A stretch of 36,496 bases of DNA from a virus. The notes below the pieces were generated by a model. The model did no database searches, was not told where the DNA came from, and saw nothing but the letters and a program-made list of their open reading frames with translations. The translations under genes were made by a program, and so were the position numbers. Positions 1-36,496 of the stretch are shown one piece after another (within the stretch, counting starts at the first letter, position 1; each line of letters begins with the position of its first letter). The stretch is from the IMG/VR virus record IMGVR_UViG_3300010399_000028, positions 1 through 36,496 of that record. The stretch is one strand, 5' to 3'.

Positions 1-123
1 CAAATCCCGTTAGCTATTCTGATCCACGCTCTTTGTTGGATTTCCAGTGGGAGACTCGTGACACTATCGTTGTGTGTAAATACACACGAAAAGAATGGTT
101 CCCCGTTAAAATATACATGCTGA
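1..123. repeat. Terminal direct repeat, left copy (circular junction)
   Basis: These 123 bases are identical to the last 123 bases of the window (36374-36496). The portal reading frame continues across the join without a break. This is what a circular contig looks like when cut at an arbitrary point, either an assembler overlap or a circularly permuted headful-packaged genome. The position inside a gene argues against a true fixed-end terminal repeat. Confidence 0.95.
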
Positions 124-1550
124 GTGATGGTCAGGTCATGACTGAAGATGAATGGGAAGACTATCAAGAAAACTTTGAGATGCATAAATATTTAGCAAAA
201 GATGCGCAAATTGTAAATAAAATGATCTTAAATCAAATTCCAACTATCAAAGCTGAACGTATGACGAAAGATTACTTCATACGTCAGTACATGATGACCC
301 AGAATCAGATTATAAAATACACTGATTGGCCTTCCAAATATTTACCACTCATCTTTGTAGATGGTGACTCTAACTTTATCCAGGGGCAGCAATACACCCG
401 TTCATTTATTCACGAAGCCAAAGATGCTCAGAAGTTTGTGAACTATGTTGGTTCAGAAGTGGCGGCTGAAATCAAAAACCGTCGTCGTGAGCAATGGATT
501 GGCACGCCTGATAACATTATTGGTAATGAGCAAATGTGGCGTAATCCTGAGCTTCAGAACGGTATTTTGATAGCAAAACCTGATCCTAAAACAGGTCAAA
601 TGCCAACTAAAATGCCGCCATGGGAACTATCACAATCTTTGCTTTTACAATACCAACGCGGTTGTCAAGATATGCGTGAAATAATGGGCTTTAGCGAAAC
701 AGAAGCTCTACAAGGTCGCGATATATCTGGTAAAGCGCGTCGTGAGCGCAAAATGGAAGGCTCCATGTCTGCCTTTGTATTCTTTGACAATCTCAATCAA
801 GCTATTGAACAAGGTGGTCGAGTTGTACTTGATCTTCTTCCTGTGATTGCAGGTGAAGATGAGCGACATATGGTTATCTCGAAAGCGGATGGCCGTACAG
901 ATTCCATTGTGCTCAATAAAGAAACAAAGGATGGCAAGATTAATACTTTGGAAGGCGGGGATTACGATGTTGAGATTGATACGGGGCCAAGCTTTGCAGT
1001 TCAAAAGTCAGAATCACTTGAAATGCTACAAGGTATTATTCAAGCAGCGCCTCAATTATTCCCTTTGATTGGCGATCTTTACGCTGCACAGCTTGATGTA
1101 CAATTTATGCCCCAATTGAAGGAACGGTTACAAACATTAGTGCCGCCTGAAATATTAGCAAAGGAACAAGGCAAACAGCCGCCACTAAAACAGCCTAATC
1201 CACAAGAGCAACTAATGGAACAAGAAATGCAGATGAAGCAACAAGAATTAAAAAATAAAATGGCCGAAGTTCAAATAAAATCGGAAAAACTTCAGATTGA
1301 AAAAGAACAAGCTCAATTAGATCATGTGAAATTATTGTTGGACGCTCAAAAGGCTCAAACAGAGGCGCAGTTAAATGTTTATGATCACCAACTCAACTTA
1401 GAAACTGCTAAAGCAAGACACCATTTGGATGGAGTGAAAATTGATAATGACTTTAACCATAAAATCGCATCTATCCTTGCTGATATTCATAGGGATGAGA
1501 AGCAAAGAGATCATGAAAAAGAAATGAATAAAGATAAGTCATCGCAATAG
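1..1550 (+). CDS. Portal protein, C-terminal part (P22 gp1-like)
   Basis: Continuation of the gene starting at 35719. The frame is open from base 3, so the TTG at 33 is not the true start. The first two thirds look like the portal core. The last ~120 residues are almost entirely charged and Gln-rich helix (runs of QEQLMEQEMQMKQQEL type), which fits the long C-terminal helical barrel of P22-type portals. The stop at 1548-1550 is followed by a strong hairpin (1564-1604). Seen: frame continuity and helix-rich tail. Known: portal helical barrel. Inferred: same function here. Confidence 0.85.
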   Translation, partial: NPVSYSDPRSLLDFQWETRDTIVVCKYTRKEWFPVKIYMLSDGQVMTEDEWEDYQENFEMHKYLAKDAQIVNKMILNQIPTIKAERMTKDYFIRQYMMTQNQIIKYTDWPSKYLPLIFVDGDSNFIQGQQYTRSFIHEAKDAQKFVNYVGSEVAAEIKNRRREQWIGTPDNIIGNEQMWRNPELQNGILIAKPDPKTGQMPTKMPPWELSQSLLLQYQRGCQDMREIMGFSETEALQGRDISGKARRERKMEGSMSAFVFFDNLNQAIEQGGRVVLDLLPVIAGEDERHMVISKADGRTDSIVLNKETKDGKINTLEGGDYDVEIDTGPSFAVQKSESLEMLQGIIQAAPQLFPLIGDLYAAQLDVQFMPQLKERLQTLVPPEILAKEQGKQPPLKQPNPQEQLMEQEMQMKQQELKNKMAEVQIKSEKLQIEKEQAQLDHVKLLLDAQKAQTEAQLNVYDHQLNLETAKARHHLDGVKIDNDFNHKIASILADIHRDEKQRDHEKEMNKDKSSQ

Positions 1551-1563
1551 CTTTCCTCCTGCC

Positions 1564-1604
1564 CGTGCCAGAGTCCAAGTGCTAAACTTGGCCCCTCTGG
1601 CACG
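1564..1604 (+). terminator. Large hairpin after portal gene
   Basis: A 10-bp perfect stem (CGTGCCAGAG / CTCTGGCACG) encloses a second hairpin (CCAAG / CTTGG). TCTGTTATTTTT follows. It begins 14 bases after the portal stop codon and precedes an island of opposite-strand genes, so a transcription terminator or RNA processing site is likely. Confidence 0.6.
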
Positions 1605-1871
1605 TCTGTTATTTTTAAATATGCTTATCTTAATAATTATTTATTTTTTTATTTGCTGTAATTAAGGGAGGGTATTTTATGTATAAATTATATTTTTTTC
1701 ATATAAACATTTGCTTATAGGAATGAAATCCTGTGGGTAGGCTGCGAATAGTTAAAGATAACTAATTAGCTCAAAAACTTATACAGCATTATTAACAAGT
1801 TTGTGCACAGAAATTGGGGATAAGTTTAATAGAAACTTGGTTTTTGATAATGATTGATATTGAGATAAAGT
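1605..1871. other. AT-rich stretch with no recognised gene
   Basis: About 265 bases with no credible reading frame. The only start with a good ribosome binding site (ATG at 1680 after GGGAGGG) opens a 13-codon frame. It contains a TGGGGATAA sequence near 1815, one mismatch from a DnaA box, and short inverted repeats such as GTTA-AAGA-TAAC. I see no clear promoter. Confidence 0.4.
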
Positions 1872-1942
1872 TGCCCAAATCTGGAATCGAACCAGAATTT
1901 AGCGATTACGAATCGCTTGTTTTACCATTAAACTATATGGGC
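1872..1942 (-). tRNA. tRNA-Thr (anticodon CGU)
   Basis: The reverse complement folds as a tRNA. The acceptor is GCCCATA/TTTGGGC with one mismatch, the D stem GTTT/AAAC, the anticodon stem AGCGA/TCGCT with loop TTCGTAA, the T stem TCTGG/CCAGA with loop TTCGATT, and the discriminator base A. Loop positions 34-36 read CGT, giving threonine (ACG codons). The 3' CCA is not encoded. It is 2 bases from the neighbouring tRNA and downstream of it on the same strand. Confidence 0.85.
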
Positions 1943-1944
1943 TT

Positions 1945-2016
1945 TGCCCGATGAGAGATTCGAACTCCCGGTCTACCGATTACAAATCGGTTGCATTACC
2001 TCTATGCTAATCGGGC
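1945..2016 (-). tRNA. tRNA-Thr (anticodon UGU)
   Basis: A full cloverleaf on the reverse strand. The acceptor is GCCCGAT/ATCGGGC (7 of 7 pairs), the D stem GCAT/ATGC, the anticodon stem ACCGA/TCGGT with loop TTTGTAA, the T stem GGGAG/CTCTC with loop TTCGAAT, and the discriminator A. The anticodon TGT reads ACA. CCA is not encoded. Its 5' end overlaps the last 10 bases of the small zinc-finger frame at 2007-2246. Confidence 0.9.
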
Positions 2017-2246
2017 GGTAAAATATATGTTAACAATATGAGCAATCCCGCTAATAAGTGACGAGATTCTATAATTTCTTTGGACTTATTACGATAATAT
2101 TCTTTGTTATTAGGTTGTTTTCTATACTTAAGCGATGATTTTTTCCATTGTTCTTTTAAACAAAGGTTACACACCCACCATTCCTTTTTCTTACTTTTTT
2201 TAAGTGTGAATTCAAAATAACCGTGTTTTTTGCAGTTTTTATGCAT
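2007..2246 (-). CDS. Small zinc-finger protein, probable HNH-endonuclease remnant
   Basis: 79 residues. The N-terminus has a CxxxxHG...WWVCNLC pattern (Cys5, His8, Cys26 and Cys29 by count), typical of the N-terminal zinc motif of many phage HNH endonucleases, followed by a Lys/Arg/Tyr-rich stretch. No HNH catalytic core follows. The last ~17 residues are hydrophobic and run into the tRNA-Thr(UGU) gene, which suggests a frame read through into non-coding DNA. The true protein may be a truncated remnant. Function unknown; the zinc motif is visible, the HNH relationship is inferred. Confidence 0.5.
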   Translation of the reverse strand: MHKNCKKHGYFEFTLKKSKKKEWWVCNLCLKEQWKKSSLKYRKQPNNKEYYRNKSKEIIESRHLLAGLLILLTYILPPD

Positions 2247-2303
2247 TTTTATACTCTTTTCTAGTATTTTATCTTCAAATAATATCTTTATACTAGGAAG
2301 ACG

Positions 2304-2513
2304 TTAAATTAATTTAGCAACATGTAAAATAATGCCACCAAATATAGTTATGGTCATTGCTGTTTGGGCAAATATTGTTCCTAATACCCATTTGAAATGA
2401 GAATCCATTTTATTATCAATATGTTTTATGTCATCTCTTAGACTTTTAATGCCTAATTCTACTACTCTTACTCTCACTTCATGATTGATATAATTCTCTT
2501 CGTTTTTGTTCAT
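2304..2513 (-). CDS. Small coiled-coil/transmembrane protein
   Basis: 69 residues. A charged N-terminal helix with heptad-like spacing (about 1-40) ends in HFKW, followed by one hydrophobic segment (about 44-65). The start has a strong ribosome binding site (AGAGGAGGA, 7 bases before ATG). This coil-then-anchor layout is shared by hemolysin XhlA-like phage proteins and resembles the proteins at 18273, 28510 and 28780 in this genome. It is expected to sit in the inner membrane; a role in lysis, exclusion or membrane remodelling cannot be decided from sequence. Confidence 0.65.
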   Translation of the reverse strand: MNKNEENYINHEVRVRVVELGIKSLRDDIKHIDNKMDSHFKWVLGTIFAQTAMTITIFGGIILHVAKLI

Positions 2514-2655
2514 TATTTATCCTCCTCTATCATTTTTGTATTTTAACATACATTTAAAAATAGTGAGTTCAATCTTATATGTTTTTAGCAAATCAATCCT
2601 CAACCACTACCGGTGGGGTATTCTTTTTGTTCAAAAAGCCTAAAATAGGTTGTAC

Positions 2656-2718
2656 GAGAGAAGGATTCTCTCAGGGTTTCAGAGCCGCCGTAGGGCTCTC
2701 GGGCAAATGACTTTGCCG
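2656..2718 (+). promoter_or_regulatory. Three consecutive hairpins in the scaffold leader
   Basis: Three stem-loops lie just upstream of the scaffold gene: GAGAGAA-GGA-TTCTCTC (2656-2672), AGAGCC-N7-GGCTCT (2681-2699) and GGCAAA-TGAC-TTTGCC (2702-2717). The scaffold ATG is at 2735. The compact series suggests a structured mRNA leader. P22 scaffolding protein is known to regulate its own synthesis after transcription; a similar role here is inference. Confidence 0.5.
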
Positions 2719-2734
2719 AAATGGAGTTGAGATC

Positions 2735-3541
2735 ATGGACGAAGAACAGAACAGTTCTACCGAGCAACCTAGTGATAGCGAAAATGTAGAAAATGGTGGA
2801 GTAGGGCCAGGCGATGCTGAGGAACAAGGAGTTCCTGTTGCAGAGGATGCGCCAGCAGAGAAGGATGACCCCTATGGTGTTAAAAAGCGCTTAGGGATGC
2901 AGGCCAAAAAACACCAGAGAGAAATGCGTCAGATGCAGGAGCAACTGATGCAAATGCAAGCCCATATGGCGCAAGCAGGTTCTCAATCTCCATCTAGCCA
3001 CGCTAATGCCTATCCTTCACCTGGGCAGCCTAATCCGCCTAGCATGTCGGAAGAGGAAAAGATACAGCACGCAGTACGCTATGCTCTCGGAGCGAAGGAA
3101 CAGGAAGAGAAGCAAGCTGAAGAGTACCGCCGTCAAGCGCATGTGCAAAAGCAATACCAGCGATTGCACGATGAGTTAGACAAGGGCTCGGATAAGTATG
3201 ATGACTTTGATGAGGTGGTCAGAGGGGATGCCCCTTTTAGCCAGCATGTGCGGGATGCACTGTTACTCGTCGATAACCCTGCGGAAGTAGCTTACAGACT
3301 CGGTAAAAACCGTGATGAACTCGAACGAATCTCCAGACTCCATCCATTAGATCAGGCTCGCGAAGTGAATAAGTTGAGCTTTGCATTGATGGGCGGGAAT
3401 AACGGGAAACCATCTTCCAGCTCCACTAAGTCGAACCCATTGGGATCGATCAAGGCAAATCCAACCAGCGCTTCAGCGATCACGGATAAGACTCCTCCCT
3501 CTGTAATCAGAGCGCGGATGAAGGCTGGCACATGGAAGTGA
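2735..3541 (+). CDS. Scaffolding protein (P22 gp8-like)
   Basis: 268 residues, against 303 for P22 gp8. The N-terminal 45 residues are very acidic, followed by a DDPYGVKKRLGMQAKK segment and a Met/Gln-rich helix (RQMQEQLMQMQAHM, about 68-85), then a low-complexity Ser/Pro linker, a helical middle region and a basic C-terminal tail. Scaffold proteins fill the procapsid and use a basic C-terminal element to bind coat. Its place between portal and coat matches P22 order. The assignment rests on composition, helical nature and position. Confidence 0.8.
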   Translation: MDEEQNSSTEQPSDSENVENGGVGPGDAEEQGVPVAEDAPAEKDDPYGVKKRLGMQAKKHQREMRQMQEQLMQMQAHMAQAGSQSPSSHANAYPSPGQPNPPSMSEEEKIQHAVRYALGAKEQEEKQAEEYRRQAHVQKQYQRLHDELDKGSDKYDDFDEVVRGDAPFSQHVRDALLLVDNPAEVAYRLGKNRDELERISRLHPLDQAREVNKLSFALMGGNNGKPSSSSTKSNPLGSIKANPTSASAITDKTPPSVIRARMKAGTWK

Positions 3542-3553
3542 CGATCTATTGCG

Positions 3554-3635
3554 GTTGACAATGTTGACTATAAAAGTTGACAAAGACGACCCGTAAAGTT
3601 GTCAATGACATGTCGCCAATTAAAGGACTAATTGG
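3554..3635 (+). promoter_or_regulatory. Repeat-rich coat gene leader
   Basis: The spacer between scaffold and coat holds GTTGACA at 3554, GTTGACT at 3563 and GTTGACA at 3576. An inverted copy, TTGTCAA, at 3599-3605 could pair with TTGACAA at 3577-3583. A perfect hairpin, CCAATTA-AAGGAC-TAATTGG, lies at 3616-3635, ending 13 bases before the coat ATG. No matching -10 box is clear, so I read this as a possible operator or mRNA control element rather than a defined promoter. Confidence 0.4.
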
Positions 3636-3647
3636 AGACCTACGGCA

Positions 3648-4859
3648 ATGCCTAATCAATTTATTACTACGGATTTAGTATCGAATACAGCATTAGCGAT
3701 GTTCGCTAATAATGCCCCCTTTGTTATGACGGCTTCTCGTATTTATCAGGATGACTTCGTTTCTTCTGGTTATAAGATTGGCGACACTTTGCAGGTTCGC
3801 AGACAGAACCATTTCATTGTTGGTGATGGCTCAGTGGCTACTCCACAAAGCATCATTGAAACGGTAGAAAATATTGTTATCGCTCATCAATACCACGCAC
3901 TTATAGCTTACACCATTCAAGATTTGTCTTTACGCATTGAAGATTTCAGCCGTTTATTTATAGCGCCGGCTATCCAAGAAGTCATTACTCAGATGGAAAA
4001 GGATATCGCTTCCAGTGCTGAACAAGAACTCAATTTCTTCACAGGTACAGCAGGTGTTGCGATCAACTCATTTACGACTGTTGATACGGCTGGCGCCAAG
4101 TTACTTGAGCAGGGTGTAAATATCGCTTCTGACGCGTACATGGCCATGACGGTTAGAGACGGTTCCTCACTAAAGGGCGCCTTGCTCAACAATTTCACTC
4201 CGGTCTTCAATGAAGACATCGTGCGCAGTTCTGCGATTGGTCACTTGTCTTATTTTGATATTTTCCAATCTCAAAACATCAAACGTCACATTGCAGGTGC
4301 CGGCCCAAGACTTCATTCTGCTGATACGTTGCTTATAAATGGCGCAGTTTCTTCTGGGACTACTCTTATCATGGACGGCGCTTCATTTACCATCACTGAC
4401 TATTTTGTGGTTGGTGATGTTATCTCGATTGCTGGTGTTCAATCTGTCAATCCTGTCGGTCGTGCTGCAACCGGTCAAGATATGCAGTTTGTTGTGACAG
4501 CCAATTCAAGTTCTGATGGTGCTGGCAATATCACGGTTCAAGTGAGCCCAAGCATCATATCTGACACGCTTAATCCTAACCGTAATGTGAGCAATGCTGT
4601 TCCTAACGATGCTGCTGTAACGATGGTTGGAAGCCATAACGTAAACGTGGCTTACCCATCACGCGGTTTGGACATCGTATGTCCTCCCCTCTACAAATTG
4701 CAGGTTCCTTATGCTTCTGTAGCGGTTGACCCTGAAACCGGCTTGTCCTTGGCTGTAACACAGACTGGCGACATTCTCGGCTATCAGAACTACATGCGTA
4801 TTGACTTACTGTGCGGCTTTAAATGGCATCAACAATACGCCGTTCGCGTTCTATCATAA
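3648..4859 (+). CDS. Major coat protein (P22 gp5-like)
   Basis: 403 residues, against 430 for P22 gp5. It starts MPNQFITTDLVSNTALAMFA, the typical opening of the P22-type coat family. An Ig-like or insertion-type region rich in Gly/Val/Thr follows in the middle (about 225-320), and a conserved-looking C-terminus closes the chain. The protein builds the icosahedral shell on the scaffold. The ribosome binding site is GGAGA before ATG. The gene follows scaffold directly and precedes the head-completion genes. Confidence 0.88.
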   Translation: MPNQFITTDLVSNTALAMFANNAPFVMTASRIYQDDFVSSGYKIGDTLQVRRQNHFIVGDGSVATPQSIIETVENIVIAHQYHALIAYTIQDLSLRIEDFSRLFIAPAIQEVITQMEKDIASSAEQELNFFTGTAGVAINSFTTVDTAGAKLLEQGVNIASDAYMAMTVRDGSSLKGALLNNFTPVFNEDIVRSSAIGHLSYFDIFQSQNIKRHIAGAGPRLHSADTLLINGAVSSGTTLIMDGASFTITDYFVVGDVISIAGVQSVNPVGRAATGQDMQFVVTANSSSDGAGNITVQVSPSIISDTLNPNRNVSNAVPNDAAVTMVGSHNVNVAYPSRGLDIVCPPLYKLQVPYASVAVDPETGLSLAVTQTGDILGYQNYMRIDLLCGFKWHQQYAVRVLS

Positions 4860-4870
4860 GGAGAGGCCCG

Positions 4871-5086
4871 ATGCTGACATTTGTCTATCACCCAATCGAC
4901 GAACCTCGAGTAGTCGAAGATGATGAAGCAGAGAAACTGAAGGCATCGGGTGTCTGGTTTGATAGTCCGCTTAAGGCAAAGCAATACCGTGAAAAGGTTG
5001 AGCAGGAAATTAAAAACGAGTCGGAGCTTAAAAAGGCAAAGACCAAACTAGAGGATAAACACCATGAAAAATCCAGTCATGTCTAA
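4871..5086 (+). CDS. Small hypothetical protein after coat
   Basis: 71 residues starting MLTFVYHPIDEPRVV. An ATG upstream at 4823 lies inside the coat gene; the start at 4871 is preferred because it follows AAGGAGAGG 12 bases after the coat stop. The first half looks folded and the second half is a charged Lys/Glu helix. No known function. The position suggests a head-assembly accessory or minor virion protein. Confidence 0.7.
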   Translation: MLTFVYHPIDEPRVVEDDEAEKLKASGVWFDSPLKAKQYREKVEQEIKNESELKKAKTKLEDKHHEKSSHV

Positions 5087-5279
5087 CAATGCGTTTGTGA
5101 AGGGCGTTGAAAACAAGATGAAGTCCAAAATGGGTGACCAACCCACTGTTCCAGCGGAAATGAAGAAATTTAATGCTTATATGAGCAATAACGGAGAAGA
5201 GGCAAAAAAATCTACTAATAAGCTGTGTTCTGGCTTGGATGATGCTTTCCCGTTAAATAAGAATCTGACTGTGGAATAA
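5064..5279 (+). CDS. Small hypothetical protein overlapping its neighbour
   Basis: 71 residues starting MKNPVMSNNAFVKGVENKMK. It is Lys- and Asn-rich, with no cysteines apart from one and no membrane segment. It overlaps the preceding gene by 23 bases and uses GAGGATAAACACC before its ATG, so translation is probably coupled. A terminator-like hairpin follows its stop at once. Function not recognised. Confidence 0.65.
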   Translation: MKNPVMSNNAFVKGVENKMKSKMGDQPTVPAEMKKFNAYMSNNGEEAKKSTNKLCSGLDDAFPLNKNLTVE

Positions 5280-5286
5280 GTCGATG

Positions 5287-5322
5287 AAATCGACATGTCA
5301 CGATGATGTGTCGATTTTTTTC
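5287..5322 (+). terminator. Terminator after the coat group
   Basis: AAATCGACA pairs with TGTCGATTT around a short loop and is followed by a long T run (CGATTTTTTTCAATTTTTT). This is a good intrinsic terminator shape between the coat group and the head-completion genes. Confidence 0.7.
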
Positions 5323-5350
5323 AATTTTTTCGACATAAGGATATGTCACT

Positions 5351-6085
5351 ATGACTCAGATAACGAGAACGACTAATGAGTTAATTATCAATTCTCTTTA
5401 CTTGTTAGGCGAACTTGGGGTAGGAGAAACCCCAGACTCATTCATGTTGTCTTCTGGTCTTGAGCTTATCAATGAACTATTGGCAAAGTTTTCATCAGAT
5501 AGTATCTATATTCCTTACTTGACTACAGTGAACTTTACGATGGTTCCAGGTCAGGCTGAATATAGCATTTCAAATCTTGTTACCGCCGATATTATTGGCA
5601 ATCGCATAGTGGATTTATCTTTTGCGAATTATACAGTGCCCAGTGCAGGCCAAGGAATTATTTATCCACTTCAAATCTTAAATAAAGCCCAATATTATAA
5701 TGTAACAAGACTTACGCCTTTAAATACGCGTCCTGGTTTTATATTCCTGAATAAACAGGACACTGAAAGTATTTTAACGCTCTATCCGGCACCTGATCAG
5801 CCCTATCCTTGTCAGGTTGGGGTGAAGAGTTTCATCAATTCTTTAATAGCTAATCAATCACTTGTTGAATTACCGACTTTTTATTATGGCTTTATGAAGT
5901 ATGCCTTGGGTCGTAAGTTCAAATCCTATTACCCATCCGGAAATTGGACTCAGGAAGCTGAAGATGAGTATCAGGATTACTACAACATGGCTAAAAACGT
6001 TAATGAAACGGATCTTACGATTAGGCCAACAGCCATTCTCAGTAGACCTGAGCCCTTTTACTGGCAAAACATACTGGCGTATTAA
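5351..6085 (+). CDS. Tail accessory factor (P22 gp4-like)
   Basis: 244 residues starting MTQITRTTNELIINSLYLLG. An N-terminal helix-rich part describes ELINELLAKFSSDSIYIPY, followed by a central beta-rich part and a C-terminal PTFYYGFMKYALGRKF ... EDEYQDYY segment. These features fit the P22 tail accessory factor gp4, which binds under the portal after packaging and carries the tail. P22 gp4 is 166 residues, so this one is longer, like many relatives. It sits directly before the gp10-like gene as in P22. Confidence 0.8.
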   Translation: MTQITRTTNELIINSLYLLGELGVGETPDSFMLSSGLELINELLAKFSSDSIYIPYLTTVNFTMVPGQAEYSISNLVTADIIGNRIVDLSFANYTVPSAGQGIIYPLQILNKAQYYNVTRLTPLNTRPGFIFLNKQDTESILTLYPAPDQPYPCQVGVKSFINSLIANQSLVELPTFYYGFMKYALGRKFKSYYPSGNWTQEAEDEYQDYYNMAKNVNETDLTIRPTAILSRPEPFYWQNILAY

Positions 6086-6088
6086 ACG

Positions 6089-7969
6089 ATGCGGAAGGAT
6101 TATGACCTTGTCGGAAGTTATGATAATCAGCGAGTCAGTACGATCAGCGCGGCTCGTACGGTCAATATGTTTGAATATCGTGATCCCGAAGGCAAACGTC
6201 CAAAGGTTATGTTGCCAACTTCAGGTCTTCTAGATGCTAACCTTAATTTTCAGACAGAGACAGGAGGAGCACGAGCATCTTTTGTATTTAAAGATGCTGT
6301 TCAAACCGCCATATACAATGTTTTTGGGCAGTCTGTCTTTAAGACTATTGGTTCTACGGATGCTCTTACCACGACGCTTATAGGGACAATTAGCAATACT
6401 ACGGGCTTTGTTGGGATTGATGCTAACCAGACTCAGGTTATCTTTGTGAACGGTGTGAATGGATATATCTATGATACGACCGTTAATACGTTTGAGGTCA
6501 TCACTGACACCAGTTTTCCAGCTAAACCAATCGATGTCTGTTTTTTGGATGGTTTTTTTATCGTAGCCAATGGCGATACGAATACCTTTCAGATGTCTTT
6601 ACTCAATAATGGCATGGTATGGGGCCCGACAGGGGATATTACTTTTACTTCGTCGGCAGCAACCGATATTTTAACTTTGACAGGTACAACCAATGCAAAC
6701 TTCGCAACTGGTACTCCAGTTCAATTTTCTGTCTCTGGTGGTGGTGTGTTACCTGTTGCTGTACCGCCTTTAACGACTTCGGACACTTATTATACAATTA
6801 GGGTAAGCTCTGCTGCGACTAATCCTGGAACAATTAAGATTGCTCGTACGCAAGCACTTGCTTTGGCGGGAACTGCTATCGATCTTACCGTCGATGGTGT
6901 TCCGACGACCAAGGTGACAGGGTTGGGGCAACTTCAATTAGGTAGTATCACCTCCCATCCAGGTACTATTGTTGGTTGCCGTACCCTTCACCGACGGGTT
7001 TTTTTCTTTTCTCAGAACTTTACTGAAGTATGGGAGAATGCAGGGATTGGTACGAATTTACCGATTAGACGTAACAATTCTCTTTTAATGGAAGTTGGAA
7101 CGCCTGCTTTAGGCAGTATTGTCACGGGATTTGATAGAATGTTTTTCTTATCCCAAGATAAGGACGGCTTGGGTGGTGTCATGGAAGTCAAGGGAACCGA
7201 GTCTGTTCTTGTAAGCAATAGGGCCTTGGATTACCAGCTCGCCCAATACGCTTCTGACCCTGATACAGGGGTAGCTGATGCTCGCGGTGTTTTGATTAAA
7301 GAAAACGGTCTCATTTTTTATCGCCTCAATTTTACTTTAGCCAATCACACTTTTGTTCTGAATGTGACGATGAGCACAGCTGAAACTCCTCTCTGGCATG
7401 AAGAAGAAGTCCTTAATGGTGATCGTCATCCGGCGCAGACCCATGCGTATTTTGATGGCGTCAATTATTACGGTGCTTATGATGAAGCCAAAATGTACAT
7501 CGTTGATAGCACAATTTCAAATAATAATGGTGAAGCAATTCGGCGGATGAGAATCGGCAAACAGATGACACCAGAAGGTTATGATAGGCTGAGAATTGAT
7601 CGATTTGTGGTGGATTTACTGCAAGGTGCTGAAGATTTTATCGTTATAGATGAAAGCAATCTAGATGCTGAAAATGGTGATGATATTACTACTGAAAACT
7701 CAATTAATATCATACTAGATCAGCAAGTTTTGGTTCCTGGTGGGCAGCCGAAGGTCTTTTTGTCGATCTCTAAAGACGGTGGGCAAACTTACGGAAATGA
7801 ACTGATAGCCAATATGGGGAAGCTAGGACAAAGAACTTTCCGAACTACTTGGCGCAAACTAGGGACAACTCCTAGAGGCCAAGGGTTTACACCTAAGATT
7901 GAATTTTATAATGATGTGCCTTTCGTTGTTCTGGGCGCTGCATGGGATTTTGAGCAATTACCTGAATAA
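6089..7969 (+). CDS. Packaged-DNA stabilisation protein (P22 gp10-like), enlarged
   Basis: 626 residues, against 472 in P22 gp10. It opens with the family-like region DLVGSYDNQRVSTISAARTV and VNMFEY, followed by repeated beta-propeller-type segments. The extra length is partly explained by an inserted Ig-like beta domain at about 185-280, whose TIKIARTQALALAGTAIDL signature is seen in many tail proteins. gp10 binds gp4 and closes the head so that DNA stays inside. It starts 3 bases after the gp4-like stop. Identification comes from the N-terminal motif plus gene order. Confidence 0.78.
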   Translation: MRKDYDLVGSYDNQRVSTISAARTVNMFEYRDPEGKRPKVMLPTSGLLDANLNFQTETGGARASFVFKDAVQTAIYNVFGQSVFKTIGSTDALTTTLIGTISNTTGFVGIDANQTQVIFVNGVNGYIYDTTVNTFEVITDTSFPAKPIDVCFLDGFFIVANGDTNTFQMSLLNNGMVWGPTGDITFTSSAATDILTLTGTTNANFATGTPVQFSVSGGGVLPVAVPPLTTSDTYYTIRVSSAATNPGTIKIARTQALALAGTAIDLTVDGVPTTKVTGLGQLQLGSITSHPGTIVGCRTLHRRVFFFSQNFTEVWENAGIGTNLPIRRNNSLLMEVGTPALGSIVTGFDRMFFLSQDKDGLGGVMEVKGTESVLVSNRALDYQLAQYASDPDTGVADARGVLIKENGLIFYRLNFTLANHTFVLNVTMSTAETPLWHEEEVLNGDRHPAQTHAYFDGVNYYGAYDEAKMYIVDSTISNNNGEAIRRMRIGKQMTPEGYDRLRIDRFVVDLLQGAEDFIVIDESNLDAENGDDITTENSINIILDQQVLVPGGQPKVFLSISKDGGQTYGNELIANMGKLGQRTFRTTWRKLGTTPRGQGFTPKIEFYNDVPFVVLGAAWDFEQLPE

Positions 7970-7981
7970 AAGGATCGAAAA

Positions 7982-8248
7982 ATGGCTGTAGATTTTGATA
8001 ATTTTCCGACCTACGACCCTCTTATCAAGGTAGGATCAGTTTATATGTCTAATGTTTGGGCTGATTTTTTAGCGACGTTTATGCAGACTTTACAAGGATA
8101 TTTATCTCAAAATGGAATATTTGTTCCTCGTGTCACTACAGTTCAGCGTGATGCTTTGATAAATGTAATGAATGGACAATTAATTTATAATACTACTTTA
8201 GATAAGTTTCAGGGAAGAGAAGCTGGAGCTTGGGTGAATTTAGTATAA
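7982..8248 (+). CDS. Small tail protein in the tail-needle position
   Basis: 88 residues starting MAVDFDNFPTYDPLIKVGSV. The C-terminal VQRDALINVMNGQLIYNTT ... GAWVNLV segment resembles short beta motifs found at the ends of phage fibre proteins. In P22 this locus encodes the trimeric needle gp26 (233 residues), which plugs the portal channel. The protein here is far shorter and lacks a long coiled coil, so it could be a reduced plug or a different tail component. The plug role is inferred only from position. Confidence 0.6.
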   Translation: MAVDFDNFPTYDPLIKVGSVYMSNVWADFLATFMQTLQGYLSQNGIFVPRVTTVQRDALINVMNGQLIYNTTLDKFQGREAGAWVNLV

Positions 8249-8265
8249 TCAAAAGGATTTTGATT

Positions 8266-8925
8266 ATGAGTATGCCAAGATACGCGCAAGACGCAATAAT
8301 GAACCAAGGGCAAGGATTTTCTGGAAATATGGCTGGGTTAGGAAGCGGACTTGGTACCTTTTTAGGCGGTCTTTTTGGTAATTCTGGCGCTCCCTATGAT
8401 GAGGCCATGAAGCAATATCAGAGATATGGTCAAATGGGTGCTGATGCTCAAAATCCATTTCTTCAAGCTGGTCAAGGAGCTATTGGTGACTATCAGAACT
8501 GGTTGAAGAAACAGCAAGATCCTTCTGGTTTTATCAATAACTTAATGGGTGGTTATCAAGAATCACCTTATGCTAAATTTTTACAACAGCAATCCATTCG
8601 CGGTGGTCAAAATGCTGCAAGTGCAAGCGGTCTCATGGGTTCAACTCCTTTTGCTCAACAACTCCAACAAAATGCTGGAAATATCGCTTCTGGTGACATG
8701 AATCAATGGTTACAGAATGTTTTGGGAGTTAATACTCAATATGGGCAAGGTCAACAAAACTTGATAAGAGGCGGTCAAGAAGCTGCCAATGCTTTGACAG
8801 GTCTATATAGCAATATGGGTAATCAGATGGGTCAAGCAGCTTATGGTAGGCAAGCAGGTAGAGATCAAGATTTTTGGAATATGATTGGTGGTGGAGCTCA
8901 AATGGGCTTATCGTTTTTATTATAA
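8266..8925 (+). CDS. Ejection (internal virion) protein, gp7-like
   Basis: 219 residues from the ATG at 8266, chosen because AAAAGGATTTTGATT precedes it; the longer frame from 8230 has no binding site and overlaps the previous gene. The protein is rich in Gly, Gln, Ala and Asn, with a glycine-rich N-terminus and the segment ASGLMGSTPFAQQLQQNAG. This composition and place are typical of the first of three P22-type ejection proteins (gp7, gp20, gp16), which leave the head with the DNA and form a channel through the cell envelope. Confidence 0.7.
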   Translation: MSMPRYAQDAIMNQGQGFSGNMAGLGSGLGTFLGGLFGNSGAPYDEAMKQYQRYGQMGADAQNPFLQAGQGAIGDYQNWLKKQQDPSGFINNLMGGYQESPYAKFLQQQSIRGGQNAASASGLMGSTPFAQQLQQNAGNIASGDMNQWLQNVLGVNTQYGQGQQNLIRGGQEAANALTGLYSNMGNQMGQAAYGRQAGRDQDFWNMIGGGAQMGLSFLL

Positions 8926-8935
8926 GGATTGAATC

Positions 8936-10219
8936 ATGGGATTACCATTACCAAGAGTTGTTGCAGATGTTGGCCCTGGGGGTCCGTTAGTTACCTCTAT
9001 GCGTGGAATGAATGCATTAGCTAGCGATATGCTTTCAAACAAAATAAAAGGTGTTCAGGCTGATTATGCGCCTTTAACTACTCAAGCTAATGCCTATTCT
9101 AAACTTGCTTATGCGCAACTTATGGGCCCACAATTTTTGGCAAAATTAATGGGACATGACCCTATTCTTGCAAATATGACTGAAGACCAAAAGAGAGCAG
9201 CTTTAGATAAACTTTACGGAGCAGGATCAGGACAAGGCACAGGGAATGCTTTGATGAATATGCCAAGTCCTCCAGCTCAAAATCAAGGCTCTTTTGGTAA
9301 CTTTTTAGTTAATAAGGTACGTGGATTATTGGGTGGTCAGCAAGCACAACCTCAAGCTGATAATGCTTTAGGTTATCCTTATAGTGCATCTATCGATCAA
9401 TCCAAACAACCTAATCAAAATAATGTTGCCCAAGGAAATGCGCCACAAATACAAAATCCTAACAGCGGTTATGCTTATGATGCACAAGGAAATAATGTTA
9501 TTGCCTCTCCACAGGAAGTGGCTTCAATCGCTAATAGTAATAACCAAAATGCACAGGCTCAACCTTATCGTACTTTCTCTGAAAATACGGCTAATCAAGC
9601 GAGTATTGTAGCGCAAGGAAAAGAACAAGGAAAAATTAGAGCGAAAGCTATTGATGAGATGGATCAGCAATATCAACAAGCTATTCAAGCTGAAGTTCCC
9701 TTACAGCATATGAATGAAATTGTGACCAATCCAATATTCAGTAATATGCGAAATTATCCTTGGTTCCAAGGTGCGCAACTTAATATGAAGTCCAAAGTTG
9801 GGACGCCTGAAGAGCAAAGGTTAATTGGTGATTTCCAAACAACAGCACAAAATGCCGTGGCTCAAACGGTTATGGGATTTAGAGGCCGAATTTTAGATAA
9901 AGAAGTTGATATGGCAAATAAAATGAAAATTAATCCTGAAGATACTTTTCAAGTTATTTTGGGCAAATTGCCTTCTATTGAAGCATTTAATGAATTTACA
10001 AAACAGCGTTCTCGTATGGCGTCTCAATTAATGGATAAGCAACACATTAGTCGTGGGGATGCCTTGGAAATTGCGGATAAACAGCTTGATAGCAAAGCTA
10101 TTCGAGAAAAAATAGAAAAGATGCTTGATTATCCTGTGACGATAAGAAGCAAGAAGACTGGTCAATCAAGAACAATTCCAGTTTCAGAAGCAAGAAAATT
10201 AGGAGTTCCTAATGTCTGA
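8936..10219 (+). CDS. Ejection (internal virion) protein, gp20-like position
   Basis: 427 residues, close to the 471 of P22 gp20. It is Gln/Asn/Ala-rich with a low-complexity middle (about 110-210), followed by a helical C-terminal half. There is no signal peptide. The ATG at 8936 has AAGGATTGAATC upstream. The end overlaps the next gene by 8 bases. Sequence alone supports an internal virion protein; equivalence to gp20 is by order and composition. Confidence 0.65.
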   Translation: MGLPLPRVVADVGPGGPLVTSMRGMNALASDMLSNKIKGVQADYAPLTTQANAYSKLAYAQLMGPQFLAKLMGHDPILANMTEDQKRAALDKLYGAGSGQGTGNALMNMPSPPAQNQGSFGNFLVNKVRGLLGGQQAQPQADNALGYPYSASIDQSKQPNQNNVAQGNAPQIQNPNSGYAYDAQGNNVIASPQEVASIANSNNQNAQAQPYRTFSENTANQASIVAQGKEQGKIRAKAIDEMDQQYQQAIQAEVPLQHMNEIVTNPIFSNMRNYPWFQGAQLNMKSKVGTPEEQRLIGDFQTTAQNAVAQTVMGFRGRILDKEVDMANKMKINPEDTFQVILGKLPSIEAFNEFTKQRSRMASQLMDKQHISRGDALEIADKQLDSKAIREKIEKMLDYPVTIRSKKTGQSRTIPVSEARKLGVPNV

Positions 10220-11477
10220 TTCCGAATGGGAACTATCAACCAATAATTCTCAACAACAAGCTCAGGCTCAACCTGAATCGGAATGGGAATTAAATACTAA
10301 TACGCCCTCAGGTGGCGAAAGCTATTGGGACTCTTTAAAAGCTGCCCCTGGACGCATCGGCTCTGATATTGGGAGTGCTATTTCTAGAGGAATAAATGCT
10401 ATTCCTGAATATTGGGAAAAAGCGAAAACTGAAGTGCCGGGTCTTTTAAATCCATTTAGTCAAATGAACCTACATAGATATCATGCAGATGCACAAGCAT
10501 TAGCTGGCGGTAATGAGTTGATTAATTGGATTGCTCAAAGCCCACTGAATCTATCAAAGTATGGATCAGAAAAGCTTCATCTCACCCCTCAAGGGTTGAC
10601 TAACTTTTTGCAGAAAATTACTCCTGAAGATACAACGCAAGCAATTAATCAATTATTTGGTGAACCTAAATATGAAGGTGAAGCTGCTCTTCGTGGTGGT
10701 GTAAGGAATTCATTACCTATTGCTGGTGCTGTAAAACTTGCAACAGCTATTAAACCATCAGCATTGTTTACTACTAAGAAAGAAATAAAAAATAATATAT
10801 TAAAAACGCATGACGCATTAGAGAATCGTGCTTCTTCCGCATTTAAAAAGGTTTCAGATGAAGTTAATAATCGTGGTGCTATACAGGTTCCTTTAGTTAA
10901 CCCGCAAGGTGCTCCAATCGTTGATTTTAATAATCTGAAATCTTATTTTCCGAGCACTAAACAATATAATGCTTTACTTACCAAAGCTCAGACAGGCGAT
11001 TATAACGCGCTTAGAAAATTACAAACAAATCTATACGAACAAGGGAAGAAAAATTTAGGTTCTGGTTTTGAAGCCGATCGTATGAAAGGTGCTGAAATGT
11101 TAGAAAGTAGAAATGACATTAATCAGGCTATTTCAGATCATTTGGTGAATAGTGGAAATACTGATTTGGCAGATATATTACAAGGAGCTCGTAATGATTG
11201 GAGCACCTTACAAAAAACTTATTACAACGAAAATATGAATAATGCTCTTGTTAATATGGTTAATAAACAATTTAGAAAAGTTCCTAATAACTTGGTTGAT
11301 ATTCTTGGGGAAGAGTCTATACCTATGAAAAATCTACTCGATTTTCATCCTGGGCTTGAATCAAAAGTTCAGGGATATAAAAGAGGGCAGAATATTTTAG
11401 GTAAAGGTTTAAAATATGGGCTTCCTCTTGGAGCGGCTTATTTGGGGTATGAATATGGCAAACCCAGAGGCAAGTAA
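10212..11477 (+). CDS. Ejection (internal virion) protein, gp16-like position
   Basis: 421 residues. The N-terminus holds two copies of an SEWEL(S/N)TN motif (about 4-11 and 23-30). A helical middle follows, and a C-terminal hydrophobic segment (GLPLGAAYLGYEYG, about 403-416) could insert in a membrane. P22 gp16 is 609 residues, so this one is shorter. It is the last of the three ejection genes and translation is coupled to the one before. Assignment is from order and physical character. Confidence 0.62.
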   Translation: MSDSEWELSTNNSQQQAQAQPESEWELNTNTPSGGESYWDSLKAAPGRIGSDIGSAISRGINAIPEYWEKAKTEVPGLLNPFSQMNLHRYHADAQALAGGNELINWIAQSPLNLSKYGSEKLHLTPQGLTNFLQKITPEDTTQAINQLFGEPKYEGEAALRGGVRNSLPIAGAVKLATAIKPSALFTTKKEIKNNILKTHDALENRASSAFKKVSDEVNNRGAIQVPLVNPQGAPIVDFNNLKSYFPSTKQYNALLTKAQTGDYNALRKLQTNLYEQGKKNLGSGFEADRMKGAEMLESRNDINQAISDHLVNSGNTDLADILQGARNDWSTLQKTYYNENMNNALVNMVNKQFRKVPNNLVDILGEESIPMKNLLDFHPGLESKVQGYKRGQNILGKGLKYGLPLGAAYLGYEYGKPRGK

Positions 11478-11524
11478 AGACTGTATTTAAACGGATAAGA
11501 TTTATGTAAAATAACCGTATTTAT

Positions 11525-11541
11525 ATCACAAGGAATGTGAT
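11525..11541 (+). promoter_or_regulatory. Hairpin holding the ribosome binding site of the tail-fibre gene
   Basis: ATCACA and TGTGAT flank AGGAA, so the ribosome binding site of the gene at 11545 lies in the loop of a 6-bp stem. Such a loop can either display or limit the site. Confidence 0.4.
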
Positions 11542-11544
11542 GAG

Positions 11545-13131
11545 ATGGCGATAACTTATAGCTTAGGTGTAATGCCTAAATGGATTTTGATAAATAACGA
11601 GGGCACTGTTGCGGGCGGTGGCTCGCTTGAAACCTTCAGTTCGCTTAATCATACACAGCACAAACCCGTCTATATGGACGCCGGTGGCACCATTCCTTAT
11701 ACCAATCCTATTTTATTCGATCTTAATGGCGTTCAAGGGCCATTTTACTTTAAATTTGATAGCGCAGCTCCTGATGACCTTTATTTTCTAGTCGCTAGAG
11801 ATAGTGATGGCAATGAATTGTGGACAATGGATGACTACCAGCCAGGAGGAGGCGGTGGGGGAAATGTTACAATATACCAATCATTGACCAATTATATTGG
11901 AAATAGCGTATTTATTGATAATATTGGTAATACTGTCAGTCCCATAAATAGTACGAATCTTGTTTTAGCACCTAGCAATCATCATGGATTCACTCCTGAT
12001 TTTACCCCGACTATAGGGCTTTTCGGCGCTTTAGGGCCAGATATTCGCTTTGTTAAGTCTAATACTACGGCAACCGATCAAATCACTTTTGAGACGTTCC
12101 CAATGGCCACAGCGCCCATGACAGGCGATGTGACGCCAATTCAATTTTTGAGATACCAATGTACGGTAAGTCCTGCGGGTGAAACCTTTAAATCTTTCCA
12201 GTTTCCTATCTGTCAGAAAGTCAAAAATCTATCCAATCAGGTTATGACCTTTCAATGTTGGGCGAAGACGGCTGTCAATCCTGCAACATTAACTGTCTAT
12301 ACACGCCAATATTTCGGTTCAGGAACAGCAGCTAGCACTGAAGTGCGAACAGCGGCCGGAACGATGGCTCTCACGACTGCCTGGCAAGAATTTAATATCG
12401 TATTCACGGTACCTTCTGTTGCCGCTAAATCTCTAGGAACGCCCGGTCTTCAAACTGGCGATGATGCCATGTATATGCAAATTGAGATGCCGCTTGGATC
12501 GGGAGCATTGTGTGATATTAGTTTGACTAAAGTTACTCTGCATCTTGGCGAAATTCAGCCTGATAAGGATTTTGATAACTATGATCAGATTGATTCAATA
12601 ACACAGACGCCTAGAACCGGCGATGTGATAACAAGTTTACGTTCTACGCCACCCAAAGGATGGTTGGCAATGAATGATACTTCAATTGGTAATACAGGTT
12701 CAGGTGCGATAACTGCCAAAGAAGAGACATTCCAGCTCTATAAAACATTATGGGATTGTGTGCTCGATGCTTGGGCACCTGTTTCTACAGGACGTGGCGC
12801 TACCGCTACGGCTGACTTTTTAGCTGGAAAGACTTTAACAATGCCACGTGCTCTAGGACGGGCTCTCGCAGGAGCGGGGACTGGTGCCGGATTAACAGCA
12901 CGAGCTATTGGTGAATATCTTGGAGCTGAAACCCATACATTGACTAAGGCTGAGTTGCCAGAACCAGTTGTAACTAATGCGGCAAATTTCAGTGCGGCAG
13001 CGGGCGGGGGCGCGGCTGTTATAGAGTCTTCTGGTGGGCCTGGAACAGGCGTTATAAGTAACCCAGGTGGAAATCAGCCGCACACCATTATGCAGCCCAC
13101 TTCATTTATGAATATATTTATCAAGTTGTAA
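11545..13131 (+). CDS. Tail fibre/receptor-binding protein with tail-collar domain
   Basis: 528 residues. The N-terminal ~90 residues (PKWILINNEGTVAGGG and HKPVYMDAGGTIPYTNP motifs) resemble the virion-attachment module found at the start of many tail fibres. A Gly-rich linker (GGGGGG, about 107-112) leads to a central beta domain of carbohydrate-binding type. The C-terminal part from about 359 (GDVITSLRSTPPKGWL ... ALGRALAGAGTGAG) matches the phage tail-collar family. This is the best candidate for the main host-binding fibre. It is the first gene after the ejection proteins. Confidence 0.75.
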   Translation: MAITYSLGVMPKWILINNEGTVAGGGSLETFSSLNHTQHKPVYMDAGGTIPYTNPILFDLNGVQGPFYFKFDSAAPDDLYFLVARDSDGNELWTMDDYQPGGGGGGNVTIYQSLTNYIGNSVFIDNIGNTVSPINSTNLVLAPSNHHGFTPDFTPTIGLFGALGPDIRFVKSNTTATDQITFETFPMATAPMTGDVTPIQFLRYQCTVSPAGETFKSFQFPICQKVKNLSNQVMTFQCWAKTAVNPATLTVYTRQYFGSGTAASTEVRTAAGTMALTTAWQEFNIVFTVPSVAAKSLGTPGLQTGDDAMYMQIEMPLGSGALCDISLTKVTLHLGEIQPDKDFDNYDQIDSITQTPRTGDVITSLRSTPPKGWLAMNDTSIGNTGSGAITAKEETFQLYKTLWDCVLDAWAPVSTGRGATATADFLAGKTLTMPRALGRALAGAGTGAGLTARAIGEYLGAETHTLTKAELPEPVVTNAANFSAAAGGGAAVIESSGGPGTGVISNPGGNQPHTIMQPTSFMNIFIKL

Positions 13132-13139
13132 AAATGGAC

Positions 13140-13160
13140 ACATTGGCATGATGCCGATGT
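13140..13160 (+). terminator. Hairpin after first fibre gene
   Basis: ACATTGGC pairs with GCCGATGT around ATGAT (8 pairs, one G-T). TTATTTAC follows, so the T run is poor. It may be a weak terminator or mRNA-stabilising hairpin between fibre genes. Confidence 0.35.
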
Positions 13161-13181
13161 TTATTTACAAGGAGCGTAAAA

Positions 13182-13484
13182 ATGGCAGTTCAATTGGTTA
13201 CAGTTCCACCTTTAGATCCTAATGCCTACACGGGCCCGACTCGTGTGATGTCAGGTGTGGCACGAACAGGAGATGTTACTCTTGATACTATGTACGGCGC
13301 AAATGGTTCAGTTGAATTTGCACGCTGGTTGTATGTTGGCGTCACAGGTAACGTCTCTTATCGTAAATGGGATGGGACGGATCAGACTCTACTCGGATTG
13401 GCAGCAGGCGTTTGGCACCCTATTTATTCGATAAGAATAAATACTGCCGCAACAACGGCTACCAGTTTGGTATGGGGAAGTTAG
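13182..13484 (+). CDS. Small virion-type protein, probable spike or decoration component
   Basis: 100 residues starting MAVQLVTVPPLDPNAYTG. The C-terminal half has a GVTGNVSYRKWDGT ... LAAGVWHPIYSIRINTAATT pattern, which belongs to a widespread type of small all-beta phage structural protein. It has a clear ribosome binding site (AAGGAGCG). It lies between two fibre genes, which fits a base-of-fibre or decoration role. The exact role is not known. Confidence 0.65.
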   Translation: MAVQLVTVPPLDPNAYTGPTRVMSGVARTGDVTLDTMYGANGSVEFARWLYVGVTGNVSYRKWDGTDQTLLGLAAGVWHPIYSIRINTAATTATSLVWGS

Positions 13485-13534
13485 CTAACTTCAAAAAAGG
13501 TAATATTACTCATTAATTGAAAAGGAATTTGAAA

Positions 13535-14815
13535 ATGACTACAAGCTTAGGACAAACAGTTTTTTCTCCTTGGTTGACGCCTGTTCGTCTTGTTTCAACC
13601 TCAAACATAGCTGGAACGTACTATAATGGTCCAGATAATAATGGTGTTAAAGCGACATATACAGTTGCTGCATCTTCATTAACGATTGATAGTGTTTTAT
13701 GTGCTGTTGGTGATCGTGTATTGCTTCACACGCAAACTAATACTTATGAACAAGGTATTTATATTGTTAAGAGTATTGGTTCAACAGTCGTATTACAACG
13801 TGCTGATGATCAACAAAGTTTAGAACAATTAAAAGCGGGTGAATATGTTGCAGTTGGTGCTGGTTCAGTTAATGCTGGTAACTTTTACACCTTAGTTGAG
13901 CCATTACCTCAACAAATCGGTGTTGATGCAATTGTCTTCAATGCTGATCCTTCTGCTGGTGGTGTAAGTTTCTCCGGTGGCGCATCTACTGCTAATGCGT
14001 TACCTGTGTTTTCTGATACTGCTGGTAATATCAAAGCTGCAACTACGACTGTTACGTTGGGTCAGGCATTGTCAGTTACTGGAGCAGGTACATTCTCTGG
14101 CGCGATCGCTTCTACGGCAGGTAATATCACTTCCGGTTCATCTGGTGATGCTGGTAATTTCATTTCTTTTCCTGCAACGGCTGCGAACGGCACATTTATA
14201 TTTGAAGCATTAAATGCTGGTGGTGCTTTTAATACCACATTAAGAAATGGCGTGATGGGTCAAACAACGGTTATTACTCTTCCCGATCCAGGAGCTGCTA
14301 CCGGTAACATTCTTCTTGCTGGTGCGGCCTTAACATCCGGTAATATCCCACAATTTAGCGGAACGGCTGGTCGTGTGGTTGATTCTGGTTTAATTGTCGC
14401 TAACCAAACATCATTCGCTCAAGTGTCTCTGACAGCAGCACAATTTAATGGTATGTACGCAGCTCCCGTACTATTGGTAGCAGCACAGGGTGCAAATACC
14501 ATGATTATAGTAGAAAGCATCCAATTGCAAATGACATTTGTCTCGGCTGCTTATGCTGCGGGTGGTGTGGTGGCAGCACAATATGATTCAACTGCAAATG
14601 GTGCTGGTGTCCATGCCTCTAGTGATGAAGCTGCTGCTGATTTCTTTGCTGCTGCAAGTACAGTATTTAAATTGAATGGTGGTTTAGTGTTAGCTCCATT
14701 CACAACTTGTGCAAACAAAGGATTATATCTTTCTAACTTGACTCAAGCATTCACCACTGGTGATAGCACATGGCGAGTGAAAGTTTATTACCATGTAATT
14801 AGCACAACTGCGTAA
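13535..14815 (+). CDS. Tail fibre-like protein
   Basis: 426 residues from the ATG at 13535, chosen over a TTG at 13517 because AAAAGGA precedes it. The N-terminal ~130 residues contain TPVRLVSTSNIAGTYYNG and VGDRVLLHTQTNTYEQGIY, a module common at the start of phage fibre genes. A repetitive Gly/Ala/Thr/Ser-rich shaft follows, and then a compact C-terminal domain ending in WRVKVYYHVISTTA. It is likely a trimeric fibre. A strong terminator follows at 14822. Confidence 0.68.
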   Translation: MTTSLGQTVFSPWLTPVRLVSTSNIAGTYYNGPDNNGVKATYTVAASSLTIDSVLCAVGDRVLLHTQTNTYEQGIYIVKSIGSTVVLQRADDQQSLEQLKAGEYVAVGAGSVNAGNFYTLVEPLPQQIGVDAIVFNADPSAGGVSFSGGASTANALPVFSDTAGNIKAATTTVTLGQALSVTGAGTFSGAIASTAGNITSGSSGDAGNFISFPATAANGTFIFEALNAGGAFNTTLRNGVMGQTTVITLPDPGAATGNILLAGAALTSGNIPQFSGTAGRVVDSGLIVANQTSFAQVSLTAAQFNGMYAAPVLLVAAQGANTMIIVESIQLQMTFVSAAYAAGGVVAAQYDSTANGAGVHASSDEAAADFFAAASTVFKLNGGLVLAPFTTCANKGLYLSNLTQAFTTGDSTWRVKVYYHVISTTA

Positions 14816-14821
14816 TGAATC

Positions 14822-14849
14822 TGGGGGATGTAAAAGTCCCCCATTTTTT
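14822..14849 (+). terminator. Intrinsic terminator
   Basis: TGGGGGA / TCCCCCA (7 pairs, loop of 8) followed by TTTTTT. It ends 34 bases after the fibre stop and just before the 45-residue gene at 14861. Confidence 0.8.
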
Positions 14850-14860
14850 AAGGAATTAAT

Positions 14861-14998
14861 ATGAGCATATGGGGTGGTGGTTTTATACCAATTGCCAATT
14901 ATTCTTCGAGTGCGGGCATTAATGCAGATCATTTAATTACGCAATCGAATATTGATATTCTTACACAGAATTCATTGAACATCTTGGTTCAAGAATAA
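14861..14998 (+). CDS. 45-residue protein between fibre genes
   Basis: Starts MSIWGGGFIPIANYSSSAG, with AAGGAATTAAT before the ATG. It has no cysteine and no membrane segment. The C-terminal third (QSNIDILTQNSLNILVQE) is likely helical. The gene lies directly after a terminator and 13 bases before the next fibre start. It is likely translated but unrecognised, possibly a small fibre chaperone or adaptor. Confidence 0.5.
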   Translation: MSIWGGGFIPIANYSSSAGINADHLITQSNIDILTQNSLNILVQE

Positions 14999-15011
14999 TA
15001 GGGAGAAATTG

Positions 15012-16580
15012 ATGGCCGGAATAAAAATCACGGATTTACCTCCAGTAGTTACACCTGCTTTGACTGATGTTTTTCCTATTGATCAAGGTGCAGTAACTTA
15101 CAAAGAATCTGTTTCTGATGTTCTTTCTTTATTTCAAGCGAATGGTCAGGCTTTAACAAGAACAAATGATACAAACGTTACAATGATATTAGGTGGCTCT
15201 CCTAATACAGCATTGCTTAATGCGACATCCATGACACTAGGATGGACAGGTCAACTCTCAGTTCCTCGAGGTGGTACAGGTAATTCAACATTCACGGCTT
15301 ACTCTGTAATATGCGCAGGAACAACCGCAACAGGTGCATTTCAGAATGTGTCAGGAGTCGGTACAGCTAATCAAGTATTAACATCAAATGGTGCAGGTGC
15401 TTTGCCTACATGGCAAGCTGGGGGAACAGTATCACCATTAACTACGAAAGGCGATCTTTATACCTTTACGACAGTTAATGCGCGACTTCCTGTTGGAACG
15501 ATTAATGGTCAGATACTTCAAGTAAATTCAGGATCAGCTACAGGACTTGCTTGGTCTACAGCTACTTATCCAGCAACTGCCAATAATGTGGCGCGTATCT
15601 TGCGATCTGATGGAACTAATTGGGTGCAAACTACAGCAACATTTGCTGACAGTTATGGTGCTAGTGAATTTCTCTATTCTAATGGCGCAAACAACGTTGC
15701 GGGACTCGCAACAGCTAATAACGGATTGCCTGTTACAGGTAATACAGGAATTCCTTCTATTTTGGCAGGCCCAGGCACTACCGGAAACTTTTTACAGTCT
15801 AATGCGGCGGCTGCGCCTTCTTGGTCGACAGCTACGTTTCCATCTGTTGGAGGGGCTGCCGGAAACATATTAATTTCTAACGGTACGAACTATATTGCTT
15901 CAACATCGTTGTGGCCCAATACAGTTGGGACGGCTGGAAAGATATTACGATCTGATGGAACAGTAAACGCTTACACGACCTCTACTTATCCTGATACTAA
16001 CGCTGTTAGCACATTGCTTTATGCTTCTAGTGCGAATGTCATGGCAGCATTAGCTACAGCTAATAGTTCAATACTTGTTACTAATTCCGGTGGTGTTCCT
16101 TCATGGAGCACGACACTTCCTGCGTTCACAACTTCAAGTATTACTTTCAGTCCAACTACTGGCGGCATTGTTGGTACAACTACTAACGACAATGTGGCGG
16201 CTGGTAAAGTTGGAGAATTTGTTTCAAGCGTTATTGCGTCTGCTTCGGCAGTAAGTTTAGCTGATGCGACCGCAACCAACGTTACAAGTATTTCGCTTAC
16301 AGCGGGTGATTGGGATGTTTGGGGTAATACTACCATTAACTGTCCTACCAATGATGGTGTAACAATGTATGGATGGGTTAGCTCAACTTCTGCAACACTA
16401 CCAGATATTTCTTTAGTAAGTGGAAGTGTTAAGGCGGCTCAAACAACTGTTGCAGTAAGTGTTCCTCAATTAAGATTTAGTTTATCAGGAACAACTACTA
16501 TTTATTTATCAGCATATGCAACTACAGCGGCTGGAACGCGAAATGCGTGCGGCGGAATTTACGCTAGAAGAGTAAGATAA
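15012..16580 (+). CDS. Long tail fibre-like protein with internal repeats
   Basis: 522 residues from the ATG at 15012 (AGGGAGAAATTG upstream). The N-terminus GIKITDLPPVVTPALTDVFP is an attachment-type module. Residues ~100-380 are tandem degenerate repeats of about 35-45 residues built on GxILxSNGTxxxxxST and ATANNGLPVT themes, typical of beta-structured fibre shafts. The C-terminal ~110 residues (SLTAGDWDVWGNTTIN to CGGIYARRVR) form a domain shared with the next gene. It is probably a trimeric host-range fibre. Confidence 0.7.
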   Translation: MAGIKITDLPPVVTPALTDVFPIDQGAVTYKESVSDVLSLFQANGQALTRTNDTNVTMILGGSPNTALLNATSMTLGWTGQLSVPRGGTGNSTFTAYSVICAGTTATGAFQNVSGVGTANQVLTSNGAGALPTWQAGGTVSPLTTKGDLYTFTTVNARLPVGTINGQILQVNSGSATGLAWSTATYPATANNVARILRSDGTNWVQTTATFADSYGASEFLYSNGANNVAGLATANNGLPVTGNTGIPSILAGPGTTGNFLQSNAAAAPSWSTATFPSVGGAAGNILISNGTNYIASTSLWPNTVGTAGKILRSDGTVNAYTTSTYPDTNAVSTLLYASSANVMAALATANSSILVTNSGGVPSWSTTLPAFTTSSITFSPTTGGIVGTTTNDNVAAGKVGEFVSSVIASASAVSLADATATNVTSISLTAGDWDVWGNTTINCPTNDGVTMYGWVSSTSATLPDISLVSGSVKAAQTTVAVSVPQLRFSLSGTTTIYLSAYATTAAGTRNACGGIYARRVR

Positions 16581-16597
16581 TTTAAAAGGAATTAATT

Positions 16598-17275
16598 ATG
16601 TCAGGCATAAAGATAAGTCAATTACCTGCTGTCGTTACTCCAGCGTTAACAGATATTTTTCCTATTGTTCAAAGTGGAACAACTTACAAGGAAACCATTA
16701 CTCAATTAGCATCTTTAGTTTCATCTAATATTTCTAATAATTCAGTGACGAATGCCATGCTTTCTCAAATGGGTGCTTATACAATTAAAGGTAATAATAC
16801 TAATGCAACAGCAAATGCTGCTGATATTGCAGCAGGTCAATATCCAGCTACCCATACGAATGACAGTGCATCTGCTGGAAATGTCGGAGAATATTTAAGT
16901 ACAATTGTTTTGTCTGGTGCAGCAGTAGCAATGACAACAACAGTATCAGCAGATGTTGCATCTTTAGCATTAACAGCAGGGGATTGGGACGTTTGGGCAG
17001 AATTGTGGACATCAGCAAATGGCGCAACAACCACTACTCTTATTCAAGCTGCTATAAATACAGTTTCAGCTACATTGCCAACTGTTCCAGCAGATGGGAC
17101 CGCTAATGAAATTCATCATCCAGTTAATTCTGCTGGTGCTATAGAAGTTATTTCCATATCACCATGTAGAGTTTCTTTGGCTGCGCCTGCTACAATTTAT
17201 TTTGTAGCAAACATAACATTTGCAGTTAATACCATGGCAACATATGGAAAAATATGCGCAAGGCGAAGAAGGTAA
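16598..17275 (+). CDS. Short fibre-like paralogue of the preceding protein
   Basis: 225 residues. Both ends match the preceding protein: the N-terminus GIKISQLPAVVTPALTDIFP and the C-terminus ALTAGDWDVWAELWTSANG to YGKICARRRR. The repetitive shaft is almost absent. This looks like a duplicated fibre that lost or never gained its shaft, perhaps a second host-range protein or a tip adaptor. It is the last gene of the + strand virion block and ends 8 bases from a convergent minus-strand gene. Confidence 0.68.
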   Translation: MSGIKISQLPAVVTPALTDIFPIVQSGTTYKETITQLASLVSSNISNNSVTNAMLSQMGAYTIKGNNTNATANAADIAAGQYPATHTNDSASAGNVGEYLSTIVLSGAAVAMTTTVSADVASLALTAGDWDVWAELWTSANGATTTTLIQAAINTVSATLPTVPADGTANEIHHPVNSAGAIEVISISPCRVSLAAPATIYFVANITFAVNTMATYGKICARRRR

Positions 17276-17282
17276 TAAAATT

Positions 17283-17438
17283 TCATTCATTAAGAACAGA
17301 ATCATATTCAACTCTTTTAAATCGCGCAGCTTTTAAAATAGCTTCAATATGCTCACGAAGATAAGATGAGCTTTCATCTTTTAATAAGTTATCCAGTATT
17401 TCTATAAATTTATCTATGTCATTAAGACTTATTAACAT
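17283..17438 (-). CDS. 51-residue helical protein
   Basis: Encodes a small acidic-basic helical protein starting MLISLNDIDKFIEILDNLLK. It is the last minus-strand gene before the fibre genes. The binding site is weak (AAGGATTTAAAAAAGAA before ATG). It is not recognised and could be a small regulator. The surrounding 17439-17676 stretch is very AT-rich. Confidence 0.45.
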   Translation of the reverse strand: MLISLNDIDKFIEILDNLLKDESSSYLREHIEAILKAARFKRVEYDSVLNE

Positions 17439-17574
17439 TTCTTTTTTAAATCCTTGTTAGTTTTATATTTGTTTTAAATATTCAAACATTATTTATCACA
17501 AAATAGCATCTATTAATAACATTTTTCACAAAAAAATAATACTTTTTCATAAATATTTTCATTTAATATTTTTT

Positions 17575-17646
17575 TTACAATATTTGTATTTCACGTGGTG
17601 TCTTTATAAAATACAATGCCACTATTTTCACAGGTAGTAACTTCAT
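17575..17646 (-). pseudogene. Possible remnant with lipase-like 33-bp segment
   Basis: Bases 17580-17612 match 19034-19066 in the lipase gene at 31 of 33 positions. In the lipase frame this encodes a 23-residue peptide starting MKLLPVKIVALYF and ending in TPREIQIL, against KPREIQI in the lipase. There is no good ribosome binding site. Other frames here (for example 17591-17692, 33 codons) are equally short. I read it as a duplicated fragment rather than a gene. Confidence 0.35.
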
Positions 17647-17676
17647 CTTTTAAACCATTCATTAATCCATTTTCAA

Positions 17677-18159
17677 TTAAGTAAATAAGCATTGTTTTCT
17701 TCGTTTTTGTTCGCATTTACAAGAGCAAGATTTTGTGTATTTACTTCTAGCATCGAATAATTTTCCACAAACACATTTTATTATTCTTTTTTTCCTATTT
17801 CCTTTATTCCATACTTTTCTTCCATTTTCTTTGAAACTATGTAAATGATTATAAGAATCAGTACACCACTCTAAATTAGATAATTTATTATCAGTTCTTA
17901 TTCCATTTTTATGATTTACGCTTCTACGCTGGCTCGGATTAGAAACAAAAGTAATCATCAATAATCTATGTATAGTAAAAACTTTATGTTTTTTATTCTT
18001 ATACAATGTAATTGTCATATATCCATTAGTGGATAATCTTGGTTTTAGAATTTTATATTTATAAAATCTACCATCTTCTCTAAAACGTGAGATCGACTTG
18101 ATTTCCCCTTTTTTGTTTATAAGATAAATTCCAGAATATCCATCTATATTTTTCCACAT
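17677..18159 (-). CDS. NUMOD4/HNH homing endonuclease
   Basis: 160 residues. The N-terminus WKNIDGYSGIYLINKKGEI is a NUMOD4 DNA-recognition motif. The middle is an HNH core (HRLLMITFV at 64-72, NHKNGIRTDN at 82-91, NLEWCT at 95-100, NHLHS). The C-terminus adds a Cys cluster (CVCGKLF ... CSCKC) that could bind zinc. Such enzymes nick or cut DNA at a specific site and spread themselves. It sits 2-3 bases after a small gene fragment (18162-18234) that it appears to interrupt. Confidence 0.85.
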   Translation of the reverse strand: MWKNIDGYSGIYLINKKGEIKSISRFREDGRFYKYKILKPRLSTNGYMTITLYKNKKHKVFTIHRLLMITFVSNPSQRRSVNHKNGIRTDNKLSNLEWCTDSYNHLHSFKENGRKVWNKGNRKKRIIKCVCGKLFDARSKYTKSCSCKCEQKRRKQCLFT

Positions 18160-18161
18160 AT

Positions 18162-18234
18162 TTATAACTTAACACCAAGAGATTTTAGTTTTTTTTGATA
18201 TCTCAAGAGAGCAAGTTTGATCTTCAATATTCAT
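18162..18234 (-). pseudogene. Interrupted small phage gene (CSLEISKK family)
   Basis: A strong ribosome binding site (AAGGAGATAGA) precedes ATG at 18234. The frame reads MNIEDQTCSLEISKK and then leaves its expected course at a run of eight A bases. One base fewer would continue KLKSLGVKL, a motif known from small phage proteins with a C-(S)LE(I/L)(A/S)KKLKELGV opening. The rest of such a protein is missing and the HNH gene begins at once. This suggests disruption by HNH insertion plus a frameshift. Confidence 0.55.
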
Positions 18235-18272
18235 TCTATCTCCTTAAATATCAATGTTCTTGTTTGATTCTT

Positions 18273-18488
18273 CTAAAACCAATGGAAACCATGAGCCATT
18301 AATCCAAATAGACCCCCGAAACCACCTAACATAATTAAAACAAGCCATCTGAAATCTGTTTTCATTTCTCTAAAACCATCTATCATTCTTTTTTCCATTC
18401 CCTCAAGAGTAGTTTCAACACGAGTCATTCTTTGTTCATATAACAAATCATATTTTGTGATTATCATTTGTTCTTCTTTAGTTGTCAT
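18273..18488 (-). CDS. Coiled-coil/transmembrane mini-protein
   Basis: 71 residues: a charged coiled-coil-like stretch (RMTRVETTLEGMEKRM), then DFRW and a hydrophobic Gly-rich membrane segment (about 49-68). The layout is the same as at 2304-2513, with a W just before the membrane. The start overlaps the end of the upstream 51-residue gene by 11 bases, so translation is coupled. It is likely an inner-membrane protein; holin or lysis-accessory roles are possible but unproven. Confidence 0.65.
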   Translation of the reverse strand: MTTKEEQMIITKYDLLYEQRMTRVETTLEGMEKRMIDGFREMKTDFRWLVLIMLGGFGGLFGLMAHGFHWF

Positions 18489-18633
18489 TTTTAATATCTC
18501 GTTTTTTATGTGAATTAAATTTATTGTAAATTAGTATAGCCATTCTCACGCAAAAAGATGTCAGGACAGATATGACAATTGCAACAGCCGCCAATAAAAC
18601 AAAAGTAATAACAGGATATAGACCTTCGGTCAT
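18478..18633 (-). CDS. 51-residue single-membrane-pass protein
   Basis: Starts MTEGLYPVITFVLLAAVAIV. A hydrophobic segment spans ~7-26, followed by a second weaker one and a basic Lys/Arg/Asp-rich tail. AAGAGGATAAAAAA precedes ATG. It overlaps the upstream 37-residue gene by 4 bases (ATGA) and the downstream one by 11 bases. The tight overlap and size resemble phage lysis cassettes such as holin/antiholin pairs, which is inference. Confidence 0.6.
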   Translation of the reverse strand: MTEGLYPVITFVLLAAVAIVISVLTSFCVRMAILIYNKFNSHKKRDIKNDN

Positions 18634-18743
18634 TTTTTTATCCTCTTTTTAAGGCAGCAATTTATCTCATAAATAACCGTAACAATAACAGTAATAATCA
18701 CAACAGGCCAAAAAAAGGATATCGCCGTAATAAGAGCAATCAT
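18630..18743 (-). CDS. 37-residue membrane protein after lipase
   Basis: Encodes MIALITAISFFWPVVIITVI followed by VTVIYEINCCLKKRIKK: one long membrane helix with a basic, Cys-containing tail. It starts 3 bases after the lipase stop and overlaps the next gene by 4 bases. A positive tail suggests N-out/C-in insertion. No family is recognised. Its coupling to the lipase gene suggests a shared job at the membrane. Confidence 0.55.
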   Translation of the reverse strand: MIALITAISFFWPVVIITVIVTVIYEINCCLKKRIKK

Positions 18744-18746
18744 AAA

Positions 18747-20159
18747 TTATCTGCCTAATTTTAATTGTGATGGAGCAGGAAGCAAACTAGCATTTTCTGT
18801 ATGAGATGAATTATAAAACATAAGACTAGAGTTATTACCTTTCCAATAGTTCGTATTGCTTTTCGGAAAATAAGAAGGACACTCGCTTACAACTTCCTTT
18901 GCCTGATTAGATATTAACTTGATCGTGCTATCTAGAGCATAATCTATTAAAGAACTACCATAATCTGCTAAACCTGACATTGTATTGCTTAGCCAAGAAA
19001 ACATTATATTTGGTTGAATACTATCAGCACTCGATATTTGTATTTCACGTGGTTTCTTCATAAAATTATTATCTTCAGATGAAATATAATTATGGTTTTG
19101 ATGTAATTGAGAAAATAAATATTGTTGAAATTGAAGTCTATCATTGTATTTTGTCATAACATTATCAACATTTGATTCCCAACAAATTGCAGAATATTTA
19201 AACCAATAGTCGCTTCTTTTATTAAAGTTTAAATAGGCTTTATAGCCGGCTGCTCCAAAATCACCAAAAGGACTCGAATCTTTTATAATAGTCGTTCCTC
19301 CGCTGGTAATAGAATAATCTATTCTTTCCATGCTATGTTGGTTTTCAATTGAATAAACACTTAGATAATATAAGTTACGATAACAGCTTTGAGGGAGTGT
19401 AGTCGGCGGAGAAGGTGAGCTTTGTGCATCAGTATAATAGTTCATTATACGATAAACATCTCCCCATTGTTCATTCCAGGTATTAATAATATTAACATCT
19501 GCTTGTATATTATTTACCCATTGTTTTAAACCATTTACTATCACATACGCTAGGTCTTCACTTCTACCCAATGATTGTAGATATTTACGAGATATTTCTA
19601 AAGATCCAGGATTATCAAAGGTTATACATTGTACTCTTCCGCCAGGTTTTTCCATTGAGGCAAAGATATTGCTTGCAATAATTGCGCCTAATGAATGTCC
19701 CGTTATGTAGATAGGAACATTTTCAAATGATTGTCCCACTTCCTTGTCATGCCATGTTTTTATTCTCTCTATTTCATCTTTAACATATTGATTAGCCCTT
19801 ATCATTTGCATAGGAATTTTATTAAATGCTACGCCAATATCGGCTATTATATCGTATATATCAGAAGGAACTGTTCCTCTAAATACAATTGCCCATGCTT
19901 TTATCTTTCCGTCTATTAATTGGTATACGAATGATCCCATAAAACCTAAACTATCTTGTCTTGGATCGGAAGTATCAGATTTATAAGTAAACCAATAATG
20001 CCAGTCACTTGGTAACATAGATACATCAGGTGTATAGATAGCTAAAGATATTCTTGATAAATCTTCTGCTATTTGTCTTTCAACAGGTAGTTCTATCTGA
20101 GGCTCGCCTTTAATTGGCGATAGAATACTTTCTTTTAATTTACCTAAAAACTTAACCAT
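18747..20159 (-). CDS. Class 3 lipase-like alpha/beta hydrolase
   Basis: 470 residues. The lipase core is clear: IVFRGT at 91-96 (oxyanion side), GHSLG at 154-158 with nucleophile Ser156, FDNPGS at 181-186, an INTWNEQWGDVYRI segment near 225-238 and QHSMERI with candidate catalytic His275. These match the class 3 lipase fold, which cleaves acyl esters of lipids. No signal peptide is visible, so it may act inside the cell or leave at lysis. The last ~170 residues are unassigned. It heads a run of overlapping membrane mini-genes. Lipases are uncommon in tailed-phage genomes. Confidence 0.82.
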   Translation of the reverse strand: MVKFLGKLKESILSPIKGEPQIELPVERQIAEDLSRISLAIYTPDVSMLPSDWHYWFTYKSDTSDPRQDSLGFMGSFVYQLIDGKIKAWAIVFRGTVPSDIYDIIADIGVAFNKIPMQMIRANQYVKDEIERIKTWHDKEVGQSFENVPIYITGHSLGAIIASNIFASMEKPGGRVQCITFDNPGSLEISRKYLQSLGRSEDLAYVIVNGLKQWVNNIQADVNIINTWNEQWGDVYRIMNYYTDAQSSPSPPTTLPQSCYRNLYYLSVYSIENQHSMERIDYSITSGGTTIIKDSSPFGDFGAAGYKAYLNFNKRSDYWFKYSAICWESNVDNVMTKYNDRLQFQQYLFSQLHQNHNYISSEDNNFMKKPREIQISSADSIQPNIMFSWLSNTMSGLADYGSSLIDYALDSTIKLISNQAKEVVSECPSYFPKSNTNYWKGNNSSLMFYNSSHTENASLLPAPSQLKLGR

Positions 20160-20176
20160 TATTTATTTCCTTTCTA

Positions 20177-20473
20177 TTAATGTAACTTCTGCACTAATTG
20201 AACATTAAGTTCTTTAGTGAAAAGATCTTTTAACTTATCTATATTTATATCTTTTCCTGTCTTCGCCATAGTAAATGATTTTATCCATCTTAAAAGGTTA
20301 GCGTCACAAGTTGCCATCGAACATACAAATAAATTGATTATGATATTGAGAGATATTTCAGGTTGTTCTTTAATCTGTTTAATAAATCTTTTAATTGCAT
20401 AATTAAAGATAGGTTGTGAAATTGAACGGACCATCTGAATCATTTCCTGTTCGGTAAGATCTTTTTCATTCAT
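20177..20473 (-). CDS. 98-residue helical protein
   Basis: Start chosen at the ATG that overlaps the upstream stop (ATGA); the longer frame would need a TTG. It begins MNEKDLTEQEMIQMVRSISQ. A moderately hydrophobic stretch with two Cys (NLFVCSMATCDANLLRW) lies near the middle. No known family. It sits between the Tad2-like gene and the lipase, close enough to be co-transcribed with both. Confidence 0.65.
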   Translation of the reverse strand: MNEKDLTEQEMIQMVRSISQPIFNYAIKRFIKQIKEQPEISLNIIINLFVCSMATCDANLLRWIKSFTMAKTGKDINIDKLKDLFTKELNVQLVQKLH

Positions 20474-20847
20474 GAAAGAGAAATCCAATCTTCGGCAATA
20501 AATGCATCAAAGGGCGGAATAAAAGAATAAGGTTCCATAGAGTTCAGGACAATAGCTTTAGAGTCTTGATCGTAATGAATATATTTCTCCGACCAATCTT
20601 TGAGCCAAGCTTTCTTACCTTTTTGTAAGAAGAGAATAATATCATAAAACTTAAATTCAACTTCTTCACCATCTATAATCCAACCATCTGAGATCATAAT
20701 ATCTTCATTGTAAGCATATATTTCAGCATGTGGTTGATAAGTCTTTACATCATTGCCGTCTATTTTAAAGTAAATAGCGCCAACCCATGATTGACGAGTG
20801 ACTCTATCCCCTTTTTGCAACAATTCCATAGCTTCATTGAATTTCAT
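20470..20847 (-). CDS. Tandem Tad2-like (DUF2829-type) protein
   Basis: 125 residues. The first half opens MKFNEAMELLQKGDRVTRQSW, close to the DUF2829 opening (M-F-EAL--L--G--V-R-GW). The second half repeats a shortened version (FYDIILFLQKGKKAWLKDW) and ends in FIAEDWISL, the usual end of the domain. DUF2829 includes Tad2, which binds the cyclic ADP-ribose-type signal of Thoeris defence. If the relation holds, this would be an anti-defence sponge with two domains in one chain. The similarity is visible; signal binding is inference. Confidence 0.6.
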   Translation of the reverse strand: MKFNEAMELLQKGDRVTRQSWVGAIYFKIDGNDVKTYQPHAEIYAYNEDIMISDGWIIDGEEVEFKFYDIILFLQKGKKAWLKDWSEKYIHYDQDSKAIVLNSMEPYSFIPPFDAFIAEDWISLS

Positions 20848-20859
20848 GTTAGTCCCTAT

Positions 20860-21138
20860 TTACTCAGCAAACATTTCATTGATGATAGTTTCAAATTGTT
20901 CCTTTCGGCGCTTTACTAAATCAAGATCATCTAAGGCTTCAATTAACTCATCAAAAGGTATTGGGTATTTGGAAGCGTACTCTTGAATCTTTTGTTCTTT
21001 CTCAGCAATCATGCTTTCAATCTTACAAATTTCAAGCTCAGCCTTTTTGCGCATCTCTTTAGAACGTAATGGGGCCATGGCTTCGTTAATCTTTTCCTTG
21101 GCTAACACGAGCAACTCTCTGTATTTGATTAATGCCAT
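20860..21138 (-). CDS. 92-residue helical coiled-coil protein
   Basis: Starts MALIKYRELLVLAKEKINEA after AAGGAGATAAACAAC. It is almost entirely charged helix with heptad-like Leu/Ile spacing. There is no cysteine motif apart from a single Cys, and no membrane segment. It lies between the Tad2-like gene and a Gly/Gln-rich gene in the early minus-strand cluster. Function not recognised. Confidence 0.7.
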   Translation of the reverse strand: MALIKYRELLVLAKEKINEAMAPLRSKEMRKKAELEICKIESMIAEKEQKIQEYASKYPIPFDELIEALDDLDLVKRRKEQFETIINEMFAE

Positions 21139-21143
21139 GTTGT

Positions 21144-21419
21144 TTATCTCCTTAGTAGTAAAAGTTTTTTGTTGAGTTTAGGTTTTGATGGCGGGACAGA
21201 GATTCCTATGCCACCATTTGAGACTACTATTGCCCCTGAATCTGGGACGCTGATGGTAACTGCTTGCTGTTGAGCGCCGCTCATTTGGCGAAGCATTTGA
21301 TGGTATTGGTCATTATTCATATTCTGTTGCCCTCTCATAATATGATGACATTGAGCAGAAGAGCACAGGTGGCAATAGCCATGCCCTCCAATTCCAAAGC
21401 CTAATCCCGTTAGTGACAT
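21144..21419 (-). CDS. 91-residue Gly/Gln-rich protein with Cys/His cluster
   Basis: The start at 21419 is preferred because TTTTAGGGAGGTC sits 4-5 bases before tandem ATG codons. The N-terminal part contains GGHGYCHLCSSAQCHH, a Cys/His cluster able to bind metal. A Gln-rich and then a Val/Ser/Gly-rich part follow, with a basic end (KLNKKLLLLRR). No family is known to me. Confidence 0.55.
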   Translation of the reverse strand: MSLTGLGFGIGGHGYCHLCSSAQCHHIMRGQQNMNNDQYHQMLRQMSGAQQQAVTISVPDSGAIVVSNGGIGISVPPSKPKLNKKLLLLRR

Positions 21420-21429
21420 CATGACCTCC

Positions 21430-21639
21430 CTAAAATTCTTTTGGACGTGGGAAGATTTCATTCCCAACCTCTCTGGTTAGCCTACTCGGGTGTAAAGTCC
21501 GGCAATACCGCTCGAGAAATACATCCATACTGTAGACCTCGCCTAACGGCAAAATCAGAGACTCTTCGATCATGCGCCTGAATCGGTTGCCCTTGCGGGT
21601 ACTAGAACGGCCTACATGTCTTTTTGAGCTTCCGTCCAA
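21430..21639 (-). CDS. 69-residue basic protein, start uncertain
   Basis: This frame has a base composition distinctly richer in GC than its neighbours. It reads SSTRKGNRFRRMIEESLILP ... LERYCRTLHPSRL ... FPRPKEF. The first start is a TTG with no good binding site; an ATG at about 21573 (MIEESLIL) is an alternative. A C-terminal helical part may follow a basic DNA- or RNA-binding start. Function unknown. It is likely the first gene of its sub-cluster. Confidence 0.45.
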   Translation of the reverse strand: MDGSSKRHVGRSSTRKGNRFRRMIEESLILPLGEVYSMDVFLERYCRTLHPSRLTREVGNEIFPRPKEF

Positions 21640-21766
21640 ACTTGGTGGCCTATTTTCCCTTCTCTATTTTTATAAGTTCACGTTACGAACATGCCAGGGC
21701 TATCATAAAAATTGAGTAAAGTATCGTCGGCCATAACTCTTTAATGTTGATACCAAGTGTAGATCA

Positions 21767-21877
21767 TTATAAAATTTCATACTTATTGCAATAGACATCT
21801 AATGCCCAGAAAAACAGAAACAGAAATATAATATTAAACATTAGCCCTACCTCTTTACATTTATGGTGGCCTGTCAT
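21767..21877 (-). CDS. 36-residue membrane mini-protein
   Basis: AAAAGGGGAATT precedes ATG. The peptide starts MTGHHKCKEVGLMFN, continues with a hydrophobic helix (IIFLFLFFWALDVY) and ends in NKYEIL. A single membrane pass with His/Cys at the N-terminal side. It lies in a gap of 320 bases between longer genes. Short length keeps confidence modest. Confidence 0.45.
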   Translation of the reverse strand: MTGHHKCKEVGLMFNIIFLFLFFWALDVYCNKYEIL

Positions 21878-21959
21878 AATTCCCCTTTTGAAGCTAAGCC
21901 GATGACTACACTGCCACCATGTTTTGTTATATATACATTTTTATTTATTTTGTAAAGTC

Positions 21960-22412
21960 CTAAAATGGAATATCGGCATTATTGTCAAACTCATCTTTTA
22001 TGGCCTCTGTAAGTTTTGCTGTTGTCCCTTCAGACTTAATATAGTCCTTAACCATATTTTTAGGAGCGTACATCCCACCATTCGGATTAGGTTTACTTTC
22101 TTCTAGACCAAGCTCAAGCTTACCGGCTCTGCCAGGACAATCTGATGCTCTGAGTTCACCGGATTCATACTTTTCAGTCAATCCTGTTGCATCACAAAAG
22201 TGTCTAAGCTTAAAAGCCATGGCTTCGAGGACATAATCAAAGATTAATCGTTCACGTCCCATATTGTCCCAAATCTTCATCTTCAGTTTAATCATCTCAT
22301 TACCGGACTTGGCAACTTGGTCAAGAGCTTCTATAACCTGGAAAGAATATTCTCCAGGTTCAACCAAGGCCATGGTTTGTATTTCTTGTTCTGTTTTAGG
22401 TGTGAATCTCAT
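21960..22412 (-). CDS. DUF669-like protein with SSB-type C-terminal tip
   Basis: 150 residues. The pattern VEPGEYSFQVIEALDQVAKS followed by GNEMIKLKMKIWD is typical of the phage DUF669 group of likely single-strand DNA-binding proteins. A Lys-rich linker ends in the acidic tip DNNADIPF, close to the DDDIPF tip of bacterial SSB, which recruits repair and replication proteins. The start overlaps the upstream ATPase stop by 4 bases (ATGA). It probably coats phage single-stranded DNA and works with that ATPase. Confidence 0.72.
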   Translation of the reverse strand: MRFTPKTEQEIQTMALVEPGEYSFQVIEALDQVAKSGNEMIKLKMKIWDNMGRERLIFDYVLEAMAFKLRHFCDATGLTEKYESGELRASDCPGRAGKLELGLEESKPNPNGGMYAPKNMVKDYIKSEGTTAKLTEAIKDEFDNNADIPF

Positions 22413-23266
22413 TGGTTATCTCCTTGTGGTTTGATTTTGTTTTCCATAAAAGTGATACATTTCTCGATTAGAACTGCAGACATCTCATCAAAAGATATAG
22501 CATTAGCCTTATCTAACCACTTTTGTACTAATTCTTGAGGCTCTTTGAATATCTCAATGAGGTGCTTTAGATGATCTATCTGTTCTTTAGTTGCTAAAAC
22601 TTCAGCGACAGCACTACGTTCTAAGACTTCACGACCATAACGGTTAGCTATCTCATCATAAGAAAAGGGGAACTGTTCACCATCAGGGAAGGATTCTATA
22701 CGGGACTTCTTGATAAGGCCGACTCTTTCTTTGCCACGCTTTTGTATTTCAAAGACCAGATCAAAGAGGTAATCAAGTTTTTTATAGCAATCAAAAGTCT
22801 GTCCCAAGACTGCTAGGTTTTGCCCATATTCATTCCTAGCATGGCTGGTTATGATAACATTCATATCTAGTCTCAATAAAAGACTAAGTAAATGTTTTAT
22901 TTTTTTATTTGCTTCGCTATAATGCCGACCAAATTCAGTGCCATTCTTTATGGCTGACTTATCTAATAGGTCATTGTATAAAGTGGTCAAAGGATCGATG
23001 ATAAGAGTTTTATATTCATGCTTCTCGGTGAGAAGAGTTTTTACTTCATGAACTAACTCATCAAAGTCTGTTGTTTGGAAGACCACACCACCTGAGTTTT
23101 GCAATAACTTTATGTACTGATCATTCTCGGCACCTTTTTCCGTGTCGATCAGATATGGCTTAGGGAAACTTATAGCGGCTGTGGTCTTACCTACCCCAGC
23201 TCCACCATAAAATAATGCCTTAAGCCTTTTTTGTATTGTCTCTGGTTTTACTGCTCGTAATGCCAT
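22409..23266 (-). CDS. RecA-like AAA ATPase (Sak4-type recombination protein)
   Basis: 285 residues. Walker A is GGAGVGKTT at 21-29 and Walker B is TLIIDPLT at 87-94. A polar SITSHAR-type sensor (IITSHARNE) lies at 138-145. Length and layout match the phage AAA_24/Sak4 group, which anneals single-stranded DNA or promotes strand exchange with an SSB partner encoded next door. Here that partner is the overlapping gene downstream. The ATG has AAAAGAGGTGTAAC before it. Confidence 0.8.
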   Translation of the reverse strand: MALRAVKPETIQKRLKALFYGGAGVGKTTAAISFPKPYLIDTEKGAENDQYIKLLQNSGGVVFQTTDFDELVHEVKTLLTEKHEYKTLIIDPLTTLYNDLLDKSAIKNGTEFGRHYSEANKKIKHLLSLLLRLDMNVIITSHARNEYGQNLAVLGQTFDCYKKLDYLFDLVFEIQKRGKERVGLIKKSRIESFPDGEQFPFSYDEIANRYGREVLERSAVAEVLATKEQIDHLKHLIEIFKEPQELVQKWLDKANAISFDEMSAVLIEKCITFMENKIKPQGDNQ

Positions 23267-23286
23267 GTTACACCTCTTTTATTTAG

Positions 23287-23388
23287 TTATAGTTTGCCCG
23301 CAATAATCTGATCAGTTAGTACAATTAAGTTTGCATAAATTAAAGCTGTCACAATAATTATGCCGATTATGTTTTTGATTATGACCAT
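23287..23388 (-). CDS. 33-residue membrane mini-protein
   Basis: GAGGTGGATC precedes ATG. The peptide MVIIKNIIGIIIVTALIYAN is a single membrane helix with a short polar end (TDQIIAGKL). It overlaps the end of the upstream gene by 10 bases. Similar small membrane frames recur in this genome, which raises the chance that it is real. Confidence 0.5.
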   Translation of the reverse strand: MVIIKNIIGIIIVTALIYANLIVLTDQIIAGKL

Positions 23389-23894
23389 GATCCACCTCGC
23401 ACAAAGCCTGTATCTTCTAAAGGGTAAAGGAGATCTCTGTCAGCGTTATATTCATAAACGGCAACTTCTAAGAGCTCCGCCATTTTGCCTTTGACATAAC
23501 TAGTAACACCGTTACACCAGGCATTTACAAACTCAATCTCTTCATCTTTATCGGTAGTATTTTTTAGAAAGCGTAATAAGGCAGGAAGCATGGTTTTCTT
23601 ATAGGCGTCATTATCAGGACCATTGGCTTCATGAGCATAAGCTTCATCCTCAACCATAATGAGACTGGCAAGTTCATGTAGGGTAAAGTCAGATATATCA
23701 TTCAGATGGATAGTGTATTGTTTTATATCTTTGTCGAATTTTGCGTAGTTAGATACAATGTCACTAACAAAATCTTTGATAGGATTGCGGCTCATTTTAG
23801 TCACTCCATTGACTATGGGTAGTAGTGGCACACCTTTCCTTGGTGTTACTTCTTGCTTTACAGTAAAACTTTGATATAGACTCTTCATGTTCAT
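23379..23894 (-). CDS. 171-residue hypothetical early protein
   Basis: Starts MNMKSLYQSFTVKQEV after AAGGAGTCAA (a second ATG three codons in is an alternative). It is mostly helical and acidic, with a central LHELASLIMVEDEAYAHEA segment and a C-terminal GFVRGGSWS. No motif is recognised. Its position just upstream of the Sak4-like and DUF669-like genes suggests a DNA-metabolism role, by neighbourhood only. Confidence 0.7.
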   Translation of the reverse strand: MNMKSLYQSFTVKQEVTPRKGVPLLPIVNGVTKMSRNPIKDFVSDIVSNYAKFDKDIKQYTIHLNDISDFTLHELASLIMVEDEAYAHEANGPDNDAYKKTMLPALLRFLKNTTDKDEEIEFVNAWCNGVTSYVKGKMAELLEVAVYEYNADRDLLYPLEDTGFVRGGSWS

Positions 23895-23925
23895 TTGACT
23901 CCTTAGTCGGGGTTTTTAATGTTCA

Positions 23926-23953
23926 GTGAAGGCGGGTTACAGCCCGCTTTCAC
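23926..23953. terminator. Strong hairpin between RHH gene and 23379-23894 gene
   Basis: GTGAAGGCGGG pairs with CCCGCTTTCAC (11 pairs including one G-T) around TTACAG. On the minus strand it follows the ribbon-helix-helix stop and is followed by TTAAAAA after some bases. It is a partial terminator or processing site that would reduce read-through into the downstream genes. Confidence 0.5.
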
Positions 23954-23965
23954 ACCTTATACATA

Positions 23966-24139
23966 TTAAGTATTTACTTCTGGTACATTAACTTCATACT
24001 TTTTACTACTGATTGACCTTTCTAAAATATCCCTTACTACATCCTGTAAGGTTATATCTTTGTTTACAGATATAATTTTTAATTTCTTCCATACTTCATG
24101 TGGTACTTCTATATTTATGTTCTTAGTATCTTTTGCCAT
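23966..24139 (-). CDS. 57-residue ribbon-helix-helix-like regulator
   Basis: MAKDTKNINIEVPHEVWKKL starts with a likely beta strand (NINIEVP) followed by two helices (EVWKKLKIISVNKD and LQDVVRDILERSI), the CopG/Arc-type plan. AAGGACATAAA precedes the ATG. Such dimers bind short operators in the major groove. Placed among early genes, it may control them. Confidence 0.6.
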   Translation of the reverse strand: MAKDTKNINIEVPHEVWKKLKIISVNKDITLQDVVRDILERSISSKKYEVNVPEVNT

Positions 24140-24203
24140 TTTATGTCCTTAGTTGTTTATCAGTGTTATTTATATAACTTACATAAATAATATAAGTTAT
24201 GAA

Positions 24204-24389
24204 CTATATAACTTTAGTGCCACTGTTTGTCAACTCTTTTTTATCATATTTTTGCTTGGCTAAAAGAAGCGTGGATATAATATAACTATTCATAGAAGTA
24301 TCATTTTCAGCAGCTATCTTTTTTAAGAAAAGCCATAATTCTCGAGACATTCTCATGTTGAAGCACTTCATTTTTATGATATTGCTCAT
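24204..24389 (-). CDS. Arc-like ribbon-helix-helix repressor
   Basis: 61 residues. KCFNMRMSRELWLFLKKIAA followed by ENDTSMNSYIISTLLL parallels P22 Arc (beta strand FNLRWPRE, helix, EN-x-S-NSEI turn, second helix). AAAGGATTG precedes its ATG. Arc represses early promoters by binding as paired dimers. Here it is probably a regulator of the phage early region; the target site is unknown. Confidence 0.72.
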   Translation of the reverse strand: MSNIIKMKCFNMRMSRELWLFLKKIAAENDTSMNSYIISTLLLAKQKYDKKELTNSGTKVI

Positions 24390-24459
24390 TTAACAATCCT
24401 TTAACTTTGGTTTATTGGTATATTGGTGCTATCATATCAAATGTTAATACAAATGTAAA

Positions 24460-24849
24460 TTATTTTTGACGCCACCAAGCTCTCCGTTCTCGACACCATT
24501 TAAAGCCACGTCGCTTCAGATAGGCCTTATAAGCATAATAGTTACCGGTAACCCATATCCTATAATCGGCTGGATTATTTGAGACATATAACCCATAACT
24601 TTTAATCTTCTTAATATCTGCTGGGTCTTTGATTATATGATCTTTTGAATGTTCCGTATGGTCATCGAATAATATGTGATTGGGTGTTTGGGCAAGACAA
24701 TCATAGGCTCTATTTAAAGCTTTTATTCTCTTCAGGCTGATCCTTTTTTGTAAGGCGATCTTTCTATAAGATTCTCTGATAGCTCTTCTTGTTACCACTT
24801 TATTAATCAATTTCATAATGGTCAACGCTTCTCGCACTGTCATTGCCAT
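24460..24849 (-). CDS. J-domain-like/WW-type small protein
   Basis: 129 residues. Residues ~3-55 read as two helices like a DnaJ J-domain (helix, LKRIKALNRAYDCL) but the HPD motif is missing. The C-terminal end WVTGNYYAYKAYLKRRGFKW with RERRAWW is a small domain found in phage and plasmid proteins. It may hold a chaperone-like or nucleic-acid-related role. It is the first gene of the minus early block and diverges from the + strand genes. Confidence 0.6.
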   Translation of the reverse strand: MAMTVREALTIMKLINKVVTRRAIRESYRKIALQKRISLKRIKALNRAYDCLAQTPNHILFDDHTEHSKDHIIKDPADIKKIKSYGLYVSNNPADYRIWVTGNYYAYKAYLKRRGFKWCRERRAWWRQK

Positions 24850-24867
24850 GCCATTCGTCCTTTTTAT

Positions 24868-24896
24868 TTGACATATAACTCTTTGTATTTTAATTT
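24868..24896 (+). promoter_or_regulatory. Weak sigma-70-like promoter in the divergent region
   Basis: TTGACA at 24868-24873, then 17 bases, then TAATTT at 24891-24896, a poor -10 match. It lies in the divergent spacer and points to the 57-residue zinc protein and replication genes. Confidence 0.3.
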
Positions 24897-24922
24897 ATAT
24901 TAACATTAGAGGAGCAGTCAAC

Positions 24923-25096
24923 ATGATTAATAAATGTGCAGTCAGAGGTTGCAAAAATAAAATTGAAGTGAAGTTACATAAACTTTGTAGAGGTCATTAT
25001 ATGCGCTATCGGAGCAAAGGCGATCCGGGTGCGGCATACATTCCGCGTAAAAATCGTTTGAAAGTTTATGAACCAGAAGTCGAAGAAAAGCTATAA
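24923..25096 (+). CDS. 57-residue zinc-finger protein
   Basis: MINKCAVRGCKNKIEVKLHK then LCRGHYMRYRSKGDPGAAYI. The C-x4-C and LCxxHY motifs give a four-ligand zinc site, a common small phage module with an R-x-GD end. AGAGGAGCAG precedes the ATG. It may bind DNA or RNA. It is the first gene of the + strand early block. Confidence 0.65.
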   Translation: MINKCAVRGCKNKIEVKLHKLCRGHYMRYRSKGDPGAAYIPRKNRLKVYEPEVEEKL

Positions 25097-25117
25097 ATAT
25101 ATAAATTTATTAGGAAC

Positions 25118-25145
25118 AGTGGGTATAGCGTCCTCTATACCCACT
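25118..25145 (+). terminator. Perfect 11-bp hairpin
   Basis: AGTGGGTATAG-CGTCCT-CTATACCCACT, a perfect stem with a six-base loop, 22 bases after the zinc-finger stop. There is no T run after it. It may act as a terminator with rho, an mRNA stabiliser or a protein-binding site. Confidence 0.5.
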
Positions 25146-25175
25146 TCGGATCTTCCATTCACAATAGGAGATATT

Positions 25176-25211
25176 ATGAAATTTTATCTTAACATGCTTT
25201 GTTTACACTGA
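25176..25211 (+). CDS. Possible 11-codon leader peptide
   Basis: ATAGGAGATATT precedes an ATG opening MKFYLNMLCLH and a stop. The ribosome binding site is strong and the frame lies among three hairpins upstream of the replication gene, so it could be a translated leader. Chance is possible. Confidence 0.3.
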   Translation: MKFYLNMLCLH

Positions 25212-25275
25212 GCAAACTTTCGACATATTAGGCTGTGAAATAGAGCAAAATAGGATTATTGTGATAGAAGTTTGA

Positions 25276-25294
25276 GGGGCGCTGAATACGCCCC
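25276..25294 (+). promoter_or_regulatory. GC-rich hairpin in initiator leader
   Basis: GGGGCG-CTGAATA-CGCCCC, 6 pairs of G-C in an AT-rich leader, about 90 bases upstream of the initiator gene. It may be a pausing or protein-binding site. Confidence 0.35.
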
Positions 25295-25333
25295 ACCAAA
25301 GATAAGTCCATTTAACATAGATACCAGGATAAT

Positions 25334-25367
25334 TTTAAAGGTTTATAGCGGATAGTCAACCTTTAAA
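25334..25367 (+). promoter_or_regulatory. 10-bp inverted repeat before the initiator gene
   Basis: TTTAAAGGTT and AACCTTTAAA are perfect inverted repeats separated by 14 bases, 17 bases before the initiator ATG at 25385. As DNA it is operator-like; as RNA a hairpin close to the ribosome binding site (GGAGAGAGA). It would suit feedback control of the initiator. Confidence 0.5.
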
Positions 25368-25384
25368 GCCTGTTTGGAGAGAGA

Positions 25385-26179
25385 ATGAGTGAGAAATTAA
25401 CGGCTTTCGATAAGATTAATTTAGTAAGAGGATTTAATGATGGAAAAATGAAAGGTAGTGAAAAATCACTTCTTTTCATTATAGCTACTCATTTAGGGGA
25501 TAATGATTTTGCTTGGATAAGTTTAACTACTCTTTGCAATGAATCTTGCATAACACGTTCAAACGTCAATATTAATATCAAAAAACTAATCTCACGTGGT
25601 TACATACAAAAAATACTTCCTTCAGAAGGTTATAAAAGCTGTCGTTTTGTTATTAATTTCGAAGTTATCCACAGGACTAGTATTGAAACAACACTAGTAT
25701 TAAAACAATACCCCACTAGTATTAAAACAATACCAGAGGGGTATCAAAACAATACTAGTCTAGTATTAAAACAATACCCTAATAGAAATATAAATAGCTT
25801 TAAAAGAAAAATAAAAAAAAACGCGCGCGAGAAAACCGCGCAGAAGCCTTTTTTAATTGAAGAGCAAAAGCTTAAAAGCGAAGAGCCAAAACCGCCTGAA
25901 TATTTCACTATCGAAACCTTTAGGCCCTTCCAAGAGCATTTCAATCTGGGGAAAGACAAGGGACTTGATACAGTGAAAGAATGCGCTTCCTATTTGGAAG
26001 GCTGTGAGAAAAATAAGAAAACACCCAATCGGATGGGCTTTTTGAATTGGTTAATGAAGCAACCGCGTACTCTGGGACGAGAGCCGACTGCAGAAAAAAG
26101 ATACAATGCAAATCATATAGGTAATTTACTCTCCAAGGAAGGAGTGATTGGCAATGGACTCGCAGAGACCGATAAATAA
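25385..26179 (+). CDS. Replication initiator (lambda O-like), with origin inside the gene
   Basis: 264 residues. The N-terminal ~95 residues form a winged-helix-type DNA-binding domain (KSLLFIIATHLGDNDFAWIS then ITRSNVNINIKKLISRGYI), as in phage replication proteins that open origins. A low-complexity basic linker (~97-150) is encoded by the iterons, and a C-terminal helical domain (YFTIETFRPFQEHFNLGKDK) probably contacts a helicase loader. Like lambda O, the origin lies in the middle of the gene. No helicase gene is seen, so host helicase is likely recruited. Confidence 0.75.
   Translation: MSEKLTAFDKINLVRGFNDGKMKGSEKSLLFIIATHLGDNDFAWISLTTLCNESCITRSNVNINIKKLISRGYIQKILPSEGYKSCRFVINFEVIHRTSIETTLVLKQYPTSIKTIPEGYQNNTSLVLKQYPNRNINSFKRKIKKNAREKTAQKPFLIEEQKLKSEEPKPPEYFTIETFRPFQEHFNLGKDKGLDTVKECASYLEGCEKNKKTPNRMGFLNWLMKQPRTLGREPTAEKRYNANHIGNLLSKEGVIGNGLAETDK
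25665..25673 (+). promoter_or_regulatory. Perfect DnaA box
   Basis: TTATCCACA, the consensus DnaA box, 6 bases before the first iteron. Its place suggests that host DnaA may help opening at the phage origin. Confidence 0.6.
25680..25777 (+). repeat. Iteron array (candidate replication origin)
   Basis: Four 15-bp repeats, GTATTAAAACAATAC, begin at 25697, 25719, 25741 (one mismatch, GTATC) and 25763, exactly 22 bases apart, about two helix turns. A weaker copy (GTATTGAAACAACAC) begins at 25680. Each has GTATT/AATAC arms around AAAAC, a dyad suited to a dimeric initiator. Three repeats equal 66 bases, so the protein repeats LVLKQYP in the same frame. The layout parallels the lambda origin. Confidence 0.85.
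25778..25841 (+). other. AT-rich unwinding region with GC hairpin
   Basis: The 44 bases after the last iteron are nearly all A/T (runs of A), as expected for the DNA unwinding element of an origin. It ends in GCGCG-CGAGAAAAC-CGCGC (25823-25841), a hairpin with GC-rich arms that could act as a primer or helicase-loading structure on single-stranded DNA. Confidence 0.5.
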
Positions 26180-26426
26180 TTTAGCAAAAATATTAAACAA
26201 TGGGGCGGCAGTATGTATAAAATTAAAGCTAGTCTACTATCCAGAAAGAGAGTGGAAACTTTGTTATCGAGAGGTAAGTAAAATATTTAAGGCTATAAAA
26301 TGCAATCTGCGTCCTGCTTTTGCATCTCCCACAGAAGATGAATTTATCGAAGCTCTTGCTGAATATACTCCCGAAGATCTCAAGGAAGCTTATGACCTCC
26401 GCTCAGACCCTAGTGTTAAAAAATAA
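26154..26426 (+). CDS. 90-residue protein downstream of initiator
   Basis: Start at ATG 26154 (MDSQRPINNLAKILNN) after GGAAGGAGTGATTGGCA. It overlaps the initiator end by 26 bases, so translation is coupled. The middle KLVYYPEREWKLCYREVSKI and the end TPEDLKEAYDLRSDPSVKK look helical. In lambda this place holds the helicase loader P (233 residues). This protein is far shorter and no loader motif is visible, so its role is unknown. Confidence 0.6.
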   Translation: MDSQRPINNLAKILNNGAAVCIKLKLVYYPEREWKLCYREVSKIFKAIKCNLRPAFASPTEDEFIEALAEYTPEDLKEAYDLRSDPSVKK

Positions 26427-26715
26427 ACTTTGGCAATTTATTAAACAGGTTTCAGAGGCTTATGGCGGTGATGAGCTTGAATGGTTACGGATATATGCCA
26501 AGGATGTCGTGGAAACGCACAAGGAAGACCTACAGGAGGCGATCGTCTGTTTTGAGTGCCTGACTAGGGGTTCTCCAAAAAAATCTCTTAAAACGCATGA
26601 GAGGGCCTTTAAAACTTATTACTGTCAGGAGTGTGGGTATAGGTCACCCTTCTGTCGCTTTGATTTGTATAATAAGTGTTCTAATATAAAGGAAATTGTT
26701 CTACATGGAACATAA
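26392..26715 (+). CDS. 107-residue protein with Cys motif
   Basis: Start at ATG 26392 (MTSAQTLVLKNKLWQF) after AAGGAAGCTT; the longer frame from 26320 has no binding site. The C-terminal half has CFECLTRG and YYCQECGYRSPFC, which could make a zinc site. It overlaps the previous gene by 35 bases. The N-terminal half is helical. No family recognised; a nucleic-acid role is likely given the company of initiator and nuclease. Confidence 0.6.
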   Translation: MTSAQTLVLKNKLWQFIKQVSEAYGGDELEWLRIYAKDVVETHKEDLQEAIVCFECLTRGSPKKSLKTHERAFKTYYCQECGYRSPFCRFDLYNKCSNIKEIVLHGT

Positions 26716-26727
26716 AGGAGCAGTAAA

Positions 26728-26931
26728 GTGAGTAAAAATGAAATAACTGTAAATTTGGCAGACCGTCAGGCGAGTATGAAATTGCTCAAACAACTTTACA
26801 CAGGAGCCGTCAAGGATGACAGCGTTCAAGTTAAAGATGCAAACGATAGACGAGGACACAGCCCAACAGGCTCTCGTCCAGTGGATGAGGTACATGAAAA
26901 TACCCGTTATCCACATAGCAAACGAAGGTAA
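26728..26931 (+). CDS. Small protein overlapping the VRR-NUC gene
   Basis: 67 residues from a GTG after AAAGGAGCAGTAAA (ATG 26738 is an alternative). It starts MSKNEITVNLADRQASMKLL. Its second half lies entirely inside the nuclease gene in another frame and is basic and disordered-looking. The good ribosome binding site supports translation at least of the first part, perhaps for coupling. Confidence 0.4.
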   Translation: MSKNEITVNLADRQASMKLLKQLYTGAVKDDSVQVKDANDRRGHSPTGSRPVDEVHENTRYPHSKRR

Positions 26932-27178
26932 ACGTAGTTTCGCTTTGTATAACTGGCTTCTCAGTATGGGATTTAGACCGGGGGTTTCTGATCTTTTTAT
27001 AACCCGAATGAGAAAAGGCTTCGGCGGCTATTGGATCGAAATGAAGAAACCTGGTAAAAAACCTACACAGAATCAGCTTACTTTTATTGAGGAAATGAGA
27101 GCCGAAGGCTATAAAGCAGAGTGGTTTGATGATTGGGAAGCGGCTCGAAAAAGTGTCGAAGAATATATAAGTTTGTGA
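26816..27178 (+). CDS. VRR-NUC domain nuclease
   Basis: 120 residues. The core RPGVSDLFITR (54-64, Asp59), YWIEMKKPGKKPTQNQLTF (72-90; Glu75, Lys77, Gln87) and GYKAEWFDDWEAA is the VRR-NUC signature of PD-(D/E)XK nucleases. Phage members are structure-specific and resolve branched DNA such as Holliday junctions. It would work with the Sak4-like system and clear branches before packaging. A DnaA-box sequence (26907-26915) falls inside the gene, perhaps by chance. Confidence 0.85.
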   Translation: MTAFKLKMQTIDEDTAQQALVQWMRYMKIPVIHIANEGKRSFALYNWLLSMGFRPGVSDLFITRMRKGFGGYWIEMKKPGKKPTQNQLTFIEEMRAEGYKAEWFDDWEAARKSVEEYISL

Positions 27179-27258
27179 TAATTTAGAAGGGCTGATTGCT
27201 CTCATTATCGATACCACTCCTCATGATGTGGTGATTCGGATTTGTTTTATTTTCTTTT

Positions 27259-27285
27259 AAGCCCCCTGCGCGGGGCTTTTTTTTT
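27259..27285 (+). terminator. Intrinsic terminator
   Basis: AGCCCC / GGGGCT stem with a CTGCGC loop followed by nine T. It separates the initiator-nuclease group from the lysis genes and is the clearest intrinsic terminator in the window. Confidence 0.9.
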
Positions 27286-27299
27286 ACACGGAGTTTGAG

Positions 27300-27470
27300 A
27301 TGGTAAGGAGCAAATGTTGTCGATATACCGTATGGATTTATAGAGGAAACAATGGAGAAATGTTTTATGTTTGTGATGGCTGTGAGCAGGCCTGTGATAC
27401 CATTTCATCATTGGATTTAATCACTAAGGAAAGTCAAGATGCCAAAGTTCAGTCAAGAATCATTCTCTAA
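27300..27470 (+). CDS. 56-residue zinc-ribbon-like protein
   Basis: MVRSKCCRYTVWIYRGNNGE continues MFYVCDGCEQACDTISSLDL. The CC and CDGCxxAC groups fit a small zinc ribbon. CACGGAGTTTGAG precedes the ATG. It overlaps the endolysin start by 32 bases. It lies just after a strong terminator, so it is likely the first gene of a lysis transcript. Function unknown. Confidence 0.6.
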   Translation: MVRSKCCRYTVWIYRGNNGEMFYVCDGCEQACDTISSLDLITKESQDAKVQSRIIL

Positions 27471-27849
27471 ACTTTCAACTTGTCATATGGAACTTCAAAC
27501 TCTTTTCTATGAGGTAGTCCGGAATTTTGATTGCCAAGTGCTGGAAGGTTTTAGGAATGAAGTGAATCAAAATGAAGCTTTTGAGAAAGGAAATACGCAA
27601 TTAAAATGGCCCAATGGCAAACACAATTCTTCTCCAAGCATGGCAGTTGATGTGGCTCCCTATCCCATCGATTGGCAAAATGTGAAACGGTTTTATTGGT
27701 TTGGCGGCTATGTTTTGGGGATTGCCCAACGCCTGAAAGATGAAGGAAAGATGACTTATTCAGTCCGCTTCGGTGGCAACTGGGATAAACATAACTATAT
27801 TTCTGACGAGAATTTCATTGATTTAATCCATTATGAGCTTATTGCATAA
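27439..27849 (+). CDS. Endolysin, M15-type peptidase
   Basis: 136 residues. The metal and catalytic pattern of the M15 family is present: GKHNSSPSMAVDVAPYP (60-76, zinc ligands His62 and Asp71 by analogy), RFGGNWDKHN (110-119) and IDLIHYEL (127-134, third ligand His131). Such phage enzymes cut the L-Ala-D-Glu or related peptide bonds of peptidoglycan. No signal peptide, so it needs a holin. It has a good ribosome binding site (AAGGAAAGTCAAG) and is followed by the holin candidate. Confidence 0.85.
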   Translation: MPKFSQESFSKLSTCHMELQTLFYEVVRNFDCQVLEGFRNEVNQNEAFEKGNTQLKWPNGKHNSSPSMAVDVAPYPIDWQNVKRFYWFGGYVLGIAQRLKDEGKMTYSVRFGGNWDKHNYISDENFIDLIHYELIA

Positions 27850-27913
27850 TACCATTTTGAATTGAGGTAATGTGGTACACTTTGAATTAGTGTAGGTTAA
27901 AAGGAGTCAGCCT

Positions 27914-28135
27914 ATGAAATTTCTACAAGACCTCATCAAAAATAATCCTTTTACAGCATTACTTTTACCAACTGCTTTGAGCGGTGCTTCCTTTATTGGC
28001 CATCTTATTGTAGCCCTGAGCGGCGATCAGATTGATTGGAAAGAACTACACGATCTCATGTCTTCAGCAAATGGATTGGAGACCTTGCTGCTTATGATAA
28101 TTATGGTGGCTTTGAAAAAACCTAAAAAGAAATGA
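27914..28135 (+). CDS. Holin candidate
   Basis: 73 residues with a hydrophobic segment (PFTALLLPTALSGASFIG to HLIVALSG, ~12-37), a short acidic turn and a second one (LETLLLMIIMVAL, ~55-67), then a basic KKPKKK tail. AAAAGGAGTCAGCCT precedes ATG. Holins form membrane holes and release the endolysin; the arrangement endolysin-holin with a positively charged tail fits. It ends 3 bases before a convergent gene. Confidence 0.7.
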   Translation: MKFLQDLIKNNPFTALLLPTALSGASFIGHLIVALSGDQIDWKELHDLMSSANGLETLLLMIIMVALKKPKKK

Positions 28136-28138
28136 TTG

Positions 28139-28309
28139 TTATTGGGATGAGCGATTATTTTTATTATGAAAATTTATGTAATGTAATAAAGTAATCGCTC
28201 GTCTGATAACTTGACTTGGGTTCTCTTCAAAGAGCTTGCATAAGAGATCGATCTCACGCAAATCTTCTTTTGTCAGAGCTAAACTCATTCGTTTTTTTGT
28301 ACTGGCCAT
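28139..28309 (-). CDS. 56-residue CopG-like ribbon-helix-helix protein
   Basis: MASTKKRMSLALTKEDLREI then DLLCKLFEENPSQVIRRAIT. MSLALT is the strand, followed by two helices with the S-x-VIRRAI pattern typical of CopG/RHH repressors. The ribosome binding site AAGGTAAT overlaps the stop of the upstream gene, so translation is coupled. It may control its own minus-strand island. Confidence 0.65.
   Translation of the reverse strand: MASTKKRMSLALTKEDLREIDLLCKLFEENPSQVIRRAITLLHYINFHNKNNRSSQ
28149..28200. repeat. 9-bp inverted repeat inside RHH gene
   Basis: GAGCGATTA (28149-28157) and TAATCGCTC (28192-28200) form an inverted repeat around 34 bases, in the convergent region with the holin gene. 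It may act as a two-way terminator or a binding site, or be incidental. Confidence 0.3.
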
Positions 28310-28320
28310 TATGGATTACC

Positions 28321-28500
28321 TTATTTATGTGGAATAAACTTAAATTTATTTTTGAGTTTTATATAAGCCTTGCGCGTTGCAATATAAGTTTTATTGTTAT
28401 TATCACTTGGTTCTATTCCTTTTAATTTTAACGATACAGGCTCTTCAAAGAGGATTATAAACTTGTTCCCTTCGGTTTCTTTAGCTGTAAAGATTTTCAT
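28321..28500 (-). CDS. 59-residue basic protein
   Basis: Starts MKIFTAKETEGNKFIILFEE after GGGACATAAA and ends AYIKLKNKFKFIPHK. Beta-rich and basic, no cysteine. It sits between the DUF1640-like pair and the RHH gene, 11 bases from the latter. Unrecognised; a partner of the regulator is possible. Confidence 0.55.
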   Translation of the reverse strand: MKIFTAKETEGNKFIILFEEPVSLKLKGIEPSDNNNKTYIATRKAYIKLKNKFKFIPHK

Positions 28501-28509
28501 TTTATGTCC

Positions 28510-28767
28510 CTATTTGAAGAAGTGTTGAATAAATCCAAAAGCTATAAACATACTTAATATGACCTTATAGGTTCTTAATTCCATTTCTTTCAAGATTATT
28601 TTTAATTCTGATATCTCATTTTTAGTCGCTAACGATTTAATATCGACCATCTGTACAAAAGCTTTAGCAGTAGCTTTAGTGATACCTTCGGCTTGTTCTT
28701 GTGTTAATCCTGATTTTTTTAATTCTTCCATATATTCTAAAGTGTCAAAGTTTATTTGTGTGTTCAT
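28510..28767 (-). CDS. DUF1640-like coiled-coil membrane protein
   Basis: 85 residues. The pattern LEYMEELKKSGLTQEQAEGI (a residue-initial L-x3-G-(F/L)-x2-EQAE motif), then SLATKNEISELKIILKEMEL and a C-terminal membrane helix (YKVILSMFIAFGFIQHF), matches the DUF1640/CCDC90-like family of bacteria and phages. These proteins form coiled-coil trimers or tetramers anchored by one helix. Function is not known. A second copy lies just upstream at 28780. Confidence 0.72.
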   Translation of the reverse strand: MNTQINFDTLEYMEELKKSGLTQEQAEGITKATAKAFVQMVDIKSLATKNEISELKIILKEMELRTYKVILSMFIAFGFIQHFFK

Positions 28768-28779
28768 TTTGATTACTCT

Positions 28780-29043
28780 TTAATTATGAAATTTCAAGAT
28801 AAAACTTAATGCCGTTACTATACAGCCACTACAAAATATAATTACACCGGATAGTTTTATAATTAAATCTTGTTTTAAGATTTGGATATCTCGTCTTAAA
28901 ATGGTTAGATCTTCTTTTGTGGCAAGATCATTTTGAAACATTTCTGCTTGTTGTTGAGCTATTTCAGTCGCTATTTTTGCTTCCATTCCAAGGCTTTTAA
29001 GTTTTTCTGCGTTGGTTAAAGGGTTAAAACGGTAGGTGTTCAT
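28780..29043 (-). CDS. DUF1640-like coiled-coil membrane protein, second copy
   Basis: 87 residues: TNAEKLKSLGMEAKIATEIA then DLATKEDLTILRRDIQILKQ and a hydrophobic C-terminus (SGVIIFCSGCIVTALSFIL). LATKEDL followed by a coiled coil and one membrane helix is the family hallmark. The ATG has AAAGAGGATT before it. Its start is the first in this minus island, behind the palindrome at 29088-29097. It probably forms a complex with its neighbour. Confidence 0.72.
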   Translation of the reverse strand: MNTYRFNPLTNAEKLKSLGMEAKIATEIAQQQAEMFQNDLATKEDLTILRRDIQILKQDLIIKLSGVIIFCSGCIVTALSFILKFHN

Positions 29044-29087
29044 TTTTTAATCCTCTTTGATATGCTTATATTTTAATTTTTTATATA

Positions 29088-29097
29088 TACTATAGTA
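29088..29097. promoter_or_regulatory. Palindromic operator candidate
   Basis: TACTATAGTA is a perfect 10-bp palindrome in the 178-base divergent spacer between the minus island and the packaging genes. TTATTATAGTA follows and extends the symmetry partly. It may be an operator for the RHH protein; AT richness makes chance possible. Confidence 0.35.
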
Positions 29098-29221
29098 TTA
29101 TTATAGTAATCGTAGATCAAGCTGTATTATTCATTGATGCTCAAGAATTTATTGTTTTTAATAATGCAAAAGGTTTTAATAAAGATTAGAATGTGAATTA
29201 ATTTTTGCTAAGGATTGGCAA

Positions 29222-29683
29222 ATGGCTGGGAAACCAAGACCGAAACCTCAACCAAACCCTAAGCTGGTTGGAAGTGGCAGAGATGCCTACCTCTTCACAA
29301 AAGAGCGTCGAGAAGCAATCATCGATGCTATCCGTCATCGTATACCCTACCAACTCGCAGCCGAGGCTAATGGCATTGATGAAGAAACTCTCTTTGCGTG
29401 GATTCGCCGCGGTAAACGTGATAAAGCTGAAAATGTTGATACTGACTATGTTGTTTTTTCTGAGTGCATAAAGAGAGCAGAAATGACAAAAGTGCGCGAA
29501 CATTTAGACATGATCGCTGCCAAACCTGAGCGTTGGCAGGCCGATGCATGGATCTTGGAACGCAGATGGCATCAGCACTTTGGGCCCAATGCTCAGTTAA
29601 ATGAACTCAATAAACGGATGGCTAAGCTTGAGATGGAAAATGGCCATCCTTTACCTTTGGATGAAACGGAAGAAAGTGAATAA
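29222..29683 (+). CDS. Small terminase subunit candidate
   Basis: 153 residues. The N-terminal part carries a helix-turn-helix (RREAIIDAIRHRIPYQLAAE then GIDEETLFAWIRRG), followed by VVFSECIKRAEMTKVREHLD, and closes with RWQADAWILERRWHQHFGP. This layout is typical of phage small terminase subunits that bind pac or cos DNA and load the large subunit. It is the first gene of the + strand packaging block, though eight genes precede terL, which is unusual. Confidence 0.7.
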   Translation: MAGKPRPKPQPNPKLVGSGRDAYLFTKERREAIIDAIRHRIPYQLAAEANGIDEETLFAWIRRGKRDKAENVDTDYVVFSECIKRAEMTKVREHLDMIAAKPERWQADAWILERRWHQHFGPNAQLNELNKRMAKLEMENGHPLPLDETEESE

Positions 29684-29695
29684 GGAGATTCAAAG

Positions 29696-29869
29696 ATGGA
29701 ATATTGTCCGCGTGATGGTGGGCCAAAACCACCTTTAGGCAAAGAAAATGTATCAATCAATCGCCAACGTGAGATAGCCGCTCAAGCCCTCACTCGCGCT
29801 AAACAAGAAGCTGCCAAGATCCCCGAACCCATGAATCATTCTAATTATGGGTATAAGGAAGCAAGGTAA
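29696..29869 (+). CDS. 57-residue protein
   Basis: MEYCPRDGGPKPPLGKENVS then a helical NRQREIAAQALTRAKQEAAK. AAGGAGATTCAAAG precedes the ATG 12 bases after the terminase-candidate stop. It is Pro-rich at the start. It is possibly an additional DNA-binding or capsid protein; unrecognised. Confidence 0.55.
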   Translation: MEYCPRDGGPKPPLGKENVSINRQREIAAQALTRAKQEAAKIPEPMNHSNYGYKEAR

Positions 29870-29929
29870 GAAAATTCGAGTAAGCATTAAATGGACTTTT
29901 TTATTAACTTTATTAAAAGGATTTTAAAT

Positions 29930-30784
<855 letters not shown>

Positions 30785-30793
30785 GGAATAATT

Positions 30794-30952
30794 ATGCCAT
30801 TAGTAAAAGGTTCAAAAGCAAAGAGCTCCAAAGGCTTTAGTAAAAATGTGAAAACAGAGATGAAGGCTGGAAAGTCACAAAAGCAGAGTGTTGCCATCGC
30901 GTACTCGGAAGCACGCGAAGGTAAAAAGAAGAAGCCTAAAAAAAAGTATTAA
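30794..30952 (+). CDS. Small basic DUF6496-like phage protein
   Basis: 52 residues: GSKAKSSKGFSKNVKTEMKA then GKSQKQSVAIAYSEAREG and a poly-Lys end. The N(V/I)xTEMxAGKxQKQxVAIA core is a widespread small phage protein family of unknown function. It has AAGGAATAATT before ATG. The high positive charge suggests DNA or RNA contact or a virion component. Confidence 0.7.
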   Translation: MPLVKGSKAKSSKGFSKNVKTEMKAGKSQKQSVAIAYSEAREGKKKKPKKKY

Positions 30953-30962
30953 AGCCCGTCTT

Positions 30963-31011
30963 ATGGTGCGTGCATTTTGATATACCTCCGATATTATTAG
31001 GTACGCACCAT
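30963..31011 (+). terminator. Branched inverted repeat after small basic gene
   Basis: ATGGTGCGT (30963-30971) pairs with ACGCACCAT (31003-31011), and inside it ACCT pairs with AGGT next to the outer stem. No T run follows. It is probably an mRNA structure or weak terminator. Confidence 0.4.
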
Positions 31012-31052
31012 GCTTATTAGGCAATAAGGATGATTCACCAAAGGGAATTATA

Positions 31053-31265
31053 ATGGCTATTGTTGCAAACAAATGGCTCGAAAAACAACACAAAAAAATT
31101 GAGAAACAAACTGCTCCTGCTTATAAAGTAGATAAGCCGAAAGGCTCGATTAATGTAAAAGACTTCCCTGATTTTATCCCTGTCAATGCTGATAAGCCTG
31201 CCAAGCGACATAGCAAATGTCTTAAAACTAATCTAGTGCGTACTTTGAGAGGTATAAGGAAATAG
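31053..31265 (+). CDS. 70-residue hypothetical protein
   Basis: Starts MAIVANKWLEKQHKKIEKQT after AAGGGAATTATA. It is basic (Lys/Arg), with a middle NVKDFPDFIPVNADKPAKRH segment and one Cys. Its TAG stop abuts the ATG of the next gene. No known family. Confidence 0.6.
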   Translation: MAIVANKWLEKQHKKIEKQTAPAYKVDKPKGSINVKDFPDFIPVNADKPAKRHSKCLKTNLVRTLRGIRK

Positions 31266-31460
31266 ATGCTATGCAAAAATTGCAACTACCCTGATTCTCG
31301 CGTAGTCGAGACTAGACAGGATGAAAATCATAATCAGATTTACAGGCGCCGTGAATGTATTAAATGCGGCGTTCGCTACACAACGCAAGAACACTTAAGA
31401 GACAACCCAAAGAAGGCAGACTACAAGACTACACCACCAAAGAGAGTACTTGAGAAATGA
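31266..31460 (+). CDS. NrdR-type zinc ribbon protein
   Basis: 64 residues. MLCKNCNYPDSRVVETRQDE then YRRRECIKCGVRYTTQEHL matches the zinc ribbon that begins bacterial NrdR (CPFC...SRVVDSR...RRRECxxCxxRFTT), with ligands Cys3, Cys6, Cys31 and Cys34. The ATP-cone domain of NrdR is absent, so it is not a full repressor. It may bind DNA at NrdR boxes or serve another structural role. It starts directly at the previous stop and overlaps the next gene by 4 bases. Confidence 0.72.
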   Translation: MLCKNCNYPDSRVVETRQDENHNQIYRRRECIKCGVRYTTQEHLRDNPKKADYKTTPPKRVLEK

Positions 31461-31708
31461 GTGAATGGATAAGTGTTAAAGATAGATTGCCTGAATTAAG
31501 AACATCAGTTTTATGTGTGGTTGAAAATCATATTGGTAAAATACCTATTGTTTTAAGTAGAGAGCAAACGACCCATGATGGAATTATAGAATGGATAGCT
31601 ACTTTTGCGTTTAAGCCACCCGAAAAATATGGAGAGCCATTTTTTCCTGTAGTAAAAGAAAAGCTGGTGACCCATTGGATGGAGCTTCCGGAGCTTCCTA
31701 AGTTATGA
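31457..31708 (+). CDS. DUF551-like protein
   Basis: 83 residues. SEWISVKDRLPELRTSVLCV and the end VTHWMELPELPK match the DUF551 pattern (W-sv-drLP-....-V.v...THWM.LPepP). It overlaps both neighbours by 4 bases. DUF551 proteins are common in phages; function unknown. Confidence 0.75.
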   Translation: MSEWISVKDRLPELRTSVLCVVENHIGKIPIVLSREQTTHDGIIEWIATFAFKPPEKYGEPFFPVVKEKLVTHWMELPELPKL

Positions 31709-33267
31709 CCCTGAGCGCATCAAGTATCGCTAAACGTATCAGTATGATGGAAGCATCACGTAACAAAGGATTGGTGAAACATATTACACTTCAAGATGAA
31801 AGGACGATCATACATGCGACTGACGAAGACAAGATTTACATTCCTACTGGTACTGGCCAAATTTTTCATGATGATGATTCCTTTGTGCGTGTCATTATGG
31901 GCCCTTATGGAAGTGGAAAGTCTACGCTCTCAATTGCAGAAATTGTCAGACGAGCTTGTGCAATGCCAGTATGGCACTCTGGTCGAAGAAGAAGCCGATG
32001 GGGAATCGTTAGAAATACGTCAGGAGAGTTACAATCCACAACTCTCGCAACATGGCTCGCCTGGTTTAGTGACCTTGGCGATATACACAAGCGTCAGAAG
32101 CCAATTCTCACCTACGAACATACCTTCAACGACGGTGATGGTGTAGTCGAATTAGAGCTTCTATTCATAGCTCTGGACCGACCTGAAGATGTGCGAAAGA
32201 TTAAATCTCTTGAACTCACAGGCTGCTACATTAATGAGCTCTCTGAAGTGCCGAAAGCAGCGCTTGCTCACATGAAAGGCCGTGTGAATCGTTATCCATC
32301 GAAAGCTTTCTGTCGCGAGCCCTATTGGGCTGGCATCATTGCTGACACTAATCCACCTGAAGACGACCATTGGATATATAAGGATTTTGAAGAGCATAAA
32401 TTCGAACATCACAAGTTATTTAAACAACCACCAGGATTAATCAAAAATGAAGACGGTAAATGGATTCGTAATCCGAGCGCTGACAATGCGGAACACCTTC
32501 CTGACAATTATTATGAAATGCTTGCAGAAGGTCAGTCACAAGAATTTGTTAAAGTGTTTTGCCTTGGCGAGTATGGTGCTGTTGGATTTGGTAAGCGGGT
32601 GTTTCCTGAGTTTAATCCTGATCTACATGCTGTTGAGAACCTTGTGGCAATCCAAGGCGAGCCCTTACTTATTGGTTGGGATTTTGGTCTTACTCCTGCT
32701 TGTGTAGTCATGCAGCTCACTGCTCGTGGTCAACTTATGGTTTTGAAAGAATATGTGGGCGATGGAATAGGAATCAGAAGTTTTGCTGAATCAGTAGTAA
32801 TACCTGCACTCGCTAGGGATTTCCCTTATTGCAAAGTCGGCACTTCTGTGGCTGATCCGGCCGGTAATACACGTTCTGAAGTCATGGAAGAGATGTCTTG
32901 TATTGGTGAACTATCCTCTATTGGAGTAGAGACGAGGCCTGCAAGAACGAATGATATTGATCCGCGTTTAGGCTCGATCCGTTATTTCCTGAATAAAATG
33001 GTGGATGGTAAACCAGGGTTTGCTTTAGATAAAAAGAATTGTCCAACTCTCTTTAAAGGATTTGTGAAGAGTTATGTTTTCATGCGTGTCGCTGTTGCTG
33101 GAGAAGAGCGCTACAAGGATAAGCCACACAAGAACATGGCTTCACATCCAATGGATGCTTTGGGTTACGGATGTCTTGAGATTGCATCGGATCGTATTGC
33201 GGCTGATAAAACCGCGCAGAAAACACCAGAGAATATGTTTAACCCTGTGATGAGGATATTCCAATGA
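31705..33267 (+). CDS. terL: Large terminase subunit (TerL)
   Basis: 520 residues. The ATPase part has Walker A GPYGSGKST at 66-74 and a Walker B-like LTGCYINELSE at 171-181 with catalytic Glu178. The nuclease part has GWDFGLTPA (324-332, Asp326), VADPAGNTRSE (381-391) and HPMDALGYG (480-488, Asp483), the RNase H-like acidic residues. It pumps DNA into the procapsid and cuts it. It overlaps the DUF551-like gene by 4 bases and a 52-residue gene by 4 bases. Confidence 0.93.
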   Translation: MTLSASSIAKRISMMEASRNKGLVKHITLQDERTIIHATDEDKIYIPTGTGQIFHDDDSFVRVIMGPYGSGKSTLSIAEIVRRACAMPVWHSGRRRSRWGIVRNTSGELQSTTLATWLAWFSDLGDIHKRQKPILTYEHTFNDGDGVVELELLFIALDRPEDVRKIKSLELTGCYINELSEVPKAALAHMKGRVNRYPSKAFCREPYWAGIIADTNPPEDDHWIYKDFEEHKFEHHKLFKQPPGLIKNEDGKWIRNPSADNAEHLPDNYYEMLAEGQSQEFVKVFCLGEYGAVGFGKRVFPEFNPDLHAVENLVAIQGEPLLIGWDFGLTPACVVMQLTARGQLMVLKEYVGDGIGIRSFAESVVIPALARDFPYCKVGTSVADPAGNTRSEVMEEMSCIGELSSIGVETRPARTNDIDPRLGSIRYFLNKMVDGKPGFALDKKNCPTLFKGFVKSYVFMRVAVAGEERYKDKPHKNMASHPMDALGYGCLEIASDRIAADKTAQKTPENMFNPVMRIFQ

Positions 33268-33422
33268 CAGAAACTAAAGTGGTGAAGTCTAAGCAATTGC
33301 TCATTAAGCCCAAGCCTTACATAAATCAACTTGAGCAAATTGTAAATGCGCTCGATAGGATTGCTGAAGAGCTCGCAATAATAAATGAATACTATAGGGC
33401 GAATGAAGAAGAACCGTATTAA
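33264..33422 (+). CDS. 52-residue protein after terL
   Basis: MTETKVVKSKQLLIKPKPYI then a helical NQLEQIVNALDRIAEELAII. It overlaps terL by four bases (ATGA). The end is acidic. Probably co-translated with TerL; unrecognised. Confidence 0.55.
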   Translation: MTETKVVKSKQLLIKPKPYINQLEQIVNALDRIAEELAIINEYYRANEEEPY

Positions 33423-33431
33423 GGTTAAATC

Positions 33432-34073
33432 ATGTGGCTGAAATCACATCATTGGGTAGATGTACCCCATACGATTTATGAAAGACGCAGAGCGATGCGT
33501 GTTCGTGAGTCACGCCACACGGTGATGTTATTTGATAAGCGTTATTACGATGTTGATACAGGAAAGTTTAATACTGACAAGTTGCCTACTTTGTATAGTG
33601 AAAACTGGTCTGATTTGATCGACAGTGGTGAGAATTATGATGGATTGAATCATTATATTAGGCGCTACAGAACAGAAGAAGCATGGTTTGTTCCAAAGGA
33701 TAATGATTTTGATGAAGAGTGCGCCCGCGAAGACCGAATCAGGAAAGAACGGGAACAACGGGAACAGCGGGAACGCGAAGCAGATCGAGAAGGTAAGAGA
33801 CTCTTTGAAGAGCAGCAACGTAAAGCTCAGGAAAGGGCAAAGGAAGAAGCTCAAAGGCGTGAAAGAGAAGCTTACATAGCAGCAGAAAACAGAGCTCGAC
33901 TCGATCGTGAGCTTGAGGAGTCTCAGGCACGATCGGATGCCTATGCCAAGCAGCTTGCAGAGGTGGAGGCTCGGATTAAGGCGCAACACCAGGTGAGAGC
34001 ACGTATCGCTCATGAGAAGCAGTATGGAGCAAATGTTTGTAATATCAGACCAAATAAATGGATTCCAAAATGA
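33432..34073 (+). CDS. 213-residue coiled-coil protein
   Basis: An N-terminal folded part of ~105 residues (HHWVDVPHTIYERRRAMRVR and RRYRTEEAWFVPKDNDFDEE) is followed by a long charged helix (~107-200, RKEREQREQREREADREGKR type). AAGGTTAAATC precedes ATG. No known domain. The position between terL and portal suggests an assembly or capsid-maturation factor. A minus-strand frame covering this gene is its mirror. Confidence 0.68.
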   Translation: MWLKSHHWVDVPHTIYERRRAMRVRESRHTVMLFDKRYYDVDTGKFNTDKLPTLYSENWSDLIDSGENYDGLNHYIRRYRTEEAWFVPKDNDFDEECAREDRIRKEREQREQREREADREGKRLFEEQQRKAQERAKEEAQRREREAYIAAENRARLDRELEESQARSDAYAKQLAEVEARIKAQHQVRARIAHEKQYGANVCNIRPNKWIPK

Positions 34074-34285
34074 AATCTCAACCATCTTTACTTAAAAAAT
34101 CAAATGTTATTCGCATTGTGCGTATGAGTACACGAATAAATATGGGTGATAAAAAATACATGATCGTATGTCCTTTTCATTTGGAGCGCACACGTTCTTG
34201 TGAAGTGAATGAGAAAACGATGACATTTTATTGTTTCTCATGCGGTAAGAAAGGAGATATTGGATGGAAAATAAGGAGGCAATAA
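34070..34285 (+). CDS. Stand-alone CHC2-type primase zinc finger
   Basis: 71 residues from ATG 34070, which overlaps the previous stop by 4 bases. MIVCPFHLERTRSCEVNEKT then FYCFSCGKKGDI matches the DnaG zinc-binding domain (CPFHxExTPSxxV...YxCFxCGxxGD), ligands Cys34, His37, Cys55 and Cys58. The RNA-polymerase domain is absent. Alone it could bind single-stranded DNA or compete with host primase. Its place in the packaging block is odd. Confidence 0.75.
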   Translation: MKSQPSLLKKSNVIRIVRMSTRINMGDKKYMIVCPFHLERTRSCEVNEKTMTFYCFSCGKKGDIGWKIRRQ

Positions 34286-34539
34286 TGGATTACGATTTCA
34301 GTGGCTTATGTGCAGACCAGGTTGAGAAACTCAAGAAGCGGCTCGAAGGTCTCAACAAAGCATGTGTCAAAGAGTACAAGATTGCTCTTAATGTGATCAA
34401 TAGTCCCTCGCAAATGGAACACAGAGGTGAGATCATGATTGGAGTTGAAGATGCGCTTCGTGATGTGGTAGGCAAGTGTGAAATATTCTACACTGAAGCC
34501 ATGAACAAGGTACAGCAGGAATTGGTTAAATTTTTATAA
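34285..34539 (+). CDS. 84-residue helical protein
   Basis: The ATG at 34285 has a perfect AAGGAGG 7 bases upstream and overlaps the previous stop (TAATG). The chain MDYDFSGLCADQVEKLKKRL then VEDALRDVVGKCEIFYTEAM is almost all helix. Two Cys are too distant for a clear zinc site. Unrecognised; probably a virion assembly accessory. Confidence 0.62.
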   Translation: MDYDFSGLCADQVEKLKKRLEGLNKACVKEYKIALNVINSPSQMEHRGEIMIGVEDALRDVVGKCEIFYTEAMNKVQQELVKFL

Positions 34540-34566
34540 CGGATTGTTAACTACAGGAGTTTTATC

Positions 34567-34827
34567 ATGTCAGGACAAGCAGCAGTTACTCTAAAGCTAC
34601 ATTTCGCAAGCGACAATAACAATGTAATCCCCCGAATCGGCCGCCTCTACGCGCCTAACAATACCCTCGCACAAGTTGCCGCAGCCGGGTTCTTGGATGG
34701 TTATTTATCTGCTAATGGCAACGACCTATTAGCAACTGATTTCGTTGCTGCTGTCGCCTCAGATGGGCATAATTGGTTTAAACCGGTCTTTACTGCTGGA
34801 TCATGCCAGCTAACAGTACTTCCATAA
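34567..34827 (+). CDS. Small virion-type protein
   Basis: 86 residues. MSGQAAVTLKLHFASDNNNV and LAQVAAAGFLDGYLSANG ... DFVAAVASDGHNWFKPVF fit a widespread small beta protein found beside capsid genes (AGYF...L...D.I...SDG pattern). CAGGAGTTTTATC precedes ATG. It may be a decoration protein. The following HNH gene frame overlaps its end. Confidence 0.6.
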   Translation: MSGQAAVTLKLHFASDNNNVIPRIGRLYAPNNTLAQVAAAGFLDGYLSANGNDLLATDFVAAVASDGHNWFKPVFTAGSCQLTVLP

Positions 34828-34841
34828 AACTGGATTACTCA

Positions 34842-35366
34842 ATGAAAAGAAGTTTGCCTTTAGTTGAAAGATTAAGACAGTCTTTTTTTGAAAATAAAGA
34901 AGGCTGTCATGAATGGAATAAGGCTATTAGTAAAAAGGGCTATGGAGTTATTGGTATTGGATCAAGAGTAAATAAATCAAGAAAAACTATACTAGCACAT
35001 AGACTATCTTGGGAATTATATAATGTAAAATCAATACCAAAAGATTTATGCGTGCTTCATAAATGTGATAATAGACGGTGCATTAATCCATTGCATTTAT
35101 TTTTAGGAACTCCTAAAGACAATACACAAGATATGATTATTAAAAATCGAGGAGCTAATAAAAAAGGGGTTGTTCCTAATAATTTTGTTAAACAAGTTGA
35201 AAGAGTAAAAAAAGGACAATTTAGCAAATTAACTGCCATTCAAGTTAAGGAAATAAAGAAGTTTTTGGAAGTAGGTATTAATTATAGAATAATTGCTGAT
35301 CAATATAATGTGTCAGCTTCATGTATATCTGATATAAAAAGAAAAGCAACATGGATAGATATTTAA
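34842..35366 (+). CDS. HNH homing endonuclease with C-terminal HTH
   Basis: 174 residues from ATG 34842 (an upstream ATG at 34803 overlaps the previous gene). The HNH_3 core is clear: HEWNKAISKKGYGVIG, LAHRLSWELYNV, CVLHKCDNRRCINPLHLFLG (with Cys/His ligands) and NTQDMI. The C-terminus is a helix-turn-helix (AIQVKEIKKFLEVGINYRII then YNVSASCISDIK). It is AT-rich compared with its neighbours. Such enzymes are mobile; this one lies between a virion gene and the Tad2-like gene. Confidence 0.88.
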   Translation: MKRSLPLVERLRQSFFENKEGCHEWNKAISKKGYGVIGIGSRVNKSRKTILAHRLSWELYNVKSIPKDLCVLHKCDNRRCINPLHLFLGTPKDNTQDMIIKNRGANKKGVVPNNFVKQVERVKKGQFSKLTAIQVKEIKKFLEVGINYRIIADQYNVSASCISDIKRKATWIDI

Positions 35367-35390
35367 TCATTAATTCAAGGAGATGTGTAA

Positions 35391-35633
35391 ATGAAGTTAC
35401 AGGAAGCTTTAAAACAATTAAAACTGGGTGCTCGTTTGTACCGTGATGGCTGGGAATCCAAAGACGGCTACATCGTTTTGATGCCAGGCATGAAACATGT
35501 CTGGAAAATTGTGTTACAACCACAACCCAATGCTGGAAATTATATATTCTCTTATGAAGATTTAACTGCAGAAGATTGGGTGCATTTTGTATCTGAAGAA
35601 CCTGAGCCTTCTGAAGTAAGCGTCGAGTTTTAA
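35391..35633 (+). CDS. Tad2-like (DUF2829-type) protein
   Basis: 80 residues. MKLQEALKQLKLGARLYRDG then W, YIVLMPGM and LTAEDWVHFV reproduce the DUF2829 frame (M-EAL--LK-G--v-R-GW ... DL-AeDW). DUF2829 includes Tad2, which captures signal molecules of Thoeris defence. AAGGAGATGT precedes ATG. A tandem version is encoded at 20470. Sequestration of a signal is inferred from the family only. Confidence 0.68.
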   Translation: MKLQEALKQLKLGARLYRDGWESKDGYIVLMPGMKHVWKIVLQPQPNAGNYIFSYEDLTAEDWVHFVSEEPEPSEVSVEF

Positions 35634-35639
35634 TATTTT

Positions 35640-35679
35640 AAAGGGTTAGTTTGACATAGGAATGTTGAACTAGCCTTTT
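35640..35679 (+). terminator. Hairpin terminator before portal
   Basis: AAAGGGTTAGTTTGACAT and ATGTTGAACTAGCCTTT pair in a long, slightly imperfect stem around AGGA, followed by TTTT. It lies 40 bases before the portal ATG, so portal may be read from its own promoter or by read-through. Confidence 0.6.
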
Positions 35680-35718
35680 GATAAGCAAATTTTATCAACC
35701 CAAGGAAGGGGAAGAGGC

Positions 35719-36496
35719 ATGGAAACAATCGCCGATCAAATGTCTATGGATGACATTAATGAGCAGAATGAGAAGCTCCAGGCTGAGTTATTAGCAGCTG
35801 GCATTGATGAAAGTGATGTTCTTCAACAGGCTCGCGAAGATCTCGTTCTTTGGGATGGCTATTTCAACGAGAATATCGTCCGCGGCAAAGACGACATGAA
35901 TTTTGTTCTGCGTGATCAATGGTCTGCTGTAGAGCGTTCTGAATTTAATCGCTTGTTTAAGCCTGCAATGCAGTTTAACAAGTTATATGATGTCACTAAG
36001 AAAGTAGTAGGTGAACAAAGAAAAAATAAACCTGACTTAATAGTACGATCACTGACAGGCAAAGCAACCCAAGACCAAATAAACCTACGAGCAGACTTGG
36101 TAAGGACAATTTCTTATCAAAGTCAAAATGATCTAGTATATCAAACGGCATTTAAGCAAGCTCTCATGATGGGTTTCGGTGCTTTCGAGATTACCTTAGA
36201 TTATGAAAGGCCACGATCTTTTAATCAAGTGATTCGTTACGAATTAATCCCTGATGTAACGCGCACATCCTTCGATCCGACCGCAATGAAGCCACACAAA
36301 GGTGATGGCAATTTTTGTTCAAGGCAATATCTCTATACCAAAGAAGAGTTCTATGCGACTTATCCCTGGGTCACAAATCCCGTTAGCTATTCTGATCCAC
36401 GCTCTTTGTTGGATTTCCAGTGGGAGACTCGTGACACTATCGTTGTGTGTAAATACACACGAAAAGAATGGTTCCCCGTTAAAATATACATGCTGA
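35719..36496 (+). CDS. Portal protein, N-terminal part (continues at base 1)
   Basis: Start of the P22-like portal gene. It begins METIADQMSMDDIN at an ATG with a strong upstream purine run (AAGGAAGGGG) and stays open to the window end. Joined at the 36374=1 overlap to the frame ending at 1550, it gives a 734-residue protein, close to the 725 residues of P22 gp1. Portal dodecamers form the DNA channel at one capsid vertex and bind terminase and the tail. It follows a likely hairpin terminator at 35640-35679 and lies downstream of terL, as in P22. Family assignment rests on overall sequence character, length and gene order. Confidence 0.85.
   Translation, partial: METIADQMSMDDINEQNEKLQAELLAAGIDESDVLQQAREDLVLWDGYFNENIVRGKDDMNFVLRDQWSAVERSEFNRLFKPAMQFNKLYDVTKKVVGEQRKNKPDLIVRSLTGKATQDQINLRADLVRTISYQSQNDLVYQTAFKQALMMGFGAFEITLDYERPRSFNQVIRYELIPDVTRTSFDPTAMKPHKGDGNFCSRQYLYTKEEFYATYPWVTNPVSYSDPRSLLDFQWETRDTIVVCKYTRKEWFPVKIYML
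36374..36496. repeat. Terminal direct repeat, right copy (circular junction)
   Basis: Exact copy of bases 1-123. Removing one copy gives a circle of 36373 bp in which the portal gene is whole. Confidence 0.95.

Follow-up and report, generated by a model that had tools for sequence, protein, structure and literature searches.

A rare phage lipase gene linked to two small membrane-peptide genes bears marks of an acquired accessory block

Why does a phage that has its own lysis genes carry a lipase gene followed by a run of very small membrane-protein genes, all on the strand opposite to its late genes? We addressed this question in a 36,496-base DNA, the whole of one virus record, which was analysed at full length and is called the window below. 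Its two ends overlap within the portal gene (ORFs 35719-36495 and 3-1550), and the genome is therefore most likely complete and circularly closing. The plus strand carries terminase, portal, scaffold, P22-like coat, tail genes and fibres, and a minus-strand block running from 24849 down to 17283 contains replication-type genes. The phage looks like a podovirus and lytic; no integrase or lysogeny gene was seen in the window. Relatives are abundant in IMG/VR, where a terminase scan confirmed 137 stretches as related phages; the comparison drew on 50 related records, of which 29 exceed 30 kb and the rest are shorter fragments. Two routes to a host were rejected. When GTDB genomes were scanned for the capsid, two contigs matched, from Sulfuricurvum and Planctomycetota bins; these placements contradict each other and the contigs are probably misbinned. 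The terminase and capsid matches to other phages are too distant (about 40% identity or less).

The initial annotation described a class 3 lipase with an intact GHSLG motif, followed by 37-, 51- and 71-residue membrane proteins in what looked like a single translated unit. ORF lists confirmed the small genes together with their overlaps of 4 and 11 bases. From upstream to downstream on the minus strand, the locus reads as follows.

20177-24849, minus strand: replication and accessory block directly upstream of the lipase (ORF spacing, profile matches)
18747-20159, minus strand: class 3 lipase, 470 aa (Lipase_3 profile, GHSLG with Ser156)
18630-18743, minus strand: 37-aa one-span membrane peptide with a basic C-terminus, second gene of the block (hydropathy 2.5)
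18478-18633, minus strand: 51-aa one-span membrane peptide with a basic C-terminus, third gene of the block (hydropathy)
18273-18488, minus strand: 71-aa likely coiled coil with a weaker C-terminal span, ending MAHGFHWF (hydropathy)

The description of the lipase held. Pfam Lipase_3 (PF01764) matches the protein at 31.4 bits (2e-7) against a cut-off of 22, around an ITGHSLGA motif in which GHSLG occupies residues 154-158 and the nucleophile, Ser156, is intact; by this profile the protein belongs to the lipase class 3 family. A second copy, found on a viral fragment called L001, scores 34 bits. Ser156, Asp221 and His275 are invariant between the two copies, and Asp221 and His275 are proposed as the remaining triad residues. 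Since a structure model built from the two sequences reached a pLDDT of only 30, the fold and the triad rest on the motif and the profile. The window protein differs from the Lipase_3 family in an extra C-terminal part of about 200 residues, which has no family match, and it has neither a hydrophobic N-terminal signal nor a membrane span. A search of solved structures with the lipase returned nothing meaningful.

A scan of viral contigs with a lipase peptide led to L001, a 5.8-kb fragment that contains a lipase gene (cut off at the fragment edge), a 37-aa ORF and a 46-aa ORF, in the order seen in the window. The lipases are 72-74% identical in protein, the 37-aa proteins, at equivalent positions, 86% identical, and the 51-aa protein is 72-81% identical to its 46-aa counterpart (81% over 36 residues). 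In the window, 3 bases separate the lipase gene from the 37-aa ORF, which in turn overlaps the 51-aa gene by 4 bases (ATGA); the small ORFs of L001 keep this overlap. The 51-aa gene has the ribosome-binding site AGAGGAT. Between the window and L001, dN/dS is about 0.19 for the lipase gene, about 0.20 for the 37-aa gene (dN 0.07, dS 0.36) and about 0.15 for the 51-aa gene (dN 0.11, dS 0.74), and the excess of silent change weakens or vanishes in shifted frames. Because silent change exceeds non-silent change in all three frames, chance ORFs are unlikely. The ratios are suggestive of coding selection on the three frames, with the imprecision of two sequences and very short genes.

The 71-aa gene behaved differently. 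It overlaps the 51-aa gene by 11 bases, but beside the L001 lipase a 243-aa gene of a different kind takes its place. Homologues that end in AHGFHW or nearly so occur in L019 (two), L091 and L015, and one that shares the N-terminus in L078, all without a lipase. A four-gene unit is thus ruled out, and the 71-aa gene is, judged by these homologues, a neighbour from a separate, lipase-independent family rather than a fixed part of the block. Consequently, the single tight unit of the initial annotation and the conservation of its small frames stand for the lipase, 37-aa and 51-aa genes, which L001 keeps together, and fall for the 71-aa gene.

The two blocks occupy different sites. In the window, the block has the last tail fibre on one side and the replication block on the other. 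In L001 it comes after the portal gene, with the two transcribed towards each other. Since the same set of three genes is found at a different site in L001, they seem to move as one unit, unless L001 is a chimeric contig. The window has a second variable region next to its own portal gene:

1551-2734, no strand assigned: portal-to-scaffold hotspot with two tRNA-Thr genes and two minus-strand ORFs (gap lengths in relatives)

Among relatives the portal-scaffold gap is between 129 and 1962 bp long, which makes it a true second insertion hotspot; its counterpart in L001 is where the lipase block lies. The two tRNA-Thr genes in it are adjacent (1872-2016; anticodons CGT and TGT), and in L065 a matching pair adjoins a homologue of the ORF at 2007-2246.

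How rare is the lipase? By protein search it was present in one of the 50 related records, that of L001, in addition to the window itself, and the Lipase_3 profile found no divergent substitute in these 50. Scans of viral contigs with different lipase peptides gave only L001, as did scans with the 37-aa and 51-aa peptides. No relatives of the lipase were found in 50,697 phage records or 72,556 plasmids, nor in GTDB genomes by a peptide-pattern scan. Phage-borne lipases outside the lysis genes of mycobacteriophages are little described, and a literature search under the phrase "phage-encoded lipases" found no papers. In G021, a close relative with a 92% identical terminase, the counterpart of the site holds methyltransferase-like, cold-shock-like and other small genes (names given from reading the sequences, not from a family search). 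The lipase thus occurs sporadically, at a site whose content varies while the genomes are otherwise collinear, with 49 of 50 records lacking it and other genes in its place in G021. Its composition is also unlike that of the backbone: GC3 is 0.21-0.22 in both lipases versus 0.33-0.36 in backbone genes. Just downstream of the block, the window keeps two remnants of a 154-aa ORF around an endonuclease gene:

18171-18234, minus strand: remnant, start of the 154-aa ORF (64-nt match to L083:9238-9300)
17677-18159, minus strand: HNH/NUMOD4 homing-type endonuclease (NUMOD4 3e-11, HNH_3 3e-6, PHROG HNH 1.5e-31)
17663-17695, minus strand: remnant, end of the 154-aa ORF (33-nt, 88% match to L083:8851-8883)

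The ORF is whole in G021 (L083:8836-9300), and the endonuclease between its two remnants (17663-18234 in all) is a possible homing insertion. The rarity of the lipase, its replacement in G021, the ORF remnants around the HNH gene and the AT-richness are marks of acquired accessory genes. In a separate observation, a 33-nt direct repeat (94%) occurs at 17580-17612, downstream of the HNH gene, and at 19034-19066, inside the lipase gene, where it falls in a segment that differs from L001; the repeat is absent from the searched loci and viral contigs and is possibly a recombination scar.

Like phage accessory ("moron") genes, the lipase block is sporadic, has a lower GC content, lies between conserved genes and gives way to different cargo in a close relative; it differs from typical morons in being a three-gene unit with two conserved micro-proteins and in occupying two sites. 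Is the lipase then an isolated cargo gene? It is rare cargo, yet it comes with two of the three small frames. Its rarity, its AT-richness and the HNH endonuclease next to it would fit a solitary gene of metabolic or neutral kind, with the small ORFs as unrelated neighbours carried along. But both phages have the 37-aa and 51-aa genes after the lipase, at different sites and under coding constraint, and we regard this explanation as improbable. The block is a real, rare, three-gene form of phage cargo and not a new kind of system.

What might such cargo do during infection? The initial annotation had placed the main lysis genes elsewhere, as was found here, and had offered the block as a possible second system for outer-membrane breakdown, among other roles.

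27439-28135, plus strand: ordinary lysis genes, endolysin and holin candidate (phrog_465; position and hydropathy)

The endolysin matches phrog_465 at 8e-25, and the 73-aa holin candidate, which has no family match, was assigned by position and hydropathy only. A holin/endolysin/spanin cassette would be expected with the late lysis genes and throughout the family; the lipase block is about 7 kb away from the endolysin, is encoded on the opposite strand and is absent in relatives. The absence of the lipase from 49 of the 50 related records rules it out as the general outer-membrane breakdown enzyme of this phage family and, with the opposite strand, makes an outer-membrane breakdown system unlikely. 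The lipase and the one-span peptides would nonetheless make a plausible membrane-attack set: as infection ends, the peptides would form small holin-like channels through which the lipase gains access to the lipids of the inner or outer membrane and dissolves them. No spanin gene is recognisable in the lysis region of the window, and most relatives have a short gap between the endolysin and the terminase small subunit, both of which favour such an aid to lysis or release. Against it stand the same 49 records without the lipase, the window's own endolysin and holin candidate, and the fact that in both phages the block runs against the late genes; we consider it unlikely, though a serious contender. 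The mycobacteriophage protein LysB is a phage alpha/beta hydrolase that acts at the envelope; its gene is one of the late lysis genes, and its target is the mycolyl layer. The window lipase resembles LysB as a phage alpha/beta hydrolase that would act at the envelope, but its strand and context differ and its match to an endolysin family is weak (phrog_102, E 0.037).

The position of the block points to an earlier role. The upstream block contains a Tad2-like gene (6.5e-8), DUF669 (2.6e-5) and an AAA_24 ATPase (1e-21), and is probably transcribed together with the lipase. Promoter-like sites number 45 versus 37.7 (sd 6.0) in shuffles, which is not clearly above expectation, and 17 bases separate the upstream ORF from the start of the lipase. 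Early expression is suggested by this short distance, and early or mid-infection expression by the orientation opposite to the late genes, behind replication and anti-defence genes. Our favoured, still tentative reading is that the three genes form a rare accessory block, gained by horizontal transfer, whose 37-aa and 51-aa membrane peptides tether, activate or pass on the lipase, and that the membrane is modified during infection. Lacking a secretion signal, the lipase would be synthesised in the cytoplasm of the host, and the two peptides would be translated from the lipase message by coupled initiation. The one-span peptides would be lodged in the inner membrane, where they would most likely tether the lipase, activate it or hand it on; held at the membrane, the lipase would cleave acyl-ester lipids of the host. 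Expression would be early or in mid-infection, so that the membrane is probably modified during infection rather than at final lysis. We infer catalysis, membrane tethering, timing and purpose alike, and the interaction of the peptides with the lipase from linkage alone.

An early lipase could also serve superinfection exclusion or counter-defence, the lipase and peptides altering the inner membrane so as to block injection by a competitor or to blunt a membrane-based defence. The block lies among early-strand accessory genes and adjoins the Tad2-like anti-Thoeris gene, and G021 has other accessory genes at the equivalent site, all of which would favour this role. However, none of the four proteins (lipase, 37-aa, 51-aa and 71-aa) matched any PADLOC model, by which a known anti-phage defence system is ruled out, and known exclusion proteins seldom include a lipase. 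We judge such a role unlikely.

The remaining proposal was release from, or action on, a eukaryotic cell. The top curated match of the lipase is NCBIfam Rlip_lipase (NF052630), at 4e-14 over residues 81-242. RLip is a secreted Rickettsia lipase effector without a Sec signal (PMC12507273). The match scores 52 bits against an equivalog cut-off of 440 and does not establish membership. The resemblance is not trivial, since the model matched none of 14 control genomes and, among 592 sampled genomes from two phyla, gave two weaker matches (36 and 30 bits) in very long frames. If the lipase were an effector-type gene acting, like RLip, on a eukaryotic cell that houses the bacterial host, this top match, the Sec signal missing in both proteins and the low GC of the block would be accounted for. 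But the match is far below the cut-off and covers the lipase domain only, the two genome contigs with related phages lie in bins of unrelated phyla and look misbinned, and no integrase or lysogeny gene was seen. The window lipase differs from RLip in being phage-borne and in coming with two membrane peptides. We hold an effector of this kind to be doubtful. Equally a long shot is a transferable three-gene device for membrane attack or delivery, in which the two micro-proteins would give an RLip-like lipase without a signal its own anchor or passage in the membrane. Phages of an uncultured host that may live inside cells would spread the device, and the lipase would act outside the bacterial cell. 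Should the likeness to RLip stem from ancestry, it would also show that phages carry effector-like lipases.

Modification of membrane lipids during infection remains the favoured role. An aid to lysis and superinfection exclusion follow at a short distance, and an effector directed at eukaryotes is less probable. With its two conserved one-span micro-proteins, the lipase offers a compact and testable setting in which to ask how an enzyme that lacks a signal gets to a membrane.

Elsewhere in the genome, this one small phage has two separate Tad2-like (Thoeris anti-defence) genes (20470-20847 and 35391-35633). A collagen-like repeat protein is encoded between the terminase subunits (29891-30784), with a homologue near the portal in L084, L085 and L078. 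Three more small proteins with coiled-coil and one-span features are found at 28510-29043 and 2304-2513; the one at 28510 resembles CCDC90-like proteins, and both proteins of 28510-29043 match phrog_17872.
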